From: Stagnihabitans lacustris | GTDB lineage: Bacteria; Pseudomonadota; Alphaproteobacteria; Rhodobacterales; Rhodobacteraceae | DNA: 64,000 bases | Assembly: GCF_025950525.1 (NCBI RefSeq) | Contig: NZ_JAPDGS010000002.1 | Span: 434,001 to 498,000 of the forward strand | Reading direction: 5' to 3' | In this document: positions 1-64,000 of the stretch, one piece after another | How positions within the stretch are numbered: the stretch's first letter is position 1 | How the letters are laid out: every line of letters starts with the position of its first letter | Translations under genes and position numbers: made by a program | The notes under the pieces: model-generated | Told to the model about the DNA's origin: nothing | The model's input: the letters and a program-made list of their open reading frames with translations, nothing else | The model's database searches: none

Positions 1-477
1 CTGTTCTATCCCTTCCTGGACGATGCGTCGGTGAACATCATCGGGGTCGAGGCCGGCGGCAAGGGTGTGGACGACCGGATGGAGCATTGCGCCAGTCTGA
101 CCGGTGGCCGTCCGGGCGTGCTGCATGGCAACCGGACCTATCTGTTGCAGGACAATGACGGGCAGATCCTGGAGGGCTTCTCGATCTCGGCCGGTCTGGA
201 TTACCCCGGGATCGGGCCGGAACATTCCTGGCTTCACGACATTGGCCGGGCGCAATATGTGTCGATCACCGACAAGGAGGCGCTGGAGGCCTTTCAGCTG
301 TGCTGCCGGTTGGAGGGGATCATCCCGGCGCTGGAGCCGTCCCATGCCCTCGCCCATGTGATGAAGATCGCGCCGACGCTGCCGCGCGACCATATCATCG
401 TGATGAACATGTGTGGCCGCGGCGACAAAGATATCTTCACCGTCGCCAAGCACCTGGGTGTGCAAGTCGCCGTCTGA
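1..477 (+). CDS. trpB: Tryptophan synthase beta chain, 3' fragment
   Basis: The reading frame is open from base 1, so this is the last 158 codons of a gene cut by the window edge. TrpB is the PLP enzyme that condenses indole with serine in the final step of tryptophan synthesis, as the beta part of the alpha2beta2 complex. The fragment carries the family blocks [21 protein letters not shown] and the C-terminal GRGDKDIF. A cysteine precedes GRGDKD, where E. coli has the serine that contacts the PLP ring nitrogen; this is a natural variant, not damage. A strong hairpin follows the stop. The upstream gene is outside the window, so the operon cannot be judged. Confidence 0.95.
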
Positions 478-485
478 AGTCTTGA

Positions 486-528
486 CCATGGCAAAGGGCT
501 CCGCCTTGGGCGGGGCCCTTTGCCATGG
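486..528 (+). terminator. Hairpin after trpB
   Basis: A 13-bp perfect inverted repeat (CCATGGCAAAGGG ... CCCTTTGCCATGG) begins 8 bases after the trpB stop. No clear T-tract follows, so it may act as a Rho-independent-like terminator or as a 3'-end stabiliser. Confidence 0.7.
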
Positions 529-710
529 GCGGGTCCTGCCGACTGCGCCCGCGCTCTGCGCCGCCCCCCGTCGCCCTGCCGACTGAGAGCCGGAAGAAGC
601 CCCCCGGGTCACCTGAACGCAAATGCAGTCGGCGGGGCGACGGTGGAGGTCCGGACGCGGCAGGGCAGTTGGGCAGGGCAGTCGGGCGGGGGCAGTCGGC
701 GGGGCCCCCT
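529..710. other. Gene-free GC-rich spacer with short repeats
   Basis: No convincing gene. The words GCCGACTG and CAGTCGGC recur in both orientations (for example near 538, 578, 624 and 690), so parts could fold. It lies between two convergent genes (trpB plus, a UPF0060-type gene minus). Short open frames here are GC artefacts. Confidence 0.5.
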
Positions 711-1022
711 TCAGGCCTGGCTGAGGATCACCAGCGCGCCCAGCAGGGCCAGCCCGGCGCCGATCAGGTCCCTTGCCGTCGGTACCGCGCCTTCCACCAG
801 CCAGAGCCAGACCAGAGAGGCCGCGATATAGACCCCGCCATAGGCCGCATAGCTTTTCCCGGCATGGGAAGGTGGGGTCAGGGCCAGGGCAAAGGCGAAG
901 ACCGCAAGCGCTGCCGCTCCGGGGATCAGCCACAGCGCGCTTGCGCCGCGCCACCATGACCAGACGGCAAAGCAGCCTGCGATCTCGGCCAGGGCGGCCA
1001 GGGCGTAGAGCGGGAGGCTCAT
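711..1022 (-). CDS. YnfA/UPF0060 family membrane protein
   Basis: A 103-residue protein with four hydrophobic segments, close to the usual ~108 residues of the UPF0060 (YnfA) family of inner-membrane, SMR-like proteins. Recognisable blocks are the N-terminal [11 protein letters not shown] and the central [20 protein letters not shown]. Its ATG overlaps the stop of the upstream minus-strand gene (ATGA), so the two are probably translationally coupled and follow nadE. The family resembles small multidrug transporters, but the substrate here is unknown. Confidence 0.88.
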
Positions 1023-1492
1023 GGGGTCTCCTGTGGGCGGTGGGCTTCAAGCGCGGCCATGACCTCGGCCAGGGGCGCATCCAGGACCCTGGACCGATAC
1101 AGCAGCCCGCCCCTGTTCAAATTCTGGTCGCCAAGCAGCTGGCTCCAGAAATCCATCCGCGTCTTGTAGCGGGTCAGGTTGTGCAGCTCGATGCGCAGGC
1201 AGTCGCGGTTGAACCGGCCTTGTCGCACCTGGATGACCTGGGCCCTGCCGACGTCCTCCCAAGGGATCAGGCCAAGCAGCCAGACCTCCAGCCCCCCCGC
1301 GCTGATCCGCAGCAGCACCGGGTTGCGCTGCAGGCGAAACACAATCGGGATCACCGAGACGATCATCAGCAGCTGGCAAATCGGAGCGGCCACCGGAAAG
1401 AGCGCGTCGCGCGCGGGGCCTTCCCAAAGCGCGGGGCTTGGCCCCATATTGATCTGCGCCACGACACAAAGCACGCCGAAGGCCGTCCACAA
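1019..1492 (-). CDS. Small membrane protein, start uncertain
   Basis: A 157-residue product read from TTG at 1492. Two N-terminal hydrophobic stretches ([13 protein letters not shown] and a second around residues 35-55) are followed by a soluble part rich in R, L and V that resembles a bacterial PH-like fold, although no family was recognised firmly. No good ribosome-binding site precedes the TTG. A longer form from CTG at 1555 would overlap the nadE stop (CTGA), has GGAGG just upstream, and adds a basic N-terminus plus a complete first membrane helix. Adjacent genes are nadE upstream and the UPF0060 gene downstream. Confidence 0.6.
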
Positions 1493-1551
1493 CAGGACGG
1501 AAAGCAGCGCCGTGGCCCTGTTCTGCCGAAACGCGACCTTGGGGCTGCCGC

Positions 1552-3201
1552 TCAGCGGTCCCTCCAGCGGTTCGCGATGGGATAGCGCCGGTCCAGCCAG
1601 AAGGCTTTCTTCGTCAGCTTGACCCCCGGGGCGGATTGGAAGCGTTTGTATTCGCTGATGTAAAGCAGGTGTTCGATGCGCTTCACAATGGCCTCATCGA
1701 AGCCCTGCGATACGATCTCGGCCACGGAGAGTTCGTTTTCCACCAGCCCCTCCAGGATCGCGTCCAGCACGGGGTAGGGGGGAAGCGAGTCCTCGTCCTT
1801 CTGGTTGTCGCGCAACTCGGCTGAGGGCGGCTTTTCGATCACGCGCGGCGGGATCACGACCCCCGCAGGCCCCGCCATCCAATCCCGGTGGTTCGCGTTC
1901 CGCCAGCGGCAGGCGTCGAAGACCCGGGTTTTATACAGGTCCTTCAGCGGGTTATACCCGCCGTTCATATCGCCATAGATCGTGCAATAGCCCACCGCCA
2001 TTTCCGACTTGTTGCCGGTGGTCAAAAGCATCGCGCCGGTCTTGTTCGACAGCGCCATCAGCAGAAGACCGCGCAGGCGGCTTTGGATGTTCTCTTCGGT
2101 GATGCCGGGCTCAGTGCCGGCAAACAGGGGCGCCAGAGCCTCGCCCACGGCCTCTTGCGGGCCGCTGATCGGCACCGTGTCCAGCCGCGTCCCCAAGGCG
2201 CGGGCCACGCCTGCGGCATCCTCTAGCGAATGGGCCGAGGTAAAGCGCGACGGCAGCATGACGCAATGGACGTTCGAAGGCCCCAGAGCATCGGCGGCGA
2301 TGGCGGCGACCAGGGCAGAGTCCACACCGCCCGACAGGCCCAGGATCACCTTGGCAAACCCGGTCTTGCGGCAATAATCCTTCAAGGACAGGACCATGGC
2401 GTGATAATCGGCCTCATGCGCCTCGGGCCAGACCGCCAGAGCCGTGGGCCGCGCCCGCCAGCCGTCCGGGCCAAGGTCGAAGTCGACATGGGCCAGCGCG
2501 GTCTGGAACTGCGGCAGCGAGGCCACAAGCTCTCCACCGGGGTTCAGCACGAAACTGGCCCCGTCAAAGACCTGATCATCCTGGCCGCCCACCATGTTCA
2601 GATACACAAGCGGCAAGCCGGTTTCGACCACGCGGGACACCATCAGCCCCATCCGCACATCCACCTTGCCGCGGTGATAGGGCGAGCCATTGGGGACGAA
2701 CAGGATCTCGGCCCCGGTCTCGGCCAGCGTTTCGGCCACATCGGCGTGCCAGGCATCCTCGCAGATCGGCACGCCCAGGCGCACGGGGCCCACGACGACG
2801 GGGCCAGAGATATCGGCCGGGGTGAACAGGCGCTTTTCGTCAAAAACGCCGTTGTTGGGCAGTTCATGCTTCAGGACCGAGGTCACAACCCCGCCCTGCA
2901 GGATGTGGAAGGCGTTGTAAAGCTTGCCTTCTTTGACGGCGGGCCCGCCGAGCCCCAGCGCGGGACCCTCGGCGCAGGCCAGGGCGAGCGCCGCGATCCG
3001 ATCCAATGCCGCCGCGACGAAAGCCGGTTTCAGGATCAGGTCCTGGGTCTGATAGCCGGTGATGAACATCTCTGTCAGACAGACCATATGGGCGCCGGCC
3101 TGCTTGCCCGCCTCCCAGGCGGCGCGGGCGCGGGCGGCATTGCCATCCAGGTCGCCCAGGATGGGGTTTTCTTGGGCAAGCGTCAGGCGGAAATGGGTCA
3201 T
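1552..3201 (-). CDS. nadE: Glutamine-dependent NAD+ synthetase
   Basis: A 549-residue cytosolic two-domain enzyme that amidates nicotinic acid adenine dinucleotide to NAD+. The N-terminal nitrilase-type glutaminase domain shows the Glu-Lys-Cys triad: E44 in CLTEMF, K111 in VLKHELPNNG and C147 in GVPICEDAW. The C-terminal synthetase domain has the PP-loop LGLSGGVDSA near 288-297. Length is typical of the glutaminase-fused class. The ATG at 3201 follows AGGAG at normal spacing; seven further in-frame codons upstream lack such support. A small membrane gene starts at or just after its stop, suggesting a transcript of three genes. Confidence 0.96.
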   Translation of the reverse strand: MTHFRLTLAQENPILGDLDGNAARARAAWEAGKQAGAHMVCLTEMFITGYQTQDLILKPAFVAAALDRIAALALACAEGPALGLGGPAVKEGKLYNAFHILQGGVVTSVLKHELPNNGVFDEKRLFTPADISGPVVVGPVRLGVPICEDAWHADVAETLAETGAEILFVPNGSPYHRGKVDVRMGLMVSRVVETGLPLVYLNMVGGQDDQVFDGASFVLNPGGELVASLPQFQTALAHVDFDLGPDGWRARPTALAVWPEAHEADYHAMVLSLKDYCRKTGFAKVILGLSGGVDSALVAAIAADALGPSNVHCVMLPSRFTSAHSLEDAAGVARALGTRLDTVPISGPQEAVGEALAPLFAGTEPGITEENIQSRLRGLLLMALSNKTGAMLLTTGNKSEMAVGYCTIYGDMNGGYNPLKDLYKTRVFDACRWRNANHRDWMAGPAGVVIPPRVIEKPPSAELRDNQKDEDSLPPYPVLDAILEGLVENELSVAEIVSQGFDEAIVKRIEHLLYISEYKRFQSAPGVKLTKKAFWLDRRYPIANRWRDR

Positions 3202-3354
3202 GGCGGGCTCCTGCGGTGCCATGGTTCTAGCAGGTTCGGGGCCGGGGAAAAGGGGTGGTGCCCCGGGTTGCGCCCAAGGAGGAGCCCGGGATCAGCTTGT
3301 CAGCGGGGCCTCCGGGCGGCTAGGGTCGGGGCGCGCTTGGCAAGGGAGTTTGCG

Positions 3355-4767
3355 ATGTCGAAATGGATGGTCCTTGGGGTGACGGCGGCCCTTATTGCGG
3401 GCGGTGTCGCATCCGCCATGGCGCAAGAGGTCGTGACCAAGCAATTCGACAATGGCGCGGTTTACGAAGGCACGCTGAAGGACGGCAAGCTGGACGGGAC
3501 GGGCACTTACAAGATGCCCGATGGATTCGAATACACCGGACAATGGGTCGCCGGAGAGATCAAGGGCGAGGGCCGGGCGCAATTCCCCGACGGCTCGATC
3601 TATGAGGGCTCTTTTGCGGCGGGGGTGCCCGACGGGCGCGGCAAGATCGCCTGGGCCGAGGGTGGCAGCTATCAGGGCGACTGGGTGGCGGGGGCGATCA
3701 CCGGGACCGGGGTTTGGACCGGGGCGGATGGCGCGGTCTATGAGGGCGGCTTTCTGGGCGGCCAGCGCGAGGGCCAGGGCAAGCTCACCGAACCCGGCGG
3801 CGCGGTCTTTGAAGGCGCCTGGGTCGCGGGCAAGAAAGAGGGCGCGGGCAAGCTGACCTATGCCGATGGCTCGGTCTATGATGGCGCCTTCCGTGCCGAT
3901 CTGCCCGAGGGCAAGGGCAAGCTGACGGCCAAGGATGGCACGGTCTATGAGGGCGACTGGACGGCGGGCCAGGTGAATGGCCAGGGCCGCATGGTCCAGG
4001 CCAATGGCGACATCTACGAGGGCGCCTTCAAGACCGACCAGCGCGAGGGTCAGGGCAAGGTCGTCTGGAAGGCGGGCGGGTCCTATGAGGGCGGCTTCAA
4101 GGCGGGCTTGCGCGAGGGCCAGGGGATCTGGGTCTCGGGCGATGGCAAGACCTATCGCGGGGCTTGGGTTGCCGGCGTGATGCAGGGGCGCGGCGTGATG
4201 ACCTATGCCGATGGCTCGGTCTATGACGGGGCCTTTGTGGCGGGCCTGCCCGAGGGCCTGGGCAAGATCACCCGCAAGGATGGCAGTTCCTATGAGGGCG
4301 CCTGGGTCAAGGGCGCAATCGAGGGCAAGGGTCGGGCGGCCTATGTTGGCGGCGCGGTCTATGAGGGCGTTTTCAAGGCGGGCCAACCCGAGGGGATCGG
4401 CCGCATGGCCTGGGCCGATGGCCAGACCTATCAGGGCCAATGGAAGGCGGCCGAGCGCGAGGGCTTTGGCATCGCGACCTATCCTGACGGCACGGTCTAT
4501 CAGGGCGGCTTTGCCAAGGGGCTGCGCCAGGGCAAGGGCAAGCTGATCATGGCGGATGGCTTTGTCTATGTCGGCGACTGGGTCACGGGCGAGATCCGGG
4601 GCCGCGGCGTGGCGACCTATCCGGGCGGCGAGGTCTATGAGGGCGATTTCGTCAACGGCGTGCGCGAGGGCCAGGGCAAGCTGGTCTACAAGAACGGCGA
4701 TGTGTCAGAAGGCCAATGGCGCGCGGGCATCCTGATCGCCCCACCCGAGGCGCCTGCTGAGAACTAG
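3355..4767 (+). CDS. Secreted MORN-repeat protein (19 repeats)
   Basis: A 470-residue protein with a signal peptide (hydrophobic core followed by SAMAQ at 21-25) and then almost nothing but MORN repeats of about 23 residues. Counting the Y-x-G core gives 19 copies (VYEGTL, EYTGQW, IYEGSF and so on). The residue closing each core mostly alternates F and W, so the practical unit is a ~46-residue double repeat. The ATG at 3355 has GGGAG upstream. MORN repeats are elongated beta-sheet scaffolds known in lipid or protein contact. The role here is unknown; the signal peptide suggests periplasm or cell surface. It is divergent from nadE. Confidence 0.88.
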   Translation: MSKWMVLGVTAALIAGGVASAMAQEVVTKQFDNGAVYEGTLKDGKLDGTGTYKMPDGFEYTGQWVAGEIKGEGRAQFPDGSIYEGSFAAGVPDGRGKIAWAEGGSYQGDWVAGAITGTGVWTGADGAVYEGGFLGGQREGQGKLTEPGGAVFEGAWVAGKKEGAGKLTYADGSVYDGAFRADLPEGKGKLTAKDGTVYEGDWTAGQVNGQGRMVQANGDIYEGAFKTDQREGQGKVVWKAGGSYEGGFKAGLREGQGIWVSGDGKTYRGAWVAGVMQGRGVMTYADGSVYDGAFVAGLPEGLGKITRKDGSSYEGAWVKGAIEGKGRAAYVGGAVYEGVFKAGQPEGIGRMAWADGQTYQGQWKAAEREGFGIATYPDGTVYQGGFAKGLRQGKGKLIMADGFVYVGDWVTGEIRGRGVATYPGGEVYEGDFVNGVREGQGKLVYKNGDVSEGQWRAGILIAPPEAPAEN

Positions 4768-5041
4768 GCGGAGCGCGCAAAGCGCGCAAGATTTTCATCT
4801 CGCCTCTGGCCTGCGGCCAACCGGCTCGGGCGAAGGGCCTCCGGCGGGAGTATTTGGGCCAATGTGAAAGACAAAGGCCCGGGCAAGTGCATCTTGCGCG
4901 ATGTTGCGCCAGCGGGGCGTGGTTAGAGGTCGGGGGCGCGGTTGGGCCCTTCTTCGTCTTTCACATTGATCCAAATATTCCGGGGGGTGAGGGGGGCAGC
5001 GCCCCCCTGCGCGGGTGGGGCCCAGACCTGCGCGGTGGGGC
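4768..5041. repeat. Extended box element, inverted pair after the MORN gene
   Basis: Directly after the MORN stop comes a composite repeat: GGAGCGCGCAAAGCGCGC, then CTCGCCTCTGGCCTGCGGCC, then the forward box (CCGGCGGGAGTATTTG to AATGTGAAAG, 4841-4870). An inverted copy lies at 4958-4985 (CTTTCACATTGATCC to CCGGGG). The two can pair around an ~85-nt loop and both carry the rare variant AATGTGAAAGAC/GTCTTTCACATT. The same upstream module recurs at 8474-8572 after gltX. A G/C hairpin (GGGGGGCAGCGCCCCCC, near 4991-5008) follows. Confidence 0.75.
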
Positions 5042-6001
5042 CTAGACCTGAGAGATCACACATTCCGGCAAAAGCCGCAGCACGTCTTCAGCCCGGCAAA
5101 GCTGCGTGGCATCCGTCGTTACCGCGGCCGAGGCTGCAGCCGTGCCCATGGCCAGCGCGGCTTCGGGCCCCTCGCCACGCGCCAGCGTCAGCACGAGGCC
5201 TGCCACAAAGCTGTCACCCGCCCCCACCGTCGACCTGACCTTGACCTTGGCCGCCTTGGCAAAGATGCGGCGGTCGTTATCCACCAGCACCGACCCATCG
5301 GCCCCGCGTGCCACGATCACCGTCCGCGCCACCCCCGCCTTGACCAGACCCGCGGCGAAATCGGCGGAGTCCGAGCGGGTGGCAAGGGGGCGACCGGCCA
5401 GGCTCTCGGCCTCGTCGCCATCCATCCGCAGGATCGCAAGGCCGGGGATCGGGTTGCTGACCGCCTCGACCAGGGCGGGGCCGGAAGTGTCCAGCACCAC
5501 GTTCAGCCCCGGCATGGCCCGCGCCAGACGTGCCGGAAAGTCCACCGGCACGCCGGGCGGCTGGCTGCCCGAGATCACGCCAAAAGCCCCCGGGCGGGCC
5601 GAGGCGCGCAGCAGGGTGAAGACCCGCGTCTGATCCTCGTCCGACCATTTCGGCCCCGGCAGCATGAAGCGGTATTGCCGCCCGGTGGTCGTCTCGGTCA
5701 CGGTCAGGCTTTGCCGCGTCTCGCCGGGGGCGGTCAGGGCCAGGAAGGGCACGCCCTCATTCCGGATCAGGCCGGCCAGCCGGTCGCCGGTCAACCCGCC
5801 CAGGGCCACCAGCGCCAGGCTTTCCCCGCCCAGGGCACTGATCGCCCGGCTGACATTCAGCCCACCGCCGCCCGGGTCCAGCAAAGGGTCCGAACAGCGC
5901 AGCTTTTGATCCGGGATCAGCGCCGGCACATCCGAGGACATGTCCAGCGCCGGGTTCAGCGTCAGCGTCACGACCGGAGTTTGCTGGGCGGGATTGGGCA
6001 T
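5042..6001 (-). CDS. pfkB: PfkB-type phosphofructokinase
   Basis: A 319-residue ribokinase-fold sugar kinase. It resembles E. coli PfkB (minor 6-phosphofructokinase) along its length: TLTLNPALD at the start, KLRCSDPLLDPGGGGLNVSRA, YRFMLPGP, SGSQPPGV, and STVGAGDSFVAG with the catalytic base Asp near 263. The C-terminal LCRAEDVLRLL is also PfkB-like. It phosphorylates fructose 6-phosphate using ATP, although 1-phosphofructokinase or tagatose-6-phosphate kinase cannot be excluded within this family. It starts 3 bases after the stop of an upstream secreted-protein gene, so both are in one operon. Confidence 0.85.
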   Translation of the reverse strand: MPNPAQQTPVVTLTLNPALDMSSDVPALIPDQKLRCSDPLLDPGGGGLNVSRAISALGGESLALVALGGLTGDRLAGLIRNEGVPFLALTAPGETRQSLTVTETTTGRQYRFMLPGPKWSDEDQTRVFTLLRASARPGAFGVISGSQPPGVPVDFPARLARAMPGLNVVLDTSGPALVEAVSNPIPGLAILRMDGDEAESLAGRPLATRSDSADFAAGLVKAGVARTVIVARGADGSVLVDNDRRIFAKAAKVKVRSTVGAGDSFVAGLVLTLARGEGPEAALAMGTAAASAAVTTDATQLCRAEDVLRLLPECVISQV

Positions 6002-6004
6002 CGG

Positions 6005-6586
6005 CTACTCCGCGATTTCGATGGCGGTCTGGAAGGACCCGGATTTCTGGCTGTTCTTGTCGCGCAGGGTTGTCACCAAAGTATAGCGCCCCGGTTTGAT
6101 ACCCTGCAAAGTATAGGTGATATTGGCCGGAATTTCGCGGTTCAGATGCCGCGAGGTGGTGTTGTATTGCGTCACCTCGGGCAGGTTGGCCAATTGGTTT
6201 CCGCCCGAATCCAGCACCTGCAGGTCGATGAAGAAATTGACCGACCAAAGCCCCTCGCCGGGATTGCCATAGTCGAAACCCACCGGCTCGCAGTAAATCA
6301 AGACCGGCTCGCCCTGTTTGAAGACATTGGTCGCGCGGGGGTTATAGACGCCGTATCCCGTGGCCTCTGTTTCGACCAGCAGGGCCTGGGTGAACGACAT
6401 CTCCAGCGCCTGGGCCCAGACCCCGGCCAGCAGGTCCTGGGCCAGCGACACCGCCGCCGCGCCATCGCCCTCGGCCAATTTGCCCTCGATGGCGGCGGCC
6501 TGATCGGCCACCGGGCCGGCAAAGGCAGCAGAGGCGAGGGCACCCCACAAGAGAAGTCCGGCAGAAATCCGCATGCAATAGGTCAT
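6005..6586 (-). CDS. Secreted protein of unknown function, upstream of pfkB
   Basis: A product of 193 residues from ATG 6586 (or 189 from the ATG at 6574) with a clear signal peptide (LLLWGALASAAFAGP). The mature part begins with an alpha-helical stretch and ends in a beta-rich domain (NPRATNVFKQGEPVLIYCEP ... GIKPGRYTLVTTLRDK) of the kind used for carbohydrate-type or Ig-like sandwiches. No family was recognised. It lies 3 bases ahead of pfkB, so the two are co-expressed, but nothing in the sequence explains why a periplasmic protein is tied to a glycolytic kinase. Confidence 0.75.
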   Translation of the reverse strand: MTYCMRISAGLLLWGALASAAFAGPVADQAAAIEGKLAEGDGAAAVSLAQDLLAGVWAQALEMSFTQALLVETEATGYGVYNPRATNVFKQGEPVLIYCEPVGFDYGNPGEGLWSVNFFIDLQVLDSGGNQLANLPEVTQYNTTSRHLNREIPANITYTLQGIKPGRYTLVTTLRDKNSQKSGSFQTAIEIAE

Positions 6587-6641
6587 GCCCGCAGGTTTAA
6601 CCGTGAACAGGGGGTGGGGGAAGGGGGCTCATCCACGCGCT

Positions 6642-7049
6642 CTATTCCCACCAGGGGTCGATGGCGGCGATATCGTCATCGGACCAGCCGAAATGATGGG
6701 CCAATTCGTGGACCAGAACATGGGACACCAATTCCCCCAAAGAGACATTCCCGCGGTCGATCCATTCTTCCAGGATCGGACGGCGATACAAGAAGATCTG
6801 GTCCGGCCGCGGATCGGGCTCTGACAGGCGCTTTTCGGTCAGGGGGATGCCGTCGTAAAGCCCGGTCAGATCATAGGGGTCCTCGATCTGCAGCGCCTCA
6901 AGGATTTCGGGCTCGGCGAAATCGGCGATCACCAGACGGACTTCGGTGGCGGCAATGCGAAAGGCCTCGGGCAGGGCTTGGCGCGCGGCCTCGGCCAAGG
7001 AGAGGATCAGCGCCCCATCGGGGGCAAGGGCGTCGGATGGGGTCAACAT
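6642..7049 (-). CDS. Mini-zincin metallopeptidase family protein
   Basis: A 135-residue soluble protein with the zinc-protease motif HELAHHFGWSDDD (HELAH at 114-118) and PDQIFLYRRPI upstream, the pattern of the minimal gluzincin/DUF1025-like (Zincin_1) family. The start at 7049 is the ATG giving the compact family length; a longer frame runs into the divergent gltX promoter region and is not credible. There is no signal peptide, so it is likely cytoplasmic. The substrate is unknown. It is divergently arranged with gltX. Confidence 0.87.
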   Translation of the reverse strand: MLTPSDALAPDGALILSLAEAARQALPEAFRIAATEVRLVIADFAEPEILEALQIEDPYDLTGLYDGIPLTEKRLSEPDPRPDQIFLYRRPILEEWIDRGNVSLGELVSHVLVHELAHHFGWSDDDIAAIDPWWE

Positions 7050-7142
7050 CGGCCAAGGATGGGGGGTGCGCCCCGGTCCCGCAAGGCCTTTTGCTGGACA
7101 AATCGCTTGGGAAGTGACAGGGAAAGCGGAAATCTGGAGTTC

Positions 7143-8474
7143 ATGATGACCCGTCCGACTGTCACCCGCTTTGCCCCCTCGCCCACCGGTTACATCCATG
7201 TGGGCAACCTGCGCACCGCCTTGATGAATTACCTGATCGCCCGCAAGACCGGCGGCACCTTCATCCTGCGGCTGGACGACACGGACCAAGAGCGGTCAAA
7301 GCAGGAATACATCGACGGCCTGAAGCAGGACCTGGAGTGGCTGGGCCTGCATTGGGACCGCATCGAACAGCAGTCGCTGCGCTTTGACCGCTACCGCGAG
7401 GCGGCAGAGGGGCTGAAGGCGGCGGGGCGGTTCTATGAGTGTTTCGAGACGCCGGTGGAACTGGACCTGAAACGGAAAAAACAGCTGAACATGGGCCGCC
7501 CACCGGTCTATGATCGGTCGTCCTATCGGCTGACCGAGGCCGAGCGCGAGGCCATGCGCGCCGAGGGGCGTCAAGGCTATTGGCGTTTCCTGCTGGAACA
7601 GAACCGCATCGAATGGCCGGATGGCATCCTGGGCGATATCTCGATCGACGCGGCTTCGGTGTCGGACCCGGTCTTGATCCGGGCGGATGGGCAGATCCTG
7701 TATACCTTTGCCTCTTCGGTGGATGACATTGACATGGGGGTCACGAATATCGTCCGCGGCGCCGATCACGTGACCAATACCGCGACGCAGATCCAGATCA
7801 TGCAGGCGATGGGCGGCACGCCTCCGGCCTTTGCGCACCATTCGCTGTTGACCGGGCCGCAGGGCGAGGAACTGTCCAAACGCCTGGGCGTCCTTGCGCT
7901 GCGTGACCTGCGCGAGCGCGGGGTAGAGCCGATGGCTCTGCTGTCCCTGATGGCGCGGCTGGGGTCGTCGAAGCCCGTGGAAGTGGCCGGTTCGGTGGAA
8001 GAGCTGATCGCGGGTTTCGACGTCGAAAGCTTTGGCGCGGCGCCGACCAAGCTGGATAGCGAGGACCTCTTCCCCCTGACCCGCGCGATCCTTGGGGCCC
8101 GGCCTTACGCGCAGGTCAAGGCTCAGGTCGCGGCGCTGGGCGTGCCCGATGCCATCGCCGAGGATTTCTGGAATGTCGCGCGTGAGAACATCACCGTGAT
8201 GGCCGATCTGGCCGCGTGGTGGACCCTGTTCCGCGACGGCGCCGAGCCCCTGGTGGACGAAGAGGACCGCGATTTCGTGGCCCAAGCGCTTGCGATGCTG
8301 CCGGCCCAGCCCTGGACGAAGGACACCTGGGGCCAGTGGACGGCGGCGGTCAAGGAGGCCACGGGCCGCAAGGGCAAGGGCCTCTTCCGCCCCTTGCGCC
8401 GCGCGCTGACGGGCCGCGACGCAGGCCCCGAAATGGCCGATGTCATGCCCTTGCTGCAAACGGTCCGCAAGTAA
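7143..8474 (+). CDS. gltX: Glutamyl-tRNA synthetase (class I)
   Basis: A 443-residue enzyme charging tRNA with glutamate. The HIGH-type motif is PSPTGYIHVGN (residues 13-22) and the KMSKS-type motif is the degenerate EELSKRLG (242-249). Length matches the shorter of the two GltX forms common in alphaproteobacteria, which often have two GluRS copies and make Gln-tRNA by amidation; only one is in this window. ATGATG gives two possible starts, 7143 and 7146. The stop is followed at once by a large inverted-box hairpin that probably ends the transcript. Confidence 0.95.
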   Translation: MMTRPTVTRFAPSPTGYIHVGNLRTALMNYLIARKTGGTFILRLDDTDQERSKQEYIDGLKQDLEWLGLHWDRIEQQSLRFDRYREAAEGLKAAGRFYECFETPVELDLKRKKQLNMGRPPVYDRSSYRLTEAEREAMRAEGRQGYWRFLLEQNRIEWPDGILGDISIDAASVSDPVLIRADGQILYTFASSVDDIDMGVTNIVRGADHVTNTATQIQIMQAMGGTPPAFAHHSLLTGPQGEELSKRLGVLALRDLRERGVEPMALLSLMARLGSSKPVEVAGSVEELIAGFDVESFGAAPTKLDSEDLFPLTRAILGARPYAQVKAQVAALGVPDAIAEDFWNVARENITVMADLAAWWTLFRDGAEPLVDEEDRDFVAQALAMLPAQPWTKDTWGQWTAAVKEATGRKGKGLFRPLRRALTGRDAGPEMADVMPLLQTVRK

Positions 8475-8627
8475 ACGGAGCGCCTGCGGCGCAAGGTTAT
8501 TTTCTCGCCTCTGGCCTGCGGCCAACCGGCTCGGACGTGCCTCCGGCGGGAATATTTGGATCAGTATGAAAGAGGGCGCCCCATGCCGGTGGCGCCCTCT
8601 TTCATACTGATCCAAATACTCACGGGG
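8474..8627. repeat. Extended box element with 30-bp hairpin after gltX
   Basis: The same composite as at 4768: GGAGCGCCTGCGGCGC, the CTCGCCTCTGGCCTGCGGCC module, then a forward box (8541-8572) and an inverted box (8599-8627). Arms 8551-8580 and 8591-8620 pair at 29 of 30 positions around a 10-base loop. It is placed to act as a terminator for gltX (plus) and gcvP (minus), which converge here, though no T-run is present. A further GC hairpin (AAGGGGGCC/GGCCCCCTT) lies near 8634-8655. Confidence 0.8.
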
Positions 8628-8695
8628 ATTTTCAAGGGGGCCGTGGCCCCCTTGAAGCGGGGGTGCGGGGGCGGCAGCCCCCGCTTCCCGGCGCG

Positions 8696-11590
8696 CTACT
8701 CTGCCGCCTGGGCGTAATCCTCCACGGGTGGGCAGATGCATTGCAGGTTGCGATCTCCCCAGACGTTGTCGACGCGGCCCACGGGGGGCCAGTATTTGTC
8801 GACGCGGAAGGCGCCGGGGGGGAAGCAACCCTGCTCGCGGGGATAGTGCCGCGTCCAGTCGGCCACCAGATCCTCGACCGTGTGGGGGGCGTGGCGGAGG
8901 GGACTGTTCTCGGCCGTGATCTCGCCGTTTTCCACCGCGCGGATTTCCTCGCGGATCGCCAGAAGCGCGGTGATAAAGCGGTCGATCTCGGCCTTGGTCT
9001 CGGATTCGGTCGGCTCCACCATCAGCGTCCCCGCCACGGGCCAGCTCATTGTCGGCGCGTGAAAGCCGTTGTCGATCAGGCGTTTGGCGATATCGTCCAC
9101 GGTCACGCCGCAAGCCGCAAAGGGCCGCGTGTCCAGGATACATTCATGCGCCACCCGTCCCTTGTTGCCCATGAAAAGCACCGGATAGCTGCCGCCCAGC
9201 CGGGCCGCGATGTAGTTGGCCGAGAGGATCGCCACGCGGGTCGCCTGGGTCAGGCCCTGCCCCCCCATCATCAGGCAATAGGCCCAGGAGATCAGCAGGA
9301 TGCTTGCCGAACCCCAAGGCGCCGCCGACACGGGGCCGGCACTTGAGTTTTGCAGGCCTACGCCTGCGGGTGAGTTTTGCAGGCCTACGCCTGCGGGACC
9401 GCCGGTATGCCCATGCCCCGGCAGATAGGGCGCCAGATGCGCCTTGACGCCAATCGGCCCCATGCCCGGGCCGCCACCGCCATGCGGGATCGCAAAGGTC
9501 TTGTGCAGGTTCAGGTGGCTGACATCCGAGCCCACCTCTCCCGGCTTCACCAGGCCCACCAGGGCGTTCATGTTTGCCCCGTCCAGATAGACCTGGCCGC
9601 CATGGTCATGGGTGATCTTGCAGATCTCGCGCACGGTTTCCTCAAAGACCCCATGCGTCGAGGGATAGGTGATCATGCAGGCGGCCAGCCGGTTCCCCGC
9701 CTCCGCCGCCTTGGCCCGGAAGTCGTCAAGGTCGACGTCGCCATTCGGCGCGGTCTTCACGACCACCACCCCCATCCCCGCCATCTGCGCCGAAGCCGGG
9801 TTGGTGCCATGGGCCGAGGTCGGGATCAGGCACAGGGTGCGCTGATGATCCCCGCGCGCCTTGTGATAGCCGATGATCGTCATCAGCCCGGCATATTCCC
9901 CCTGCGCGCCGGAATTGGGCTGCATCGAAAAGGCCTCATATCCGGTGATTTCGCACAGCTTGTCGGTCAGGTCGGCAAAGACCTCGTGATAGCCTGCCGC
10001 CTGATCGACCGGGACAAAGGGGTGGATATTGGCGAACTCGGGCCAGGTGATCGCGGCCATTTCCGCCGCCGCGTTCAGCTTCATCGTGCAGGACCCCAAG
10101 GGGATCATCGCGCGGTCCAGGGCCAGGTCACGGTCGGAAAGCCGGCGCATATAGCGCATCATCTCGGATTCCGCCCGGTTCATGTGAAAGACCGGATGGG
10201 TCAGGAACGCGCTTTCCCGCAGCAGGCTTTCCGGGAAGGACAGCTCGGCGCGATGCGGCGGGACGCCCTCGATGCCAAAGGCGCGCAGGACCCGGATCAG
10301 GACCTGTTCATCCGTCGTCTCGTCCAGCGTGATCCCCACGCGGTCGGCACCGATCTTGCGGAAGTTCAACCCCTCGGCCCGGGCGGCGGCCAGGATGCCC
10401 GCCTGACCCACCCCAACCTCGACCGTGATCGTGTCATAAAACGCCTTGGGTGACACCTTGGCCCCCGCCGCCCCCAAAGCCCGATACAGCCGGTTGGTCA
10501 GGAAATGCACCCGCTCGCCAATCGCGCGCAGCCCCTTTGGCCCATGGAACACCGCATACATCGAGGCCATGACGGCCAGCAAAGCCTGCGCGGTGCAGAC
10601 GTTGGAGGTCGCCTTTTCGCGCCGGATATGTTGCTCGCGGGTCTGCAGCGCCAGCCGGTAGGCCTTGTTGCCGCGGCTGTCGATGGAGACGCCGACGATC
10701 CGCCCCGGCATCTGCCGCTTTAGCGCGTCCTTGCAGGCGAAAAACGCCGCATGAGGCCCGCCATAGCCCATCGGCACGCCGAACCTCTGCGAGGACCCCA
10801 AAGCGATATCCGCCCCCATCGCGCCCGGCTCTTTCAACAGGGTCAGCGCCAGCAAATCCGTCGCCACGCAGGCAATCGCGCCCGCGTCATGCAGGCGGGC
10901 AATATCCTCGGACAGATCGCGGACATGGCCATAGGTCCCGGGATACTGGAAAAGCGCGCCAAAGACCGCCGCAGGGTCCAGATCCGCCGCCGCCCCCACG
11001 ATGACCTTGATCCCCAAAGGCTCGGCCCGGGTGCGCACGACGCCGATGGTCTGGGGATGGCAATCCTCGGCCACGAAAAACGCCCGCGCCTTGGACTTGG
11101 CGCAGCGCTCGGCCATGGTCATCGCCTCGGCCGCCGCCGTCGCCTCGTCCAGCAGGCTGGCATTGGCCACATCCATGCCCGTCAGATCGGCCACCATGGT
11201 CTGATAGTTCAACAAGGCCTCAAGCCGGCCTTGGGCGATTTCGGGCTGATAGGGCGTATAGGCGGTATACCAGGCCGGGTTCTCCAGGATATTGCGTTGG
11301 ATCGCGGGCGGCGTCACCGTCCCGTGATAGCCCTGCCCGATCAACGAGGTCATCACCCTGTTGCGCGCCGCCACCTGACGCATCCGCGCCAAAAGCCCCT
11401 GTTCGGACAAGGGCGCCCAGCCCAGGGGGATCGCCTGCCGGATCGAGCCCGGCACCGTCTCGTCGATCAGCGCCTCCAAACTGGCCGCACCGACCGCCTG
11501 TAGCATCGCGGCCATCTCCTCGGGCGAGGGGCCGATATGACGACGGTTCGCAAAGTCATAGGGGTTATAGTCGATGGGCGTGAAAGACAT
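8696..11590 (-). CDS. gcvP: Glycine dehydrogenase (decarboxylating), P-protein
   Basis: A 964-residue PLP enzyme of the glycine cleavage system. It decarboxylates glycine and passes aminomethyl to the lipoyl arm of GcvH. The PLP lysine lies in [19 protein letters not shown] near residue 697. Most of the chain reads as canonical GcvP. Around residues 732-749, in a loop just after the active-site block, the peptide PAGVGLQNS occurs twice in tandem, from a 27-bp palindromic DNA repeat; E. coli-type proteins have an unrelated short loop there. The start [10 protein letters not shown] (11590) fits the family. Last gene of gcvT-gcvH-gcvP. Confidence 0.96.
9345..9398. repeat. Tandem 27-bp palindromic repeat inside gcvP
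   Basis: Two head-to-tail copies of a 27-bp unit (9345-9371 and 9372-9398, differing in the last base) starting GAGTTTTGCAGGCC and containing the near-palindrome GCAGGCCTACGCCTGC. The insertion keeps the gcvP frame and encodes PAGVGLQNS twice. Confidence 0.9.
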
Positions 11591-11616
11591 GACTTCTCCG
11601 TTAGCGGACCCTGCCG

Positions 11617-11646
11617 CTTTCATACTGATGCAAATATCTCCGGGGG
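11617..11646 (-). repeat. Box element in the gcvH-gcvP gap
   Basis: A single box copy (CTTTCATACTGATGCAAAT on the plus strand) between gcvH and gcvP. On the transcribed strand it reads GATATTTGCATCAGTATGAAAG, 27 bases before the gcvP ATG. A GC hairpin (CGGGGGCAGCGCCCCCT region, 11665-11681) follows the gcvH stop, so the pair looks like an intercistronic processing or attenuation site. Confidence 0.75.
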
Positions 11647-11679
11647 AGAGGCCCAAAGGGCCTCGGGGGCAGCGCCCCC

Positions 11680-12039
11680 TTACCCGATCAGGTCAGCGTA
11701 TTCGTCTTCGTCCATGAACTCGTCGATCACCGCCAGGTCATCGACCCGGATCTTGAAGAACCAGGCCTGAAGCGGGTCCTCGTTCACCAGGCCCGGATTG
11801 TCCACCAGCTTGGTATTGACCGCGATGATCTCGCCATCGACAGGCGCCAGGATATCCGAGGCCGCCTTGACGCTTTCGATCACCACCGCCTCGTCGCCTG
11901 CGGCCACCATGGTCTCGATCTCGGGGAGTTCGACGAAAACCACATCGCCCAGTTGGGTGGCGGCATGGGCGGTGATGCCCACCACGACCACATCATCGCC
12001 CTCGGCGCGAAGCCATTCGTGTTCTTCGGTAAATTTCAT
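11680..12039 (-). CDS. gcvH: Glycine cleavage system H protein
   Basis: A 119-residue lipoyl carrier that shuttles the aminomethyl group between P, T and L proteins. The lipoylated lysine is K58 in [10 protein letters not shown], and the start [10 protein letters not shown] is the family start. The ATG at 12039 lies 8 bases after the gcvT stop. The fourth component (GcvL/Lpd) is not in this window and is normally shared with other dehydrogenase complexes. Confidence 0.96.
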
Positions 12040-12047
12040 CGCAAGCC

Positions 12048-13163
12048 TCAACGTTTATAGGTGGTGGGGTGGAAGGGAAGTGTCGTCACGGTGACGGGCA
12101 GGCGTTTGCCGCGCAGTTCCGCCTCTAGCCGCGTGCCGGGTTTGGACAGCGCCAGGGGGACATAGCCCATGGCGATGGGGGCTGCGACCGAGGGGCCAAA
12201 GCCGCCGGAGGTGATGCGCCCGACCGGATCAGAGCCCTGGAACAGCTCGACCCCCTCGCGCATCGGGGCACGGCCTTCGGGGGCCAGACCGACGCGCAGC
12301 CTTTCGGGGCCAAGCTCGATCTCGCGCAGGATGCGTTCGGCGCCGGGAAAGCCGCCTTCACGCTCGCCCCCCTTGCGGCGGGATTTCGGGATGGCCCAGG
12401 ACAAGGCGGCCTCGATCGGCGAGGTCGTGCGGTCGATGTCATGGCCGTAAAGGCAAAGCCCGGCCTCCAGCCGCAAAGAGTCCCGCGCGCCAAGGCCGAT
12501 GGGCTGCGCGCCAGCCGTGACCAGGGCGCGGGCAAAGGCCTCGGCCCGGGCCTGGGGCAGCGAGATTTCATAGCCATCCTCGCCGGTATAGCCTGACCGC
12601 GAGACCCAAAGTTCGACACCGTCCCAATCCAGGTAAGCCACATCCATGAACCGCAGCTTGGCGGCCCCGGGGGCCATTGTGTCAAGGATCGCCTCGGCGC
12701 CGGGGCCTTGCAGCGCCAGAAGCGCGCGGTCTTGCGGCAGGACCTCGGCCACAGCAGAAAGATGGGCTTTCATATGGGCGATGTCGGCGGCCTTGCAGGC
12801 GGCGTTGACGACGACGAACAGGTGATCGCCGCGGTTGGCGAACATCAGGTCATCCAGGATGCCGCCCTTGGCATCGGTGAAAAGCCCATAGCGCTGGCGG
12901 CCGACACCCAGGTCCAGCACATCGGCGGGCACGAGGGATTCAAAGGCCAAGCAGAGTTCGGCCAGCGAGGTCTTGGGGCGCAGGATCACCTGGCCCATAT
13001 GGCTGACATCAAACAGGCCAGCGCCTGCGCGGGTCGCGAGATGCTCTTTCAGCACGCCATCCGCATATTGCACCGGCATGTCATAGCCTGCGAAGGGCAC
13101 CATGCGGCCGCCCCATGCGCGATGCAGGCCATCCAGCCCCAGTTTCAACAGGTCATCTTGCAA
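12048..13163 (-). CDS. gcvT: Aminomethyltransferase, T-protein
   Basis: A 371-residue folate-dependent enzyme that releases ammonia and makes methylene-tetrahydrofolate. It shows the typical MVPFAGYDMPVQY and GLFDVSHMGQ N-terminal blocks and the C-terminal GAQPIGLGARDSLRLEAG. The start is TTG at 13163: AAGGAGG sits six bases upstream and the resulting length is standard. An ATG at 13190 would add nine unlikely residues and bury the ribosome-binding site inside the gene. The tandem glycine riboswitch immediately upstream controls the gcvTHP operon. Confidence 0.93.
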   Translation of the reverse strand: MQDDLLKLGLDGLHRAWGGRMVPFAGYDMPVQYADGVLKEHLATRAGAGLFDVSHMGQVILRPKTSLAELCLAFESLVPADVLDLGVGRQRYGLFTDAKGGILDDLMFANRGDHLFVVVNAACKAADIAHMKAHLSAVAEVLPQDRALLALQGPGAEAILDTMAPGAAKLRFMDVAYLDWDGVELWVSRSGYTGEDGYEISLPQARAEAFARALVTAGAQPIGLGARDSLRLEAGLCLYGHDIDRTTSPIEAALSWAIPKSRRKGGEREGGFPGAERILREIELGPERLRVGLAPEGRAPMREGVELFQGSDPVGRITSGGFGPSVAAPIAMGYVPLALSKPGTRLEAELRGKRLPVTVTTLPFHPTTYKR

Positions 13164-13269
13164 GACGCCCTCCTTCTTGGCCGGGGGCATGCCTCCGGCA
13201 CCGAGCGGACAGACCAATCCCTGCCCTTCGATGCCCCCTCTGTCCTTGCCCCCCATTCTTGAGAAATGG

Positions 13270-13425
13270 TTCGGGCGCCTGAGATCGTTATCCCTTCGGC
13301 GGGCGCAAGCGCCACTCTCCAGAGTTTTCGTGCCAGAAACGGTCCTTGCGCCTGAGAGTTTACCGGGGCGGTTGCTCCTTCGGCACCGCATTGCTGCGGA
13401 TTCTCCCGAACCTGACGGTCGCAAT
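13270..13425 (-). promoter_or_regulatory. Tandem glycine riboswitch
   Basis: On the minus strand the leader of gcvT carries two consecutive glycine aptamers. The first runs from CGGGAGAATCCGC through GCCGAAGGAGCAA to AACTCTCAGGCGCAAGGACCG. The second runs from CTCTGGAGAGTGGCGC through GCCGAAGGGATAACG to ATCTCAGGCGC. These are the conserved cores of the gcvT-class riboswitch. Glycine binding is expected to turn on gcvTHP. Between the second aptamer and the TTG start there is about 100 nt in which an expression platform could sit; no strong terminator hairpin with a U-run is visible, so control of translation initiation is possible. Confidence 0.93.
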
Positions 13426-13569
13426 CTAGCCATGAAGGGTCGGATTTGGCAAGAGGGGGGAATACGATTGCATACTGTATATCCGGGGGCTGGAGGGTTT
13501 TGTACCCTCTGGGACCTGCCGCCCGATACTTGGTATGAAAGCGGTCGTGGTTTGCCGGGCGGCGCAAGA

Positions 13570-13592
13570 GAGTATTTAGGTCAGTATGAAAG
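13570..13592 (+). repeat. Box element directly before azlC
   Basis: Forward box GAGTATTTAGGTCAGTATG ending in GAAAG, which runs straight into GGGGCGGG and the azlC ATG at 13601. The purine-rich tail of the box therefore forms part of the probable ribosome-binding site. Confidence 0.8.
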
Positions 13593-13600
13593 GGGGCGGG

Positions 13601-14326
13601 ATGGAGCGATCGGGGATCAGGGCGGGACTGGCCGAGGCCGTGCCGCTGATGTTGGGTTACTTTCCCATCGCCTTCTCCTTCGGGGTGGCGGCGACGCGCA
13701 GCGGGATGACGGGGTGGGAGGCCATGGCCCTGTCGGTCATCGTCTTTGCCGGGGCGGCGCAGTTTCTGGCGATTGCGCTGGTGGCGAGCGGCACGCCGGT
13801 GATCTTGGCGGGGCTGACGCTGGCGGCGATGAACCTGCGGCATTTGCTGTATGGGCCGGTCGTGTTGCAAAAGGCCGGAGCCATGGACAAAGGGGCGGGC
13901 GGGTCGCGGCGCTTTGCCTGGGCCTGGTCCTTCGCCCTGACCGATGAGGTTTTTGGCGCGGCGCTGGGCGCCTTGGCGCGGGGGCAGCGGTTTTCCGAGG
14001 GCTTCATGGGCGCCCTGGGCTTTGCCGCCTATGGCGCCTGGGTGGCGGGGACGGCGGCCGGGGCCTGGGCGGGGGGCGGGGCGCTGGACGGGTTCCCAGC
14101 CCTGGCGGCGGGGTTGGATTTCATGTTGCCGGGGCTGTTCCTGGCGCTTTTGCTGTCGATCCTGTCGGGGGCTCAGGTGCCGGTGATCCTTGTGGCGGGG
14201 CTGGCCACGGTGGCGGGGACCTGGGCGGTTTCGGGGACGGTGGGGCTGTTTGCCGGCATGATCAGCGGGGCGGTTCTGGGCGTGATGAGCCCCAGTCTGA
14301 TGCGGAGGGGTCAGGATGCGAAGTGA
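13601..14326 (+). CDS. azlC: AzlC family branched-chain amino-acid exporter subunit
   Basis: A product of 241 residues with several membrane helices, starting MERSGIRAGLAEAVPL. It has the AzlC signature region PIAFSFGVAATRSGM and MNLRHLLYGPVV. AzlC and AzlD together export branched-chain amino acids or related compounds. An in-frame ATG at 13586 lies inside the repeat box, but AAAGGGGG is better placed for 13601. azlD overlaps the 3' end by 11 bases. Confidence 0.9.
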   Translation: MERSGIRAGLAEAVPLMLGYFPIAFSFGVAATRSGMTGWEAMALSVIVFAGAAQFLAIALVASGTPVILAGLTLAAMNLRHLLYGPVVLQKAGAMDKGAGGSRRFAWAWSFALTDEVFGAALGALARGQRFSEGFMGALGFAAYGAWVAGTAAGAWAGGGALDGFPALAAGLDFMLPGLFLALLLSILSGAQVPVILVAGLATVAGTWAVSGTVGLFAGMISGAVLGVMSPSLMRRGQDAK

Positions 14327-14642
14327 GGTTCTGTTCCTGTGCCTGATCGCCGGGGGGCTGACGTATCTGTGGCGGTATCTGCCGATTCGGCTGGACCTTG
14401 GCGGCATGGGGACGCGGGGCTGGGTGGCGCGGTTTCTGGCCTCGACCGGTCCGGCGGCGATTGCCACGCTGTTCGTGGCCGAGATGCTGCCGGTGATCCG
14501 CGAGGGCGGGCCGGGCTTGGTCCATGGCGCGGCGGGGGTGCTGGGGGTGCTGGCGGTCTGGGCCTGGGCGCGGTCGGTCGTGGCGGCCACCCTGGGCGGC
14601 GCTGTGGCTGCGGGGCTGGCGGCCTTTGTCTTTGGCGGCTAG
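14316..14642 (+). CDS. azlD: AzlD family small transporter subunit
   Basis: A 108-residue protein with about four membrane helices, including LTYLWRYLPIRL, typical of AzlD, the obligate small partner of AzlC. It overlaps azlC by 11 bases and precedes the histidine kinase gene by 9 bases, so the transport pair and the two-component genes are probably on one transcript. Confidence 0.9.
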   Translation: MRSEVLFLCLIAGGLTYLWRYLPIRLDLGGMGTRGWVARFLASTGPAAIATLFVAEMLPVIREGGPGLVHGAAGVLGVLAVWAWARSVVAATLGGAVAAGLAAFVFGG

Positions 14643-14651
14643 GGTCGGGCC

Positions 14652-16025
14652 ATGAGCCTGACCGAAGACACGCGCAACTGGTGGTCCGACCTGTCGCTGG
14701 CCGGGCAATTCGCCCTGGGCGGCGGGTTGGTCATGGCCCTGGCCACCGCGGTCGTGGGGCTTTGGGTCTCGGGGCGGATCGAGGGGGTCGTGGTGCGCAA
14801 TGCTGCCAACACGACCGCCCTGTATATGGAAAGCTTCATCGAGCCTTTGGCGCAGGACATGGCCCATGCATCGCGGCTGACGCCCGGCGCCGAGGCGGCT
14901 ATTGCGGGGCTTTTGTCGGACACGAGCCTGGGCAAAAGGGTCATCAGCTTTAAGCTTTGGGATGGGGCGCAAAGGGTTGTGGCCGCGACCGACCCGGCTG
15001 TCATCGGCCAAAGCTTTCCCGACGAACATGACGTGGTCGCGGCCTGGGCGGGCGAGGTCGTGGCCAGCTTTGACCAGCTGGACGACGCAGAGAACGCCCG
15101 CGAACGCGCCCTGGGCCTGCCCTTGCTGCAGGTCTATACGCCGATCCGCGAAAGGGGCTCGGGGCGGATCATCGCGGTGGCCGAGTTCTACGAGGTCGCC
15201 ACCGGGTTGCAGGCCGACTTGACCAAGGCGCGGATGTCGTCCTGGATGGCGGTGCTGATGGTGATGGCGGCAATCTTTGGCACGCTGTTCGCCATCGTCC
15301 TGCGCGGCAGCCGGATCATCGAACGCCAGCTGGAGGCCCTGGCCGAGATGGCCAGCCGCAATGTCAGCCTGCGCATCAAGGTGCAGGGCGCGGCGGGGCG
15401 GTTCAGCGCGCTGAACGATCAGGCCTTGCGCCAGATCGGGGCGGATCTGCATGACGGGCCGGCGCAGCTGATGGGCTTTGCCGCGCTGCGGTTGGACAGT
15501 CTGCGCAAGGGCGCCGATGCGCGGGGTCAGATCGAGATCGACGGCATCCAAAAGGCGATCCGCGAGGCGATCACCGAGATCCGCAACATCTCACGCGGGG
15601 TATCCCTGCCCGAGATCGAAAAGCGCGACATGGGCGAGGTGATCCGCGGCCTGGTCGATGCCCATGCGGCGCGCACCGGGCATGAGGTGGCCTTGACCCT
15701 GTCCCTGACGCGGGAACTGCCCCTTGCGGTCAAGATCTGTTTGGGGCGGCTGGTGCAAGAGGGGCTGACCAACGGCTTCCGCCATGCCGGGGCTTTGGGC
15801 CAGGAGGTGCGGGTGGTCGAGACCGATGGCGCGCTGGTGGCGCAGGTGCTTGACGCAGGTCCGGGGCTGGCGCAGGACCTGGGCGAGGATCTTTACGGTC
15901 TGGGGCTTGCGGGGCTGGCCGGGCGCGTGGAAAGCTTGGGCGGGGAATTGGCGCTGACGGCACGGGTTGACGGGCGGCAGGGCGCGGAATTGCGCATGGT
16001 TCTGGATTTGCGGAGCGTGGAATGA
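14652..16025 (+). CDS. Sensor histidine kinase, NarX/DegS (HisKA_3) type
   Basis: A 457-residue inner-membrane kinase. A hydrophobic helix (about 17-40) is followed by a periplasmic sensor region (~45-195) with no recognised fold, a second helix (~196-220), a dimerisation/phosphoacceptor region with ADLHDGPAQLMG (His near 264), and a HATPase_c domain (N-box LVQEGLTNGFRHA, G1 LDAGPGL, G2 GLGLAGLAGRVESLGG). This HDGPAQ arrangement is that of NarX/DegS/UhpB kinases, which pair with LuxR-type regulators, and such a regulator overlaps its end by 4 bases. The ligand is unknown. Confidence 0.9.
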   Translation: MSLTEDTRNWWSDLSLAGQFALGGGLVMALATAVVGLWVSGRIEGVVVRNAANTTALYMESFIEPLAQDMAHASRLTPGAEAAIAGLLSDTSLGKRVISFKLWDGAQRVVAATDPAVIGQSFPDEHDVVAAWAGEVVASFDQLDDAENARERALGLPLLQVYTPIRERGSGRIIAVAEFYEVATGLQADLTKARMSSWMAVLMVMAAIFGTLFAIVLRGSRIIERQLEALAEMASRNVSLRIKVQGAAGRFSALNDQALRQIGADLHDGPAQLMGFAALRLDSLRKGADARGQIEIDGIQKAIREAITEIRNISRGVSLPEIEKRDMGEVIRGLVDAHAARTGHEVALTLSLTRELPLAVKICLGRLVQEGLTNGFRHAGALGQEVRVVETDGALVAQVLDAGPGLAQDLGEDLYGLGLAGLAGRVESLGGELALTARVDGRQGAELRMVLDLRSVE

Positions 16026-16666
16026 CCGATATCATCCGGCTGGTTTTGGCCGACGACCATCCGATCTATCGCCAGGGTCTGGTGATGAGCCTGGGCGAGG
16101 AGGCCGATATCGAGGTTGTGGGGGCGGCCCGCGATGGCGAAGAGGTGGCCGCCATGGTGGCCGAGCTGCGGCCGGATGTGGTGCTTCTGGATGTCTCGAT
16201 GCCCAAGGGGGGCGGGATCGGCGCGCTTGCGCGGATCATGGCGCAGGACAGTCCGCCCAAGGTGGCGATGCTGACGGCGTCAGAGGCGGATGAGGACCTG
16301 ATGCAGGCGCTGAAACTGGGCGCCTTGGGCTATATCCTGAAAGGGGTGGGCGCCGAAGAGCTGGCCTATCTGGTGCGGGAATTGGCGGCGGGGCGGTCCT
16401 ATGTCTCGCCGGGGCTGGCGGGGCGGCTTTTGGTCGCCATGCGCCGCCCGGTGGAAAAGCCCGAGAACCCTTTGGATGACCTGTCCAAGCGCGAGGAGGA
16501 TATCCTCAAGCTGGTGGCCCAGGGCAAGTCGAACCGCGAGGTGGGCGAGGCTTTGGACCTGCAGGAAAAGACCGTGAAGCACTACATGACCTCGATCCTG
16601 CAGAAGCTGCAGGTGCGGAACCGGGTCGAGGCGGCGATGCTGGCGCGGCAACATCTGAAGGGGTGA
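16022..16666 (+). CDS. LuxR/NarL-family response regulator
   Basis: A 214-residue regulator with a receiver domain (acidic DD at 11-12, phospho-acceptor Asp57 in VVLLDVSMP, Lys in ILKGVGAEEL) and a C-terminal LuxR HTH (about 150-210: LSKREEDILKLVAQGKSNRE, then KTVKHYMTSI). The ATG overlaps the kinase stop (ATGA), so the pair is translationally coupled. It likely controls a local target set that could include azlCD; this is inferred from synteny only. Confidence 0.93.
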   Translation: MTDIIRLVLADDHPIYRQGLVMSLGEEADIEVVGAARDGEEVAAMVAELRPDVVLLDVSMPKGGGIGALARIMAQDSPPKVAMLTASEADEDLMQALKLGALGYILKGVGAEELAYLVRELAAGRSYVSPGLAGRLLVAMRRPVEKPENPLDDLSKREEDILKLVAQGKSNREVGEALDLQEKTVKHYMTSILQKLQVRNRVEAAMLARQHLKG

Positions 16667-16860
16667 GGGGGCGGCTGGTGGGTGCGGCTTTGAGGGGCGC
16701 CTTGGGTGGGCCCCGTGCGCCGGAACTTGCGCCAGCACCTGCGCCGGAACTTGCGCGCGCTTTCGCCGGGGGGGCATGGTAGCGGAGGGAGGGCGCATGA
16801 CCTCTGGCGTCTGAGGGCCTTCGACACTTCGGCAGCAGAAGGCCGCCCGACCCACTCAGC

Positions 16861-16968
16861 CTGAGGGGTGCCGCCCGCCGCTGATCCTTGAGGGCTGCCG
16901 CCCGCTTCCACCATTTGAGGGCTGCCGCCCGCTTCCACCATTTGAGGGCTGCCGCCCTCGGGGGCATC
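16861..16968. repeat. 27-bp tandem repeat, about four copies
   Basis: Units start at 16861 (diverged), 16888, 16915 and 16942 (partial). The core is TTGAGGGCTGCCGCCCGC followed by TTCCACCAT. Each carries the small inverted repeat GGGCTGCCGCCC. It is non-coding as far as can be judged. Confidence 0.85.
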
Positions 16969-17023
16969 GAGCCCCCTCGTCCGGCGTTGCCACGGAGAAA
17001 CGTGACACAGAGCAGGCGCGGAG

Positions 17024-17054
<31 letters not shown>

Positions 17055-17425
17055 CGCTTGGCGGCGGTCTTTGCACTCGCCCTTGATCCGGGACCTTCGG
17101 AAAGGGCGTCGGCGGCCCGCGGTTCATTCCACAGGGCAAAGACCCCGGCCCGCTCTCCCGGCTCTCGATCGTTCCGCCTTGTTTCCGCCCCGCAACTTTG
17201 GCCCGCAACTTAGCCACGTGGCTCTGGCCCGCAACTCTGGCCCCCCTCTCCCGGCCCCCAACCTTTTGGCCCCCAACCTGGGCGGCGAAGGGGCGGGCCT
17301 TTGGTCTGAAGGCCCACCCGTCCATGGTCCTGATCTTTGCCCGACCGCGGGCCGTGCCGCAAAGGGTTCGAATCGGGCAGGTTGGGGGCATCGGAGCAAT
17401 CAAGCTCCTCAACCTGGAGGTTCCC

Positions 17426-17623
17426 ATGAAGACGCTGATCCTGACCGCCACCCTGATCGCCGCCACCCTGTCGACCGTTGCCCCTGTTTCGGCCATGACG
17501 CTGAAGGCAGGTCTGCATGACATCGGGATGATGCAGGACTTCGACCGCAAGGGCCGCAGCCCCCGCACCCCCGGTGGCTCGGGCTGCGACGGCGCGGGCG
17601 ATGTCGGCAAGCCGGGCTGCTGA
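17426..17623 (+). CDS. Small secreted Gly/Pro-rich protein
   Basis: A 65-residue product from ATG 17426, preceded by TGGAGG. The first 23 residues form a signal peptide (LILTATLIAATL core, APVSAM). The mature ~42 residues are rich in G, D and P (SPRTPGGSGCDGAGDVGKPGC) with two cysteines that could form one disulphide. No family was recognised. A hairpin follows the stop. Good ribosome-binding site, signal peptide and terminator together support it as a real gene. Confidence 0.65.
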   Translation: MKTLILTATLIAATLSTVAPVSAMTLKAGLHDIGMMQDFDRKGRSPRTPGGSGCDGAGDVGKPGC

Positions 17624-17631
17624 TCCAAAAG

Positions 17632-17658
17632 CGGGCAAGGCGGTCATCGCCTTGCCCG
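17632..17658 (+). terminator. Hairpin after the small secreted gene
   Basis: Inverted repeat CGGGCAAGGCG / CGCCTTGCCCG with a 5-base loop, starting 8 bases after the stop. No T-run follows, so it may be only a 3' stabiliser. Confidence 0.6.
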
Positions 17659-18014
17659 ATCCCCGCACCGATCCCCGCACGTCGATGGCCCCCGGGGCCG
17701 ATCCGTCAGGCAAGGCCATATCCCGGCCGCGAGATTCCGATAGCCCCACTGTGTGGGCGGCGGCCTTGGGCCGTCGATGGGCGGGGCTCCGGGGGGAGGC
17801 CCGCCCTTTTGCCGTCCAGCGCAAGTCAGCCGGTTTCCGCCGTGCGATGTCGCGGACGGGCTTGCCAAACCGCGCCCTTCGGCCCATCCTGTTGCCGAGC
17901 CGGGGCGATGGCGTCGCCCCAGGGATGTCCCACGGCTTGCGGCGCCCCGCCGCTGTCGTCCTGTACGCCGGGACCTTTCGGGGTCCCCAGCAGACCCCTT
18001 GCATGAGGTCTGAA
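17659..18014. other. Leader region of the creatinase gene
   Basis: About 350 bases without a convincing gene. The sequence is GC-rich with short inverted words (GCGATGGCGTCGCC near 17905; GGGACCTTTCGGGGTCCC near 17971-17988, the latter a near-perfect hairpin 26 bases ahead of the creatinase start). No promoter could be named with confidence. Confidence 0.4.
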
Positions 18015-19220
18015 ATGACGAACCGTCCGCAACAATACCGCTTTCACCAGGGCGACCGTGTCTTGCCCTTTGCCGCGTCGGAATACGACCAGCGCCTTGC
18101 CGATCTGCGCGAAATCATGGAGATCCACGGCGTCGAGGCCTGCGTTTTCACCTCGATGCATTCGATCGCCTATTACTCGGGCTTCCTGTATTGCTCTTTC
18201 GGCAGGCCTTATGGCCTTGTGGTGACGGCGACGGAAAGCGTCACGATCAGCGCGGGCATCGACGCAGGCCAACCCTGGCGGCGCTGTCATGGCGACAACA
18301 TCACCTATACCGACTGGCAGCGCGACAATTACTGGCGCGCGATCCTGTCGGTGACGGGCGAAGGCCGGGTCATCGGCTGCGAGGCCGATCACCTGACGCT
18401 GGTGCAGTCGGAAAAGCTGAACGCTTTCCTGAAGCCGAAGCGCGGGGTCGATATCTCGAAGGCGGTGATGGAGCAGCGGATGCACAAGTCGGCGGCCGAG
18501 CTGGAGATCATCCGCCATGGTGCGGCGGTGGCCGATGTTGGCGGCTTTGCCATCCGCGATGCGGTCAAGGAGGGCCTGCGCGAGATTGACATCGCCATGG
18601 CCGGCCGCGACGCGATGGAGCTGGAGATTGCGCGTCGCTTTCCCGATGCGGAATACCGCGACACCTGGGTCTGGTTTCAGTCCGGCATCAACACCGATGG
18701 CGCGCACAACCCTGTGACCTCGCGCAAGCTGCAGCGCGGCGATATCCTGTCGCTGAACACCTTCCCGATGATCAGCGGCTATTACACCGCGCTGGAGCGG
18801 ACGATGTTCGTTGGCGAATGTGATGCGGCCAGCCGGCGGATCTGGGATATCAACGTCGCAGCCCATGAATACGGGATCAGCCTGTTGAAGCCCGGCGTCT
18901 CTTGCGCCGAAGTCACGGCCAAGCTGAACACCTTCTTTGAGGAACATCAGGTGCTGCAATACCGCACCTTTGGCTATGGCCATTCCTTTGGCGTCTTGTC
19001 GCATTACTATGGCCGCGAGGCGGGGCTGGAGCTGCGCGAGGATATCGACACGGTGCTGGAACCGGGCATGGTGATTTCGATGGAACCGATGCTGACGATC
19101 CCCGAAGGCCAGCCGGGCGCGGGCGGGTATCGCGAACACGACATCCTGTTCATCACCGAGGACGGCAACGAGGATATCACCAAATATCCCTATGGCCCGG
19201 AAACCAACATCGTCGGCTAA
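18015..19220 (+). CDS. Creatinase (creatine amidinohydrolase)
   Basis: A 401-residue pita-bread-fold hydrolase that splits creatine to sarcosine and urea. It matches the remembered Pseudomonas creatinase over long blocks: NYYSxFLYCSFGRPY-like, SAGIDAGQPWRR, YTDWQRDNYW, WFQSGINTDGAHNPVT, FPMISGYYTALERT, YRTFGYGHSFG, SHYYGREAGLELREDID and GAGGYREHDIL. The active-site His-containing GYGHSFG is present. The metal ligands of the related aminopeptidase P family are not conserved, as in creatinases. The start is ATG 18015, with GAGG nearby. No sarcosine oxidase gene is adjacent, so downstream metabolism is encoded elsewhere. Confidence 0.9.
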   Translation: MTNRPQQYRFHQGDRVLPFAASEYDQRLADLREIMEIHGVEACVFTSMHSIAYYSGFLYCSFGRPYGLVVTATESVTISAGIDAGQPWRRCHGDNITYTDWQRDNYWRAILSVTGEGRVIGCEADHLTLVQSEKLNAFLKPKRGVDISKAVMEQRMHKSAAELEIIRHGAAVADVGGFAIRDAVKEGLREIDIAMAGRDAMELEIARRFPDAEYRDTWVWFQSGINTDGAHNPVTSRKLQRGDILSLNTFPMISGYYTALERTMFVGECDAASRRIWDINVAAHEYGISLLKPGVSCAEVTAKLNTFFEEHQVLQYRTFGYGHSFGVLSHYYGREAGLELREDIDTVLEPGMVISMEPMLTIPEGQPGAGGYREHDILFITEDGNEDITKYPYGPETNIVG

Positions 19221-19273
19221 GCGCAAGACCCGGGGGCTACCCTGCGGAACCAGGGCGCTCGATGTGCAACCGC

Positions 19274-19299
19274 GTAGCCCGGGGTATACCCCGGGTTAC
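19274..19299. terminator. Palindromic hairpin between convergent genes
   Basis: GTAGCCCGGGGTATACC/CCGGGTTAC: an almost perfect 26-base palindrome between creatinase (plus) and the DMT gene (minus), overlapping the TAA of the latter. The GTAG head and compact stem resemble a REP-type palindrome; it is probably a bidirectional terminator. Confidence 0.65.
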
Positions 19300-20132
19300 A
19301 ACCTCGTCAGCACCACGCCGCCGACGATCACCAAAGCGGCCAGCGCCTTGGTTCCGGTCATCTTTTCGTGGAAGAACACCCAGCCCATCGCCACCGCGAA
19401 CAGGATTGACGTCTCGCGCAGAGCCGCCACCAAAGACACCGGCGCCACCGTCGTGGCCCAAATCGAGATCGCATAGGCCACATAGCTGGCCGCCGCCGCG
19501 ATCAGCCCGGTGATCCAGGGTTTCCACTCACGCGGCAGGAAACCCGTCCCTTTCCACAGCGTCACGCCTCCGGCGAAAATCACCCCATCCGCGATGAAGA
19601 CCCAGGCCACATAGGCCACCGCATCGCCACTGATCTTGGCCCCATGCGCGTCGATCAACGTATAGATCGAGGTCGCCACCGCCGACCCCAAGGCAAAGGG
19701 GATCAGCCGCCGGTTCTCTCCGGCAAAGATCACCCCGCCGGCCATCATCAGGATGCCCAGACCCAGCACCAGGATGCCGGCGAATTCCTGCGGCGTCAGG
19801 ACCTCGCCCAGGAAAAAGGCCGAGACGACGGCCACGATCAGGGGCGCCGTCCCCCGGGCAATCGGGTAAACCCGGGACAGGTCGCCGCGCTGATAGGCCA
19901 GGGTCAGGAACAGCTTGTAGAAGAAATGCGTGCAGCCCGCCGCCAGGACCCAGGGCAGGGCTTCGGTTGCAAGCATGGGCCGCGAGGCCGCGACCGCAAG
20001 GCCAAAGGGAATCTCCCCAAGCGACAGGATCACCGTGGCCGCCATCCGGTTGGTGCCGGATTTGATCAGCGTGTTCCACAGCGCATGGAAAAAGGCGCTG
20101 CCCAGGACGGCCAGCATGACGAAGACGGACAT
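19296..20132 (-). CDS. DMT (EamA) family transporter
   Basis: A 278-residue membrane protein with about ten helices in two EamA halves (N-terminal half beginning LGSAFFHALWNTLIKSG; second half beginning PFALGSAVATSIYTLID). It is a drug/metabolite transporter family member and the substrate cannot be read from the sequence. It ends in the palindromic hairpin shared with the creatinase 3' side. Being convergent with creatinase, co-regulation is not implied. Confidence 0.88.
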   Translation of the reverse strand: MSVFVMLAVLGSAFFHALWNTLIKSGTNRMAATVILSLGEIPFGLAVAASRPMLATEALPWVLAAGCTHFFYKLFLTLAYQRGDLSRVYPIARGTAPLIVAVVSAFFLGEVLTPQEFAGILVLGLGILMMAGGVIFAGENRRLIPFALGSAVATSIYTLIDAHGAKISGDAVAYVAWVFIADGVIFAGGVTLWKGTGFLPREWKPWITGLIAAAASYVAYAISIWATTVAPVSLVAALRETSILFAVAMGWVFFHEKMTGTKALAALVIVGGVVLTRL

Positions 20133-20237
20133 GGGGCGACGGTTTCCCTTGCGGCCGGTGCGGCCTTGCCCCTTGTTACAAAAGCTTCATCCTTGGGTCC
20201 AGCGCGGCCGGTCGCTGGACCTATGCGCGGTCAGGCG

Positions 20238-22145
20238 TCATAGAGCCAAGCCCATCCGTGTGCCCTCTTCGATGGCGCGCTTGGCGTCGATGCCGGCGGC
20301 ATCCCGCGCGCCGCCGATCCGGGGCCCGGGCAGGTCGGCCACGGCCTCTTGACCTGCGCAGATCACCAGGTCGGTGGCCGGAATGACCAAGGGCTGACCA
20401 TCCTGAAGCACATGCAGGCCCTGATCGTCAAAGTGGCTGTAGTCCACCCCGCCCAACATCGTCACCCCATGCGCGGCCAGATGCGCCCGGTGAATCCAGC
20501 CCGTCGTTTTGCCCAAGCCCTTGCCCGGCTTGCCTTTTGACCGCTGCAAAAGCCAGATCTCGCGGCTTGGCTTCATCGGGCGGGGCGTTTGCAAACCGCC
20601 TGCGGAGACAGCCGGATCGCCCAAACCCCATTCCGTCGCGAAGTCCTCATGCCCCAGCAGAAAGGCCGCCACGTCAAAGCCGATGCCCCCGGCGCCGATG
20701 ATCGCGACCCTTGGGCCCAGGGGCGCGCCATTCAGCGCCTGTTGGTAGTCCGGGCCGGGCAGGGCGGTCTTGCGCGGCCGGACCCCCGTGGCGATGACCA
20801 CCGCGTCAAAGCCCGCAAGATCGGCCGTCCCGGCGCGCGTGTTCAGCCGCAGGGTGATATTGGGGTGGCGGGCCTCGGCCTCGTAATAGGCCAGCAGGGT
20901 CTGGAATTCCTCCTTGCCCGGCACCTTGGCCGCCAGCCGCATCTGGCCGCCGATCTGCGCGGCGGCCTCGAACAGCGTCACCTTGTGGCCGCGTTTGGCC
21001 GCTGTCAGCGCACAGGCCAGACCCGCCGCCCCGGCGCCGATGATGGCGACGGTCTTGGCGGGTGCTGGGGGGGCTTCGAACTCCGCCTCGCGCCCGGCGG
21101 CGGGATTGGTCAGGCAGGTGGCCGCCTTGCCCTCGAACGTGTGGTCCAGACAGGCCTGGTTGCAGGCGATGCAGGGGGTGATGTTCTGGCCGTTCTGGGC
21201 CTTGTTGACCCAGTCGGGATCGGCCAGCAGCGGTCGGGCCAGGCCGATCAGGTCGGCTTGTTTTGCCGCAAGGATCGCCTCGGCGGTGGCCGGATCTGGG
21301 ATGCGGTTGACGGCGATGACCGGGCGGTCGGTCAGGGCTTTGAGCCGCGCTGTCAGGGGGGCAAAGGCCGCCCGGGGGACGTTCTGCGCGATGGTGGGCA
21401 CGCGGGCCTCATGCCAGCCGATGCCGGAGTTGAAGATATCGACGAGGGGGGAGAGTTCTTGCGCCAGGGCTGCGGTGTCCTCCCAGGTCTGGCCCTGGTC
21501 GACCAGGTCGATGAGGGAAATGCGGAAGATCAATAGGTTGGGGCCGATGGCGTCGCGGGTGGCTTTCGTGACCTCACGGGCGAAAAGGCGGCGGTCCTGG
21601 CCCCAGCGGTCGGTGCGGCGGTTGGTGCGGGGGGCAAGGAACTGGTTGATCAGATAGCCTTCCGATCCCATGAGTTCGACCCCGTCATAGCCTGCGCTGA
21701 TGGCCCTTTGGGCGGTGCTGGCGATGTCGGCAATCTGCTTGGCGATGGTTTCTTCGGTCAGTTCTTTGGGCGGGAAGGGGGAGATGGGGGATTTCAGCGG
21801 AGAGGGCGCGACGCAATGCGGCGAAAAGGCATAGCGGCCGGCGTGGAGGATTTGCAGGACGATCCTGGCGCCATGTTGGTGGACGGTGTCAGTGAGGTGG
21901 CGGTGGTGGGAAAGGTTCGCGTCCGTCAGCTCTGCCGCGCCTTGGAAGACCGCGCCTTCGGGATTGGGGGCGATGCCGCCGGTGATGATGAGGGCGGCGC
22001 CTCCCTCGGCGCGGGCCCGGTAAAAGCGGGTGAGGGCGGCCCAGTCCTCGCGTTCCTCGAGGCCCGTGTGCATCGAGCCCATGACGACGCGGTTCTTCAG
22101 GGTGAAGGGGCGGAGATGGAGGGGGGTGAAGAGATGGGGGTGCAT
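20238..22145 (-). CDS. fadH: 2,4-dienoyl-CoA reductase (FadH type)
   Basis: A 635-residue flavo-iron-sulfur enzyme needed for beta-oxidation of unsaturated acyl-CoA. The FMN TIM-barrel (1-~340) has MGSMHTGLE, the catalytic Tyr164 in GSEGYLINQF and His245 in GWHEARVPTIA. The 4Fe-4S cysteines are C325, C328, C332 and C344. The C-terminal FAD/NADPH part has IIGAGAAGLACAL and GKTTGWIHR. These align block by block with E. coli FadH. The start MHPHLFTPL (22145) has GGAGG upstream; longer frames lead into the repeat region. It stands alone, away from the fad locus at 33-43 kb. Confidence 0.93.
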   Translation of the reverse strand: MHPHLFTPLHLRPFTLKNRVVMGSMHTGLEEREDWAALTRFYRARAEGGAALIITGGIAPNPEGAVFQGAAELTDANLSHHRHLTDTVHQHGARIVLQILHAGRYAFSPHCVAPSPLKSPISPFPPKELTEETIAKQIADIASTAQRAISAGYDGVELMGSEGYLINQFLAPRTNRRTDRWGQDRRLFAREVTKATRDAIGPNLLIFRISLIDLVDQGQTWEDTAALAQELSPLVDIFNSGIGWHEARVPTIAQNVPRAAFAPLTARLKALTDRPVIAVNRIPDPATAEAILAAKQADLIGLARPLLADPDWVNKAQNGQNITPCIACNQACLDHTFEGKAATCLTNPAAGREAEFEAPPAPAKTVAIIGAGAAGLACALTAAKRGHKVTLFEAAAQIGGQMRLAAKVPGKEEFQTLLAYYEAEARHPNITLRLNTRAGTADLAGFDAVVIATGVRPRKTALPGPDYQQALNGAPLGPRVAIIGAGGIGFDVAAFLLGHEDFATEWGLGDPAVSAGGLQTPRPMKPSREIWLLQRSKGKPGKGLGKTTGWIHRAHLAAHGVTMLGGVDYSHFDDQGLHVLQDGQPLVIPATDLVICAGQEAVADLPGPRIGGARDAAGIDAKRAIEEGTRMGLAL

Positions 22146-22347
22146 GTGGGCCTCCTTTGGTTGGAGGATGGCGGAGGACGGGGGAGAGGGGAAGCGTGAC
22201 GTAGGGTTCGGACCGACCCCATGGCCCTTGGGCCTCGGGGTCAAAATGGTCCAGTGGACCATTTTGAGGTCCGAACGCCCGCGAAAGCTTTCGCGGGCCG
22301 GGCGGTGGGCGCGGGTGGGGTTGGCGTAGGGCGCTCGGGTGGGTGGT

Positions 22348-22369
22348 GTAGGGCGGGATTTATCCCGCC
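22348..22369 (+). repeat. REP-like palindrome, GC-rich variant
   Basis: GTAG followed by GGCGGGAT TT ATCCCGCC: the same head tetranucleotide as the REPs below but a different stem sequence. Confidence 0.65.
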
Positions 22370-22502
22370 GTTTGGGGGGCGGAGTCATGGGGCTCTCCGG
22401 GGCCGGGGGATTTATCCCCCGGCCCCGGTCGGTAGGGGTTGGGGCGGGGCTGTGGCCCCGGGGGCAGGGCGCGCAGAGCGGGGGATTGGGTGGGACAGAA
22501 AA

Positions 22503-22526
22503 GGTGCGTGAAATCACGCACCCTAC
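22503..22526 (-). repeat. REP element left of the RAYT gene (inverted)
   Basis: GGTGCGTGAAATCACGCACC followed by CTAC, i.e. GTAG plus a hairpin on the minus strand. It has the opposite orientation to the two copies right of the gene. Confidence 0.88.
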
Positions 22527-22561
22527 ACCAGTTGTTAACCTTGATCCGGTGAGATGGGGGC

Positions 22562-23026
22562 ATGTCGGGATATGTTCGCCCTCGCGTCTCTGGCGCTTCG
22601 GTCTTCTTCACGGTCACGTTGCAGGACCGGGGCGGGCAGTTGTTGGTCGATGAAGTGGCACGGTTGCGCGAGGCGGTGGCGGTGACCAGGGCCGAGCGAC
22701 CGTTCCAGATCGACGCTTTCGTCGTCTTGCCGGACCATTTGCATTGCGTCTGGACGCTTCCAGAGGGGGAGACGGATTTCTCGACGCGGTGGCGGTTGAT
22801 CAAGACGCGGTTTTCGCGGGGGCTCCCGATGGGCACGCGGCGGGCAAGCCATGAGCGGCGGCAAGAGCGCGGCATATGGCAGCGGCGATTTTGGGAGCAC
22901 CACATCCGCAACGAGGCCGATTTCGCGGCACATGTGCAGTATTGTTGGATCAACCCGGTGAAGCATGGGTTGGTCGAGCGGCCCGAGGATTGGCCCTATT
23001 CCTCTATCCACCGAGATTTGCGGTAG
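22562..23026 (+). CDS. REP-associated tyrosine transposase (RAYT)
   Basis: A 154-residue Y1/IS200-like transposase (TnpA_REP). Signatures are the metal-binding HxH in LPDHLHCVW (H59, H61), a basic central segment with WQRRFWEHHIRNEADF, and the nucleophile Tyr127 in YCWINPVKHG, followed by PYSSIH near the C-terminus. RAYTs are single-copy, domesticated relatives of IS200/IS605 that recognise REP palindromes headed by GTAG. Such palindromes flank it here: one inverted at 22503 and direct copies at 23023 and 23091. The stop codon TAG itself lies in the GTAG of the 23023 REP. The gene appears intact. Confidence 0.92.
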   Translation: MSGYVRPRVSGASVFFTVTLQDRGGQLLVDEVARLREAVAVTRAERPFQIDAFVVLPDHLHCVWTLPEGETDFSTRWRLIKTRFSRGLPMGTRRASHERRQERGIWQRRFWEHHIRNEADFAAHVQYCWINPVKHGLVERPEDWPYSSIHRDLR

Positions 23027-23046
23027 GGTGCGTGATTTCACGCACC
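23023..23046 (+). repeat. REP element overlapping the RAYT stop
   Basis: GTAGGGTGCGTG/ATTTCACGCACC. The TAG stop codon of the transposase gene is part of the GTAG head. Confidence 0.9.
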
Positions 23047-23090
23047 ATGGCGATGGTGGGGTGGCGGAGGTCATCAAGCGATGATGGTGG

Positions 23091-23114
23091 GTAGGGTGCG
23101 TGATTTCACGCACC
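23091..23114 (+). repeat. REP element, second direct copy
   Basis: Identical 24-base GTAG-headed palindrome, 68 bases after the first, in the same orientation. Confidence 0.9.
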
Positions 23115-23132
23115 ATTACGGTGGTGGGGAGT

Positions 23133-23156
23133 GGTGCGTGCGAGCACGCACCCTAC
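23133..23156 (-). repeat. REP element at the 3' side of the SLATT-like gene
   Basis: GGTGCGTGCGAGCACGCACC followed by CTAC: inverted copy with a GCGAGC centre. It forms a BIME-like pair with the REP at 23091 and ends 2 bases before the stop-codon end of the SLATT-like gene. Confidence 0.9.
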
Positions 23157-23158
23157 GA

Positions 23159-23854
23159 TCACTTGTTCTCCGGTTCGTGTAGGCTTGCCGCATCAATCTT
23201 TTCGTCCATCTGAGGCTCGTTTGGAAAAATTGACATCCAAACAACAATCCCAGTTACGATTAGTACCGAAATGTGCAAGCTCATCCAGCTTTTTTCCCAG
23301 ATGAAGTATCTGACTGGATAGACGAAACCATTTCGCCAAAACGGGGAGATAGATGAAGACAGAGAAGGCTTTCTGCACACGACCCCGTAATGGTCGAGGT
23401 TATCATGATTGAAGGCGCAGTCATCCAGAGCCGATTGATACTCCTGTTGCAATTCGCCAATTTTGGTTGCGTCCGATCGCTCCTCCGGGGTCAAGAGCAT
23501 TAACCGGCTATAGACAGCAGCGATTTTTCTGGCGCTCCGATGAAGGGCCTCCCCCTTCAGTTGGAAGCCACCTGAGGATTCGAGAAGGCTGGTGATAATG
23601 ATGAATATGGAGTTGACTACTGACAAAGCCAGAAGCAGCTGGCTCTGCTGAGGAGCAAGCGTCCTAAAATTCGGGATAAGTGAAAGAAAGATCACGAAAA
23701 GCGAAAGAATTGAGACCATTAGATTGGACTCTCGCTGACGGCGTTCAAGTCGGAGATTCGCCTGAAATCTTGCATCGCGTGTCATTTCTACCCGGCGAGC
23801 CAAGTCTTCAAAAGGAGTCCTGTGCTTCGGCTTTACGCTTTCAGGTTCAGTCAT
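23159..23854 (-). CDS. SLATT-like two-TM membrane effector protein
   Basis: A 231-residue protein from ATG 23854 (an ATG at 23881 would add nine). A charged helical N-terminus (TRDARFQANLRLERRQRES) leads into two close membrane helices (about 44-62 and 73-92), then a helical stretch with GGFQLKGEALHRSARKIAAVYS, and a third hydrophobic segment (191-210). The Ala/Arg-rich pre-helix and the xxLHRSARKIAAVY block fit the SLATT families, two-TM effectors found with SMODS/SLOG nucleotide signalling and anti-phage systems. No nucleotidyltransferase or SLOG partner is adjacent. Base composition is strikingly AT-rich (about 38% GC in some 60-base stretches). REPs flank it on both sides. Probably acquired. 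Confidence 0.65.
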   Translation of the reverse strand: MTEPESVKPKHRTPFEDLARRVEMTRDARFQANLRLERRQRESNLMVSILSLFVIFLSLIPNFRTLAPQQSQLLLALSVVNSIFIIITSLLESSGGFQLKGEALHRSARKIAAVYSRLMLLTPEERSDATKIGELQQEYQSALDDCAFNHDNLDHYGVVCRKPSLSSSISPFWRNGFVYPVRYFIWEKSWMSLHISVLIVTGIVVWMSIFPNEPQMDEKIDAASLHEPENK

Positions 23855-23895
23855 TCTATTCGTGGCCCTGTTAGGAAACATCTCTTTTTGAAAAA

Positions 23896-23919
23896 GGTGC
23901 GTGCAAGCACGCACCCTAC
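23896..23919 (-). repeat. REP element at the 5' side of the SLATT-like gene
   Basis: GGTGCGTGCAAGCACGCACC followed by CTAC: the same orientation as the copy at 23133, with a GCAAGC centre. Together they bracket the AT-rich gene. Confidence 0.9.
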
Positions 23920-23941
23920 GGGTCTCCCCTTGGGGCGGCCT

Positions 23942-25741
23942 TTACGAATCCATCTTCAACGCATTGATGAACGCCGTCTGCGGGATCTCGACTTTCCCGA
24001 ACTGGCGCATCTTCTTCTTGCCCTCTTTCTGCTTCTCCAGCAGCTTCTTCTTCCGGGTGGCATCCCCGCCGTAGCACTTCGCCGTCACGTCCTTGCGCAT
24101 CGCGCTCAAGGTCTCACGCGCGATGACCCTTCCGCCGATGGCCGCCTGGATCGGGATCTTGAACATGTGGCGGGGGATCAGCTCTTTCAGCTTTTCCACC
24201 ATGCCACGGCCGCGCATCTCGGCGCGGTCGCGGTGGACCATCATCGACAAGGCGTCCACCGGCTCGTCGTTCACCAGGATCGACATCTTGACCAGGAAAT
24301 CCTCGCGGTATTCGCTGATCGTGTAGTCAAAGCTGGCATAGCCCTTGGTCACCGATTTCAGGCGGTCGTAGAAGTCGAAGACGACCTCGTTCAGCGGCAG
24401 GTCATATTCGACCATGGCGCGCGATCCGGCATAGGTCAGGTTCTGTTGGATGCCGCGGCGGTCTTGGCACAGCTTCAGGATATCGCCCAGATATTCGTCG
24501 GGGACCATGATGGTCGCCTTGATCCGGGGCTCCTCGATATGGTCGATATAGGTCAGGTCGGGCATGTCGGCGGGGTTGTGGAGGTCGCGGACCTCGCCGT
24601 CCTTCATGTGCAGGTGGTAGACCACGGAAGGCGCGGTGGTGATCAGGTCGAGGTCGAACTCACGCTCCAGCCGTTCACGGATCACCTCCAGGTGGAGGAG
24701 GCCGAGGAAGCCGCAGCGGAAGCCGAAACCGAGGGCGGCGGAGGTCTCCATCTCGGTCGAGAAGCTTGCGTCGTTCAGCGCCAGTTTCTCGATCGCGTCG
24801 CGGAGCGTTTCGAAGTCGTTGGCGTCGACCGGGAAGAGGCCGCAGAAGACGACGGGTTGGGCGGGTTTGAAACCGTCGAGGGGCGTCTCGCAGGGTTTGC
24901 GTTCGTGGGTGACGGTGTCGCCGACGCGGGTGTCGCGGACCTGCTTGATCGAGGCGGTGAAGATGCCGATTTCGCCCGGGCCAAGCTCGGGGATATCGAC
25001 CATCTGGGGGCGGAGGACGGCGAGCTTGTCGATGCCGTAAGCCGCGTTCGTGGCCATCATGCGGATGCGGTCGCCCTTTTTGATCACGCCGTCGATGACG
25101 CGGATCATGACGACCACACCCAGATAGGCGTCATACCAGCTGTCGACCAGCATGGCCTTGAGCGGCGCATCCCGCGTGCCTTTCGGCGCCGGAAGCCGGG
25201 TCACGATGGCCTCCAGCACATCGGGAATCCCAAGGCCGGATTTGGCCGAAATGAGCACCGAATCCGAGGCGTCCAGACCGATGACGTCTTCGATCTGCGC
25301 CTTCACCCGCTCGGGTTCGGCCGCCGGAAGGTCGATCTTGTTCAGCACGGGCACGATGTCATGGCCCGCGTCCAGTGCCTGGTAGACATTGGCGAGCGTC
25401 TGGGCCTCGACGCCTTGGGAGGCATCGACGACCAGCAAGGACCCCTCCACAGCGCGCATGGAACGCGAGACCTCATAGGCGAAGTCGACATGGCCGGGGG
25501 TGTCGATCAGGTTCAGGACATAGTCCAGCCCATCCTTGGCGCGGTAGTTCAGCCGCACCGTGTTGGCCTTGATCGTGATGCCACGCTCACGCTCGATGTC
25601 CATGCTGTCAAGCATCTGCTCTTTCATGTCGCGTTGGGCGACAGTGCCGGTCGCCTGAATCAGGCGGTCGGCGAGCGTGGATTTGCCGTGGTCGATGTGA
25701 GCCACGATGGAGAAATTGCGGATACGGTCAAGATCGGTCAT
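23942..25741 (-). CDS. lepA: Elongation factor 4 (LepA)
   Basis: A 599-residue ribosome-associated GTPase, standard family length. G-domain motifs are AHIDHGKST (about 12-20), IDTPGHVDF and NKIDLP; the LepA-specific C-terminal domain ends [13 protein letters not shown]-like ([13 protein letters not shown] here). It acts in back-translocation or in 30S assembly and initiation, depending on the study. The ATG at 25741 ([17 protein letters not shown]) is the conserved start; upstream codons are spurious. Confidence 0.97.
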
Positions 25742-26080
25742 GGCCGCCCTATAGCCCAAGGCGGGCTGCCGGGGAAGGGGGCTGCCCGCGTTTGCCGGCG
25801 GTTTGCGGGGTGATTCCAAAGCCAGCGGCGCGTTTGGCGGCAAGCCCCGGGGAGGCGCTGCCTCCCCGGACCCCTCCGGAATATTTGGGTCAGTATGAAA
25901 GGGGCAGATTTAGGGGGGCTTGGGAATGGGGCCACCGGATTTGGGGGTGGGGTCCGGGCAAGGGCGGAAATCCGCGCAAATCCCTGCCAGGGTTGAAAAT
26001 TCCGTTCCGAATCGGTAAACGGTAGGCAACAAAAACAGCGGGGGGGCGTGTCGTTACCCCGAACAAGCTGAGGCAGAAAC
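25742..26080. other. Divergent spacer between lepA and a small secreted gene
   Basis: About 340 bases with no gene. A GC stem (CCGGGGAGGCGCTGCCTCCCCGG, 25849-25870 region) directly precedes a forward box element at 25874-25901 (CTCCGGAATATTTGGG to GTATGAAAG). The last ~60 bases are less GC-rich (AAAACAGCG, TCGTTACCCC) and likely hold the promoter of the next plus-strand gene; no -35/-10 pair could be assigned firmly. Confidence 0.5.
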
Positions 26081-26392
26081 ATGAGCAGAATGTTTTTCGG
26101 GGCCGCGTTGGCGGGCCTGTCCCTGATGATGGTTGGCGCGGTTCAGGCTGGCCCGATTGACAACGCCTGTCTGCGGTCGGACCGCGATGCGGCCAATCGT
26201 CAGCTGTGTTCGTGTATTCAGCGCGTGGCCAATCAGACGCTGACCGGTGGCGATCAGCGCCAGGTGGCGGCGTTCTTCAAGAACCCTGACAAGGCGCAAA
26301 GCGTGCGCATGTCGCAATCGGACCGCGATGACGCGTTCTGGGACCGGTATCAGGCCTTCAGCGCGGCGGCTGCCGCCTCTTGCCAGGGCTAA
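26081..26392 (+). CDS. Small secreted cysteine-containing protein
   Basis: A 103-residue protein with a signal peptide (cleavage likely after VQA, residue 23). The mature part has NACLRSDRDAANRQLCSCIQ (C30, C43, C45) and a C-terminal ASCQG (C101), giving two possible disulphides, and a central FFKNPDKAQ. Proteins of this pattern are common in Rhodobacteraceae; some database names call them arginine transporter, but nothing in the sequence supports transport. A bidirectional terminator follows at once. Confidence 0.8.
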   Translation: MSRMFFGAALAGLSLMMVGAVQAGPIDNACLRSDRDAANRQLCSCIQRVANQTLTGGDQRQVAAFFKNPDKAQSVRMSQSDRDDAFWDRYQAFSAAAAASCQG

Positions 26393-26396
26393 GTCC

Positions 26397-26422
26397 AAAG
26401 GCCGCCTTGTGGGGCGGCCTTT
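26397..26422. terminator. Bidirectional Rho-independent terminator
   Basis: AAAGGCCGCC / GGCGGCCTTT arms with a 6-base loop, followed by a short T-run (TTTT) on the plus strand and preceded by A residues. It sits between two convergent genes. Confidence 0.85.
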
Positions 26423-26425
26423 TCG

Positions 26426-27070
26426 TTACAGGCTCCAACTGACTTGCGGTGCGGGCGCGCCCTCGGCGCTGTCAGGTTCGGCCAAGGGTGCGCCGGTTTG
26501 CAGCGACAGCGGCACGACGCCCGCCCAGACCGGCCAGGCGCGGTCTTCGTCCGGGTCGGTCGGGCCGCCCTTGGCGATCTTGGCCGAGGCTTCGGACAGG
26601 TCCAGCGCCATGACCATCGTGGCCTTGACCTCTTGCGGCTGCATCGGGCGCAACTGATCCCAGCGGCCGGGGAAAAGCCGTTCGACCATGGCCTGAAGAT
26701 GCGCCTCTTTGCCCTCGGTCACTTCCTGCGCCTGTCCCATCACCATCAGCGAGCGGAACTGCACCGAATGTTCGAAGGCCGAACGCGCCAGGACCAGCCC
26801 GTCCAGCGTGGTGACAGACAGGCAGACCGCCTGGTCGCGCATGGCCTTGAGCGCCCGGCTGGCCGAGGAGCCATGCCAGAAGACCCGGTCGCCCTCGCGC
26901 CAGGCCAGCGTTGACAGGACCATGGGGGCGCCGTTCATCTGATAGGCGATATGGGCCAGCGGGGCTGCATCCAGCACGGCATGGACGGTGGCGGCGTCAT
27001 AATCCGCCTTTTCGGAAAAGCGGCGCAGGCGGGTGCGGTCGGTCGGCGCGTTCGGGAGGGGAGCTTTCAT
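26426..27070 (-). CDS. Pyridoxamine 5'-phosphate oxidase-like FMN-binding protein
   Basis: A 214-residue split-barrel protein of the PNPOx-like (Pyridox_ox_2 / NimA-like) group: PLAHIAYQMNGAPMVLSTL, WHGSSASRALKAM, VCLSVTTLDGLVLARSAFEHS and FRSLMVMGQAQEV. These bind FMN or a similar cofactor; the substrate is unknown. The N-terminal RLRRFSEKADYD block is typical. Not enough is visible to call it a true pyridoxine oxidase. Confidence 0.85.
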   Translation of the reverse strand: MKAPLPNAPTDRTRLRRFSEKADYDAATVHAVLDAAPLAHIAYQMNGAPMVLSTLAWREGDRVFWHGSSASRALKAMRDQAVCLSVTTLDGLVLARSAFEHSVQFRSLMVMGQAQEVTEGKEAHLQAMVERLFPGRWDQLRPMQPQEVKATMVMALDLSEASAKIAKGGPTDPDEDRAWPVWAGVVPLSLQTGAPLAEPDSAEGAPAPQVSWSL

Positions 27071-27153
27071 CGGGGGGCCTTTCGTGAGCGCCTCAGATTA
27101 GCGCGCCCGGGGCCGGGCCGCAAATGCTCTGGTTCCGGTTGCCTGGCCCGGGG

Positions 27154-27705
27154 CTAGCGGAACGCCGGGCCATGCGTCCAAAGTGTCAGGCTCCACCGCG
27201 TGCCCCGGGTCACGGGCGTCACGCGGTGCAGCACAAAGGACGGGAACAGCACCGCCGTCCCCCGCGCCTTTTCCACTTGGCGGATGTTGCTGTCCGGCCG
27301 CAGTTCCAGCACGCCGCCGTCATAATCGGTGGGGGTGGACAATTGCACCACGATGGTCAGCTTGCGCCGCGCCGCCGCCGGACCGCTGCCGATATCGGAG
27401 TGCCAGTCGAAATGTCCCTCGCGTTCTGCACCATAGCGCGCGACCTGCGGGCTTTCCAGAAAGTCGGTCAGGTCAAAGCCAAAGGCCTCGCGGTTGGCCT
27501 GGGCGATGAGGCGGGTCATCCGCTCCATCACCCAGGCCGCTTCGGGGAGGTCGTCCAGCCAGGACAGTTCGGCCCGCCGGATCTGGTGCGCCGTGGTCTG
27601 GCGGACAAGGCCCGCATCCTTCATCGGTCCCGCTTTGCACAGCGCGATCAGCCGGTCACATTCATCGGGCGACAGGGCTTCGGGGATCAGGTGAAAGGGG
27701 GTCAT
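27154..27705 (-). CDS. Fe(II)/2-oxoglutarate-dependent oxygenase (P4H-like)
   Basis: A 183-residue double-stranded beta-helix dioxygenase. The metal triad is H102 and D104 (HFDWHSD) with H160 (FVLHRVTPVTRG), and R170 is the likely 2-oxoglutarate-binding arginine. The fold resembles prolyl 4-hydroxylase alpha-type and PiuC-like enzymes but is shorter than PiuC (~225 residues). The substrate is unknown. It is separated by 15 bases from the next gene's stop (PCuAC protein), so may share its transcript. Confidence 0.87.
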   Translation of the reverse strand: MTPFHLIPEALSPDECDRLIALCKAGPMKDAGLVRQTTAHQIRRAELSWLDDLPEAAWVMERMTRLIAQANREAFGFDLTDFLESPQVARYGAEREGHFDWHSDIGSGPAAARRKLTIVVQLSTPTDYDGGVLELRPDSNIRQVEKARGTAVLFPSFVLHRVTPVTRGTRWSLTLWTHGPAFR

Positions 27706-27720
27706 GCGGGCCTCGTGGGC

Positions 27721-28674
27721 TTAGGGCGCGGCGTGTTTGTGCGCGGCGTGCGGGTCGGCAGCGGTGCCATGGGCGGCGTGATCCCCATGCGAGGCCGGGT
27801 CGGTGATCATCACCACCTGGTCAAAGGTCGAGAACCGCGCCACGGCGTCAGAGCCCAAGCCATCCTCGGCGGCGTTGAACATGGCCGACAGATGCTCGGC
27901 CCCCGCCACGCCATGTTGCGCCAGGAAATCGGCGGCCCGCAGTTCAGGCCCGGCGCACAGGATGATGGCCCAACCCTCGGCCCGACGCTCCAGCAGGGCG
28001 CGGCCCGCCGTGTCGCCCTGCGCCCAAGAGGCCAGCGCGTGATCCCCCATCACCACGACCGGATCGACGGTCAGGGGCGCTTCGGGCTTGTCGAACTGCG
28101 CCTTCATCAGGGTGATGATCGCCCCCTGGTCCTCGGTGCTGATCGCGCCCATGGCCGGAGCGTCTGTGGCCGGAGCGTCTGTGGCCGGAGCCACCGCGGC
28201 CGCCTCTTCGCCGCTGGCCGCGTCAAAGTCGGTCGGACCGTCGCCCGGCGCCTCTTCGCGCTTGTTCATCACCGGGATCGTGACCGTCACCGCGCCCGCA
28301 TGTTCAAAGACCAGCGTGACCGAAATCGTCTCGCCGTCCTTCACCGGATGCTTGGGCTGCATCAGCATGACATGATCACCGCCCGGGGCCAGGTCATGGC
28401 TGGCCTCGCCCGGCAGGACGATGCCATCGGGCAGGTCCGTCATCTTCATCACGCCGTTTTCATCGGCCGAATTGGTCATGATCATCACCATGCCGACATC
28501 GGGCGACGAGGCCGAGATCAGGCGGTCGTCCGCCTGCGCATGGTTGGTGACTTGGAAATAGGCCGCGCCCGAGGGGCCGACAAAGCGGGCGAAGGGGTCG
28601 GTGACATGGACCCCCTCATGCGCAAGGGCGGGAAGGGCGAACAGGGCGCCACACAGGGTAAGCGTAAGTTTCAT
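27721..28674 (-). CDS. PCuAC copper chaperone fused to a copper-uptake-associated domain
   Basis: A 317-residue periplasmic protein with a signal peptide (GALFALPALA). Residues ~20-140 form a PCu(A)C domain that binds copper through Met/His residues (GMVMIM, HDLAPGGDHVMLM). A linker with tandem ATDAP units leads to a second domain (~155-290) of the kind annotated as copper-uptake-system-associated, ending in a His-rich tail (HGDHAAHGTAADPHAAHKHA). It probably delivers Cu to cytochrome oxidase or stores it. It is preceded by a small Cys/His protein gene on the same strand. Confidence 0.83.
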   Translation of the reverse strand: MKLTLTLCGALFALPALAHEGVHVTDPFARFVGPSGAAYFQVTNHAQADDRLISASSPDVGMVMIMTNSADENGVMKMTDLPDGIVLPGEASHDLAPGGDHVMLMQPKHPVKDGETISVTLVFEHAGAVTVTIPVMNKREEAPGDGPTDFDAASGEEAAAVAPATDAPATDAPAMGAISTEDQGAIITLMKAQFDKPEAPLTVDPVVVMGDHALASWAQGDTAGRALLERRAEGWAIILCAGPELRAADFLAQHGVAGAEHLSAMFNAAEDGLGSDAVARFSTFDQVVMITDPASHGDHAAHGTAADPHAAHKHAAP

Positions 28675-28708
28675 GATAACCTCGTTTGATCAGGGGGAAG
28701 GGGGGCGA

Positions 28709-29035
28709 TCAAACGAGCCCTGGGGGGCCTCGGGCCAGGGCTGCGGGCAGGGGGCGCGACTGCGCCAGCATCGTCGTTTCGGGCCGGGAGCCGCGGGCGC
28801 GGGTTTCGGGCCGGGTCACAACCGGCACGTCCAGACCCACCGCCGCCACCGAAGCCGCCAGGCAATGCGCGCAGGCATGGGCGGCCATGGGCTTGCCCGT
28901 GGCGTCCAGCAGAACCGACCCGGTGCCGCACAGTGCCTGGCTTGTGGCCCCGGCCATTTCCGACCGGGCCACGGCCTCGGTCAAAGAGGCCATGGCGAGG
29001 ATCAGCGACATCACAAGGGTCAGGATCACACGCAT
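28709..29035 (-). CDS. Small secreted Cys/His protein (DUF2946-like)
   Basis: A 108-residue protein starting MRVILTLVMS with a hydrophobic leader (about 1-22) and a compact metal-ligand-like motif AAHACAHCLAA. This resembles DUF2946-type proteins that occur in copper-handling gene sets, and it lies 34 bases ahead of the PCuAC gene on the same strand. The start at 29035 is chosen because the leader follows directly; longer frames lack support. Confidence 0.65.
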   Translation of the reverse strand: MRVILTLVMSLILAMASLTEAVARSEMAGATSQALCGTGSVLLDATGKPMAAHACAHCLAASVAAVGLDVPVVTRPETRARGSRPETTMLAQSRPLPAALARGPPGLV

Positions 29036-29254
29036 GGCCCTTTGGGTAAACCTTCGCGCCCCCCCTGTCCATGGCACGAGATGCCACAGCCTGTGGATCG
29101 TTTGTCCACAGAAGATTTCATGACAAAACGCTTTACAGACTTCCCCCAGCGGCTCACTATATCTAGTAAGGAATGGGTCGGGCATCGCAGTTTCTTGCCA
29201 GACACCCTGCGGCTAGGGGTCTTTCCCCCGGTCAGCACCAGAAAGAGGCCGGGC

Positions 29255-29758
29255 ATGTCGATTGCAGAAGATTTCATGGGGATGGACGATGCACACCCCA
29301 TCGACGTGGTCGAAAGCCTCGCCGAATACCATGCCTGGGAATTCGACCGTGTCACCGATGACCAGATCGCCATGGCGGTCGAGGGCCAATGGCGCACCTA
29401 CTCCCTGACGCTGGCCTGGTCGGCGCAGGATGAGACGCTGCGGCTGATCTGCACCTTTGAAATGGAGCCCCCCGAGGGCCGCATCGCGCCGCTTTATGAC
29501 CTGATGAACCGCTGCAATGACATGGTCTGGACCGGCGCCTTCACCTGGTGGGCGGAACAAAAGCTGATGGTCTGGCGCTATGGCCTGGTGCTGGCGGGCG
29601 GTCACTCTGCCTCGGCCGAGCAGGTGGATACGCTGATTTCGGGCGCAATCCTCGCTTGTGAGCGGTTCTATCCGGCCTTCCAGCTGGTGTCCTGGTCCGA
29701 TCAGATGCCGGTCGATGCGTTGAAGATCGCCATCGCCGAGGCCTATGGCCGCTGCTGA
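29255..29758 (+). CDS. YbjN domain protein
   Basis: A 167-residue cytosolic protein (MSIAEDFMGMDD...). It contains the YbjN pattern WRTYSLTLAW, LRLICTFEMEPPE and LYDLMNRCNDMVWTGAF. YbjN proteins share a type III secretion chaperone-like fold with roles in stress; no enzymatic function. The start at 29255 gives the family N-terminus, with GAAAGAGG upstream. proC follows after about 73 bases, probably co-directionally expressed. Confidence 0.88.
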   Translation: MSIAEDFMGMDDAHPIDVVESLAEYHAWEFDRVTDDQIAMAVEGQWRTYSLTLAWSAQDETLRLICTFEMEPPEGRIAPLYDLMNRCNDMVWTGAFTWWAEQKLMVWRYGLVLAGGHSASAEQVDTLISGAILACERFYPAFQLVSWSDQMPVDALKIAIAEAYGRC

Positions 29759-29831
29759 CACCCCCTTCTGTCTGCCCCTTGCCCTCTGGCCGTGAAACCT
29801 CCTAACCTGCCGCCAAAGAATGGAGACAGGT

Positions 29832-30629
29832 ATGTTGGAAGACGTCGCCCGCAGGGGTTTGGTTTTGCTGGGGTGCGGCAAGATGGGGACCGCGCTTTTG
29901 ACCGGTTGGCTGGAGGCCGGGGTGCCTGCCGCCTCGGTCTGGGTGATAGAGCCGCATCCGACCGACTGGCTGACATCCTGCGGCGTGCATCTGAATGAAG
30001 GCGTGCCGCCCGCGCCCGCCGTGGCGCTTTTGGCGGTCAAGCCGCAGATGATGGGCGCGGCGCTTCCGGCGCTGCAGGCTTTGGGCAATGGCAAGACGCT
30101 GTTCGTGTCGATCGCCGCCGGGACCTCGATCGCGACATTCGAGGCGGTTTTGGGCGCAGCCACGCCCATCGTGCGCACCATGCCGAACACCCCCGCCATG
30201 GTCGGCCGCGGCATCACCGGGATCTGTGCGAACAAGGCGGGTCAACCGGGGCTGGCCTTGGCGCGTGCGCTGATGCAGGCGGTGGGCGAGGTCGTCGAAC
30301 TGGACGGCGAACACCAGATCGACGCGGTGACGGCGGTGTCCGGCTCTGGCCCTGCCTATGTTTTTCACCTGATCGAGGCGATGGCCGCGGCGGGCGTGGC
30401 CGAGGGGCTCTCGCCCGAGGTCGCGATGAAACTGGCCCGCGCCACGGTCTGCGGCGCCGGGGAACTGGCCCATCGGTCGCCCGACAGCGCGACGCAGTTG
30501 CGCATCAACGTGACCTCTCCGGGCGGGACGACGGCGGCGGCGCTGGCGCATCTGATGGAGGACCTGCCCCCCCTGATGGCCCGCGCCGTCCATGCCGCAG
30601 CCGAACGCGGGCGGGAGCTGGGCAAATGA
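29832..30629 (+). CDS. proC: Pyrroline-5-carboxylate reductase
   Basis: A 265-residue NAD(P)H enzyme completing proline synthesis. Rossmann motif LLGCGKMGTALLTGW (about 12-26), LLAVKPQMM, MPNTPAMVGRG, and the C-terminal AVSGSGPAYVFHLIEAM with LRINVTSPGGTTAAAL. GGAGACAGG precedes ATG 29832; an in-frame ATG at 29820 is inside this site and less likely. csaA overlaps its stop (ATGA). Confidence 0.95.
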   Translation: MLEDVARRGLVLLGCGKMGTALLTGWLEAGVPAASVWVIEPHPTDWLTSCGVHLNEGVPPAPAVALLAVKPQMMGAALPALQALGNGKTLFVSIAAGTSIATFEAVLGAATPIVRTMPNTPAMVGRGITGICANKAGQPGLALARALMQAVGEVVELDGEHQIDAVTAVSGSGPAYVFHLIEAMAAAGVAEGLSPEVAMKLARATVCGAGELAHRSPDSATQLRINVTSPGGTTAAALAHLMEDLPPLMARAVHAAAERGRELGK

Positions 30630-30958
30630 TCACCTATGCCGATTTCGAAAAGGTCGATATCCGCCTGGGCGTGATCACCCGCGCCGAACCCTACCCAGAG
30701 GCCAAAAAGCCCGCCTACAAGCTTTGGGTCGATTTCGGGGGGGATATCGGCGAGAAACGGTCCTCGGCGCAGGTGACGGTGCATTACACGCCCGAGGCGC
30801 TGGTGGGGCGGCAGGTGCTGGCCGTGGTGAATTTTCCGCCGCGCCAGATCGGCAAGGTCATGTCAGAGGTGCTTGTGCTTGGCGTGCCCGATGCCGATGG
30901 GGCCGTGGTGTTGGTGGGGCCGGGCCATGAGGTGCCGTTGGGCGGGAGGCTGTTTTGA
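30626..30958 (+). CDS. csaA: CsaA-type tRNA-binding protein
   Basis: A 110-residue OB-fold EMAPII-like protein: MITYADFEKVDIRLG, PEAKKPAYKLWVDFG, and NFPPRQIGKVMSEVLVLG. CsaA binds tRNA and has been described as a secretion-related chaperone in Bacillus. It overlaps proC by 4 bases and its TGA overlaps the TTG start of the next gene, so three genes are coupled. Confidence 0.93.
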   Translation: MITYADFEKVDIRLGVITRAEPYPEAKKPAYKLWVDFGGDIGEKRSSAQVTVHYTPEALVGRQVLAVVNFPPRQIGKVMSEVLVLGVPDADGAVVLVGPGHEVPLGGRLF

Positions 30959-31896
30959 ACCTGCTGATCACGCGGTCGATGCCCGAGGCCGTGGTGCGCC
31001 GCGCCGGGGCGCATTTCGACGTGACCTGGCGCAATCAGGTGACTCCCATGAGCCCGGACGAGTTGACCGCCGCCCTGTCCGAATATGATGCGATCCTGCC
31101 GACGTTGGGCGATATCTTTGCGGCAGGGGTCTTCGCAAAGGCCCCGCGCACCAAGATCCTCGCGAATTTCGGCGTGGGCTATAACCACATCGACGTTGCG
31201 GCGGCAAAGGCGGCTGGGGTTGCGGTCACGAACACGCCCGGCGCCGTGACCGATGCGACGGCGGATATCGCGCTGACGCTGATCCTGATGACCGCGCGGC
31301 GGGCCGGCGAGGGGGAACGGATGCTGCGCCGGGGCGCATGGACCGGCTGGCATCCGACGCAGATGCTGGGGATGCACCTGACCGGCAAAAGGTTGGGCGT
31401 GATCGGCATGGGCCGCATCGGACGGGCCATCGCGCGGCGCTGTCATTTCGGCTTTGGCATGGAGGTGGTGTTCTTCAACCGCTCGCAGGTCGATCCCGGT
31501 CTTCCGGCGCGGCAAGGGACCTTCGCCGAGGCCATGGCGGCGGATGTCGTCGTCCTGGCCGTGCCGGGTGGCGCCACGACGCGCCACCTGATCGACGCCG
31601 AGGCCTTGGGCCTGATGGCGCCCCATGCCCTGCTGATCAACATCGCGCGCGGCGATGTGGTGGATGAGGCGGCCCTCGTCGCCGCTCTGAAGTCCGGCCA
31701 GATCGCGGGCGCGGGGCTGGATGTCTATGAATTCGAACCCAAAGTCTCGCCCGACCTGATGGCGATGGAAAACGTGACCCTTTTGCCGCATCTGGGAACC
31801 GCGGCGCTGGAGGTGCGCGAGTCCATGGGGATGATGGCGGTCGACAACCTGATCGCCTCGGCCGAGGGGCGCCCGCTTCTGAACCCGGTCAACTGA
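30955..31896 (+). CDS. D-2-hydroxyacid dehydrogenase (glyoxylate/hydroxypyruvate reductase-like)
   Basis: A 313-residue NAD(P)-dependent dehydrogenase of the D-isomer family: ANFGVGYNHIDV, VTNTPGAVTDATADIAL, Rossmann LGVIGMGRIGRAIARR, INIARGDVVDE, VYEFEP and the catalytic-His block LLPHLGTA. TTG at 30955 is the start: GGGAGG lies just upstream and TTGA overlaps the csaA stop. It most resembles glyoxylate/glycerate dehydrogenases, with exact substrate unsure. A 24-bp perfect box hairpin follows the stop. Confidence 0.88.
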   Translation: MNLLITRSMPEAVVRRAGAHFDVTWRNQVTPMSPDELTAALSEYDAILPTLGDIFAAGVFAKAPRTKILANFGVGYNHIDVAAAKAAGVAVTNTPGAVTDATADIALTLILMTARRAGEGERMLRRGAWTGWHPTQMLGMHLTGKRLGVIGMGRIGRAIARRCHFGFGMEVVFFNRSQVDPGLPARQGTFAEAMAADVVVLAVPGGATTRHLIDAEALGLMAPHALLINIARGDVVDEAALVAALKSGQIAGAGLDVYEFEPKVSPDLMAMENVTLLPHLGTAALEVRESMGMMAVDNLIASAEGRPLLNPVN

Positions 31897-31911
31897 GATG
31901 CGCGGCGAATG

Positions 31912-31981
31912 CCTCCGGCGGGAATATTTATGTCAGTATGAAAGCGGCCTTGTCTTTCATACTGACATAAATATTCCCCGC
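31912..31981. repeat. Inverted box pair, perfect 24-bp hairpin
   Basis: Forward box GGAATATTTATGTCAGTATG+AAAG (31921-31944) and inverted box (31954-31977) pair perfectly around a 9-base loop. Where the copy near 8.5 kb has GGATC/GATCC this one has ATGTC/GACAT, so both arms changed together. It sits between the dehydrogenase stop and the sulfotransferase start. Confidence 0.85.
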
Positions 31982-32013
31982 GGAGCGTCCAACCGTGCCA
32001 AAGGGGCCGTCCG

Positions 32014-32679
32014 ATGATCATCTCGCGCGGGCGGCGCTATATCTTTGTTCATATCCCCAAGACCGGGGGCACGGCCCTGACCCTGGCGCTGGAAGCGCGG
32101 GCCAAGGCTGATGACATCCTGATCGGCGACACGCCCAAGGCCCGCGCGCGCAAGGGGCGCCTGGCGGGAGGCAAGGTGGCGGGGGGCAAAGCAGCGGGGC
32201 GGCTGTGGAAACATTCGACGCTGTCCGACATCGCGGGGCTGGTCACGGATGAGGACGTGGCGTCGTTCTTCACCGTGACGCTGGTGCGCAACCCCTGGGA
32301 CCGGTTGGTCAGCTATTACCACTGGCTGCGGGCGCAGGGTTTCGCCCATCCGGCCGTGGGCCTGGCCAAGGCGCTGAGCTTCGCGGATTTCCTCGCCCAT
32401 CCCCAGACCCGCACGGCCCTGGCCCTCTGGCCCTATGGCGCCTATATGCGCGACCGCGCCGGCGTCGAACGCGCCAGCCTGTTCATCCGGCTGGAGCATC
32501 TGGCCGCGGATATCGCCCCCTTCGAAGCGCATCTGGGCTTTCGGTTGCAGGTCCCCCGCGCCAATGAAAGCAACCGCGAGCGCGACTACCGGCCCTATTA
32601 CTCTGACGCCTCCGCGGCCCTTCTGGCCGAGCTTTGCGCCGAGGATATCGCCCGCTTTGGCTATGGGTTCGACCCCTAG
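32014..32679 (+). CDS. Sulfotransferase family protein
   Basis: A 221-residue protein with the PAPS 5'-phosphosulfate loop IFVHIPKTGGTALTL (about 10-24) and the 3'-phosphate-binding VRNPWDRLVSYYHWL. It belongs to the Sulfotransfer_2-like group seen in many Rhodobacteraceae, near carbohydrate or lipid modification genes. A lysine-rich low-complexity insert (KGRLAGGKVAGGKAAG) follows the first strand-loop region. Acceptor unknown. Confidence 0.88.
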   Translation: MIISRGRRYIFVHIPKTGGTALTLALEARAKADDILIGDTPKARARKGRLAGGKVAGGKAAGRLWKHSTLSDIAGLVTDEDVASFFTVTLVRNPWDRLVSYYHWLRAQGFAHPAVGLAKALSFADFLAHPQTRTALALWPYGAYMRDRAGVERASLFIRLEHLAADIAPFEAHLGFRLQVPRANESNRERDYRPYYSDASAALLAELCAEDIARFGYGFDP

Positions 32680-32779
32680 GCGCTTCGATCTTTAACGAAG
32701 GGCCGTTTGTTTGCCGCAATTCCTCCGTGTGGCTGCCCGTCGCCTGGCGCCATTTGTGGGAAACATCGGAGGGCATGAC

Positions 32780-33388
32780 ATGGGTCGCCACGATCCCGCC
32801 TTGACCATCGCCATATCGGGCCGCGCCGGCCTTGCACGCGGGCTTTATGCCGGCACCGTGCTGCGGACGCCTTTGGGCTGGGCCGCCATTGAAAGCCTGT
32901 GTCCGGGGGAACTGGTGCTGTCGCGCGACCGCGGGCTTTGCCCCGTCGTCAGCCTGACCCGCGAAGAGCGCCCGGCGCTGTGGGCTGTGCGCATCCCCGC
33001 GGGCGCCCTCGAGAACACCGCCGACCTTCTGTTGCCGCCCGGCCAGCCCGTGTTGGTCCAAACCGATTTCGCCATGCCCTATACCGGAGAGGCCGAGGCG
33101 CTGGTTCCGGCCTCGTCGCTTGAGGGGTGGCGCGGCATCCTGCCCGTGGCGCGGGCCACGACCCTGCCGATCTGGCAAGTCCGGCTGGACCGCGCCAGCC
33201 TGATCGAATGTGGCCCCGGGGTCGTTGTGGGGCTGGAAGGCTCCGAGGAGGCCAAGGCCGATCTTTTGACCCGGCTGATGGCGGCGCCGCAGCGGCCGGT
33301 TCTGCCGCTGGCCGCCGCGCGGCACCTGGTCGCAACCCTGATCGGGGCTGCGACCGGGCTGGGGTTGGCTCAGGCGGCGCGGGGGTGA
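32780..33388 (+). CDS. Hint (Hedgehog/intein) domain protein
   Basis: A 202-residue protein from ATG 32780, with GGAGGG upstream, containing a Hint-type module: GLYAGTVLRTPLGWAAIESL, CPGELVLSRDRG, VVSLTREERP and VRIPAGALENTADLLLPPGQPVLVQ. Stand-alone Hint domain proteins are common in this group, often at the end of large secreted repeat proteins, but here there is nothing else attached. The intein-like Cys/Ser nucleophile position is not clear (the block begins ...AGTVLR), so self-splicing is doubtful. It overlaps the 3' end of fadJ by 19 bases, convergently. Confidence 0.7.
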   Translation: MGRHDPALTIAISGRAGLARGLYAGTVLRTPLGWAAIESLCPGELVLSRDRGLCPVVSLTREERPALWAVRIPAGALENTADLLLPPGQPVLVQTDFAMPYTGEAEALVPASSLEGWRGILPVARATTLPIWQVRLDRASLIECGPGVVVGLEGSEEAKADLLTRLMAAPQRPVLPLAAARHLVATLIGAATGLGLAQAARG

Positions 33389-35547
33389 ACGTCGGGGCGG
33401 GGATAGAAGGCCGCGCTGGAGGCCGCCATGTCGCGCAGGCTTTGCGGGGCGCTGAATCTTGGTCCCAGTTCGGCAAGTCCGTCGCAGATCGCCACGGCCT
33501 GACCCGCGCCGATCCGGTCCAGCCAGGAAAACGGCCCACCTGACCACGGCGCAAAGCCCCATCCCAGGATCGCCCCTACATCGCCCTCGCGGATATCGGT
33601 CAGGACACCGGCATCCAGCGCCCGCACCGCCTCTAGTGCCTGGATCATCAAGAGGCGATCTTGCACCGTCGTCAGGTCCGGGGTCTGTGTGACCGGCCAG
33701 AGGTCCGAAAGCCCCTCCCATAGGTCCAGACGTTTGCCAGCCTCGTCATAGGCATAGAAGCCCGCCTTGGCCTTGCGCCCCAGCCGCCCCTGTTCGGCCA
33801 TGGGAAACAGCACCTGATCGACCGCCGTGTCGGGATAGGTGTCGCCCATCGCAGCGCGGGTGGCGGTGGCGATTTTCACCCCCAGGTCGATCGAGGTCTC
33901 GTCCACCAGTTGCAGCGGGCCCAAGGGCATCCCCAGCAGCTTGGCCGCGTTCTCGATCAAGGCCGGGGGGACGCCTTCGGCGACCATCCGCAGGCCCTCG
34001 TTGATATAGGGGATGATGCAGCGGTTGGCATAGAAAAACCGGGCGTCGTTCACCACGATGGGGGTTTTCCGCAGCGCCCGGACGAAGTCGAGCGCCTTGG
34101 CGACGGCGCGGTCTTCGGTCTGTTTGCCGCGGATGATTTCCACCAACGCCATCTTGTCGACCGGCGAAAAGAAGTGGATGCCGATGTAGCTGCCCGGGCG
34201 CTGCGAGGCTTTGGCAAGCCCCGAGATCGGCAGGGTTGACGTGTTGGTGGCCAGGATCGCGCCGGTTGCGGCCTCCACCTTGGCGGTGACTTCGGCCTTG
34301 ACCGATGGGTCTTCGAAGACCGCTTCGACGACCAGGTCACAGGGGGCAAGGGCGGCGTAATCGGTGGTGGCGGTGATGCGGGCCAGGACCTCGGCCTTTT
34401 TCTCGGGCGTCACTTTCCGGCGCTGGACACCCTTTTCCAAAAGCGCCTCGGCATGGGCGCGGCCCTTTTCAGCCGCCTCTTGCGTGGCGTCGATCAGCAC
34501 CACGGAAATCCCGGCATTGGCCGCCACATAGGCGATGCCCGCCCCCATCATGCCCGCGCCGATGACGCCAAGGACCTTGACGCTTTCATCGGGCAGGTCG
34601 GGGCGGCGGGCGCCTTTCTCCAGCGCCTCTTTATTGATGAACAGGCTGCGGATCATCGCGGAGGAGGTGGGGTCCATCAGCACGCCGGTAAAGGCCCGGG
34701 CCTCGACCCGAAGGGCGGTGTCAAAGGGGACCATCGTGCCCTCATAGGCCGCCTGAAGCAGGGCCTGCGCCGCCGGATAGCAGCCTTGGGTTTTCCCCAG
34801 GATCATCGCATTGGCGCCGACAAAGGTCTGGAAGCCCGCAGGGTGATAGGGCGCGCCGCCGGGCAGTTTATAGCCCTTTTGATCCCAGGGTTTCACCAGA
34901 TCGGCCTCTTTGGCCGTCAGGACCCATTCCTTTGCGCGGGCCAAAAGCTGATCGGCGGGGACGACCTCGTCGATCAGCCCCTCGGCCTTGGCCAGACGCG
35001 GAGAGAGCAACTTGCCCTCCATCAGAAAGGGCGCGGCCAGCATCACGCCCATCTTGCGGATCAGTCGCGTCGTGCCGCCCGCACCGGGGAAGATACCCAC
35101 CAGGATCTCCGGCAGGCCGATTTTCGCTTTCGGATTGTCGGCGGCGATGATGCGGTGACAGGCCAGCGGGATTTCAAAGCCGATCCCCAGCCCCGTGCCC
35201 GGCATGGCGCAGACCACGGGCTTGCCGCCCTTCAGCGTCTTGGGGTCCATGCCTGCGCGTTCGATCTTGCGCAGGAAACGGTGGGTTTCCATGATGCCGT
35301 CAAACACCGCCTGCGTGCCGCCCGCCTGCATCTGGGCCAGGACGTTCAGGTCCATCCCCCCCGCGAAATCCTTTTTCCCCGAGGTCAGGACCACGCCCTT
35401 GACCGCGCCATCCCCCAAGGCCCGGTCGATCAGCCGCTCCAGCTCGGCAAAACCCGCCATCGACATGACATTCATCGACCGCCCGGGCGTGTCCCAGGTG
35501 ATCACGGCCACGCCATCGGCATCAAGGTCATAGGTGAAATCGGTCAT
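33370..35547 (-). CDS. fadJ: Multifunctional enoyl-CoA hydratase / 3-hydroxyacyl-CoA dehydrogenase
   Basis: A 725-residue beta-oxidation alpha subunit. The crotonase half (1-~190) has VLTSGKKDFAGGMDLN and PEILVGIFPGAGGTTRL (hydratase acid residues present). The second half has the Rossmann GVIGAGMMGAGIAYVAANAG (near 325-345), IGIHFFSPVDKM and NRCIIPY. It converts trans-enoyl-CoA to 3-ketoacyl-CoA and pairs with a thiolase (encoded at 38430-39635). Its ATG overlaps the stop of an NTF2-like gene (ATGA), so it is the last gene of the cassette operon. Confidence 0.95.
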   Translation of the reverse strand: MTDFTYDLDADGVAVITWDTPGRSMNVMSMAGFAELERLIDRALGDGAVKGVVLTSGKKDFAGGMDLNVLAQMQAGGTQAVFDGIMETHRFLRKIERAGMDPKTLKGGKPVVCAMPGTGLGIGFEIPLACHRIIAADNPKAKIGLPEILVGIFPGAGGTTRLIRKMGVMLAAPFLMEGKLLSPRLAKAEGLIDEVVPADQLLARAKEWVLTAKEADLVKPWDQKGYKLPGGAPYHPAGFQTFVGANAMILGKTQGCYPAAQALLQAAYEGTMVPFDTALRVEARAFTGVLMDPTSSAMIRSLFINKEALEKGARRPDLPDESVKVLGVIGAGMMGAGIAYVAANAGISVVLIDATQEAAEKGRAHAEALLEKGVQRRKVTPEKKAEVLARITATTDYAALAPCDLVVEAVFEDPSVKAEVTAKVEAATGAILATNTSTLPISGLAKASQRPGSYIGIHFFSPVDKMALVEIIRGKQTEDRAVAKALDFVRALRKTPIVVNDARFFYANRCIIPYINEGLRMVAEGVPPALIENAAKLLGMPLGPLQLVDETSIDLGVKIATATRAAMGDTYPDTAVDQVLFPMAEQGRLGRKAKAGFYAYDEAGKRLDLWEGLSDLWPVTQTPDLTTVQDRLLMIQALEAVRALDAGVLTDIREGDVGAILGWGFAPWSGGPFSWLDRIGAGQAVAICDGLAELGPRFSAPQSLRDMAASSAAFYPRPDVHPRAA

Positions 35548-35972
35548 TTTTCCTCCGGGAGTTCTAGACGGATCAGGGGCCAGCGGCTGTTGGCAAGCCC
35601 GTTGGTGACAGAAGCGGCTTTCCAGCGGTTGCCCACCAGCCGCAGGGTCATGATAGACCGATAGGGCGCCAGAACGCGCTGGCCCCCCGCGATCAAGTGG
35701 CTGATATAGCTTCCAGAAATCAGGTCATGGTCCAAAAGTGCGGCCTGTTCGACCAGCCGGATGTAATCGGTGACGCGCAGCGCCTTCAGCGTGCCGGCAA
35801 AGGTGTCAAAGCCGGCCTTCAGCTCGTCTTCGGTGGTGATGACCTTGCTTTCGTCATGGCTGATGACGGCGCAGGGCAGGGCTACGGCCTCACGATAGGC
35901 CTCCCAGTCGAGGCGCAGGGTCGCGGTGGAAACCTCGTCCAGATAGCTTTGCAGGATGCCCGCGCTGTCCAT
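35544..35972 (-). CDS. NTF2-like (SnoaL-type) protein A
   Basis: A 142-residue small alpha+beta protein. The pattern ILQSYLDEVSTATLRLDWEAY, then VITTEDELKAGFDTFAGTL, LRVTDYIRLVE, and IMTLRLVGNRWKAASV is that of an NTF2/SnoaL cone. It resembles two neighbouring genes (37357 and 37819) in layout, so is a paralogue. Start ATG 35972 abuts the stop of the dual-cupin gene (TGAATG). It overlaps fadJ by 4 bases. Substrate unknown. Confidence 0.8.
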   Translation of the reverse strand: MDSAGILQSYLDEVSTATLRLDWEAYREAVALPCAVISHDESKVITTEDELKAGFDTFAGTLKALRVTDYIRLVEQAALLDHDLISGSYISHLIAGGQRVLAPYRSIMTLRLVGNRWKAASVTNGLANSRWPLIRLELPEEK

Positions 35973-36893
35973 TCAGGCCTCTTGCAGATAGCGGCGGGCG
36001 GTGCCGTCTTTTTCGGTGATCAACCCGTGGTCGGGGTAGTGGATGCGGTCCTGGTGCAACCGGGTGCCCAGAACCAGATAGCGGGTCGGGCGGTCGGTCC
36101 GGTTCTGCAGGCAATGGGCGGGACCCGCGCCCCGGGGCCAGGCAAGCGTATCGCCCGGCTGCAAAGCGGTCTCGTGATCCTCGATCAGGGTGGGGTGGCC
36201 GTCCAGGACATGCAGCATCTCGTCCTCGGCCTCGTGCCAGTGGCGAAAGGCGGATCGGCTGCCGGGGGGCAGAATTTCGACAAAGCATCCGAACTGGGTC
36301 AGGCCGCCGGGGTCGGACAGAAGGTGGTAATCGTAATCCCCAAGGCCGCCGCCCAGGATCGGATGGGTATAGCCCCGGGCGGGCACAGGCGCGCCGGGGC
36401 GGATGACGCGGGACCCCGCGCCGGGCGGATCGCCCCAGGGCGCGGCCAGGTTCAGCAGGTGGGGGGGCAGGGCGCCGCCGCGGATGCGCTCGCCGAACGG
36501 GGTCTCGATGTGCCAATCGGTCGCGGTGTTGACCTGGCGCGTGCCGTCGTCATAGGTGCAGATATCACCCCGGGCGCGGGCGCCGATCATGACAAAGCGG
36601 CAAGGCGCCGCGCTGCGGTTGGCCAGGGCATGAGCGTTCGGATCGCCGCGGCGAAAGCAGGCGGCCTGACCGGGCAACAGCGCGGTTTCCCCGGCATCGT
36701 CCAGAAGCGTGACCTGACCTTCCAGCACAAAGACCATCTCGTCCTCGGCCGTATGCCAGTGGCGCTTGCCGGTGGAGGCCCCGGGGTCAAGGCTTTGCAG
36801 ATGCAGGCCGAATTGCGTGATCCCGCCCGCATCCGACAGGGGGATGCTGGTCAGCCCCTCCTGAGCCAGAGCCTGAGGCGGGGTGACGATCAT
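35973..36893 (-). CDS. Dual-cupin protein
   Basis: A 306-residue protein with two cupin barrels. Metal-binding motifs are HWHTAEDE (H45, H47, E52) and HWHEAEDE (H218, H220, E225), each with a downstream motif (PNAHALANR; GPAHCLQNR) providing the third histidine. Each domain also carries GGxTQFG and PG near its start, the same as the single-cupin neighbour, so the three domains are a recent family. Possible roles are dioxygenase, isomerase or ligand binding. The start at 36893 overlaps the upstream gene stop by 4 bases. Confidence 0.85.
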   Translation of the reverse strand: MIVTPPQALAQEGLTSIPLSDAGGITQFGLHLQSLDPGASTGKRHWHTAEDEMVFVLEGQVTLLDDAGETALLPGQAACFRRGDPNAHALANRSAAPCRFVMIGARARGDICTYDDGTRQVNTATDWHIETPFGERIRGGALPPHLLNLAAPWGDPPGAGSRVIRPGAPVPARGYTHPILGGGLGDYDYHLLSDPGGLTQFGCFVEILPPGSRSAFRHWHEAEDEMLHVLDGHPTLIEDHETALQPGDTLAWPRGAGPAHCLQNRTDRPTRYLVLGTRLHQDRIHYPDHGLITEKDGTARRYLQEA

Positions 36894-37360
36894 TTCGGGC
36901 CGCTCCAGTCGCTGCCGTCCTTGTGGGTGAAGCGCGCCTGGCCATCCGCCATATGGACCATCATGTCGACATCGGAATAGGTGGCTGTCTCGGAGGGCGC
37001 CTTGGTGCCCACGACCAGGAACCGCGCCGGGGCGTCGGTGCGGTTGATGAAATGGTGGCCATCCGGGCGCCCGGCCGGAAAGGCCGCGCAGTCGCCGGGG
37101 CGCATCTCGGTTTCGCCCGCATCGGTGATCAGGATGCAGGTCCCCTCTGTCACCATCACGAACTCGTCCTCGTTCAGGTGCCAGTGGCGCAGACTGGACA
37201 GGGCGCCGGGGTCCAGCGTCACCAGATTGACGCCGAATTGCGTCAGGCCCCCCGCCTGACCCAGCCGCAAAGAGGACCGCCCGGCCATCATCGCGGCATA
37301 GGGTTCGGGATAGATGGACCCGGTCTTGACCGGCACTTGCGCAAGGTCGATCTTCATCAT
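36890..37360 (-). CDS. Single-domain cupin protein
   Basis: A 156-residue cupin with RHWHLNEDEFVMV (H59, H61, E66) and GHHFINRTD as the second motif. It is homologous to each half of the dual-cupin gene. Both ends overlap neighbours (ATGA upstream and downstream), so it lies within a fully coupled operon. Metal binding is likely; the reaction is unknown. Confidence 0.85.
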   Translation of the reverse strand: MMKIDLAQVPVKTGSIYPEPYAAMMAGRSSLRLGQAGGLTQFGVNLVTLDPGALSSLRHWHLNEDEFVMVTEGTCILITDAGETEMRPGDCAAFPAGRPDGHHFINRTDAPARFLVVGTKAPSETATYSDVDMMVHMADGQARFTHKDGSDWSGPK

Positions 37361-37815
37361 GTCTCCTTGGGGGTGAAACGGCCGTCCGACACCTCGGCCC
37401 GGCCCATGGTCCAGTGGATATGCCCTTCCGAACTTTCGATCTCGGCAATCTTCCAGCCCTCGTTGCCCTGCACCAGGCGCATCCGGGTTTCGAAAGGCTC
37501 TGCCAGAAGGCGGGCGCGCACCAGGATATGGGTCAGAAGCCGCGCCTCGGCGCCCTGTTCGGTGCGGTGCACGCCCAGCAACTTGCGATAGATATCCGTC
37601 ACGCCATGGGTGCGGATGATTCCGACATAAAGGTCGAAATCGGCGCGAAGGTCGGCTTCGGTCGTCAGGACATAGGGCTTTTCGCCCCGCGGCGTGAATT
37701 GCATCGGCAAGGTCACAAGCGTGCGATACTGCGCGAAATCGCCGCCGATCAGGGCCCGTGTCAAAAGGTCGGACAGTTCGGGGATGGCGCGGTCAGGCAT
37801 CCGCGCCCCCGTCAA
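37357..37815 (-). CDS. NTF2-like protein B
   Basis: A product of up to 152 residues (ATG 37815; an internal ATG at 37800 is also possible). ELSDLLTRALIGGDFAQYRTLVTLPMQ, then VLTTEADLRADFDLYVG, HGVTDIYRKL and a strand-rich C-terminal half with GNEGWKIAEIESSEGHI. The same scheme as the A and C paralogues. It starts 3 bases after the stop of C and overlaps the cupin gene by 4 bases. Confidence 0.78.
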   Translation of the reverse strand: MTGARMPDRAIPELSDLLTRALIGGDFAQYRTLVTLPMQFTPRGEKPYVLTTEADLRADFDLYVGIIRTHGVTDIYRKLLGVHRTEQGAEARLLTHILVRARLLAEPFETRMRLVQGNEGWKIAEIESSEGHIHWTMGRAEVSDGRFTPKET

Positions 37816-37818
37816 GCC

Positions 37819-38238
37819 TCAGGCCAGCGCGCGCCGCGGTTCGGTCGAAAGCCAGTCGCTTTGACACTGCGGATAGTCCGACATCTCGGTCTTGATCCCG
37901 GCGTCGGTCATGCGACAGTAATGCACGATCTGCCCCGACCCGAGCGATTCCCCATCCTTGCCAAAGTCGCGATGCGCGACCCAGACCCGGAACCGCCCAC
38001 CGCGCGGCAGTTCGATGGCGACCACCCAGGTCTCGATCCGGGCGATGTCGCGGGCCGTGGCCATCTTGTGCAGGCGCCCGAACGTCGCTTCCATATCGGC
38101 GGCTGACCGCACGACCTGTTGCCGCCCGCCGGTATAGATCGGAAAGGGGTAAAGATATTCCTGCGCCAGATCGCCATGCCGCCCGGTCAAAAAGAGCGAC
38201 ATGCGCCATTGGAGAAGGTCTTGCAGACGGGCATACAT
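37819..38238 (-). CDS. NTF2-like protein C, first gene of the cassette
   Basis: A 139-residue protein: LQDLLQWRMSLFLTGRHGDL, then a strand-helix region with ADMEATFGRL and the C-terminal GQIVHYCRMTDAGIKTEMSDY. Layout is like the A and B paralogues; sequence has drifted. It is the furthest upstream member. About 190 bases separate it from the thiolase gene, with an operator-like palindrome at 38317-38336. Confidence 0.75.
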   Translation of the reverse strand: MYARLQDLLQWRMSLFLTGRHGDLAQEYLYPFPIYTGGRQQVVRSAADMEATFGRLHKMATARDIARIETWVVAIELPRGGRFRVWVAHRDFGKDGESLGSGQIVHYCRMTDAGIKTEMSDYPQCQSDWLSTEPRRALA

Positions 38239-38316
38239 GGGGCGCGGGTTCCTCGAAACGCTTTGGACCAGAGGTCGCGATACAACCTGAGGGGAATCTC
38301 CTTAGGGTTGAAGCGA

Positions 38317-38336
38317 CGCTTTGTCGGTCTAAAGCG
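38317..38336. promoter_or_regulatory. Operator-like inverted repeat upstream of the cassette
   Basis: CGCTTT-N8-AAAGCG, with the related word AAGCGAC occurring as direct repeats at 38312 and 38332. It lies about 80-100 bases before the first cassette ATG. The binding protein is unknown. Confidence 0.4.
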
Positions 38337-38429
38337 ACTCGGGTGGCGGCCATGCGTCGCAGGCATGGCTGAGGGGATGCGCCCCAAGCCCCCCGCGAAC
38401 CGGCATGTCTGCGCCCCAAGTGCTTCATT

Positions 38430-39635
38430 TCAAAGCCTTTCCAGCACCGTCGCCGCGCCCATCCCGCTGGCCACGCATAGGGTCGCAAGGCCAAGCGTCT
38501 TGTCGCTGCGTTCCATCTCGTCCAAGAGTGTGCCAAGGATCATCGCCCCTGTCGCCCCCAAAGGATGCCCCATGGCAATCGACCCGCCATTGACGTTAAC
38601 AAGCGCCGGATCGACGTCGAAAGCCTGCTGAAAGCGCAGGACGACGGCGGCAAAGGCCTCGTTCACCTCGAAAAGGTCGATGTCGCGGATGGTCAGGCCC
38701 GCAGTCTTCAGGATGCGTTCTGTCACCGGCACGGGACCGGTCAGCATGATGGTCGGGTCCGTGCCGACCCGGGCCACGGCGCGGATGCGGGCGCGGGGCT
38801 TCAGCCCATGGGCGTCGCCCCATTCCTTTGATCCCACCAGCACCGCCGCCGCCCCATCGACGATCCCGCTGGAGTTCCCGGCGTGGTGGATGTGGTTGAT
38901 CCGCTCCAGATGCGGGTATTTCATCAAGGCCACCTTGTCGAAGCCCGGCATGACCTCGCCCATCTCCTTGAAGGCCGCCTTCAGCGCACCCAAGGTCGCC
39001 ATATCGGTCCCGGGGCGCATGTATTCATCATGCTCCAGGATCATCAGCCCATTGCGGTCGCGCACCGGGACCACTGAGCGCGCAAAGCGCCCCTCGCCCC
39101 AGGCCTTGGCCGCCCGGCGTTGGCTTTCCACCGCCAGGGCATCGGCCATGTCCCGCGTAAAGCCGTATTCCGTGGCGATGATGTCGGCCGAAATCCCCTG
39201 CGGCACGAACCGCGTGCCCATGGCCAGCGAGGGGTCCACCGCAATCGCCGCGCCGTCCGAGCCCATGGCCACCCGGCTCATCATCTCGACCCCGCCGGCG
39301 ATATAGGCGCCGCCATTGGCCGCAACCCCCTGGGCGGCCAGGTTGACCGCCTCCATGCCGCTGGCGCAGAACCGGTTGATCGACAGGCCCGGGATCGCTT
39401 CGTCCAGCCCGCTGGCCAGGACCGCCGAGCGCGCCAGGCAGCCGCCTTGTTCGCCCACCTGCGTGACATTGCCCCAGATGACATCCTCGATCACCGCGCC
39501 TGTGATCCCGTTGCGCGCGGCCAAAGCGTCCAGGATCTGCGCCGACAAGGCCACCGACGTGACCTCATGCAAGGCCCCGTCAGGCCGCCCCTTGCCGCGG
39601 GGGGATCGGATGGCGTCGAAGATATAGGCGTCCAT
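38430..39635 (-). CDS. fadA: Acetyl-CoA acetyltransferase / 3-ketoacyl-CoA thiolase
   Basis: A 401-residue thiolase. The acyl-accepting Cys is C90 in INRFCASGMEAV; GGSIAMGHPLGATG and LATLCVASGMG carry the His and the second Cys. It cleaves 3-ketoacyl-CoA with CoA, or condenses two acetyl-CoA. Being in the same minus-strand run as fadE-type and fadJ genes, it is the natural beta subunit partner of fadJ. The cassette of NTF2-like/cupin genes lies between the two. The symbol fadA rests on context; a phaA-like role is possible. Confidence 0.88.
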   Translation of the reverse strand: MDAYIFDAIRSPRGKGRPDGALHEVTSVALSAQILDALAARNGITGAVIEDVIWGNVTQVGEQGGCLARSAVLASGLDEAIPGLSINRFCASGMEAVNLAAQGVAANGGAYIAGGVEMMSRVAMGSDGAAIAVDPSLAMGTRFVPQGISADIIATEYGFTRDMADALAVESQRRAAKAWGEGRFARSVVPVRDRNGLMILEHDEYMRPGTDMATLGALKAAFKEMGEVMPGFDKVALMKYPHLERINHIHHAGNSSGIVDGAAAVLVGSKEWGDAHGLKPRARIRAVARVGTDPTIMLTGPVPVTERILKTAGLTIRDIDLFEVNEAFAAVVLRFQQAFDVDPALVNVNGGSIAMGHPLGATGAMILGTLLDEMERSDKTLGLATLCVASGMGAATVLERL

Positions 39636-39677
39636 GTGGGTCTCCTCGGGTATATGCGCAGTTACTTTAAGGCGCGA

Positions 39678-40286
39678 TTACTTGAAGGCGGGGGGCATCA
39701 GGTCATAGGGAGGCCGCCAGCCGGGAAGTGCTGCGATCCGGTCCAGCCAGGCCCCGATGGCCGGCCAGTCCGCGCGGTCAAAGCCGTAAGGCTCCGGGTA
39801 ATACAGATACCCACAGCACGAGATATCCGCGATTGAGGCCGCATCCCCCACCAGCCAGTCGCGGCGCGAAAGCTCGCCCTCCAGCACCTGATAAGCCGCC
39901 CTCAAACGCCCCTGCAGGAAGGGGATCACCCCCACGGGTCGCTTCTCCTCGGGCAGGAAGTTCATCAGGAACCGGCAGGACCCGATCTGCGCCGACAGCT
40001 TGTGATTGTCCCAGAGCAGCCAGCGCAGCACCTCCGCCCGCGGCCCGCCAAACTGCCCCGTGACCTGCGCCAGGTGATCCAGCATGACGCCGGATTGCGT
40101 CAGCACCAGATCGCCATCGACCAGCACCGGCACCTCTCCCATCGGGTTCAGCGCGCGGAATTCAGGCGTCCGGGCGCCCCCGGTAAAGAAGGGCACGAAC
40201 TCCAGCTCCCACCGGGTGCCGGTCAGTTCCAGCATCAGCGCCACCTTATAGGCATTGCCGCTTTCGCCGAATCCGTAAAGCTTCAT
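39678..40286 (-). CDS. Glutathione S-transferase family protein
   Basis: A 202-residue protein with the thioredoxin-like N-terminal domain (MKLYGFGESGNAYKVALMLEL; Ser at the active-site position) and helical C-terminal domain. PMGEVPVLVDGD is the cis-Pro block. Located between the thiolase gene and a 69-residue gene, overlapping the latter by 4 bases. Likely a detoxification accessory of the fad locus; the substrate is unknown. Confidence 0.9.
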   Translation of the reverse strand: MKLYGFGESGNAYKVALMLELTGTRWELEFVPFFTGGARTPEFRALNPMGEVPVLVDGDLVLTQSGVMLDHLAQVTGQFGGPRAEVLRWLLWDNHKLSAQIGSCRFLMNFLPEEKRPVGVIPFLQGRLRAAYQVLEGELSRRDWLVGDAASIADISCCGYLYYPEPYGFDRADWPAIGAWLDRIAALPGWRPPYDLMPPAFK

Positions 40287-40492
40287 CGCCTCTCCTCCAA
40301 CTCGGCCTGGAACAGCCGCATCCGGTGGACCAGTTTCTCATGGTCCGTGACGCTGTCGAAATGTTCGAACAGGAAGGACAAGGCCTCCCCCTCCTCCAAC
40401 CCCGCCTCGGCCGCGAAACGGCGCAGACGGCGGTATCCTTCTTCGGTCATCGCAACGGGAAACCGCCGCGTCAGTCGAAATCTCTTGGGCAT
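40283..40492 (-). CDS. Small RHH-like protein
   Basis: A 69-residue basic protein. RFPVAMTEEGYRRLRRFAAE and EALSFLFEHFDSV fit a ribbon-helix-helix pattern (strand, helix, turn, helix), so a small DNA-binding or antitoxin-like role is possible. It overlaps the GST start by 4 bases and is likely co-expressed. GGAGGG lies upstream of the ATG. Confidence 0.7.
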   Translation of the reverse strand: MPKRFRLTRRFPVAMTEEGYRRLRRFAAEAGLEEGEALSFLFEHFDSVTDHEKLVHRMRLFQAELEERR

Positions 40493-40663
40493 GAGGGCCC
40501 TCCTTTCGCCCTAAGCCTGAACCTCTTCGCCCCAAGCCGCAACGCCTCCCCCTCTCGATTCCGTCCAGCTTTCATACTGATCCAAATATCTCCACGGGGG
40601 TGCGGGGGTGTGAAACCCCCGCTCTTCGGGTGGGTGCGGAGGGCCGCGCTCCCCCCCAAGCCC
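40493..40663. other. Spacer with box element between the RHH-like gene and acyl-CoA dehydrogenase
   Basis: It holds an inverted box (40569-40599; CTTTCATACTGATCC) beside a GC stem (GCGGGGGTGTGAAACCCCCGC, about 40602-40622), the same hairpin family as in the array at 57 kb. Read in the direction of transcription (minus), the stem and box follow the acyl-CoA dehydrogenase stop and precede the small gene. Confidence 0.7.
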
Positions 40664-42394
40664 TCAGAAATCCTCCGCCGCCAGAGCCATGACCGAAGCC
40701 CCCCCGGCCTCGATCCGCGCCAGATGCAGCGCGCAGGCCGGCAGAGCGCGGGTCATGTAATGCCGCGCCGTCACCAGCTTGGCCGCGCCAAAGCTGCCGC
40801 CCATCTCTAAAGCAGCCCGCGCCATCCGCACCCACATCAGGCCCAGGCAGACATGCCCCGCCAGATGCAGGAAATCGGTCGAGCCTGCCAAAGCGTCATT
40901 CGGGTTCTTCATCCCCCGCTCGGCAAAGACCATGGCCGCGGCCTGCATCTGCTTGGAGGCCACTTTCAGCGCGCCGGTGAACTCGGCCATCTCGGGCCGG
41001 TCGTCATGGGCGCAACATTCGGATTTCAGGATGTCAAAGAAATCCATCACCGGCTTGCCACCCTCTGCGGTCAGCTTGCGGCCCACAAGGTCCAAGGCCT
41101 GCACCCCATTGGCGCCCTCATAGATCATCGCGATCCGCGCATCGCGGACATATTGGCTGACCCCATTGTCCTCGATATAGCCATGCCCGCCCCAGACCTG
41201 CTGCGCCGTCACCGCGCCCTCGAACCCCTTGTCGGTCAGGAAGCCCTTCATCACCGGGATCAACAGCGACACCACCCCCTCCGCCGCGCGATCCCCCAGC
41301 CGATGCGCCCGGTCCAGCATCACGGCGCCCCAATAGGTCAGCGCGCGGGCCCCTTCGACAAAGGCCTTCTGATCCATCAACATCCGCCGCACGTCCGGGT
41401 GCACGATCAAGGCCTCGGACGGCCCGGGACCCGAGGTCACACCGCGGCCCTGAATACGCTCCCGCGCATAACCCACCGAGGATTGATAGGCGGCTTCCGC
41501 CACCGCATAGCCCTGCAGCGCCACGCCCAACCGCGCTTCGTTCATCATGGTGAACATGGCGCGCATCCCCTTGTGCAGGTCCCCCACCAGCCAGCCCCGT
41601 GCGCCGTCGTAATTCATCACGCAGGTGGCATTGCCATGGATGCCCATCTTGTCTTCGACCTTGCCGGGGGCCACGGCATTGCGGCTGCCATCCTCCAGGT
41701 ATTTCGGCACGACAAAGAGGCTGATCCCGCGCGTCCCCTCACCCCCGCCCGGCGCCTTGGCCAGCACCAGATGGATGATGTTCGACGCCATCTCGTGATC
41801 GCCGGCCGAGATGAAGATCTTGGTCCCGGTGATCAGATAGGACCCATCCGGTTGCGGCTCTGCCTTGGTGCGGATCAGACCCAGGTCCGTGCCGCATTGC
41901 GGCTCGGTCAGGTTCATCGTGCCGGTCCATTCGCAGGTCGCAAGCTTGGGCAGGTAATAGGCCTTCTGCGCCTCCGTGCCATGCACCCGAAGGGCCGAGT
42001 AGGCGCCATGGGTCAGGCCCTGATACATCTGCAAGGCCATGTTCGCCGAAACGAAGGTCTCATTCACCGCCGTATGCAGGATATAGGGCAGGCCCTGACC
42101 GCCATGATCCACGTCACAGTCGATCGCCGTCCAGCCCCCCTGACGCAGGGCGTCAAAGGCCTGTTGAAAGCCCGAAGGCACGCGGACCTTGCCATTCTCC
42201 AACCGGCACCCCTCACGGTCGCCCACCGCGTTCAGGGGCGCCAGCATATCGGCGCACAGCTTGCCCGCCTCCTCCAGGATCGCCTGCGTAAACCCCGTAT
42301 CCAGATCGCCATAGCCGGGAATGTCGCTGTCTTGCACCTTCAGCACATGGTGCAGAACGAAGCCGATGTCCGTCAAAGGTGCGCGATAACCCAT
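40664..42394 (-). CDS. Acyl-CoA dehydrogenase, long form
   Basis: A 576-residue FAD enzyme of the C-terminal-extended (ACDH/FadE5-like) class: [40 protein letters not shown], and [18 protein letters not shown] carrying the catalytic Glu. Oxidises acyl-CoA to trans-2-enoyl-CoA. Its ATG lies 3 bases after the stop of a MerR gene, which is upstream on the same strand. Confidence 0.93.
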
Positions 42395-42397
42395 GTC

Positions 42398-42787
42398 TTA
42401 CTCCGCTGCCGCCTTGAAGGCCGCGATCATCGCAGCCCCCTCGGCCAATTCCTGTTTCAACTCTGCGATGGCCAGGTCCAATTCGTCCCGCTGCGCCACC
42501 ATCTGCCCCAGACGGTCCACCGCCACGGCATAGGTCCGCTCCAGCTGGGCCTGGTTGGAGCCCTCGCGCTCATACATGTCCAGAAGCTGACGGATATCTT
42601 CCAACGAAAAGCCAAAGCGTTTGCCGCGCAGGATCAACTGCAGCCGCGCCCGCGCCTTGCGGTCATAAAGCCGGTGCGAGCCCTGGCGGATCGGCCAGAT
42701 CAGCTCTTTTTGCTCATAAAACCGCAGCGTCCGCGCCGTGACCTGATAGGCCGCGCACATTTCGCCGATCGTCAGGACATCGTCCAT
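42398..42787 (-). CDS. MerR family regulator 1
   Basis: A 129-residue regulator with an N-terminal winged HTH (LTIGEMCAAYQVTARTLRFYE) and a coiled-coil C-terminus (ELDLAIAELKQEL). ATG 42787 has GGAGG upstream; ATGs at 42799 and 42856 are less likely. It lies upstream of the acyl-CoA dehydrogenase and downstream of an ACGT-rich operator at 42841. Like LiuR-type MerR proteins, it likely controls acyl-CoA catabolism in response to an acyl-CoA ligand. Confidence 0.92.
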   Translation of the reverse strand: MDDVLTIGEMCAAYQVTARTLRFYEQKELIWPIRQGSHRLYDRKARARLQLILRGKRFGFSLEDIRQLLDMYEREGSNQAQLERTYAVAVDRLGQMVAQRDELDLAIAELKQELAEGAAMIAAFKAAAE

Positions 42788-42840
42788 CACAGCCTCCATG
42801 GGATCAGGATGGCGCGTGCCCCGCGCCATGAAAAGGGAAA

Positions 42841-42862
42841 TTGACGTTGACGTCAAGGTAAC
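42841..42862 (-). promoter_or_regulatory. MerR-type operator upstream of regulator 1
   Basis: TTGACGTTGACGTCAAGGTAA (near-palindrome TTGACGTTGACGTCAA, followed by GGTAA). The same word is found inverted at 43251. LiuR-type MerR regulators of fatty- and branched-chain acid catabolism are known to bind ACGT-centred palindromes of this form. Confidence 0.7.
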
Positions 42863-42868
42863 GTGGCG

Positions 42869-43246
42869 TCACGGGAGGTTCGACAGATCCTCGGCCGAGG
42901 CGGTGCGCAGGGCGCGCAGATCGGCAATACGGCGGGCCAACTCCGCCTCTTCGGCAGCCAGCGCGGCCAGACGGCGATCCGCCAGCTCCAACCAGGCCTC
43001 AAGCTGCGACCTTGTGCCCTTCATGTTGTAGATCAGCAGCCATTGCCGGATTTCCTCCAGCGAAAAGCCGAAATGCCGGCCGCGCAGAATCAGCGTCATC
43101 CGCGCACATTCCCGCGCGCCATAGAACCGCGCGCGGCCCTGTTTTTGCGGCGCGATCAGTTCGATATACTCGTAATAGCGCAGGGTGCGCGGCGTCACGT
43201 CGAACTTCGCGCACATGTCCTTGAAGGTCAGAAGGGTGTCATCCAT
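42869..43246 (-). CDS. MerR family regulator 2
   Basis: A 125-residue paralogue: LLTFKDMCAKFDVTPRTLRYYEY HTH, then RFYGARECARMTLILRGR, and a coiled coil (ELARRIADLRALR). It is divergent from the thioesterase gene at 43324 and has the operator at 43251 in its immediate promoter, partly next to its ATG. Together with regulator 1 it forms the regulatory end of the fad locus. Confidence 0.92.
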   Translation of the reverse strand: MDDTLLTFKDMCAKFDVTPRTLRYYEYIELIAPQKQGRARFYGARECARMTLILRGRHFGFSLEEIRQWLLIYNMKGTRSQLEAWLELADRRLAALAAEEAELARRIADLRALRTASAEDLSNLP

Positions 43247-43250
43247 GAGC

Positions 43251-43272
43251 TTACCTTAACGTCAACGTCAGC
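43251..43272 (+). promoter_or_regulatory. MerR-type operator upstream of regulator 2 and thioesterase 1
   Basis: TTACCTTAACGTCAACGTCAG: reverse complement of the operator at 42841 with one base changed. It sits between the divergent ATGs (43246 minus and 43324 plus), so can control both directions. Confidence 0.7.
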
Positions 43273-43323
43273 CCCATGCAAATCCCTCTTGCAGGCGGCT
43301 TCCCTTGCGCCAAGATACCGCCC

Positions 43324-43776
43324 ATGACCGATGATCCCATCCCTGATGACCCCCGCCCAGAAGACCCGCGCCTGGCTTTGGCCCAAAGCTTCATCCACGC
43401 GCTGCCCCATTCCAAGGCGCTGGGGATGCAGCTGACCGATTTGGGCGAGGGCGTGGCCACGATCACCATGCCCTATGACCCCCGCCTGATCGGAGACCCC
43501 GCAACCGGCGTGATCCATGGCGGCGCAATCTCGGCCCTGATGGATACCGCCTCGGGCGCTTCGGTCATGTCGCATCCCTCGGCGCCAAGGTCGACCGCGA
43601 CGCTGGACCTGCGCATCGACTACATGCGCCCCGCGACGCCGGGGCAACAGATCACCGCGCGGGCCGAATGTCACCATGTCACGCGGTCGGTGGCCTTTAT
43701 CCGTGTGACGGCGCATGACGCCGACCCCACTCGCCCGGTCGCCATGGGCACCGGCACTTTCACGCTGGAGCGGTAG
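43324..43776 (+). CDS. PaaI-type hotdog thioesterase 1
   Basis: A 150-residue hotdog protein. TGVIHGGAISALMDTASGAS holds the active-site HGG; LDLRIDYMRPATPG and FIRVTAHD complete the fold. It hydrolyses acyl- or aryl-CoA. The start is 43324 (MTDDPIPDDP). It is divergent from regulator 2 with an operator between, which ties it to the fad locus. The second thioesterase begins right after the stop. Confidence 0.9.
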   Translation: MTDDPIPDDPRPEDPRLALAQSFIHALPHSKALGMQLTDLGEGVATITMPYDPRLIGDPATGVIHGGAISALMDTASGASVMSHPSAPRSTATLDLRIDYMRPATPGQQITARAECHHVTRSVAFIRVTAHDADPTRPVAMGTGTFTLER

Positions 43777-44250
43777 ATGCGCCTCCCCCCCGAGCCCGTC
43801 GAAGTCGTCAAATCCCGCCGCGAGGCCGCCCTTGCCCGTCTCGTGGCCTCCGTCCCCTATATCGGATTTCTGGGCGCGAGGTTCGACCGGCGCGGCGACG
43901 AACTGACCGCCCATCTGCCGTTTCAACCCATGCTGATCGGCAACCCGATGCTGCCCGCCCTGCATGGTGGCGCCACGGCCGCTTTTCTGGAAATCACCGC
44001 GATCATCGAACTGTCGTGGTCGAACCTCTGGGAAGACATCGAATCCGGCACCATGTCCGAGATCATCGCTCTGCCGAAAACCGTGACCTTCACCGTGGAT
44101 TACCTGCGGTCTGGCCTGCCACGCGACGCCTATGCCCGCGCCCGCGTGAACCGCTCGGGCCGCCGTTTCGCCTCCGTCCATGTCGAGGCCTGGCAGGACA
44201 ACCGCCTGAAACCCTTCGCCGCCGCCACGGCTCATTTCCTGATGCCCTGA
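43777..44250 (+). CDS. PaaI-type hotdog thioesterase 2
   Basis: A 157-residue paralogue whose ATG directly follows the stop of thioesterase 1. MLPALHGGATAAFLEITAIIEL has the HGG; VTFTVDYLRSGLP is the central strand block. Two hotdog genes in tandem may form heterodimers. A box element (44262-44290) and a GC stem follow. Confidence 0.9.
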   Translation: MRLPPEPVEVVKSRREAALARLVASVPYIGFLGARFDRRGDELTAHLPFQPMLIGNPMLPALHGGATAAFLEITAIIELSWSNLWEDIESGTMSEIIALPKTVTFTVDYLRSGLPRDAYARARVNRSGRRFASVHVEAWQDNRLKPFAAATAHFLMP

Positions 44251-44261
44251 GGCACCGCGGT

Positions 44262-44290
44262 CTTTCATACTGACCTAAATATCTCCGGGG
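44262..44290 (-). repeat. Box element after thioesterase 2
   Basis: CTTTCATACTGACCTAAATATC+TCCGGGGG followed by a GC hairpin (GGGGGGCAGCGCCCCCC), between convergent genes. Probably part of a bidirectional terminator region. Confidence 0.75.
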
Positions 44291-44325
44291 GTTGGGGGGC
44301 AGCGCCCCCCTACAACCTCAGCCCC

Positions 44326-45081
44326 CTACAATCTCAGCCGCCGGAACAGCTCTGACGCGCCCCAGCCCGCCAGCATGGCGATGACCAAAGACAAAAGCCC
44401 ATAGATCAGCGGCTGCTGCATCGCGAGGTTATAAAGCCACCGCTCCAGCCCGGCCTTGCGAACGTCGATGACGTTCTCTTGCAGGTCCACCACCTTGCCG
44501 CCGCGGGTCAGGAATATCCGCACCCGGTAATCGCCCTCGACCAGGTTGGCGGGCAAGGTCACATCGGTGCGAAACAGCGATTGGCGCAGCAGCAGGACCG
44601 CGTTTTGCGCCAGGCGATATTGCCCCGTCCCCTCGCGGATGCGCTGCAGCGCCTCGACATAGGTGTCCTCGTCCTCTTTCCCCGCAATCGCCCGGATCGT
44701 CGAGGGGATCGAGACATGGTGCTTGGCGTCCTCTTCGGGGCTGAGGATCGCCTCCAGCTCCCCGGTCGTGGCCACGGCGTAAAACGACGGCGCCGAGGCG
44801 ATTTCGACCGCGCCACGGTTCAGCCAAATGCCGGCCACCCGCTGTTTCTTGCGGATCACCAGCGGCGTCGCGGGGCCTTCAACCGTCACGATGACCTGCA
44901 ACAGCGGCCAATCCGGCGGCGGCGCCTCGCGCATGGCCGCGCCATAGATCAGGATCGCCGTGCCGTTGAAATCCGTGGTGATCGAGATATCCGAGGTCGA
45001 AACCCCCGAGACGATCTCTTCGGCGCGCAGGGGCAGCGCCAGCGCCAAAAGAAGCAACAGTCCCCTCATCACTCCCGTCAT
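44326..45081 (-). CDS. TIGR02186 family membrane-anchored protein
   Basis: A 251-residue protein with a signal peptide (LLLLLALALPLRAEE), a periplasmic beta-rich part (VSTSDISITTDFNGTAILIYGA is typical) and a C-terminal transmembrane helix (LIYGLLSLVIAMLAGWGASEL). TIGR02186 proteins are consistently found next to TauE/SafE-type exporters, as here (overlap of 4 bases). Role unknown, probably an accessory subunit. Confidence 0.9.
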   Translation of the reverse strand: MTGVMRGLLLLLALALPLRAEEIVSGVSTSDISITTDFNGTAILIYGAAMREAPPPDWPLLQVIVTVEGPATPLVIRKKQRVAGIWLNRGAVEIASAPSFYAVATTGELEAILSPEEDAKHHVSIPSTIRAIAGKEDEDTYVEALQRIREGTGQYRLAQNAVLLLRQSLFRTDVTLPANLVEGDYRVRIFLTRGGKVVDLQENVIDVRKAGLERWLYNLAMQQPLIYGLLSLVIAMLAGWGASELFRRLRL

Positions 45082-45983
45082 CGTAACGTCACCGAGTAAA
45101 GCTCTGCGGGCGTCAGTATCAGGTCAAAGCCGATCTTGACCGCGACCATCAGCACCAGAAGCGACAAGAGGACGCGCAGCTGTTCGGCCTTCAGCCGGAC
45201 GCCGACCTTGGTACCGATCTGCGCCCCGATCACGCCGCCCAGGATCAGCAAAAGCGCCAGCATCATGTCCACCGTGTGATGGGTGACGGCATGGACCAGC
45301 GTCGTATAGGCGGTCACAAAAGTGATCTGGAACAGCGAGGTGCCGACCACGACCTTGGTGGGCATCCCCAGCACATAGATCATCAGGGGCACCATGATGA
45401 AGCCGCCCCCGACCCCCATGATGGCCGACAAAAAGCCCACGACAAAGCCCGCCATCAAGGGTGGCAGCACCGAGATATACAGGCCCGAAGCGCGGAACTT
45501 CACCTTGAAGGGCAGGTCATGGACGATGGAATGAACCCTTCCGCGCCGCACCTTGGGGGCGCCAACGCGGCGCAGGGCGCGCAGGCTCTCTGTCAGCATC
45601 ATGGCGCCGATCAGGCCCAGGAACAGGACATAGGACAGCTGGACAAAGACATCGGTTTGCCCGGCGCGGCCCATCAGGTCAAAGACCCAGCCGCCGAAGG
45701 TCGATCCGACAAGCCCCCCCACCGTCAACACCGTGCCCATCTTCATGTCGACCGCGCGACGCTTGAACTGCGCCAGGACACCCGAAATCGACGAGGCCAC
45801 GACCTGATTTGCCCCGGTGGCCACAGCCACCCCGGGCGGCACCCCGATCAGCATCAGCAGCGGCGTGATCAGGAACCCGCCCCCCACGCCGAACATGCCC
45901 GACAAAAACCCCACGAACCCCCCGATCCCCAAAAGGAGGAAGGCATTGACCGATACCTCGGCAATCGGAAGGTAAAGCTGCAT
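45078..45983 (-). CDS. TauE/SafE family sulfite/anion exporter
   Basis: A 301-residue permease with eight or so helices. The two repeated halves each begin with GIGGFVGFLSGMFGVGGGFLI and VGFLSAIMGVGGGFIMVPL. The family exports sulfite or other organosulfur anions. Paired with the TIGR02186 gene downstream. Start MQLYLPIAEVSVN fits. Confidence 0.93.
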   Translation of the reverse strand: MQLYLPIAEVSVNAFLLLGIGGFVGFLSGMFGVGGGFLITPLLMLIGVPPGVAVATGANQVVASSISGVLAQFKRRAVDMKMGTVLTVGGLVGSTFGGWVFDLMGRAGQTDVFVQLSYVLFLGLIGAMMLTESLRALRRVGAPKVRRGRVHSIVHDLPFKVKFRASGLYISVLPPLMAGFVVGFLSAIMGVGGGFIMVPLMIYVLGMPTKVVVGTSLFQITFVTAYTTLVHAVTHHTVDMMLALLLILGGVIGAQIGTKVGVRLKAEQLRVLLSLLVLMVAVKIGFDLILTPAELYSVTLR

Positions 45984-46093
45984 CGGAGGGCCTCGTTAGA
46001 CCCAAGCGATGCGCGGCTTTCCCCGGCCTGTCAAAGAAGAAATCGCCCCATGCCGGGCCTTTCCCGCCAAATGCCCGCCAAGGGGCAAATCGG

Positions 46094-46891
46094 TCACAGG
46101 TCCTTATATTCCCTCAGGAAATCACGAATAATCCGGTCGAGTTTCGCCGCCCCCAAAGGCGCCATGGCCTTGGTGTGTTCGTGGGAGATATTCTCGGACG
46201 ACATGCCCGCCGCCATGTTGGTGATCGACGAAATCGCAGCCACCCGCAGGCCCAGAAAACGGGCCAGGATCACTTCGGGCACCGTGGACATGCCGACCGC
46301 ATCGCCGCCCAGGATCTTGATGGCGCGGATCTCGGCGGGGGTCTCGAAGCTGGGGCCCGAATACCAGGCATAGACGCCCTCGGCCAGGTCGATGCCCTGA
46401 CGCGCCGCAGCCGCCCGCAGCCCCGCCCGAAGCCCCGCGTCATGCGCCGTGGTCATTGGCACGAACCGGGCGTCGGTCGGCTCGCCGATCAGGGGGTTGA
46501 GCCCGCTAAAGTTGATGTGATCGGACAAAAGCATCAGATCGCCGGGCCGGGTGGTGGGAACCAGGCTTCCCGCCGCATTGGTGGCAATCAGCGCCCGCGC
46601 GCCAAGGCCTTGCAGCGTCTGCAACGCCACCCGCATCGCGGCGGGGTTGCCCTTTTCGTAATAGTGTTCCCGCGCGCCAAAGACGGCGACGCGGACGCCC
46701 TCCAGCAGGCCCACATGCAGGTTCGGATTGTGGCCCGAAACGGCGGCATGGGGAAAGCCCGGCAGGTCGGCATAGGGGATCGCCACGCCGTCAACCGCAT
46801 GGGCCAGATGGCCAAGGCCCGACCCCAGGATCAGGCCCAAAGCCACGGGTTCATCGCCCGCGCGGGCGCGGATCACATCCAAAGCGGTCAT
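46094..46891 (-). CDS. Purine nucleoside phosphorylase
   Basis: A 265-residue type-II (trimeric) PNP: GLILGSGLGHLA, PGFPHAAVSGHNPN, GAREHYYEKGNPA, NAAGSL, SGPSFETPAEIR and STVPEVILAR. It phosphorolyses inosine/guanosine to base and (deoxy)ribose-1-phosphate. It directly follows the stop of the ABC permease gene (one base apart), so is part of the nucleoside uptake operon: transport followed by cleavage. Confidence 0.94.
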   Translation of the reverse strand: MTALDVIRARAGDEPVALGLILGSGLGHLAHAVDGVAIPYADLPGFPHAAVSGHNPNLHVGLLEGVRVAVFGAREHYYEKGNPAAMRVALQTLQGLGARALIATNAAGSLVPTTRPGDLMLLSDHINFSGLNPLIGEPTDARFVPMTTAHDAGLRAGLRAAAARQGIDLAEGVYAWYSGPSFETPAEIRAIKILGGDAVGMSTVPEVILARFLGLRVAAISSITNMAAGMSSENISHEHTKAMAPLGAAKLDRIIRDFLREYKDL

Positions 46892-47851
46892 TTAGCGCTC
46901 CTTCACATAGGGCTCGCCGCCCGCACGCGGCGGGATGGCCTTGCCGACAAAGCCCGCCAGAATGATGACGGTCAGGATGAAGGGCAGGGCGTTGGTGAAC
47001 TGCCCCGGGATGACAACGGGTATCCCGATGCCGTTCAGGTCGATGTTCTGGAATCGGATGGAAATCGCGTCCAGAAAGCCGAACAGCAGGCAGGCGCCAA
47101 GCGCGGGCACCGGCTTCCATTTGGCAAAGATCAGGGCGGCCAATGCGATATAACCGCGCCCCGCCGTCATTTCGCGCTGAAAGGACGTGTTCAGCCCCAT
47201 CGACATATAGACCCCCGCCAGCCCGCACAGAACCGCCGTGATCCCCACCGCCGCATAGCGCAGCTGCGCGACCGAGACGCCTGCGGTATCGACCGCCGCC
47301 GGGTTCTCGCCCACGGCCCGCAGGCGCAGGCCGAACCTTGTGCGATACAGCAGCCACCAGGTAAACGGCACCGCCGCAAGCGCCACATAGACCAGCGTGC
47401 CATGGCCCAAGAACAGCTCCAGCAGCGGGCTGTCCTCGATGCCGAACAGGTCCAGCAAAGGCGTCTGCGCCAAGCGACCCTCGGACAGGGCCGGGGTCTG
47501 GCCGCCCTGGCCGAACCAGCTTGCGCCCAAAACGATGGTCAGGCCGCTGGCAAAGAAGTTGATCGCGACGCCCGAAATCAGCTGATTGCCGCGGAAGGTG
47601 ATCGAGGCAAGCCCGTGGATTGCCGACAGGATCAGCGCCGCGCCGATCCCGGCCAACACGCCTGCAGCGGCGCTTCCGGTGACGGCGGCGGCTGCGGCAC
47701 CGGCAAAGGCCGCGGCCAGCATCTTGCCCTCCAGCCCCATGTCGATGACGCCCGCGCGTTCGGAATACAGCCCCGCCAGGCAGGCGAAGAGCAAAGGCGT
47801 CGACATGCGGATCGTCGATTCCAGGATTTGCAGAATGGCTGTCAGGTCCAT
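46892..47851 (-). CDS. Nucleoside ABC transporter permease 2
   Basis: A 319-residue BPD-type permease (YufQ/NupC-like) with about nine helices: LFACLAGLYSERAGVIDMGLEG, GNQLISGVAINFFASGLTI, VGENPAAVDTAGVSV. It overlaps the upstream permease by one base. Imports purine nucleosides with its partners. Confidence 0.92.
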   Translation of the reverse strand: MDLTAILQILESTIRMSTPLLFACLAGLYSERAGVIDMGLEGKMLAAAFAGAAAAAVTGSAAAGVLAGIGAALILSAIHGLASITFRGNQLISGVAINFFASGLTIVLGASWFGQGGQTPALSEGRLAQTPLLDLFGIEDSPLLELFLGHGTLVYVALAAVPFTWWLLYRTRFGLRLRAVGENPAAVDTAGVSVAQLRYAAVGITAVLCGLAGVYMSMGLNTSFQREMTAGRGYIALAALIFAKWKPVPALGACLLFGFLDAISIRFQNIDLNGIGIPVVIPGQFTNALPFILTVIILAGFVGKAIPPRAGGEPYVKER

Positions 47852-48960
47852 CAGCGGCCCCCTCTTGCGAACAGCTTTTCAAGCGGGCGCTGCACCATAT
47901 AGGGCAGGGCGCCGGTGAACAGGATCACCAGGGCTTGCAGCACGGTGATCACCTCACGCGGGATCTTCAGCTGCTCGCCCGTCACCGGGTCCGAGGCCAT
48001 GGCCAGTTGCGCGCCGCCCTGAAACAGAAAGCCGAACAGCAACGAGGCCAGCACGATGCCAAAGGGGTGGTTGCGCCCCATCAGCGCCACCGCGATGCCG
48101 ATAAAGCCCGCGCCCTCGACCGAGTTCATCACCAGCCGGTGCGCCCCGCCCTGCACCGCATTGACCGCCATCAGCCCCGAAATGCCGCCCGACAGAAGCA
48201 GCGCGTAAAGCGTGATCCGCACCGGGCTGATGCCGGCATAAACCGCGGCCTTTTCCTGCTTGCCAAAGGCGCGGATCGCATAGCCCAGCCGCGTGTGCCA
48301 CAAGAGCGCCCAGGTCGCCACGGCCAGGGCAAGGGCCACAAACAGCATGATATTCGCAGGCGGCGCCTTGGAAAACGGGATGCCCATGACGCCAAAGATA
48401 TCGGCCAGCTTTGGCAGGTTGAAGGCCTTGTCGAAGCGCGCCGTCGCCGGGTCCATCGCGCCTTCGGGGCGCAGGACATTGACCAGCAGGTATGAGATCA
48501 GCGCATAGGCGATGAAGTTGAACATCATCGTGGTGATGACGATATGGCTGCCGCGTTTCGCCTGCAGCCAGGCCGGGATCAGCGCCCAAAGCGCCCCGAA
48601 CAGGGCCGACAGCGTGATCGACCCCAACAGCGCCAGCGACCAATGCGGCCAGGGGATGAACAGGCAAGCCACCGCGACCCCCAGGCCGCCAAGGGTCGCC
48701 TGACCCTCTCCGCCGATGTTGAACAAGCTGGCGTGAAAGGCAATCGACACGCCAAGCCCGGTCAGCAGGAAGTTGGTCGCGTAAAACAGCGTATAGCCCC
48801 AGCCCGACTGCGTCCCCAAGGACCCCTGGATCATCGAGGTCAGCGCCACCCAGGGGTTCTGCCCGATGGCGGCAATCAACAGCCCGCAAAAGACAAAGGC
48901 GATCAACAGGCAGATCAGTGGCACCAGCACGACATCGGCCCAACGGGGAAGTTTGGTCAC
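47851..48960 (-). CDS. Nucleoside ABC transporter permease 1
   Basis: A 369-residue permease (YufP/NupB-like): TGLGVSIAFHASLFNIGGEGQ, GSHIVITTMMFNFIAYALIS, RAFGKQEKAAVYAGISP. It overlaps the ATPase gene by 4 bases. Forms the heterodimeric membrane domain with permease 2. Confidence 0.92.
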   Translation of the reverse strand: MTKLPRWADVVLVPLICLLIAFVFCGLLIAAIGQNPWVALTSMIQGSLGTQSGWGYTLFYATNFLLTGLGVSIAFHASLFNIGGEGQATLGGLGVAVACLFIPWPHWSLALLGSITLSALFGALWALIPAWLQAKRGSHIVITTMMFNFIAYALISYLLVNVLRPEGAMDPATARFDKAFNLPKLADIFGVMGIPFSKAPPANIMLFVALALAVATWALLWHTRLGYAIRAFGKQEKAAVYAGISPVRITLYALLLSGGISGLMAVNAVQGGAHRLVMNSVEGAGFIGIAVALMGRNHPFGIVLASLLFGFLFQGGAQLAMASDPVTGEQLKIPREVITVLQALVILFTGALPYMVQRPLEKLFARGGR

Positions 48961-50510
48961 GCTGTTGTCTCCGTCATGCCGGCCATCAAGAGGCCAAGTT
49001 CCCGCTCGTCGGTCTGTGGCGGGCGCTCGCCCATGATCTGACCGTCGAACATCACAAGGACGCGGTCGGACAGCGACCGGATCTCATCCAGCTCGACCGA
49101 GACCAGAAGCACGGCCTTGCCCGCATCGCGCAAAGCCACGATTTCCTTGTGGATAAACTCGATGGCGCCGATATCGACGCCGCGGGTCGGTTGGCCGATC
49201 AGCAACAGGTCGGGGTTGCGCTCGATCTCGCGGGCGACCACGATCTTTTGCTGATTGCCGCCCGAGAAGTTCTTGGCCGCCAAGGTGGGGATCGGAGGCC
49301 GCACGTCAAAGCGCGCCATCTTGGCCTCGGTATCGGCCCGCAAGGCGCCGTTGTTCATGAACAGCCCGCTTTGGTATTTCGGGTCGTTCTGATAGCCGAA
49401 GCCCACATTCTCCCAGGCCGCGAAGTCCATGATCAGGCCCAGGACCTGCCGATCCTCGGGGACATGGGCGATCCCGGCCTCGCGGCGGCTTTGGCCGTTC
49501 AGGCCTTTCAGCGGCAGGTCCACGCCGTTCATGACGATGCGGCCCGTGGCCTCGGCGATGCCGCCCAGGGCCTCCAGCAGTTCGGATTGGCCATTGCCCG
49601 CGACACCGGCGATGCCGACGATTTCCCCGGCGCGGATAGAGAAGGACACACCCTTCAGCCGTTCGACCCCTTCGGTCATCACGCGCAGGTTTTCGACGCG
49701 CAGAACCTCGCGGCCGGGGTTGGCCGGGTCTTTGTCCACCTGCAACAGGACCTTGCGGCCCACCATCAGCTCGGCCAGCTCTTCGGGGTTGGTCTCGGCG
49801 GTCTTCACCGTGCCGACCATCGTGCCGCGCCGCATCACGCTGACATTGTCGGTCGTCTCCATGATCTCGCGCAGCTTGTGGGTGATCAGGATGACGGTTT
49901 TCCCCTGATCGCGCAGGCCGCGCAGGATGCGGAACAGGTGGTCGGCTTCTTCGGGCGTCAGAACCCCGGTGGGCTCGTCCAGGATCAGGATATCGGCCTG
50001 ACGATACAGGGCCTTCAGGATCTCGACCCGCTGTTGATGACCGACGGACAGATCCTCGACGACGGCGTCGGGGTTCACATCAAGGTCATATTCGCGCGAC
50101 AGATCGGCCAAGGCCCTGCGCGCCCGCGCCAGCGAGGTGCCAAGCCAGGGCCCGTCTTCGGCGCCCAGAATGATATTCTCCAGCACCGTGAAATTCTGCA
50201 CCAGCTTGAAATGCTGGAAAACCATGCCGATGCCGGCGCGGATCGCGCTTTGGCTGTCGGGGATGGCGGTTTCGACGCCGCCCACAAGGATTGTCCCGGC
50301 ATCAGCTTTGTAGAAACCGTAAAGGATCGACATCAGGGTGGATTTCCCCGCGCCGTTCTCTCCGATGATGCCGTGGATCGTGCCCTTGGGCACGGCGATG
50401 TTGATGTCGCGGTTGGCCTGCACCGGGCCAAAGGCCTTGGAGATGCCCCGCAACTCGATAGCAAAGGGGGCGGCAGTTGCCTGCCGCCCCAAATTGGCCT
50501 GTGAAGGCAT
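48957..50510 (-). CDS. Nucleoside ABC transporter ATPase (double NBD)
   Basis: A 517-residue ATPase with two ABC domains, as in YufO/NupA and RbsA-type proteins. First Walker A GENGAGKSTLM near 53; signature LSVGHQQRVEIL; Walker B DILILDEPTG. The second domain has VAGNGQSELLEALGG and FSGGNQQKIVVAREI, with a degenerate Walker A. ATG overlaps the TGA of the BMP gene by one base. Codons about 8-15 hold a perfect GC hairpin. Confidence 0.94.
   Translation of the reverse strand: MPSQANLGRQATAAPFAIELRGISKAFGPVQANRDINIAVPKGTIHGIIGENGAGKSTLMSILYGFYKADAGTILVGGVETAIPDSQSAIRAGIGMVFQHFKLVQNFTVLENIILGAEDGPWLGTSLARARRALADLSREYDLDVNPDAVVEDLSVGHQQRVEILKALYRQADILILDEPTGVLTPEEADHLFRILRGLRDQGKTVILITHKLREIMETTDNVSVMRRGTMVGTVKTAETNPEELAELMVGRKVLLQVDKDPANPGREVLRVENLRVMTEGVERLKGVSFSIRAGEIVGIAGVAGNGQSELLEALGGIAEATGRIVMNGVDLPLKGLNGQSRREAGIAHVPEDRQVLGLIMDFAAWENVGFGYQNDPKYQSGLFMNNGALRADTEAKMARFDVRPPIPTLAAKNFSGGNQQKIVVAREIERNPDLLLIGQPTRGVDIGAIEFIHKEIVALRDAGKAVLLVSVELDEIRSLSDRVLVMFDGQIMGERPPQTDERELGLLMAGMTETTA
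50467..50490 (-). promoter_or_regulatory. GC hairpin at the BMP/ATPase junction
   Basis: Perfect 10-bp stem GGGGCGGCAG/CTGCCGCCCC with a 4-base loop, inside the ATPase coding region 20 bases after its ATG. Such hairpins after the binding-protein gene of ABC operons can stabilise the upstream mRNA and lower downstream expression. Confidence 0.6.
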
Positions 50511-51505
50511 CAGAACTGAGCCGCCGGGCAGGTGTTGTCCGACATGTAGTCATGCACCTTGACTTCGCCCGAGATGATCGCGGCCTTGGCAGCCTCGACC
50601 TTGGCCTTCATGTCGTCGGTGACGAGGGGCGCGTTGTTGTCGTCCATCGCATAGTCAACGCCACCCGCGGCGAGGTCCATGACATTGATCCCGGCCTTGA
50701 GGTCGGCGCCTTCCTTGAAGGCCTCATAAACGGCATTGTCGACGCGCTTCAGCATCGAGGTCAGGACCGAACCGGGGTGGATGTAGTTCTGGTTGCTGTC
50801 CACGCCGATCGACAGGATCTTCAGGTCAGCGGCGGCCTGCAGCACGCCCACGCCGGTCGCACCCGCGGCGGCATAGATCACGTCAGCGCCTTGGGACTGC
50901 TGCGACTTGGCGATTTCGGCGCCCTTGACCGGGTTGTTCCAGGCGGACCCGTCGGTGCCGGTCATGTTCAGCACGACCTTGGCTTCGGGGTTGGCGGCCA
51001 TCACGCCTTGGGCATAGCCACAGCCGAACTTGCGGATCAGCGGGATGTCCATGCCGCCGATGAAGCCAACGGTGCCGGTCTTGGACGCCAGGCCAGCCAT
51101 CATGCCAACCAGATACGAGCCCTGCTCTTCGGTGAAGACCACCGATTTCACGTTGGGCTGATCGACGACCATGTCGATGATCGCGAATTTGGTGTCCGGA
51201 TAGTCCGGAGCGACCGCACCCAGCGTGTCGCCAAAGGCAAAGCCGGTCATGACGATCGGATTGGCGCCCGATTCGGCCAGCTGACGAAGCGCCTGCTCAC
51301 GCTGGGCCTCGTTCTGCATTTCCAGCTCTTTGAACGTGCCGCCGGTCTCGGTGGCCCATTTGGTCGCGCCATTGAAGGCGGCCTCGTTGAACGATTTGTC
51401 GTTCTTGCCGCCCACGTCATAAATGATCGCCGGTTCGGCCAAAGCCGCCACGGTGCCAAGCGCCAAAAGCGCGGAGGCGCCCAAAAGCGATTTCATCAGG
51501 GTCAT
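50510..51505 (-). CDS. BMP-family nucleoside substrate-binding protein
   Basis: A 331-residue periplasmic binding protein with a signal peptide (LLGASALLALGTVAALAEP). Mature blocks are DVGGKNDKSFNEAAFNGA, FVFTEEQGSYLVGMMAGLAS and GADVIYAAAGATGVGVLQAA, typical of BMP/PnrA/Med proteins binding purine nucleosides. There is no lipobox Cys, as in Gram-negative soluble homologues. First gene of the five-gene uptake operon. A palindrome at 51636-51651 lies 131 bases upstream. Confidence 0.93.
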   Translation of the reverse strand: MTLMKSLLGASALLALGTVAALAEPAIIYDVGGKNDKSFNEAAFNGATKWATETGGTFKELEMQNEAQREQALRQLAESGANPIVMTGFAFGDTLGAVAPDYPDTKFAIIDMVVDQPNVKSVVFTEEQGSYLVGMMAGLASKTGTVGFIGGMDIPLIRKFGCGYAQGVMAANPEAKVVLNMTGTDGSAWNNPVKGAEIAKSQQSQGADVIYAAAGATGVGVLQAAADLKILSIGVDSNQNYIHPGSVLTSMLKRVDNAVYEAFKEGADLKAGINVMDLAAGGVDYAMDDNNAPLVTDDMKAKVEAAKAAIISGEVKVHDYMSDNTCPAAQF

Positions 51506-51635
51506 ATCTGTCTCCCGTTGTCAAAAGCGATGCCCTGTCCGCCAGACTCAGGTCCGGTTCGCGGGCGTTCACCGCTGATTAAGGGTGCAGCACAGGGCTA
51601 TCGTCAACGGGAAAAACGGCGGGGTGGTTTGCTTT

Positions 51636-51651
51636 TTGATCATATGATCAA
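51636..51651. promoter_or_regulatory. Perfect 16-bp palindrome upstream of the nucleoside operon
   Basis: TTGATCATATGATCAA, embedded in a locally AT-rich stretch. Its form (TGATC...GATCA) is that of GntR/FadR-subfamily operators. It lies about 130 bases before the BMP ATG and could control the uptake operon; no regulator gene is adjacent. Confidence 0.55.
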
Positions 51652-51696
51652 GGCGCGGGCATTCTCCCGCCGTTTTACGCGGCGTCACATCGGGCC

Positions 51697-52554
51697 TCAG
51701 ACCAGCGCCATGAAGGCAGGCCAGGCTTGCGGGTCGGCCACGGTCTTGTCCCGGCAAAAGGCGTTGCAAAACCCAAAGCGGCGGCCGTCCAGCTCTAGCA
51801 CATGGGTGATGGGCTTGCCGGAATAGGGGCAGGCGGTGTTCTCGGACTGGGTGCCGGGGACCGCCTTGGCCGCAAGCGGCTTGGGGCCGGGCCAGGGCCG
51901 CGTCGGATAATCGCGCGCGTAAAACGGCTGATCGGCGCCATCGACCAGCCCCATGGCCCGCCATTTGCGGAAGGACGGATGGGCCAGGTGCTGATCGACA
52001 TAGGCCATGGCCGCAGCCGAAACCGGCAGGTTATAGGTCGCAATCCGCGTGGCCACCGGGGCAAAGAAGGCATCGGCGGCGGAATAGGCCCCCGCCAGCC
52101 ATGCGCCCCCGGTCTGCTCTCGCGCCCAGGCCCAAAGGCTGTCCAGCCGCTCCAGGTCTTTCAGCACGGCGTCGGGCGGGGCGCAGTCGGTATAGCTGAC
52201 CCGCAGGTTCATCGGGCAATGGTTGCGCAAGGCGCCGAAGCCCGCGTGCATCTCGGCTGCCAGAACCCGCGCCACGCCGCGCTGATGGGGGTCGGCGGGC
52301 CAGATCCCGGCGTCAGGGTGGCGGGTCGCCAGTTCCTCGGCGATGGCGATGGTCTCGGGGATGACCCAGCCTTCGGGCGTCCGCATGGTCGGCGCGGTCC
52401 GAGAGGGGGCGAAGTCCTTCAGCACATTGGCCAATTCGTCGGTATAAAGCCGGGCCGACAGGGTGCGCACCGGAATCCCGAAAGCGTCGAACAACAGCCA
52501 GCCGCGCAAGGACCAGGACGAATAGCCGCGGTCGCCGATCACCAGATCATACAT
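51697..52554 (-). CDS. GST-family protein with C-terminal TRASH-like metal motif
   Basis: A 285-residue protein. Residues 1-~230 are a glutathione S-transferase (N-terminal DRGYSSWSLRGWLLFDAFG, Ser active-site candidate; helical second domain). The last 44 residues carry C242-x20-C263-x3-C267 (CPYSGK ... FGFCNAFCRD), the spacing of the TRASH metal-binding module. TRASH modules occur in heavy-metal sensing and trafficking. The fusion suggests metal-linked thiol chemistry; function unknown. Confidence 0.85.
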   Translation of the reverse strand: MYDLVIGDRGYSSWSLRGWLLFDAFGIPVRTLSARLYTDELANVLKDFAPSRTAPTMRTPEGWVIPETIAIAEELATRHPDAGIWPADPHQRGVARVLAAEMHAGFGALRNHCPMNLRVSYTDCAPPDAVLKDLERLDSLWAWAREQTGGAWLAGAYSAADAFFAPVATRIATYNLPVSAAAMAYVDQHLAHPSFRKWRAMGLVDGADQPFYARDYPTRPWPGPKPLAAKAVPGTQSENTACPYSGKPITHVLELDGRRFGFCNAFCRDKTVADPQAWPAFMALV

Positions 52555-52624
52555 GGGGGTCTCCTTTTGGTCAGGCTAGCCCTGCCGCGCCGCATAAGGA
52601 AACGCCCATTTGTGGCGGCTGCCA

Positions 52625-53176
52625 TCAGAATTCGTGATGAAACCCCGGCGGCGTCTTCAGGATCATCGGCAAGCCCGCCATGACTCCCACCACAAGCCCC
52701 GAAACCGCGGCAAGCTGCTGATTAAGCCTCCCCTGATGATCCCGAAACGCCCGCGCCAGCTTGTTGTCCGGCACGATGCCCCAGCCGACCTCGTTCGACA
52801 CGACCACAACCGGCGCCGGGCAAGCCAGGCACGCCGCAATCAGCGCCGCGCTTTCGCCCGGGATGTCGCCCTCGGCCAAAAGCACATTGGTCAACCACAG
52901 CGTCGCGCAATCCAGCAGCACAACGGCCCCCGACGGCACCAAGGCCAGCACGGCCGCCACATCGCGCGGCGCCTCATGCGTCACCCAATCCGGGCCGCGT
53001 TGCCTATGGTGCAGGGCGATCCGCGCCCGCATCTCGTCATCCCAGGCCTCGGCCGTGGCGATGTAGTGGCGCGGCCGCCCGGTGGCCGAAACCAGCCTCT
53101 CGGCCAGCCCCGATTTGCCCGAGCGCGCCCCGCCCAGAACCAGCGACAATTTTGGAAGTTCGTGTGATCCGGTCAT
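52625..53176 (-). CDS. cobU: Adenosylcobinamide kinase / guanylyltransferase
   Basis: A 183-residue nucleotide-loop-activation enzyme of cobalamin assembly. P-loop GGARSGKSGLAERL near 17-25, the second block HHRQRGPDWVTHEAP, and VVVVSNEVGWGIVPDNKLAR. It converts adenosylcobinamide to the phosphate and GDP forms. ATG 53176 or 53182; neither has a strong ribosome-binding site. Divergent from the sigma factor gene, which begins 51 bases away. Other cob genes are not in the window. Confidence 0.93.
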   Translation of the reverse strand: MTGSHELPKLSLVLGGARSGKSGLAERLVSATGRPRHYIATAEAWDDEMRARIALHHRQRGPDWVTHEAPRDVAAVLALVPSGAVVLLDCATLWLTNVLLAEGDIPGESAALIAACLACPAPVVVVSNEVGWGIVPDNKLARAFRDHQGRLNQQLAAVSGLVVGVMAGLPMILKTPPGFHHEF

Positions 53177-53227
53177 GAACATGGTGCGTATCACTGGAAA
53201 GACAAGACAGCAAACCTGGAGGTCGTG

Positions 53228-54091
53228 ATGGCTTTGGACCAATTCGCCGACCCGAGGCTGGCCTTGCGGGCCCGCCGCGCCGAACTTCTGACCGCCGAGA
53301 GCGAGGCCACCTTGGCCCGCGCCTGGCGTGACCACAAGGACCGCCACGCGCTGGACCGGTTGATCACGGCCTATATGCGGCTGGCGATTTCCATGGCGAT
53401 GAAGTTCCGCCGCTATGGCGCGGGGATGGGCGATCTGACGCAGGAAGCGGCCCTGGGCCTGATGAAGGCGGCCGAGAAATTCGACCCCGACCGCGGGGTC
53501 AGGTTCTCCACATATGCGATGTTCTGGATCAAGGCGCAGCTGCAAGACTATGTGATGCGCAACTGGTCCCTGGTGCGCACCGGCTCGACCACCTCGCAAA
53601 AGTCGCTGTTCTTCAACATGCGCCGGGTCGAGGCGCGTTTGTCGCGGGAGGCCACAGCCCGCGGCGAAAGCCTGCAGGGCGAGGCGCTGTCACAGGCCGT
53701 GGCCGACGAGTTGGGCGTTCCCCTGCATGATGTGTTGATGATGGACGGGCGTCTGTCGGGCTCGGATGCCTCGTTGAACGCGACGCAGTCTTCTGACGAG
53801 GATGGCCGCGAATGGATCGACGTGCTGGAGGACGACCAGGACCCGGGCTTTGCCGGCGACCACGACCGCGCGGTCCTGCGCCGCGCCTTGTCCGAGGCCT
53901 TGGCGACGCTGTCCCCGCGCGAAAGGCTGATCGTGCGCGAACGCCAGCTGGCCGACGAGCCCCGCACGCTGGAAAGTCTGGGCGCCGAACTTAGCCTGTC
54001 CAAAGAGCGCATCCGTCAGCTGGAGGCCGCCGCCTTCACCAAGCTGCGCCGCCAGCTGGAGGCACAGGGCATGGGCGACCTGTTGCGCTAA
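53228..54091 (+). CDS. rpoH: RNA polymerase sigma-32 factor (RpoH type)
   Basis: A 287-residue heat-shock type sigma factor. Region 2: AYMRLAISMAMKFRRYG and GVRFSTYAMFWIKAQLQDYV; RpoH box-like SQKSLFFNMRR near 125-135; region 4: LSPRERLIVRERQLADEP with the HTH TLESLGAELSLSKERIRQLE. Sequence details and the RpoH-box deviation suggest RpoHII rather than the main RpoH of Rhodobacter-type bacteria, where it serves oxidative (singlet oxygen) stress. GGAGG precedes ATG 53228. Downstream coaBC follows after a hairpin. Confidence 0.9.
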   Translation: MALDQFADPRLALRARRAELLTAESEATLARAWRDHKDRHALDRLITAYMRLAISMAMKFRRYGAGMGDLTQEAALGLMKAAEKFDPDRGVRFSTYAMFWIKAQLQDYVMRNWSLVRTGSTTSQKSLFFNMRRVEARLSREATARGESLQGEALSQAVADELGVPLHDVLMMDGRLSGSDASLNATQSSDEDGREWIDVLEDDQDPGFAGDHDRAVLRRALSEALATLSPRERLIVRERQLADEPRTLESLGAELSLSKERIRQLEAAAFTKLRRQLEAQGMGDLLR

Positions 54092-54093
54092 GG

Positions 54094-54123
54094 CCTTTTG
54101 CGGCCTAGCTTGGCCGCAAAAGG
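54094..54123 (+). promoter_or_regulatory. Hairpin masking the coaBC ribosome-binding site
   Basis: Perfect 12-bp stem CCTTTTGCGGCC / GGCCGCAAAAGG with a 6-base loop, starting 2 bases after the rpoH stop. The 3' arm contains AAAAGG, part of the purine tract (AAAAGGGG) before the coaBC ATG at 54131. It can act as an attenuator, a terminator, or a translational switch. Confidence 0.65.
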
Positions 54124-54130
54124 GGACGCC

Positions 54131-55312
54131 ATGAAACGGGTTTTGCTGATCATCGGCGGCGGGATCGCTGCTTACAAAAGCCTGTTGCTGATCAGGCTGT
54201 TAAAGGGCGCGGGTCTGGCTGTGACGCCGGTTCTGACCCGGGCGGGGTCCGAATTCGTGACGGCGCTGTCGGTCGGCGCCTTGGCGGGCGAAAAGGTCCA
54301 CGAGGCGCTGTTTGACCTGACCGCCGAGGCCGAGATGGGCCATATCGAACTTTCGCGCAGCGCCGACCTGATCGTGGTGGCGCCCGGCACCGCCGACCTG
54401 ATGGCCAAGATGGCCACGGGGCGCGCCGACGATCTGGCCTCGACGCTGTTGTTGGCCACCGACACGCCGGTTCTGGTGGCGCCCGCGATGAATGTGCGGA
54501 TGTGGCAGCACCCCGCGACCCAGCGCAACCTGGCGGCGCTGATGGCCGACGGCGTTCGCTTCGTGGGCCCGGACGAGGGCGAGATGGCCTGCGGCGAATA
54601 TGGCCCGGGCCGCATGGCAGAGCCCGCCGCGATCTTTGCCGCGATCCAGGGGATGTTTCAGGGGCCGTTGAGCGGCCGTCATGTCCTTGTGACCTCGGGT
54701 CCGACGCATGAACCCATCGACCCCGTCCGCTATATCGCCAACCGCAGCTCTGGCGCCCAGGGGACGGCGATTGCGGTGGCCCTGCGCGATCTGGGGGCGC
54801 GGGTGACGTTTGTGACCGGGCCCGCCGCCGTGCCGCCTCCGCCCGGGGTGACGGTGGTGCGGGTGGAAACCGCGGCGCAGATGCTGGCGGCGGTGCAAGG
54901 CGCGCTGCCCTGTGATGCGGCGGTGATGGCGGCGGCGGTGGCCGATTGGCGGGTGGAAAACGCCGGGGCGCAAAAGATCAAGAAACAGGCGGGCGCGGCT
55001 CCCAGCCTGAGCTTTGCCGAGAACCCGGATATCCTGGCCACGGTGTCAAAAGGCCCGCAGCGCCCGGCGCTTGTCGTGGGCTTTGCCGCCGAAACCGAGG
55101 ACGTGGTGGCCCATGCCCGCGCCAAACGCCTGCGCAAGGGCTGCGACTGGATCGTGGCGAATGACGTCTCGCCGGGCACCGGGATCATGGGGGGGGCGGA
55201 AAACGCCGTGACGCTGATCACGGGTGCGGGCGAAGAGACCTGGGCGCGCGCCCCCAAGGACGAGGTGGCGCGGCGTCTGGCCGTGCGGATTGCGGAGAGT
55301 CTGAATGGTTGA
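54131..55312 (+). CDS. coaBC: Phosphopantothenoylcysteine decarboxylase / synthetase
   Basis: A 393-residue bifunctional coenzyme A enzyme. The CoaC part (1-~185) has FMN-binding GGIAAYKSL, NVRMWQHPATQRNL and the active-site ACGEYGPGRMAEP. The CoaB part has TSGPTHEPIDPVRYIANRSSG and VVGFAAETEDV. Couples 4'-phosphopantothenate with cysteine then decarboxylates. dut overlaps its stop by 8 bases. Confidence 0.96.
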   Translation: MKRVLLIIGGGIAAYKSLLLIRLLKGAGLAVTPVLTRAGSEFVTALSVGALAGEKVHEALFDLTAEAEMGHIELSRSADLIVVAPGTADLMAKMATGRADDLASTLLLATDTPVLVAPAMNVRMWQHPATQRNLAALMADGVRFVGPDEGEMACGEYGPGRMAEPAAIFAAIQGMFQGPLSGRHVLVTSGPTHEPIDPVRYIANRSSGAQGTAIAVALRDLGARVTFVTGPAAVPPPPGVTVVRVETAAQMLAAVQGALPCDAAVMAAAVADWRVENAGAQKIKKQAGAAPSLSFAENPDILATVSKGPQRPALVVGFAAETEDVVAHARAKRLRKGCDWIVANDVSPGTGIMGGAENAVTLITGAGEETWARAPKDEVARRLAVRIAESLNG

Positions 55313-55769
55313 AATCGCGGTGATCTGGGAGGACTGGGCCGACCGCGCCCTTCCCCTGCCCAGCTATGAGACCCTGGGGGCCGCGGGCGCCGACCTGCGC
55401 GCCAACCTCCCCCCCGAGGCCCGGGCGGACGGCATCACCCTGCCGCCGATGGGCCGCGCGATCCTGCCCACCGGGATCAGGCTGGCCATCCCCCAAGGGT
55501 ATGAGATGCAGATCCGCCCGCGCTCTGGCCTGGCGGTCAAGTCCGGGGTGACGGTGGTCAATGCGCCGGGCACGATCGACAGCGATTACCGCGGGCCCCT
55601 GGGCGTGGCCTTGGTCAACCTGTCCGGCGACGATTACACGATCCGCCACGGCGACCGGATCGCGCAGGCCGTGGTGGCGCCGGTGGTCCAGGCGGGCTAC
55701 CGGGTCGTGACGGCGCTGGATGACACCGCGCGCGGGACGGGCGGTTTCGGCTCGACGGGCCGCGGATGA
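55305..55769 (+). CDS. dut: dUTP pyrophosphatase
   Basis: A 154-residue trimeric dUTPase: AAGADLRANL, PRSGLAVKSGVTVVNAPGTID, RGPLGVALVNLSG, DRIAQAVVAP and the C-terminal P-loop-like RGTGGFGSTGR. It hydrolyses dUTP to dUMP and prevents uracil incorporation. Overlaps coaBC by 8 bases. Confidence 0.97.
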   Translation: MVEIAVIWEDWADRALPLPSYETLGAAGADLRANLPPEARADGITLPPMGRAILPTGIRLAIPQGYEMQIRPRSGLAVKSGVTVVNAPGTIDSDYRGPLGVALVNLSGDDYTIRHGDRIAQAVVAPVVQAGYRVVTALDDTARGTGGFGSTGRG

Positions 55770-55779
55770 GGGGGCGGAC

Positions 55780-56877
55780 GTGACAGTGGTCCTGGGCTTT
55801 CTGGCCGGGCTTTGGGTGCTGGGCTGGGTGTTTGACGTGGCGCCGGCCAAGCGGCTGATCCCGATGGGCCTGGTCTGGGGCGCCGTGGGGCTGGTCCTGG
55901 CGCTGGCGCCGGGGTCGGTGCTGGCGCTGCGGCTGGGTGGCTGGCGGACCTGGGCCGCGCTTGGCGTCGTGGCGGGGGTCGTGCTGGCCTATCGGGCGAC
56001 GCTGCGCCACCTGCGCCGCCGGGCAAAAACCTCTGGCCGGGTCCCTGCCGAATGGGGGGGCAACGTGGCCGCCACGCCACCCCTCGCCGCGATCCCCCTT
56101 GCGGACGGGGCAGACCCCAAGCCCCGCTCCTTCACACCCGGCGAACTCAGCCGCTATGCCCGCCATATCCTGCTGCGCGAAATCGGCGGCCCGGGGCAAC
56201 GTGCGCTAAAGGACGCGCGGGTCCTGGTGGTCGGCGCTGGGGGCTTGGGCTCTCCGGCGCTGATGTATCTGGCGGCTTCGGGCGTGGGGACCATCGGGGT
56301 GATCGACGCCGACCGCGTCGACGACAGCAATCTTCAGCGCCAGATCATCCACCAGACCGCAACCATCGGCCAGGCCAAGGTGGCCTCTGCCGCAGCCGCC
56401 ATGACCGCCCTGAACCCCCATATCCGCGTCATCCCGCATGACACCCGCCTGGACGAGACCACCGCCGCCCTGATCGCGGACTACGACCTGATCCTGGACG
56501 GCTGCGACAATTTCGACACCCGCTATCTGGTCAACCGCCTGTGCCACCAGGCCCGCAAACCCCTGATTTCGGCCGCCATCACGCAATGGGAGGGGCAAAT
56601 CTCGCTCTTCCACACCGCCGAAGGCACGCCCTGCTACCAATGCTGCTTTCCCGAACGCCCCGCTCCCGGCATGGTGCCCACCTGCGCCGAAGCCGGCGTC
56701 GCCGCCCCCCTGCCGGGCATCCTGGGGTCGATGATGGCGATGGAGGCGGTCAAACACCTGACCGGCGCCGGCGAAACGCTGAAGAACCGCCTCTTCCTCT
56801 ACGACGCGCTTTACACCGAGGCCCGCAGCTTCGAAATCACCCGCCGCCCGGATTGCCCGGTCTGCAGCAAGGACTAG
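55780..56877 (+). CDS. moeB: MoeB/ThiF-type adenylyltransferase with membrane N-terminus
   Basis: A 365-residue protein from GTG 55780, with GAGGGGG upstream, 10 bases after dut. The first ~75 residues have three hydrophobic segments (FLAGLWVLGWVF, IPMGLVWGAVGLVLALAP, WAALGVVAGVVLAY). After a proline-rich linker comes a HesA/MoeB/ThiF domain: GAGGLGSPALMYLAASGVG, DADRVDDSNLQRQ, DGCDNFDTRYLVN, C-x-x-C zinc pairs (CYQCCF, CPVCSK) and TCAEAGV. It adenylates MoaD- or ThiS-like carriers. The membrane anchor is unusual. Confidence 0.85.
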   Translation: MTVVLGFLAGLWVLGWVFDVAPAKRLIPMGLVWGAVGLVLALAPGSVLALRLGGWRTWAALGVVAGVVLAYRATLRHLRRRAKTSGRVPAEWGGNVAATPPLAAIPLADGADPKPRSFTPGELSRYARHILLREIGGPGQRALKDARVLVVGAGGLGSPALMYLAASGVGTIGVIDADRVDDSNLQRQIIHQTATIGQAKVASAAAAMTALNPHIRVIPHDTRLDETTAALIADYDLILDGCDNFDTRYLVNRLCHQARKPLISAAITQWEGQISLFHTAEGTPCYQCCFPERPAPGMVPTCAEAGVAAPLPGILGSMMAMEAVKHLTGAGETLKNRLFLYDALYTEARSFEITRRPDCPVCSKD

Positions 56878-56948
56878 GGCGCCCGCGTCGCTGTCAAAGC
56901 GGCGGCCTTTGCCGACAAGGTCACAAGGCCAAACCCGCGCCTCTTCCC

Positions 56949-56977
56949 CTTTCATACTGACAAAAATATTCCACGGG
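56949..56977 (-). repeat. Box element after moeB
   Basis: CTTTCATACTGACAAAAATATT+CCACGGG, single inverted copy, immediately before the 42-bp hairpin array, between convergent genes. Confidence 0.75.
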
Positions 56978-56984
56978 AGGGTCC

Positions 56985-57180
56985 GGGAGGGTGTGAAACC
57001 CTCCCGGGGCTTGCCACAAGAGATCGGGGAGGGCGTGAAACCCTCCCGGGGCTTGCCACAAGAGATCGGGGAGGGCGTGAAACCCTCCCGGGGCTTGCCC
57101 CAAGAGATCGGGGAGGGTGTGAAACCCTCCCGGGGCTTGCCACAAGAGATCGGGGAGGGCGTGAAACCCTCCCGGTGCTG
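56985..57180. repeat. Tandem array of 42-bp hairpin repeats
   Basis: Five units start at 56985, 57027, 57069, 57111 and 57153 (exact 42-base spacing; the last is truncated). Each has the stem GGGAGGG-YGTGAAA-CCCTCCC, then GGGCTTGCCACAAGAGATC. Differences are few (T or C in the loop, one A-to-C). It is not a CRISPR, as intervening sequence is identical. Because 42 is a multiple of three, both strands show open frames (repeat peptide GVKPSRGLPQEIGE), but no start site supports translation. Confidence 0.93.
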
Positions 57181-57222
57181 TCGCAAAAGACCGTCGCGGG
57201 CGTGAAGCCCGACGCTTTCCGC

Positions 57223-58029
57223 CTAACCGAACCGATAGCTTGAGGCCGTGACGCCGCCAAACAGGTCGGTGTCATGATAGACCCGCACTGCCTCTTCTGC
57301 CTCTGCCGCGCCCAAAGCGGTGAACAGCGGCACGAAATGGTCCTCGCTTGCATGGCAGGTCCGGGCATAGGGCGCGGTTTCCCAGTCCATCAGCGCCTGG
57401 GTCCGTTCGGACGCGGGCAGGGCCATGGTCTGATCCAGCCAGGCGTCAAAGGCCGCCGAGGGCACCTTTGCCCCCGGCCCGAAAAGCCGCAGGTTGTGAT
57501 AGGACAGGCCCGAGCCAACGATCAGGACCCCCTCGTCGCGCAAAGGCGCCAGGGCCCGACCCAGCGCGAAATGGCGGCCCGGATCATAGTCATGCATCAT
57601 CGACACCTGATAGACCGGCACATCGGCCTCAGGATAGATCACCACCGCCGGCGCAAAGGTGCCGTGGTCGAAGCCGCGTTTCGCATCCAGCCGGACCGGC
57701 AGGCCCGCCGCCGCGATCAGGTCGGCCGTCCGGGCGGCGATCTCGGGCGCACCGGGGGCGGGATAGCTGATCTGATAGGTCTCGGGCGGGAAGCCGGAAT
57801 AGTCATAGACCATCCCCGGGCGGGCCGAGGTCATGACGGCGAAGGCCTCCTCTTCCCAATGGCCCGAAAACATCAGAATGGCCTTGGGCCTTTCCGGCAG
57901 TTCCGACGCCATCCGGGCGAGCGACACTTCCAGGTTCTTCAACATGGCGCGCATATTGGGCAGCCAGGGCCAAGGGCCGCCGCCATGGCTGATGAAATAG
58001 GTGGGCATACGGGGTTTCGAAACAGGCAT
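57223..58029 (-). CDS. DODA-type extradiol ring-opening dioxygenase
   Basis: A 268-residue class III (LigB-like) enzyme of the YgiD/4,5-DOPA dioxygenase family: PTYFISHGGGPWPWL (metal His), MFSGHWEEEAFAV (His), GFDHGTFAPAVVIYP, and the C-terminal YARTCHASEDHFVPLF (His pair). The start at 58029 follows GGAGGTG. The natural substrate is not clear. Convergent with moeB across the repeat array. Confidence 0.9.
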   Translation of the reverse strand: MPVSKPRMPTYFISHGGGPWPWLPNMRAMLKNLEVSLARMASELPERPKAILMFSGHWEEEAFAVMTSARPGMVYDYSGFPPETYQISYPAPGAPEIAARTADLIAAAGLPVRLDAKRGFDHGTFAPAVVIYPEADVPVYQVSMMHDYDPGRHFALGRALAPLRDEGVLIVGSGLSYHNLRLFGPGAKVPSAAFDAWLDQTMALPASERTQALMDWETAPYARTCHASEDHFVPLFTALGAAEAEEAVRVYHDTDLFGGVTASSYRFG

Positions 58030-58316
58030 CGGGGCACCTCCTTGGGCCAAAGATGCGCCCGGGCGACGCCTGGCGCAATGTGCAGAACGGCAGGGCCAGG
58101 GTGCATGCTTGCACCGAGCGGGAAAGGCGGCGAGCGGGGGGGTGATGAGCGGGCAGGGCGGCCAACGTGAAAGCCGCCAACGTGAAAGACTCCGCGGCGG
58201 AAAGACGACCAGACCAGGCGTCTTTTGCGCCCCTCCCCCTTGCGGTCGGGCCTCATTCAGGGTTTGATCCCCCATCGCTGCGTGCCATCTTTTGCAGAAG
58301 AACAGGGAGACTGCAC
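58030..58316. other. Divergent spacer before the amino-acid ABC genes
   Basis: About 287 bases with no gene. It contains a direct repeat (GCCAACGTGAAAG, near 58159 and 58174) and CGCGGCGG. It must hold promoters for both flanking genes, but no -35/-10 was assigned with confidence. Confidence 0.4.
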
Positions 58317-59102
58317 ATGAAATTCGCCTCGACCCTTGCCGGGATCGCCCTTGGCCTCTTTTCGACCACCGCCTTTGCCCAGGCCTTGCCTGATCTGGCG
58401 GGTCGGGAAATCACCATCGTCACCGAAAACGCCTATCCGCCGCTGCAATTCGTCGACAAGGACGGGCAGGCGGTGGGCTGGGAATATGACGCCGTCGCGG
58501 AAATCGCCAAGCGGCTGAACCTGAAGGTGACTTACGCCAATATCTCGTGGGATGCGATGATCCCGGCGGTGTCGGAAGGCCAGTTCGACATGGGCATGAC
58601 CGGCATCACCATCACCGACGAGCGCAAGGAAAAGATCGACTTCTCTGAGCCCTATATGCGGTCGGAAAGCATCATGCTGGCGCGGGGCGACGAAAGCCGC
58701 TTTGCCGATGCGGCCTCATTTGCCGCCAATGCCGACCTGCTGATCGGCGCGCAGCCCGGGACCACGCCCTTCTATACCGCCGTCTATTCGGTGCTGGATG
58801 GCAACGAACAAAACCCCCGCATCAAGCTGATGGAGACCTTTGGCGCCACGGTCGAGGCGCTGAAGACCGGCGATGTCGACACGGTTCTGACCGACATGAC
58901 GGCGGGCAAGGGCTATGTCGATGCGTCGAACGGTGGGCTGAAGCTGGTGGGCGAACCCCTGGGCACCGAGGATTTCGGCTTCATCTTCCCCAAGGGCTCT
59001 GACCTTGCGGCGCCGATGAATGCGGCCATCGCGGCCCTGAAGGCGGATGGCACGCTGGATGCGCTGAACAAGAAGTGGTTCCTTGATTACAAGATGAACT
59101 GA
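58317..59102 (+). CDS. Amino-acid ABC transporter substrate-binding protein
   Basis: A 261-residue periplasmic SBP_bac_3 protein with a signal peptide (LAGIALGLFSTTAFAQA). ITIVTENAYPPLQFVDKDGQ, GWEYDAVAEIAKRL, QFDMGMTGITITDERK and IDFSEPYM are characteristic of polar amino-acid (His/Gln/Arg-type) binding proteins. ATG 58317 has GGGAGA upstream. The permease gene starts on the next base after the stop. Confidence 0.93.
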   Translation: MKFASTLAGIALGLFSTTAFAQALPDLAGREITIVTENAYPPLQFVDKDGQAVGWEYDAVAEIAKRLNLKVTYANISWDAMIPAVSEGQFDMGMTGITITDERKEKIDFSEPYMRSESIMLARGDESRFADAASFAANADLLIGAQPGTTPFYTAVYSVLDGNEQNPRIKLMETFGATVEALKTGDVDTVLTDMTAGKGYVDASNGGLKLVGEPLGTEDFGFIFPKGSDLAAPMNAAIAALKADGTLDALNKKWFLDYKMN

Positions 59103-59894
59103 GTGTCCGCAGAAGTTCCGAACAAGGACTTCCCCTGGTGGCTGGTGGTGCTGGGCGCCACCGGCCTTTGGGCGGTCTATGAGGTCTGGGCCAGCCCCGC
59201 CTATTCCGAGGTCATGGCGGGTCTGGTCAAGGGCATCTGGGTGACGATCGGCGTCACTTTGGTGGCCTATGTGCTGGCCTGCCTGATGGGTCTTGGGCTG
59301 GCCATGGCGGGGCTGTCACGGTTTCGCGTCTTGCGTCAGGCGGCGCGGCTGTGGATCGAGGTCATCCGCGGCGTGCCGATCATGGTCTTGCTGCTGTATG
59401 TGGCCTTTGTCGTGGCGCCGGGCATGGTCTGGGCCTGGAATCAGGTGGCAGCCTTTGTGGGCTTTGACCCGATCCGGCCGCGCGATTTTCCTTTGCTCGC
59501 GCGGGCCGTGATGGCCCTGACGCTGGCCTATTCCGCCTTTTTGGCCGAGATCTTTCGCGCCGGCCTGCAATCGGTCGACAAGGGCCAGTCCGAGGCCGCG
59601 ATGTCGCTGGGGCTGAACGGCTGGCAAAGGTTCCGCCATGTCGTCTTTCCCCAGGCCTTTCGCGTGATCCTGCCGCCCTTGGGGAATGACTTTGTGGCCA
59701 TGGTGAAGGATTCGTCTTTGGTCAGCATCCTGGGCGTGGCCGATATCACCCAGATCGGCAAGGTCATGGCCGCCGGCAATTTCCGCTATTTCGAGACCTA
59801 TAACATGGTCGCGATGATCTATCTTGTGATGACGATTTCCCTGTCCCTGCTCTTGCGGCGGTTCGAGCGTGGGATGAAAGTGGTCGAGAAATAG
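59103..59894 (+). CDS. Amino-acid ABC transporter permease
   Basis: A 263-residue HisM/GlnP-type permease with about five helices and the EAA-loop AMSLGLNGWQRFRHVVFPQAFRVILPPL. The start is GTG 59103 directly after the binding-protein TGA. RxxPxLVL-type block IEVIRGVPIMVLLLY is present. No ATPase gene follows: the next gene is an unrelated peptidase, so the complex depends on an ATPase encoded elsewhere. Confidence 0.92.
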   Translation: MSAEVPNKDFPWWLVVLGATGLWAVYEVWASPAYSEVMAGLVKGIWVTIGVTLVAYVLACLMGLGLAMAGLSRFRVLRQAARLWIEVIRGVPIMVLLLYVAFVVAPGMVWAWNQVAAFVGFDPIRPRDFPLLARAVMALTLAYSAFLAEIFRAGLQSVDKGQSEAAMSLGLNGWQRFRHVVFPQAFRVILPPLGNDFVAMVKDSSLVSILGVADITQIGKVMAAGNFRYFETYNMVAMIYLVMTISLSLLLRRFERGMKVVEK

Positions 59895-59923
59895 GCTGAC
59901 CGCTGGGGGCGCTGCCCCCAGAC

Positions 59924-59951
59924 CCCCGGAGTATTTGGGCCAGTATGAAAG
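59924..59951 (+). repeat. Box element before the M3 peptidase gene
   Basis: GC stem (TGGGGGC/GCCCCCA, 59904-59920), then CCCCGGAGTATTTGGGCC and AGTATGAAAG, running into AGGCAAAG and the ATG at 59960. Like azlC, the box tail supplies part of the likely ribosome-binding site. Confidence 0.8.
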
Positions 59952-59959
59952 AGGCAAAG

Positions 59960-61960
59960 ATGAACGCGCTGCTGACCGAATGGACGAGTGACTTTGGCCT
60001 GCCGCCCTATGGCGGGTTCTCGGATGAGGACTTCGGCCCGGCCTTTGCGGCGGCGCTGGATCAGGCGCGGGCGGCGGTGACGGCGATTGCCGAGGACACG
60101 CGCGCCCCCAGCTTTGAGACCGTCATCGAGGCGCTGGAGATGTCGGAAGAGAGCCTTAGCCGGGTGTGCGGGGTGTTTTACAACCTGGTCGGCGCGGATT
60201 CCAATGACGCGCGTGAGGCTTTGCAGTCCGTGATGGCGCCGAAGCTGTCGGATTATTCCTCCTGGGTGTCGAACAACAAGGCGCTGTTTGCCAAGATCGA
60301 GGCGGTCTGGCAGGGGCGCGGGGCTTTGACGGGCGAACGCCTGCGGGTGCTGGAGCTGTATCGCCGGATGTTCGTGCGGTCGGGGGCCTTGTTGGAGGGC
60401 GATCAGGCCGCGCGGCTGACCGAGGTCAAGGCGCGGCTGGCGGTTCTGGGGACAAGGTTCAGCCAGAATGTGCTGGCCGACGAACGCGCCTGGAAGTTGG
60501 AGCTGACCGAGGCCGACCTGGACGGCCTGCCGGATTTCGTCGTGGCGACGGCGCGGGCTGCGGGCGGCAATGGTGCGCCCTGTGTCACGCTGAACCGGTC
60601 GCTGATCGTGCCCTTCCTGCAGTTCTCGCCGCGTCGTGACCTGCGGGCGACGGCCTATGCCGCCTGGGTGGCGCGCGGCGCGAATGGGGGCGAGACCGAC
60701 AACCGTGCCCTTGCCGCCGAGACTCTGGCGCTGCGCCACGAACGGGCGGCGCTGCTGGGCTATGCCAGCTTTGCCGATTACAAGCTGGAGCCCGAGATGG
60801 CCAAGACGCCCTCTGCGGTGCGCGACCTGCTTGCGCGGGTCTGGGCGCCCGCGCGGGTCAAGGCGCTGGCCGATGCCGCCGTGCTGGAGGCGATGCTTCA
60901 CGCCGACGGCATCGCAGGTCCGCTGGAGCCCTGGGACTGGCGCTATTATTCGGAACAGCGGCGCCGCGCGGAACATGACCTGGATGAGGCGGCCTTGAAG
61001 CCCTATCTGGGGTTGGAGGCGATGCTGGCGGCCATGTTCGGCTGTGCCACCAAGCTGTTCGGGCTGGAGTTCCGCCCGCTGTCGGTGCCTTTGTATCACC
61101 CAGATTGCCGGGCCTGGGAGGTGACGCGCAAAGGCGCCCATGTCGCGGTCTTTATCGGGGACTACTTTGCGCGGGGCTCCAAACGCTCGGGCGCCTGGTG
61201 TTCGGACATCCGTCCGCAGCGCAAGTTGGGCGGGGATCAGCGGCCCATCGTGGTGAACGTCTGCAACTTTGCCAAGGGCGAGCCCTGCCTTCTGTCCTAT
61301 GACGATGCCCGCACCCTGTTCCACGAATTCGGCCATGCTTTGCATCAGATGCTGTCGGATGTGACCTATGGCTTCATCAGCGGGACGAATGTGGCGCGGG
61401 ATTTCGTCGAACTGCCCTCGCAGCTTTATGAACATTGGTTGGAAGTGCCTGAAGTGTTGCAGGAATATGCCCGCCACTGGCAGACCGGCGAACCGATGCC
61501 CGCCGATATGCTGCAGCGGCTTTTGGCGGCGGGGACCTATGATCAGGCCTTTGCCACGGTGGAATTCGTGGCCAGCGCCATGGTCGACCTGGCCTTCCAC
61601 GAGGCCGCGCCGCCCGCCGATATCATGGCGCGGCAGGATCAGATCCTGGCCGATATGGGGATGCCCCAGGCCATCCGGATGCGCCACGCCACGCCGCATT
61701 TCGCCCATGTGTTCAGCGGCGACGGCTATAGCTCGGGCTATTATAGCTATATGTGGTCCGAGGTCATGGACGCCGACGCCTTCGCGGCCTTCACCGAGGC
61801 CGGCAGCGCCTTTGACCCGGACACCGCCGCGCGGCTGGAGAAGTTCATCCTGTCGGCCGGAGGGTCCCAAGAGGCCGACGCCGCCTATGTCGCCTTCCGC
61901 GGCAAGATGCCGGGGGTCGAGCCCTTGTTGAAAGGGCGCGGGTTGTTGGAACCGGTGTGA
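59960..61960 (+). CDS. dcp: M3 family metallopeptidase (peptidyl-dipeptidase Dcp-like)
   Basis: A 666-residue cytosolic zinc peptidase. HEFGHALHQ (HEFGH 455-459) with the downstream Glu in ARDFVELPSQLYEHW, and YSSGYYSYMWSEVMDADAF at the C-terminal end. Dcp and oligopeptidase A share this fold; the length and C-terminal block favour Dcp. The start MNALLTEWTS (59960) is used rather than the ATG at 59945, which lies in the box. Confidence 0.93.
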   Translation: MNALLTEWTSDFGLPPYGGFSDEDFGPAFAAALDQARAAVTAIAEDTRAPSFETVIEALEMSEESLSRVCGVFYNLVGADSNDAREALQSVMAPKLSDYSSWVSNNKALFAKIEAVWQGRGALTGERLRVLELYRRMFVRSGALLEGDQAARLTEVKARLAVLGTRFSQNVLADERAWKLELTEADLDGLPDFVVATARAAGGNGAPCVTLNRSLIVPFLQFSPRRDLRATAYAAWVARGANGGETDNRALAAETLALRHERAALLGYASFADYKLEPEMAKTPSAVRDLLARVWAPARVKALADAAVLEAMLHADGIAGPLEPWDWRYYSEQRRRAEHDLDEAALKPYLGLEAMLAAMFGCATKLFGLEFRPLSVPLYHPDCRAWEVTRKGAHVAVFIGDYFARGSKRSGAWCSDIRPQRKLGGDQRPIVVNVCNFAKGEPCLLSYDDARTLFHEFGHALHQMLSDVTYGFISGTNVARDFVELPSQLYEHWLEVPEVLQEYARHWQTGEPMPADMLQRLLAAGTYDQAFATVEFVASAMVDLAFHEAAPPADIMARQDQILADMGMPQAIRMRHATPHFAHVFSGDGYSSGYYSYMWSEVMDADAFAAFTEAGSAFDPDTAARLEKFILSAGGSQEADAAYVAFRGKMPGVEPLLKGRGLLEPV

Positions 61961-61975
61961 GGGAGGCCCCGGGGC

Positions 61976-62674
61976 CTATCTTTGGCGGATGCGGGACAAC
62001 AGCGCCTGCCATCCGCCTTTGACCACCACAAAGCTCAGCGCAAAGCCCACGGCAAAACCCGCGGCGTCGGCGACCCAGATCCAGCCCTCGGACTGGTCCA
62101 ATCCGCCTGCGACCAGGGCCACGACGCCAAAGGCCACCCGCACGCCCAGCAAAAAGCCGATCAGCCGGAAGGCATGGGTCTGCGTCCCGGTCAGCCGCCC
62201 GCGCATCCATTGCACCCAGGTGAAGGCGCCGATCAGCCCGTAATTCGCAGGCCATCCCCCGGTCAGCGCGGCTTGCGTCCAGGGCACCGCGGTATAGGCC
62301 ACGGCCCCCAGCGCGGCCGAGGCGAGGAAGATCACCGCCACCGCCCACCACCGAAAGACCTCGCCGGTGAACTTGGCCAAGGCCAGCAGGATCACCACGG
62401 AAAACAGCGCCCCCGTCAGGTCGCTGTTGACGAAGACATGGGTAAAGGGCCGCCACAGCCCATCGGCCGGAAACTGCCCCAGCACCAGCATTTGCCGCAG
62501 ATACTCTGGCGAAAAGGCAAGCATCTGGATCGCCTCGGACCGCCAGCCGATGGCGCCGGGCCCGCCCACCAGCCCGTTTTCGCCCGCCGAAATCACGATC
62601 TCTAGTGCGATCATCGGCAGGGCCAGGACCCAGGCAATCGCGGGCAAAGGGTTAAGCGGCGTATTCTGATCCAT
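61976..62674 (-). CDS. Rhomboid-family membrane protein, catalytic residues missing
   Basis: A 232-residue protein with six or more helices, including LWRPFTHVFVNSD typical of rhomboids. The catalytic GxSG strand-loop reads GGWPANYGLIGA (W141 where Ser is expected), and the His helix reads VADAAGFAVG (D203 where His is expected). So this is probably a proteolytically inactive (iRhom/Derlin-like) form, if the alignment is right. Convergent with dcp. Confidence 0.75.
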   Translation of the reverse strand: MDQNTPLNPLPAIAWVLALPMIALEIVISAGENGLVGGPGAIGWRSEAIQMLAFSPEYLRQMLVLGQFPADGLWRPFTHVFVNSDLTGALFSVVILLALAKFTGEVFRWWAVAVIFLASAALGAVAYTAVPWTQAALTGGWPANYGLIGAFTWVQWMRGRLTGTQTHAFRLIGFLLGVRVAFGVVALVAGGLDQSEGWIWVADAAGFAVGFALSFVVVKGGWQALLSRIRQR

Positions 62675-62748
62675 CTGGGGCTTTCGTTTGACCTATTGCG
62701 TCCCCTTGGATAAGCCCTTGGACCTGAACTTTCCAGATGGAGCCTAAA

Positions 62749-63789
62749 ATGACCGAGCCGGTCCAAACGCCTCAGTCCCGTTTCAAACCCCGGATCTTCT
62801 CGGGCATCCAGCCTTCGGGCGGGTTGACCCTTGGGAATTATCTCGGCGCGCTGAAGCGGTTCGTCGAAAAGCAGGATGAGGGGATCGAGACGATCTATTG
62901 CCTTGTCGACATGCACGCAATCACCGTCTGGCAAGACCCGGAAAAGCTGCGCCAGCAGACCCGTGAGGGGGCCGCGGCCTTTATCGCGGCGGGCATTGAT
63001 CCGGCGCGGTCGATCCTGTTCAACCAAAGCCAAGTGACGGCCCATGCCGAATTGGGCTGGATTTTCAACTGCATCGCCCGGATGGGCTGGATGAGCCGGA
63101 TGACCCAGTTCAAGGACAAGGCGGGCAAGAACAGCGAAAACGTGTCGCTGGGGCTGTTCGCCTATCCCTCGCTGATGGCCGCCGATATCCTGGCCTATCA
63201 CGCGACCATGGTGCCGGTGGGCGACGACCAAAAGCAGCATCTGGAACTGGCCCGCGACATCGCGATCAAGTTCAACAACGACTACAAGGTGGATTTCTTC
63301 CCGGTGGTTGACCCCTTGATCGAGGGCGCGGCCACCCGTGTCATGAGCTTGCGGGATGGGACGAAAAAGATGTCGAAGTCCGATCCTTCGGACCAGTCGC
63401 GCATCAACCTGACCGATGATGCCGATGCGATTTCGGCCAAGATCCGCAAGGCCAAGACCGATGCCGAGCCCCTTCCCGACACGCTGGAGGGTCTGAAAGA
63501 CCGCCCCGAGGCGCGCAACCTGGTCAATATCTATGCCGCTTTGGCCGATATGACCCCACAGGCGGTGGTGGCGGAATATGCCGGCGCCCAATTCGGCACC
63601 TTCAAGCCGCGTTTGGCCGAGCTTTCGGTGGCCAAGCTGGCGCCGATCACGACCGAGATGAACCGGCTGATGAAGGACCCCGCCGAGATCGACCGCATCC
63701 TGGGTGCGGGCGCCGACCGCGCCGACGCCATCGCGCGGCCGATCCTGAACCAGGTCAAGGACATCGTCGGCATGATCCGCTCACGGTGA
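62749..63789 (+). CDS. trpS: Tryptophanyl-tRNA synthetase
   Basis: A 346-residue class I enzyme. HIGH-type [14 protein letters not shown] near 22-35, [10 protein letters not shown], the KMSKS motif [12 protein letters not shown] near 203-214. Start ATG 62749 has GGAG at normal spacing; an ATG at 62737 overlaps that site. Divergent from the rhomboid gene with about 75 bases between. Confidence 0.97.
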
Positions 63790-64000
63790 CTTATCCCCAG
63801 AAAAGGGCTGCGGCGTCACGGAATCGATTCAACGGGCGGGCAGGTTGAAGGCACCCTGACCCTTCCGCCGTCCCCTCGGCCGGGTCCTTGTCGGGCTCTC
63901 GCCCCCGGTCGCTTGGCCGGGGGTCTTTTTTGGCGCGGTATCTGGACCAAATTGAAAGCCGCTTGCCGCTTGGACGCCCATCGGCGATAACAGCCCCGAA
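63790..64000. other. Region after trpS with a strong terminator
   Basis: No protein gene. A short palindrome GAATCGATTC (63822-63831) occurs ~30 bases after the trpS stop. The intrinsic terminator at 63902-63931 is 110 bases from the stop, leaving room for an sRNA, though none was recognised. A diverged box-like word (GGTATCTGGACCAAATTGAAAG) lies at 63937-63958. The window ends without a further start. Confidence 0.5.
63902..63931 (+). terminator. Rho-independent terminator
   Basis: CCCCCGG-TCGCTTG-GCCGGGGG stem-loop followed by TCTTTTTT: the clearest classical terminator in the window. It ends either the trpS transcript or a small RNA starting after trpS. Confidence 0.88.

Follow-up and report, generated by a model that had tools for sequence, protein, structure and literature searches.

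The interval between the thiolase and fadJ genes of a core beta-oxidation operon in the Rhodobacteraceae is a variable accessory slot, occupied by different combinations of small NTF2-like and cupin genes that have come and gone repeatedly, and not a fixed pathway. The slot analysed here, in a 64,000-nucleotide window of Stagnihabitans lacustris DNA (the whole stretch examined), holds five genes, arranged on the minus strand in the order NTF2-like A, B, single cupin, double cupin and NTF2-like C. The operon as a whole has the order MerR1-MerR2-acyl-CoA dehydrogenase-small ORF-GST-thiolase-slot-fadJ, with the following features:

42869..43255, minus strand, MerR-family regulator 1; frame to stop, start unfixed; 54% identity to MerR 2 by tblastn
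42398..42790, minus strand, MerR-family regulator 2; Pfam MerR_1, E 9e-15; 3 nt ahead of the dehydrogenase
40664..42394, minus strand, acyl-CoA dehydrogenase with a C-terminal PF12806 domain (Pfam); a 60-77% identical orthologue heads the operon of relatives
40283..40492, minus strand, conserved small ORF of 69 aa; 4-nt overlap with the GST start; present in 85 of 116 loci
39678..40286, minus strand, glutathione S-transferase family protein (GST); Pfam GST_N/GST_C
38430..39635, minus strand, thiolase (acetyl-CoA C-acyltransferase), upstream border of the slot; NCBIfam NF006090 above cut-off
37819..38238, minus strand, NTF2-like A, slot gene 1, second NTF2 subfamily; AlphaFold2 pLDDT 88.8 and Foldseek matches to ketosteroid isomerase-like NTF2 folds
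37357..37800, minus strand, NTF2-like B; homologues in 47 of 296 family genomes; 28% identity to C
36890..37360, minus strand, single cupin; Pfam Cupin_2; HWHLNEDE at 37163-37186 and the second-motif His
35973..36893, minus strand, double cupin; Pfam Cupin_2 in two stretches; HWHTAEDE at 36738-36761 and HWHEAEDE at 36219-36242
35544..35972, minus strand, NTF2-like C; AlphaFold2 pLDDT 91.7; best Foldseek match SgcE6 (4i4k), E 1.5e-7
33370..35547, minus strand, FadJ-type multifunctional alpha subunit, bordering the slot downstream; ECH_1, 3HCDH_N and 3HCDH domains

The acyl-CoA dehydrogenase, thiolase and fadJ genes were co-directional and syntenic across genera. The first-pass annotation had described a cassette of five genes that overlap or abut by 0-4 bases, part the thiolase from fadJ and overlap the fadJ start. 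The five genes do lie between fadJ and the thiolase (35544-38238), C overlaps fadJ by 4 nt, and three further junctions are equally tight (B/single cupin, -4 nt; single cupin/double cupin, -4 nt; double cupin/C, 0 nt), but the A/B junction is 18 nt, taking the A/B start codon (ATG) that is backed by homologues. The distance from the thiolase to A is 191 nt, and a search of this gap for a gene remnant yielded no convincing one.

The position of the slot was well conserved. A search of 296 family genomes with NTF2-like B matched 47, and in 37 of the 40 regions fetched from other genomes an NTF2 gene lay between the same thiolase and fadJ, so that the gene order is more than chance; the other three regions came from genomes whose slot is also filled. 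Family members outside the slot included L069:9246-10418 and L070:9252-10340 (a fused pair and a tandem pair), again in genomes with filled slots.

The content of the slot was surveyed in 80 loci drawn with a thiolase profile, to avoid selecting filled slots, of which 78 show the whole slot. The sample consists of the 80 best thiolase matches and is not a random draw, and the proportions are approximate; A-type NTF2 genes were missed by the first profile and were later added to the counts. Among the 78 Rhodobacteraceae loci the slot was empty in 25, held a cupin only in 26, NTF2 only in 18 and both in 9. The two families tended toward exclusion (odds 0.48, Fisher p 0.16, n=78 best thiolase matches), and on these counts the idea of NTF2 and cupin as an obligate pair was dropped. 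The proposal of a single five-gene pathway is not borne out, since the two families usually occur alone, and their independence argues against a fixed pathway. The slots with neither family were closed, with a thiolase-fadJ gap of 14-30 nt, in 24 of 25 cases, the exception being the 322-nt slot of locus L134. This slot (L134:10204-10525) contains a short ORF belonging to neither family; an NTF2 gene is present in the sister genome on the tree, L147.

Filled slots carried many arrangements, ranging across the family from zero to five NTF2-like domains and from zero to three cupin domains; the extremes were L136, with five NTF2 domains and one cupin, and L086 and L135, with three cupins each. 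Sequence other than NTF2 and cupin was almost absent. The exact five-gene set was seen in this genome only, the nearest sets being those of L057 (A, cupin, second cupin, C) and L035 (B, cupin, double cupin). The conserved neighbourhood expected of such a cassette extends to its place but not to its content.

On a tree of thiolase plus fadJ (78 loci), the minimum number of changes was 13 for NTF2, 16 for cupin, 15 for the empty or filled state and 33 for exact counts. In a relative of the same genus (G077) the slot consists of B and the single cupin only; fadJ is preceded there by what is probably an N-terminal remnant of C (58% over 19 aa, E 2e-4 within 181 nt). No full NTF2 relative was found elsewhere in 15 empty-slot genomes, which gave one partial weak hit, while a strong cupin relative was present elsewhere in 3 of the 15. 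Single-pair dN/dS estimates were 0.01-0.15 for the thiolase, 0.03-0.28 for the cupins, 0.39 for NTF2-like B and 0.40 for A; by this measure all of the genes compared are constrained, the NTF2 genes least. The rapid divergence and frequent loss could reflect relaxed selection or distinct roles of the individual slot genes.

The first-pass description of three paralogous cupin domains, all with HWHxxEDE metal sites, was confirmed: the domains share 37-44% identity (z 31-48 against shuffles), and the motifs are HWHLNEDE in the single cupin and HWHTAEDE and HWHEAEDE in the double cupin. The Cupin_2 match and both motifs, with three His and one Glu, are present, and His59, Asp65, Glu66 and His102 were invariant in 22 of 22 slot cupins, with His61 in 20 of 22. 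The slot-cupin profile matched PDB entry 3i7d with E 1e-73, and a Ruegeria slot cupin matches 3i7d near full length. This close relative was deposited as a 'sugar phosphate isomerase', and a literature search on 3i7d found no paper backing the name. Solved structures more distantly related to the cupin include quercetin dioxygenase. Like the double cupin, quercetinase and the oxalate decarboxylase bicupins combine two cupin domains that each carry a metal motif, but the sequence similarity is distant and weak, and the scores against NCBIfam bicupin_oxalic (TIGR03404), 12.6 and 22.3 bits, fall far below its cut-off of 254. One slot cupin, L108:5635-6122, is split into two frames (67 and 95 aa), probably by a frameshift or sequencing error.

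The NTF2-like proteins A, B and C matched no Pfam family at E<=1, including SnoaL families, and no NCBIfam model; SnoaL_4 had no match anywhere in the genome, and searching PDB sequences with the NTF2 profile yielded nothing beyond chance hits. The fold called from sequence in the first-pass annotation was nevertheless upheld by structure prediction for C and A. The AlphaFold2 model of C (mean pLDDT 91.7) had SgcE6 (4i4k) as its best Foldseek match (E 1.5e-7), and that of A (mean pLDDT 88.8) a putative ketosteroid isomerase (E 1.8e-7); in both, the helices and the curved sheet on which they pack follow the NTF2 order, alpha-alpha-beta-beta-alpha-beta-beta-beta-beta. By homology to C, protein B is predicted to have the NTF2 fold too. 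Of the three proteins, seen in the first pass as likely paralogues, B and C are (28% identity, z 18.6 against shuffles). Pairwise comparison of A with B and C detected no relation (z 0.4 and 1.0), and A is linked to them through its predicted fold and a single profile comparison, in which A-type relatives matched the B/C profile with an hhalign E of 3e-11. A-type relatives occur at loci L057, L093, L098, L101, L111, L128 and L148. Tandem NTF2-NTF2 fusions occurred in many slots.

Ketosteroid isomerase and scytalone dehydratase were among the Foldseek hits of the C and A models, and the NTF2-like genes had been proposed to encode hydratases, isomerases or cyclases. When the catalytic residues of ketosteroid isomerase (Tyr16, Asp40 and Asp103) were compared across 102 NTF2 domains, no conserved acid/base pair of this kind was found, and the position aligned with Asp40 was mostly Thr, Pro or Ser, although the NTF2-ketosteroid isomerase alignment is weak. 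The likeness to ketosteroid isomerase and SnoaL-type enzymes lies in the predicted fold of A and C; the slot proteins differ in having neither a Pfam SnoaL match nor, as far as the weak alignment shows, a conserved catalytic acid pair. The near-invariant residues were instead Pro33 (99%), Trp117 (95%) and Arg72 (91%), followed by Pro103 and Asp22, and from the alignment the most conserved of these look structural. The family may yet prove enzymatic, through residues that vary by subfamily; the A-type proteins do have Arg84, Cys108 and Glu118 in common.

We tentatively favor a reading, which could well be right, in which the cupins are metal-dependent enzymes and the NTF2-like proteins are ligand-binding or partner proteins, which together would adapt the core beta-oxidation operon to local substrates. 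The cupins are taken to be enzymes because their metal sites are intact, and the NTF2-like proteins to be mainly binding or partner proteins because they appear to lack conserved catalytic residues, form fusions and change fast. In such a scheme, 1) the position of the slot would ensure co-expression of its genes with the thiolase and FadJ, in matched amounts, 2) the cupins, with a complete three-His, one-Glu site, would serve as metal-dependent accessory enzymes acting on the acyl-CoA or on a released by-product, 3) the NTF2-like proteins would be mainly dimeric ligand-binding or partner proteins, and 4) lineages would retain different slot members according to the acyl substrates that they meet.

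An unlikely but serious alternative is that the NTF2-like proteins, and perhaps the cupins too, are non-catalytic structural or regulatory partners of a thiolase-FadJ complex that set its assembly or substrate access. Wherever the slot is filled, they lie between genes for two enzymes that are partners, their most conserved residues look structural, and fused NTF2 pairs are what obligate dimers would give; however, the third of the genomes that lack both families still keep the thiolase and fadJ, and the cupins retain full metal sites. We consider it somewhat less likely again that two unrelated small folds were recruited to the same job, that of tuning what the beta-oxidation enzymes accept, with a lineage employing either fold or the two together, which would constitute a new accessory subunit system. 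The pathway first suggested, in which cupin oxygenases and NTF2-like hydratases, isomerases or cyclases turn a cyclic or oxygenated acid into feed for beta-oxidation, is improbable. It is consistent with the tight coupling of the slot genes to fadJ, the intact cupin sites and the enzymes that share the NTF2 fold, but the gene set is not fixed, its two families are independent, the NTF2 domains lack the acid/base pair (with the Asp40 alignment weak, as noted above), the operon has no ring-cleaving or CoA-ligase gene, and no specific support was found for a cyclic or oxygenated acid as substrate. Least probable is a detoxification module, in which the cupins and NTF2-like proteins act with the GST to clear reactive or oxidised acyl species (peroxides, epoxides, electrophilic enoyl-CoA) from beta-oxidation, for although the GST belongs to the core of the operon and quercetin dioxygenase is a distant relative of the cupin, the GST is kept where the slot is empty (L224).

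Beta-oxidation operons are taken as settled, and the slot suggests an accessory layer, so far unstudied, in this large family of marine and freshwater bacteria, for which it also supplies natural presence/absence pairs as test material. Neither Pfam nor NCBIfam detects the NTF2 family, and the name that the cupin carries in the PDB (3i7d) is a putative one. Literature searches on the gene set found no description of such a system or of a function for the slot, in agreement with the initial impression that no system of this composition had been described.

The Ruegeria loci, headed by the acyl-CoA dehydrogenase, continue with GST, thiolase, cupin and fadJ, the cupin occupying the slot. PDB 3i7d is probably SPO2919, which would fit the locus-tag spacing; from that spacing, SPO2915 is probably the acyl-CoA dehydrogenase that heads this operon. 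No mention of SPO2918, SPO2919 or SPO2920 was found in the literature searched. R. pomeroyi has three DmdC isozymes, including DmdC3 (SPO2915), verified on 3-methylmercaptopropionyl-CoA (PMC5395565), and its dmdC3 rises on DMSP (PMC9769926). Should this operon prove to be the DmdC3 locus, the slot could also have a bearing on the turnover of DMSP sulfur.

Outside the Rhodobacteraceae, 23 thiolase loci from other alphaproteobacterial families were compared, five weaker thiolase matches without fadJ having been excluded. In most of the 23, fadJ came directly after the thiolase; in three, a 50-52% identical cupin lay between them, and none had a member of the NTF2 family. The class-level NTF2 hits outside the family were weak, with no operon gene adjoining. 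The NTF2 genes look like an addition made within the Rhodobacteraceae. A single clade of all slot cupins, those of other families included, was rejected (p-AU 3e-87) in a set that included divergent second cupins. Twenty-nine first-position cupins, most of those in the Rhodobacteraceae, grouped together with one extra copy (SH-aLRT 94), and because the slot cupins of other families fell among non-slot cupins, the cupin may have been recruited into the slot more than once. On plasmids and in other proteobacteria, the surroundings of the cupin relatives revealed no constant partner. An NTF2-family gene was found beside or near a cupin in two of the plasmid contexts examined (Leptolyngbya and Sphingomonas), too few to interpret.

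Further observations concern other parts of the operon. The paralogous MerR pair at its head (42398-43255, minus strand) is kept as a pair in most relatives. The 69-aa small protein (40283-40492) is charged and 70-83% identical in the relatives listed, with a sub-threshold match to DUF366. Many genomes, among them those of loci L036, L038, L041, L042 and L045-L047, carry a further acyl-CoA dehydrogenase, only distantly related to the first (26-29% identical), between that gene and the GST; this insertion point is another variable position in the operon.
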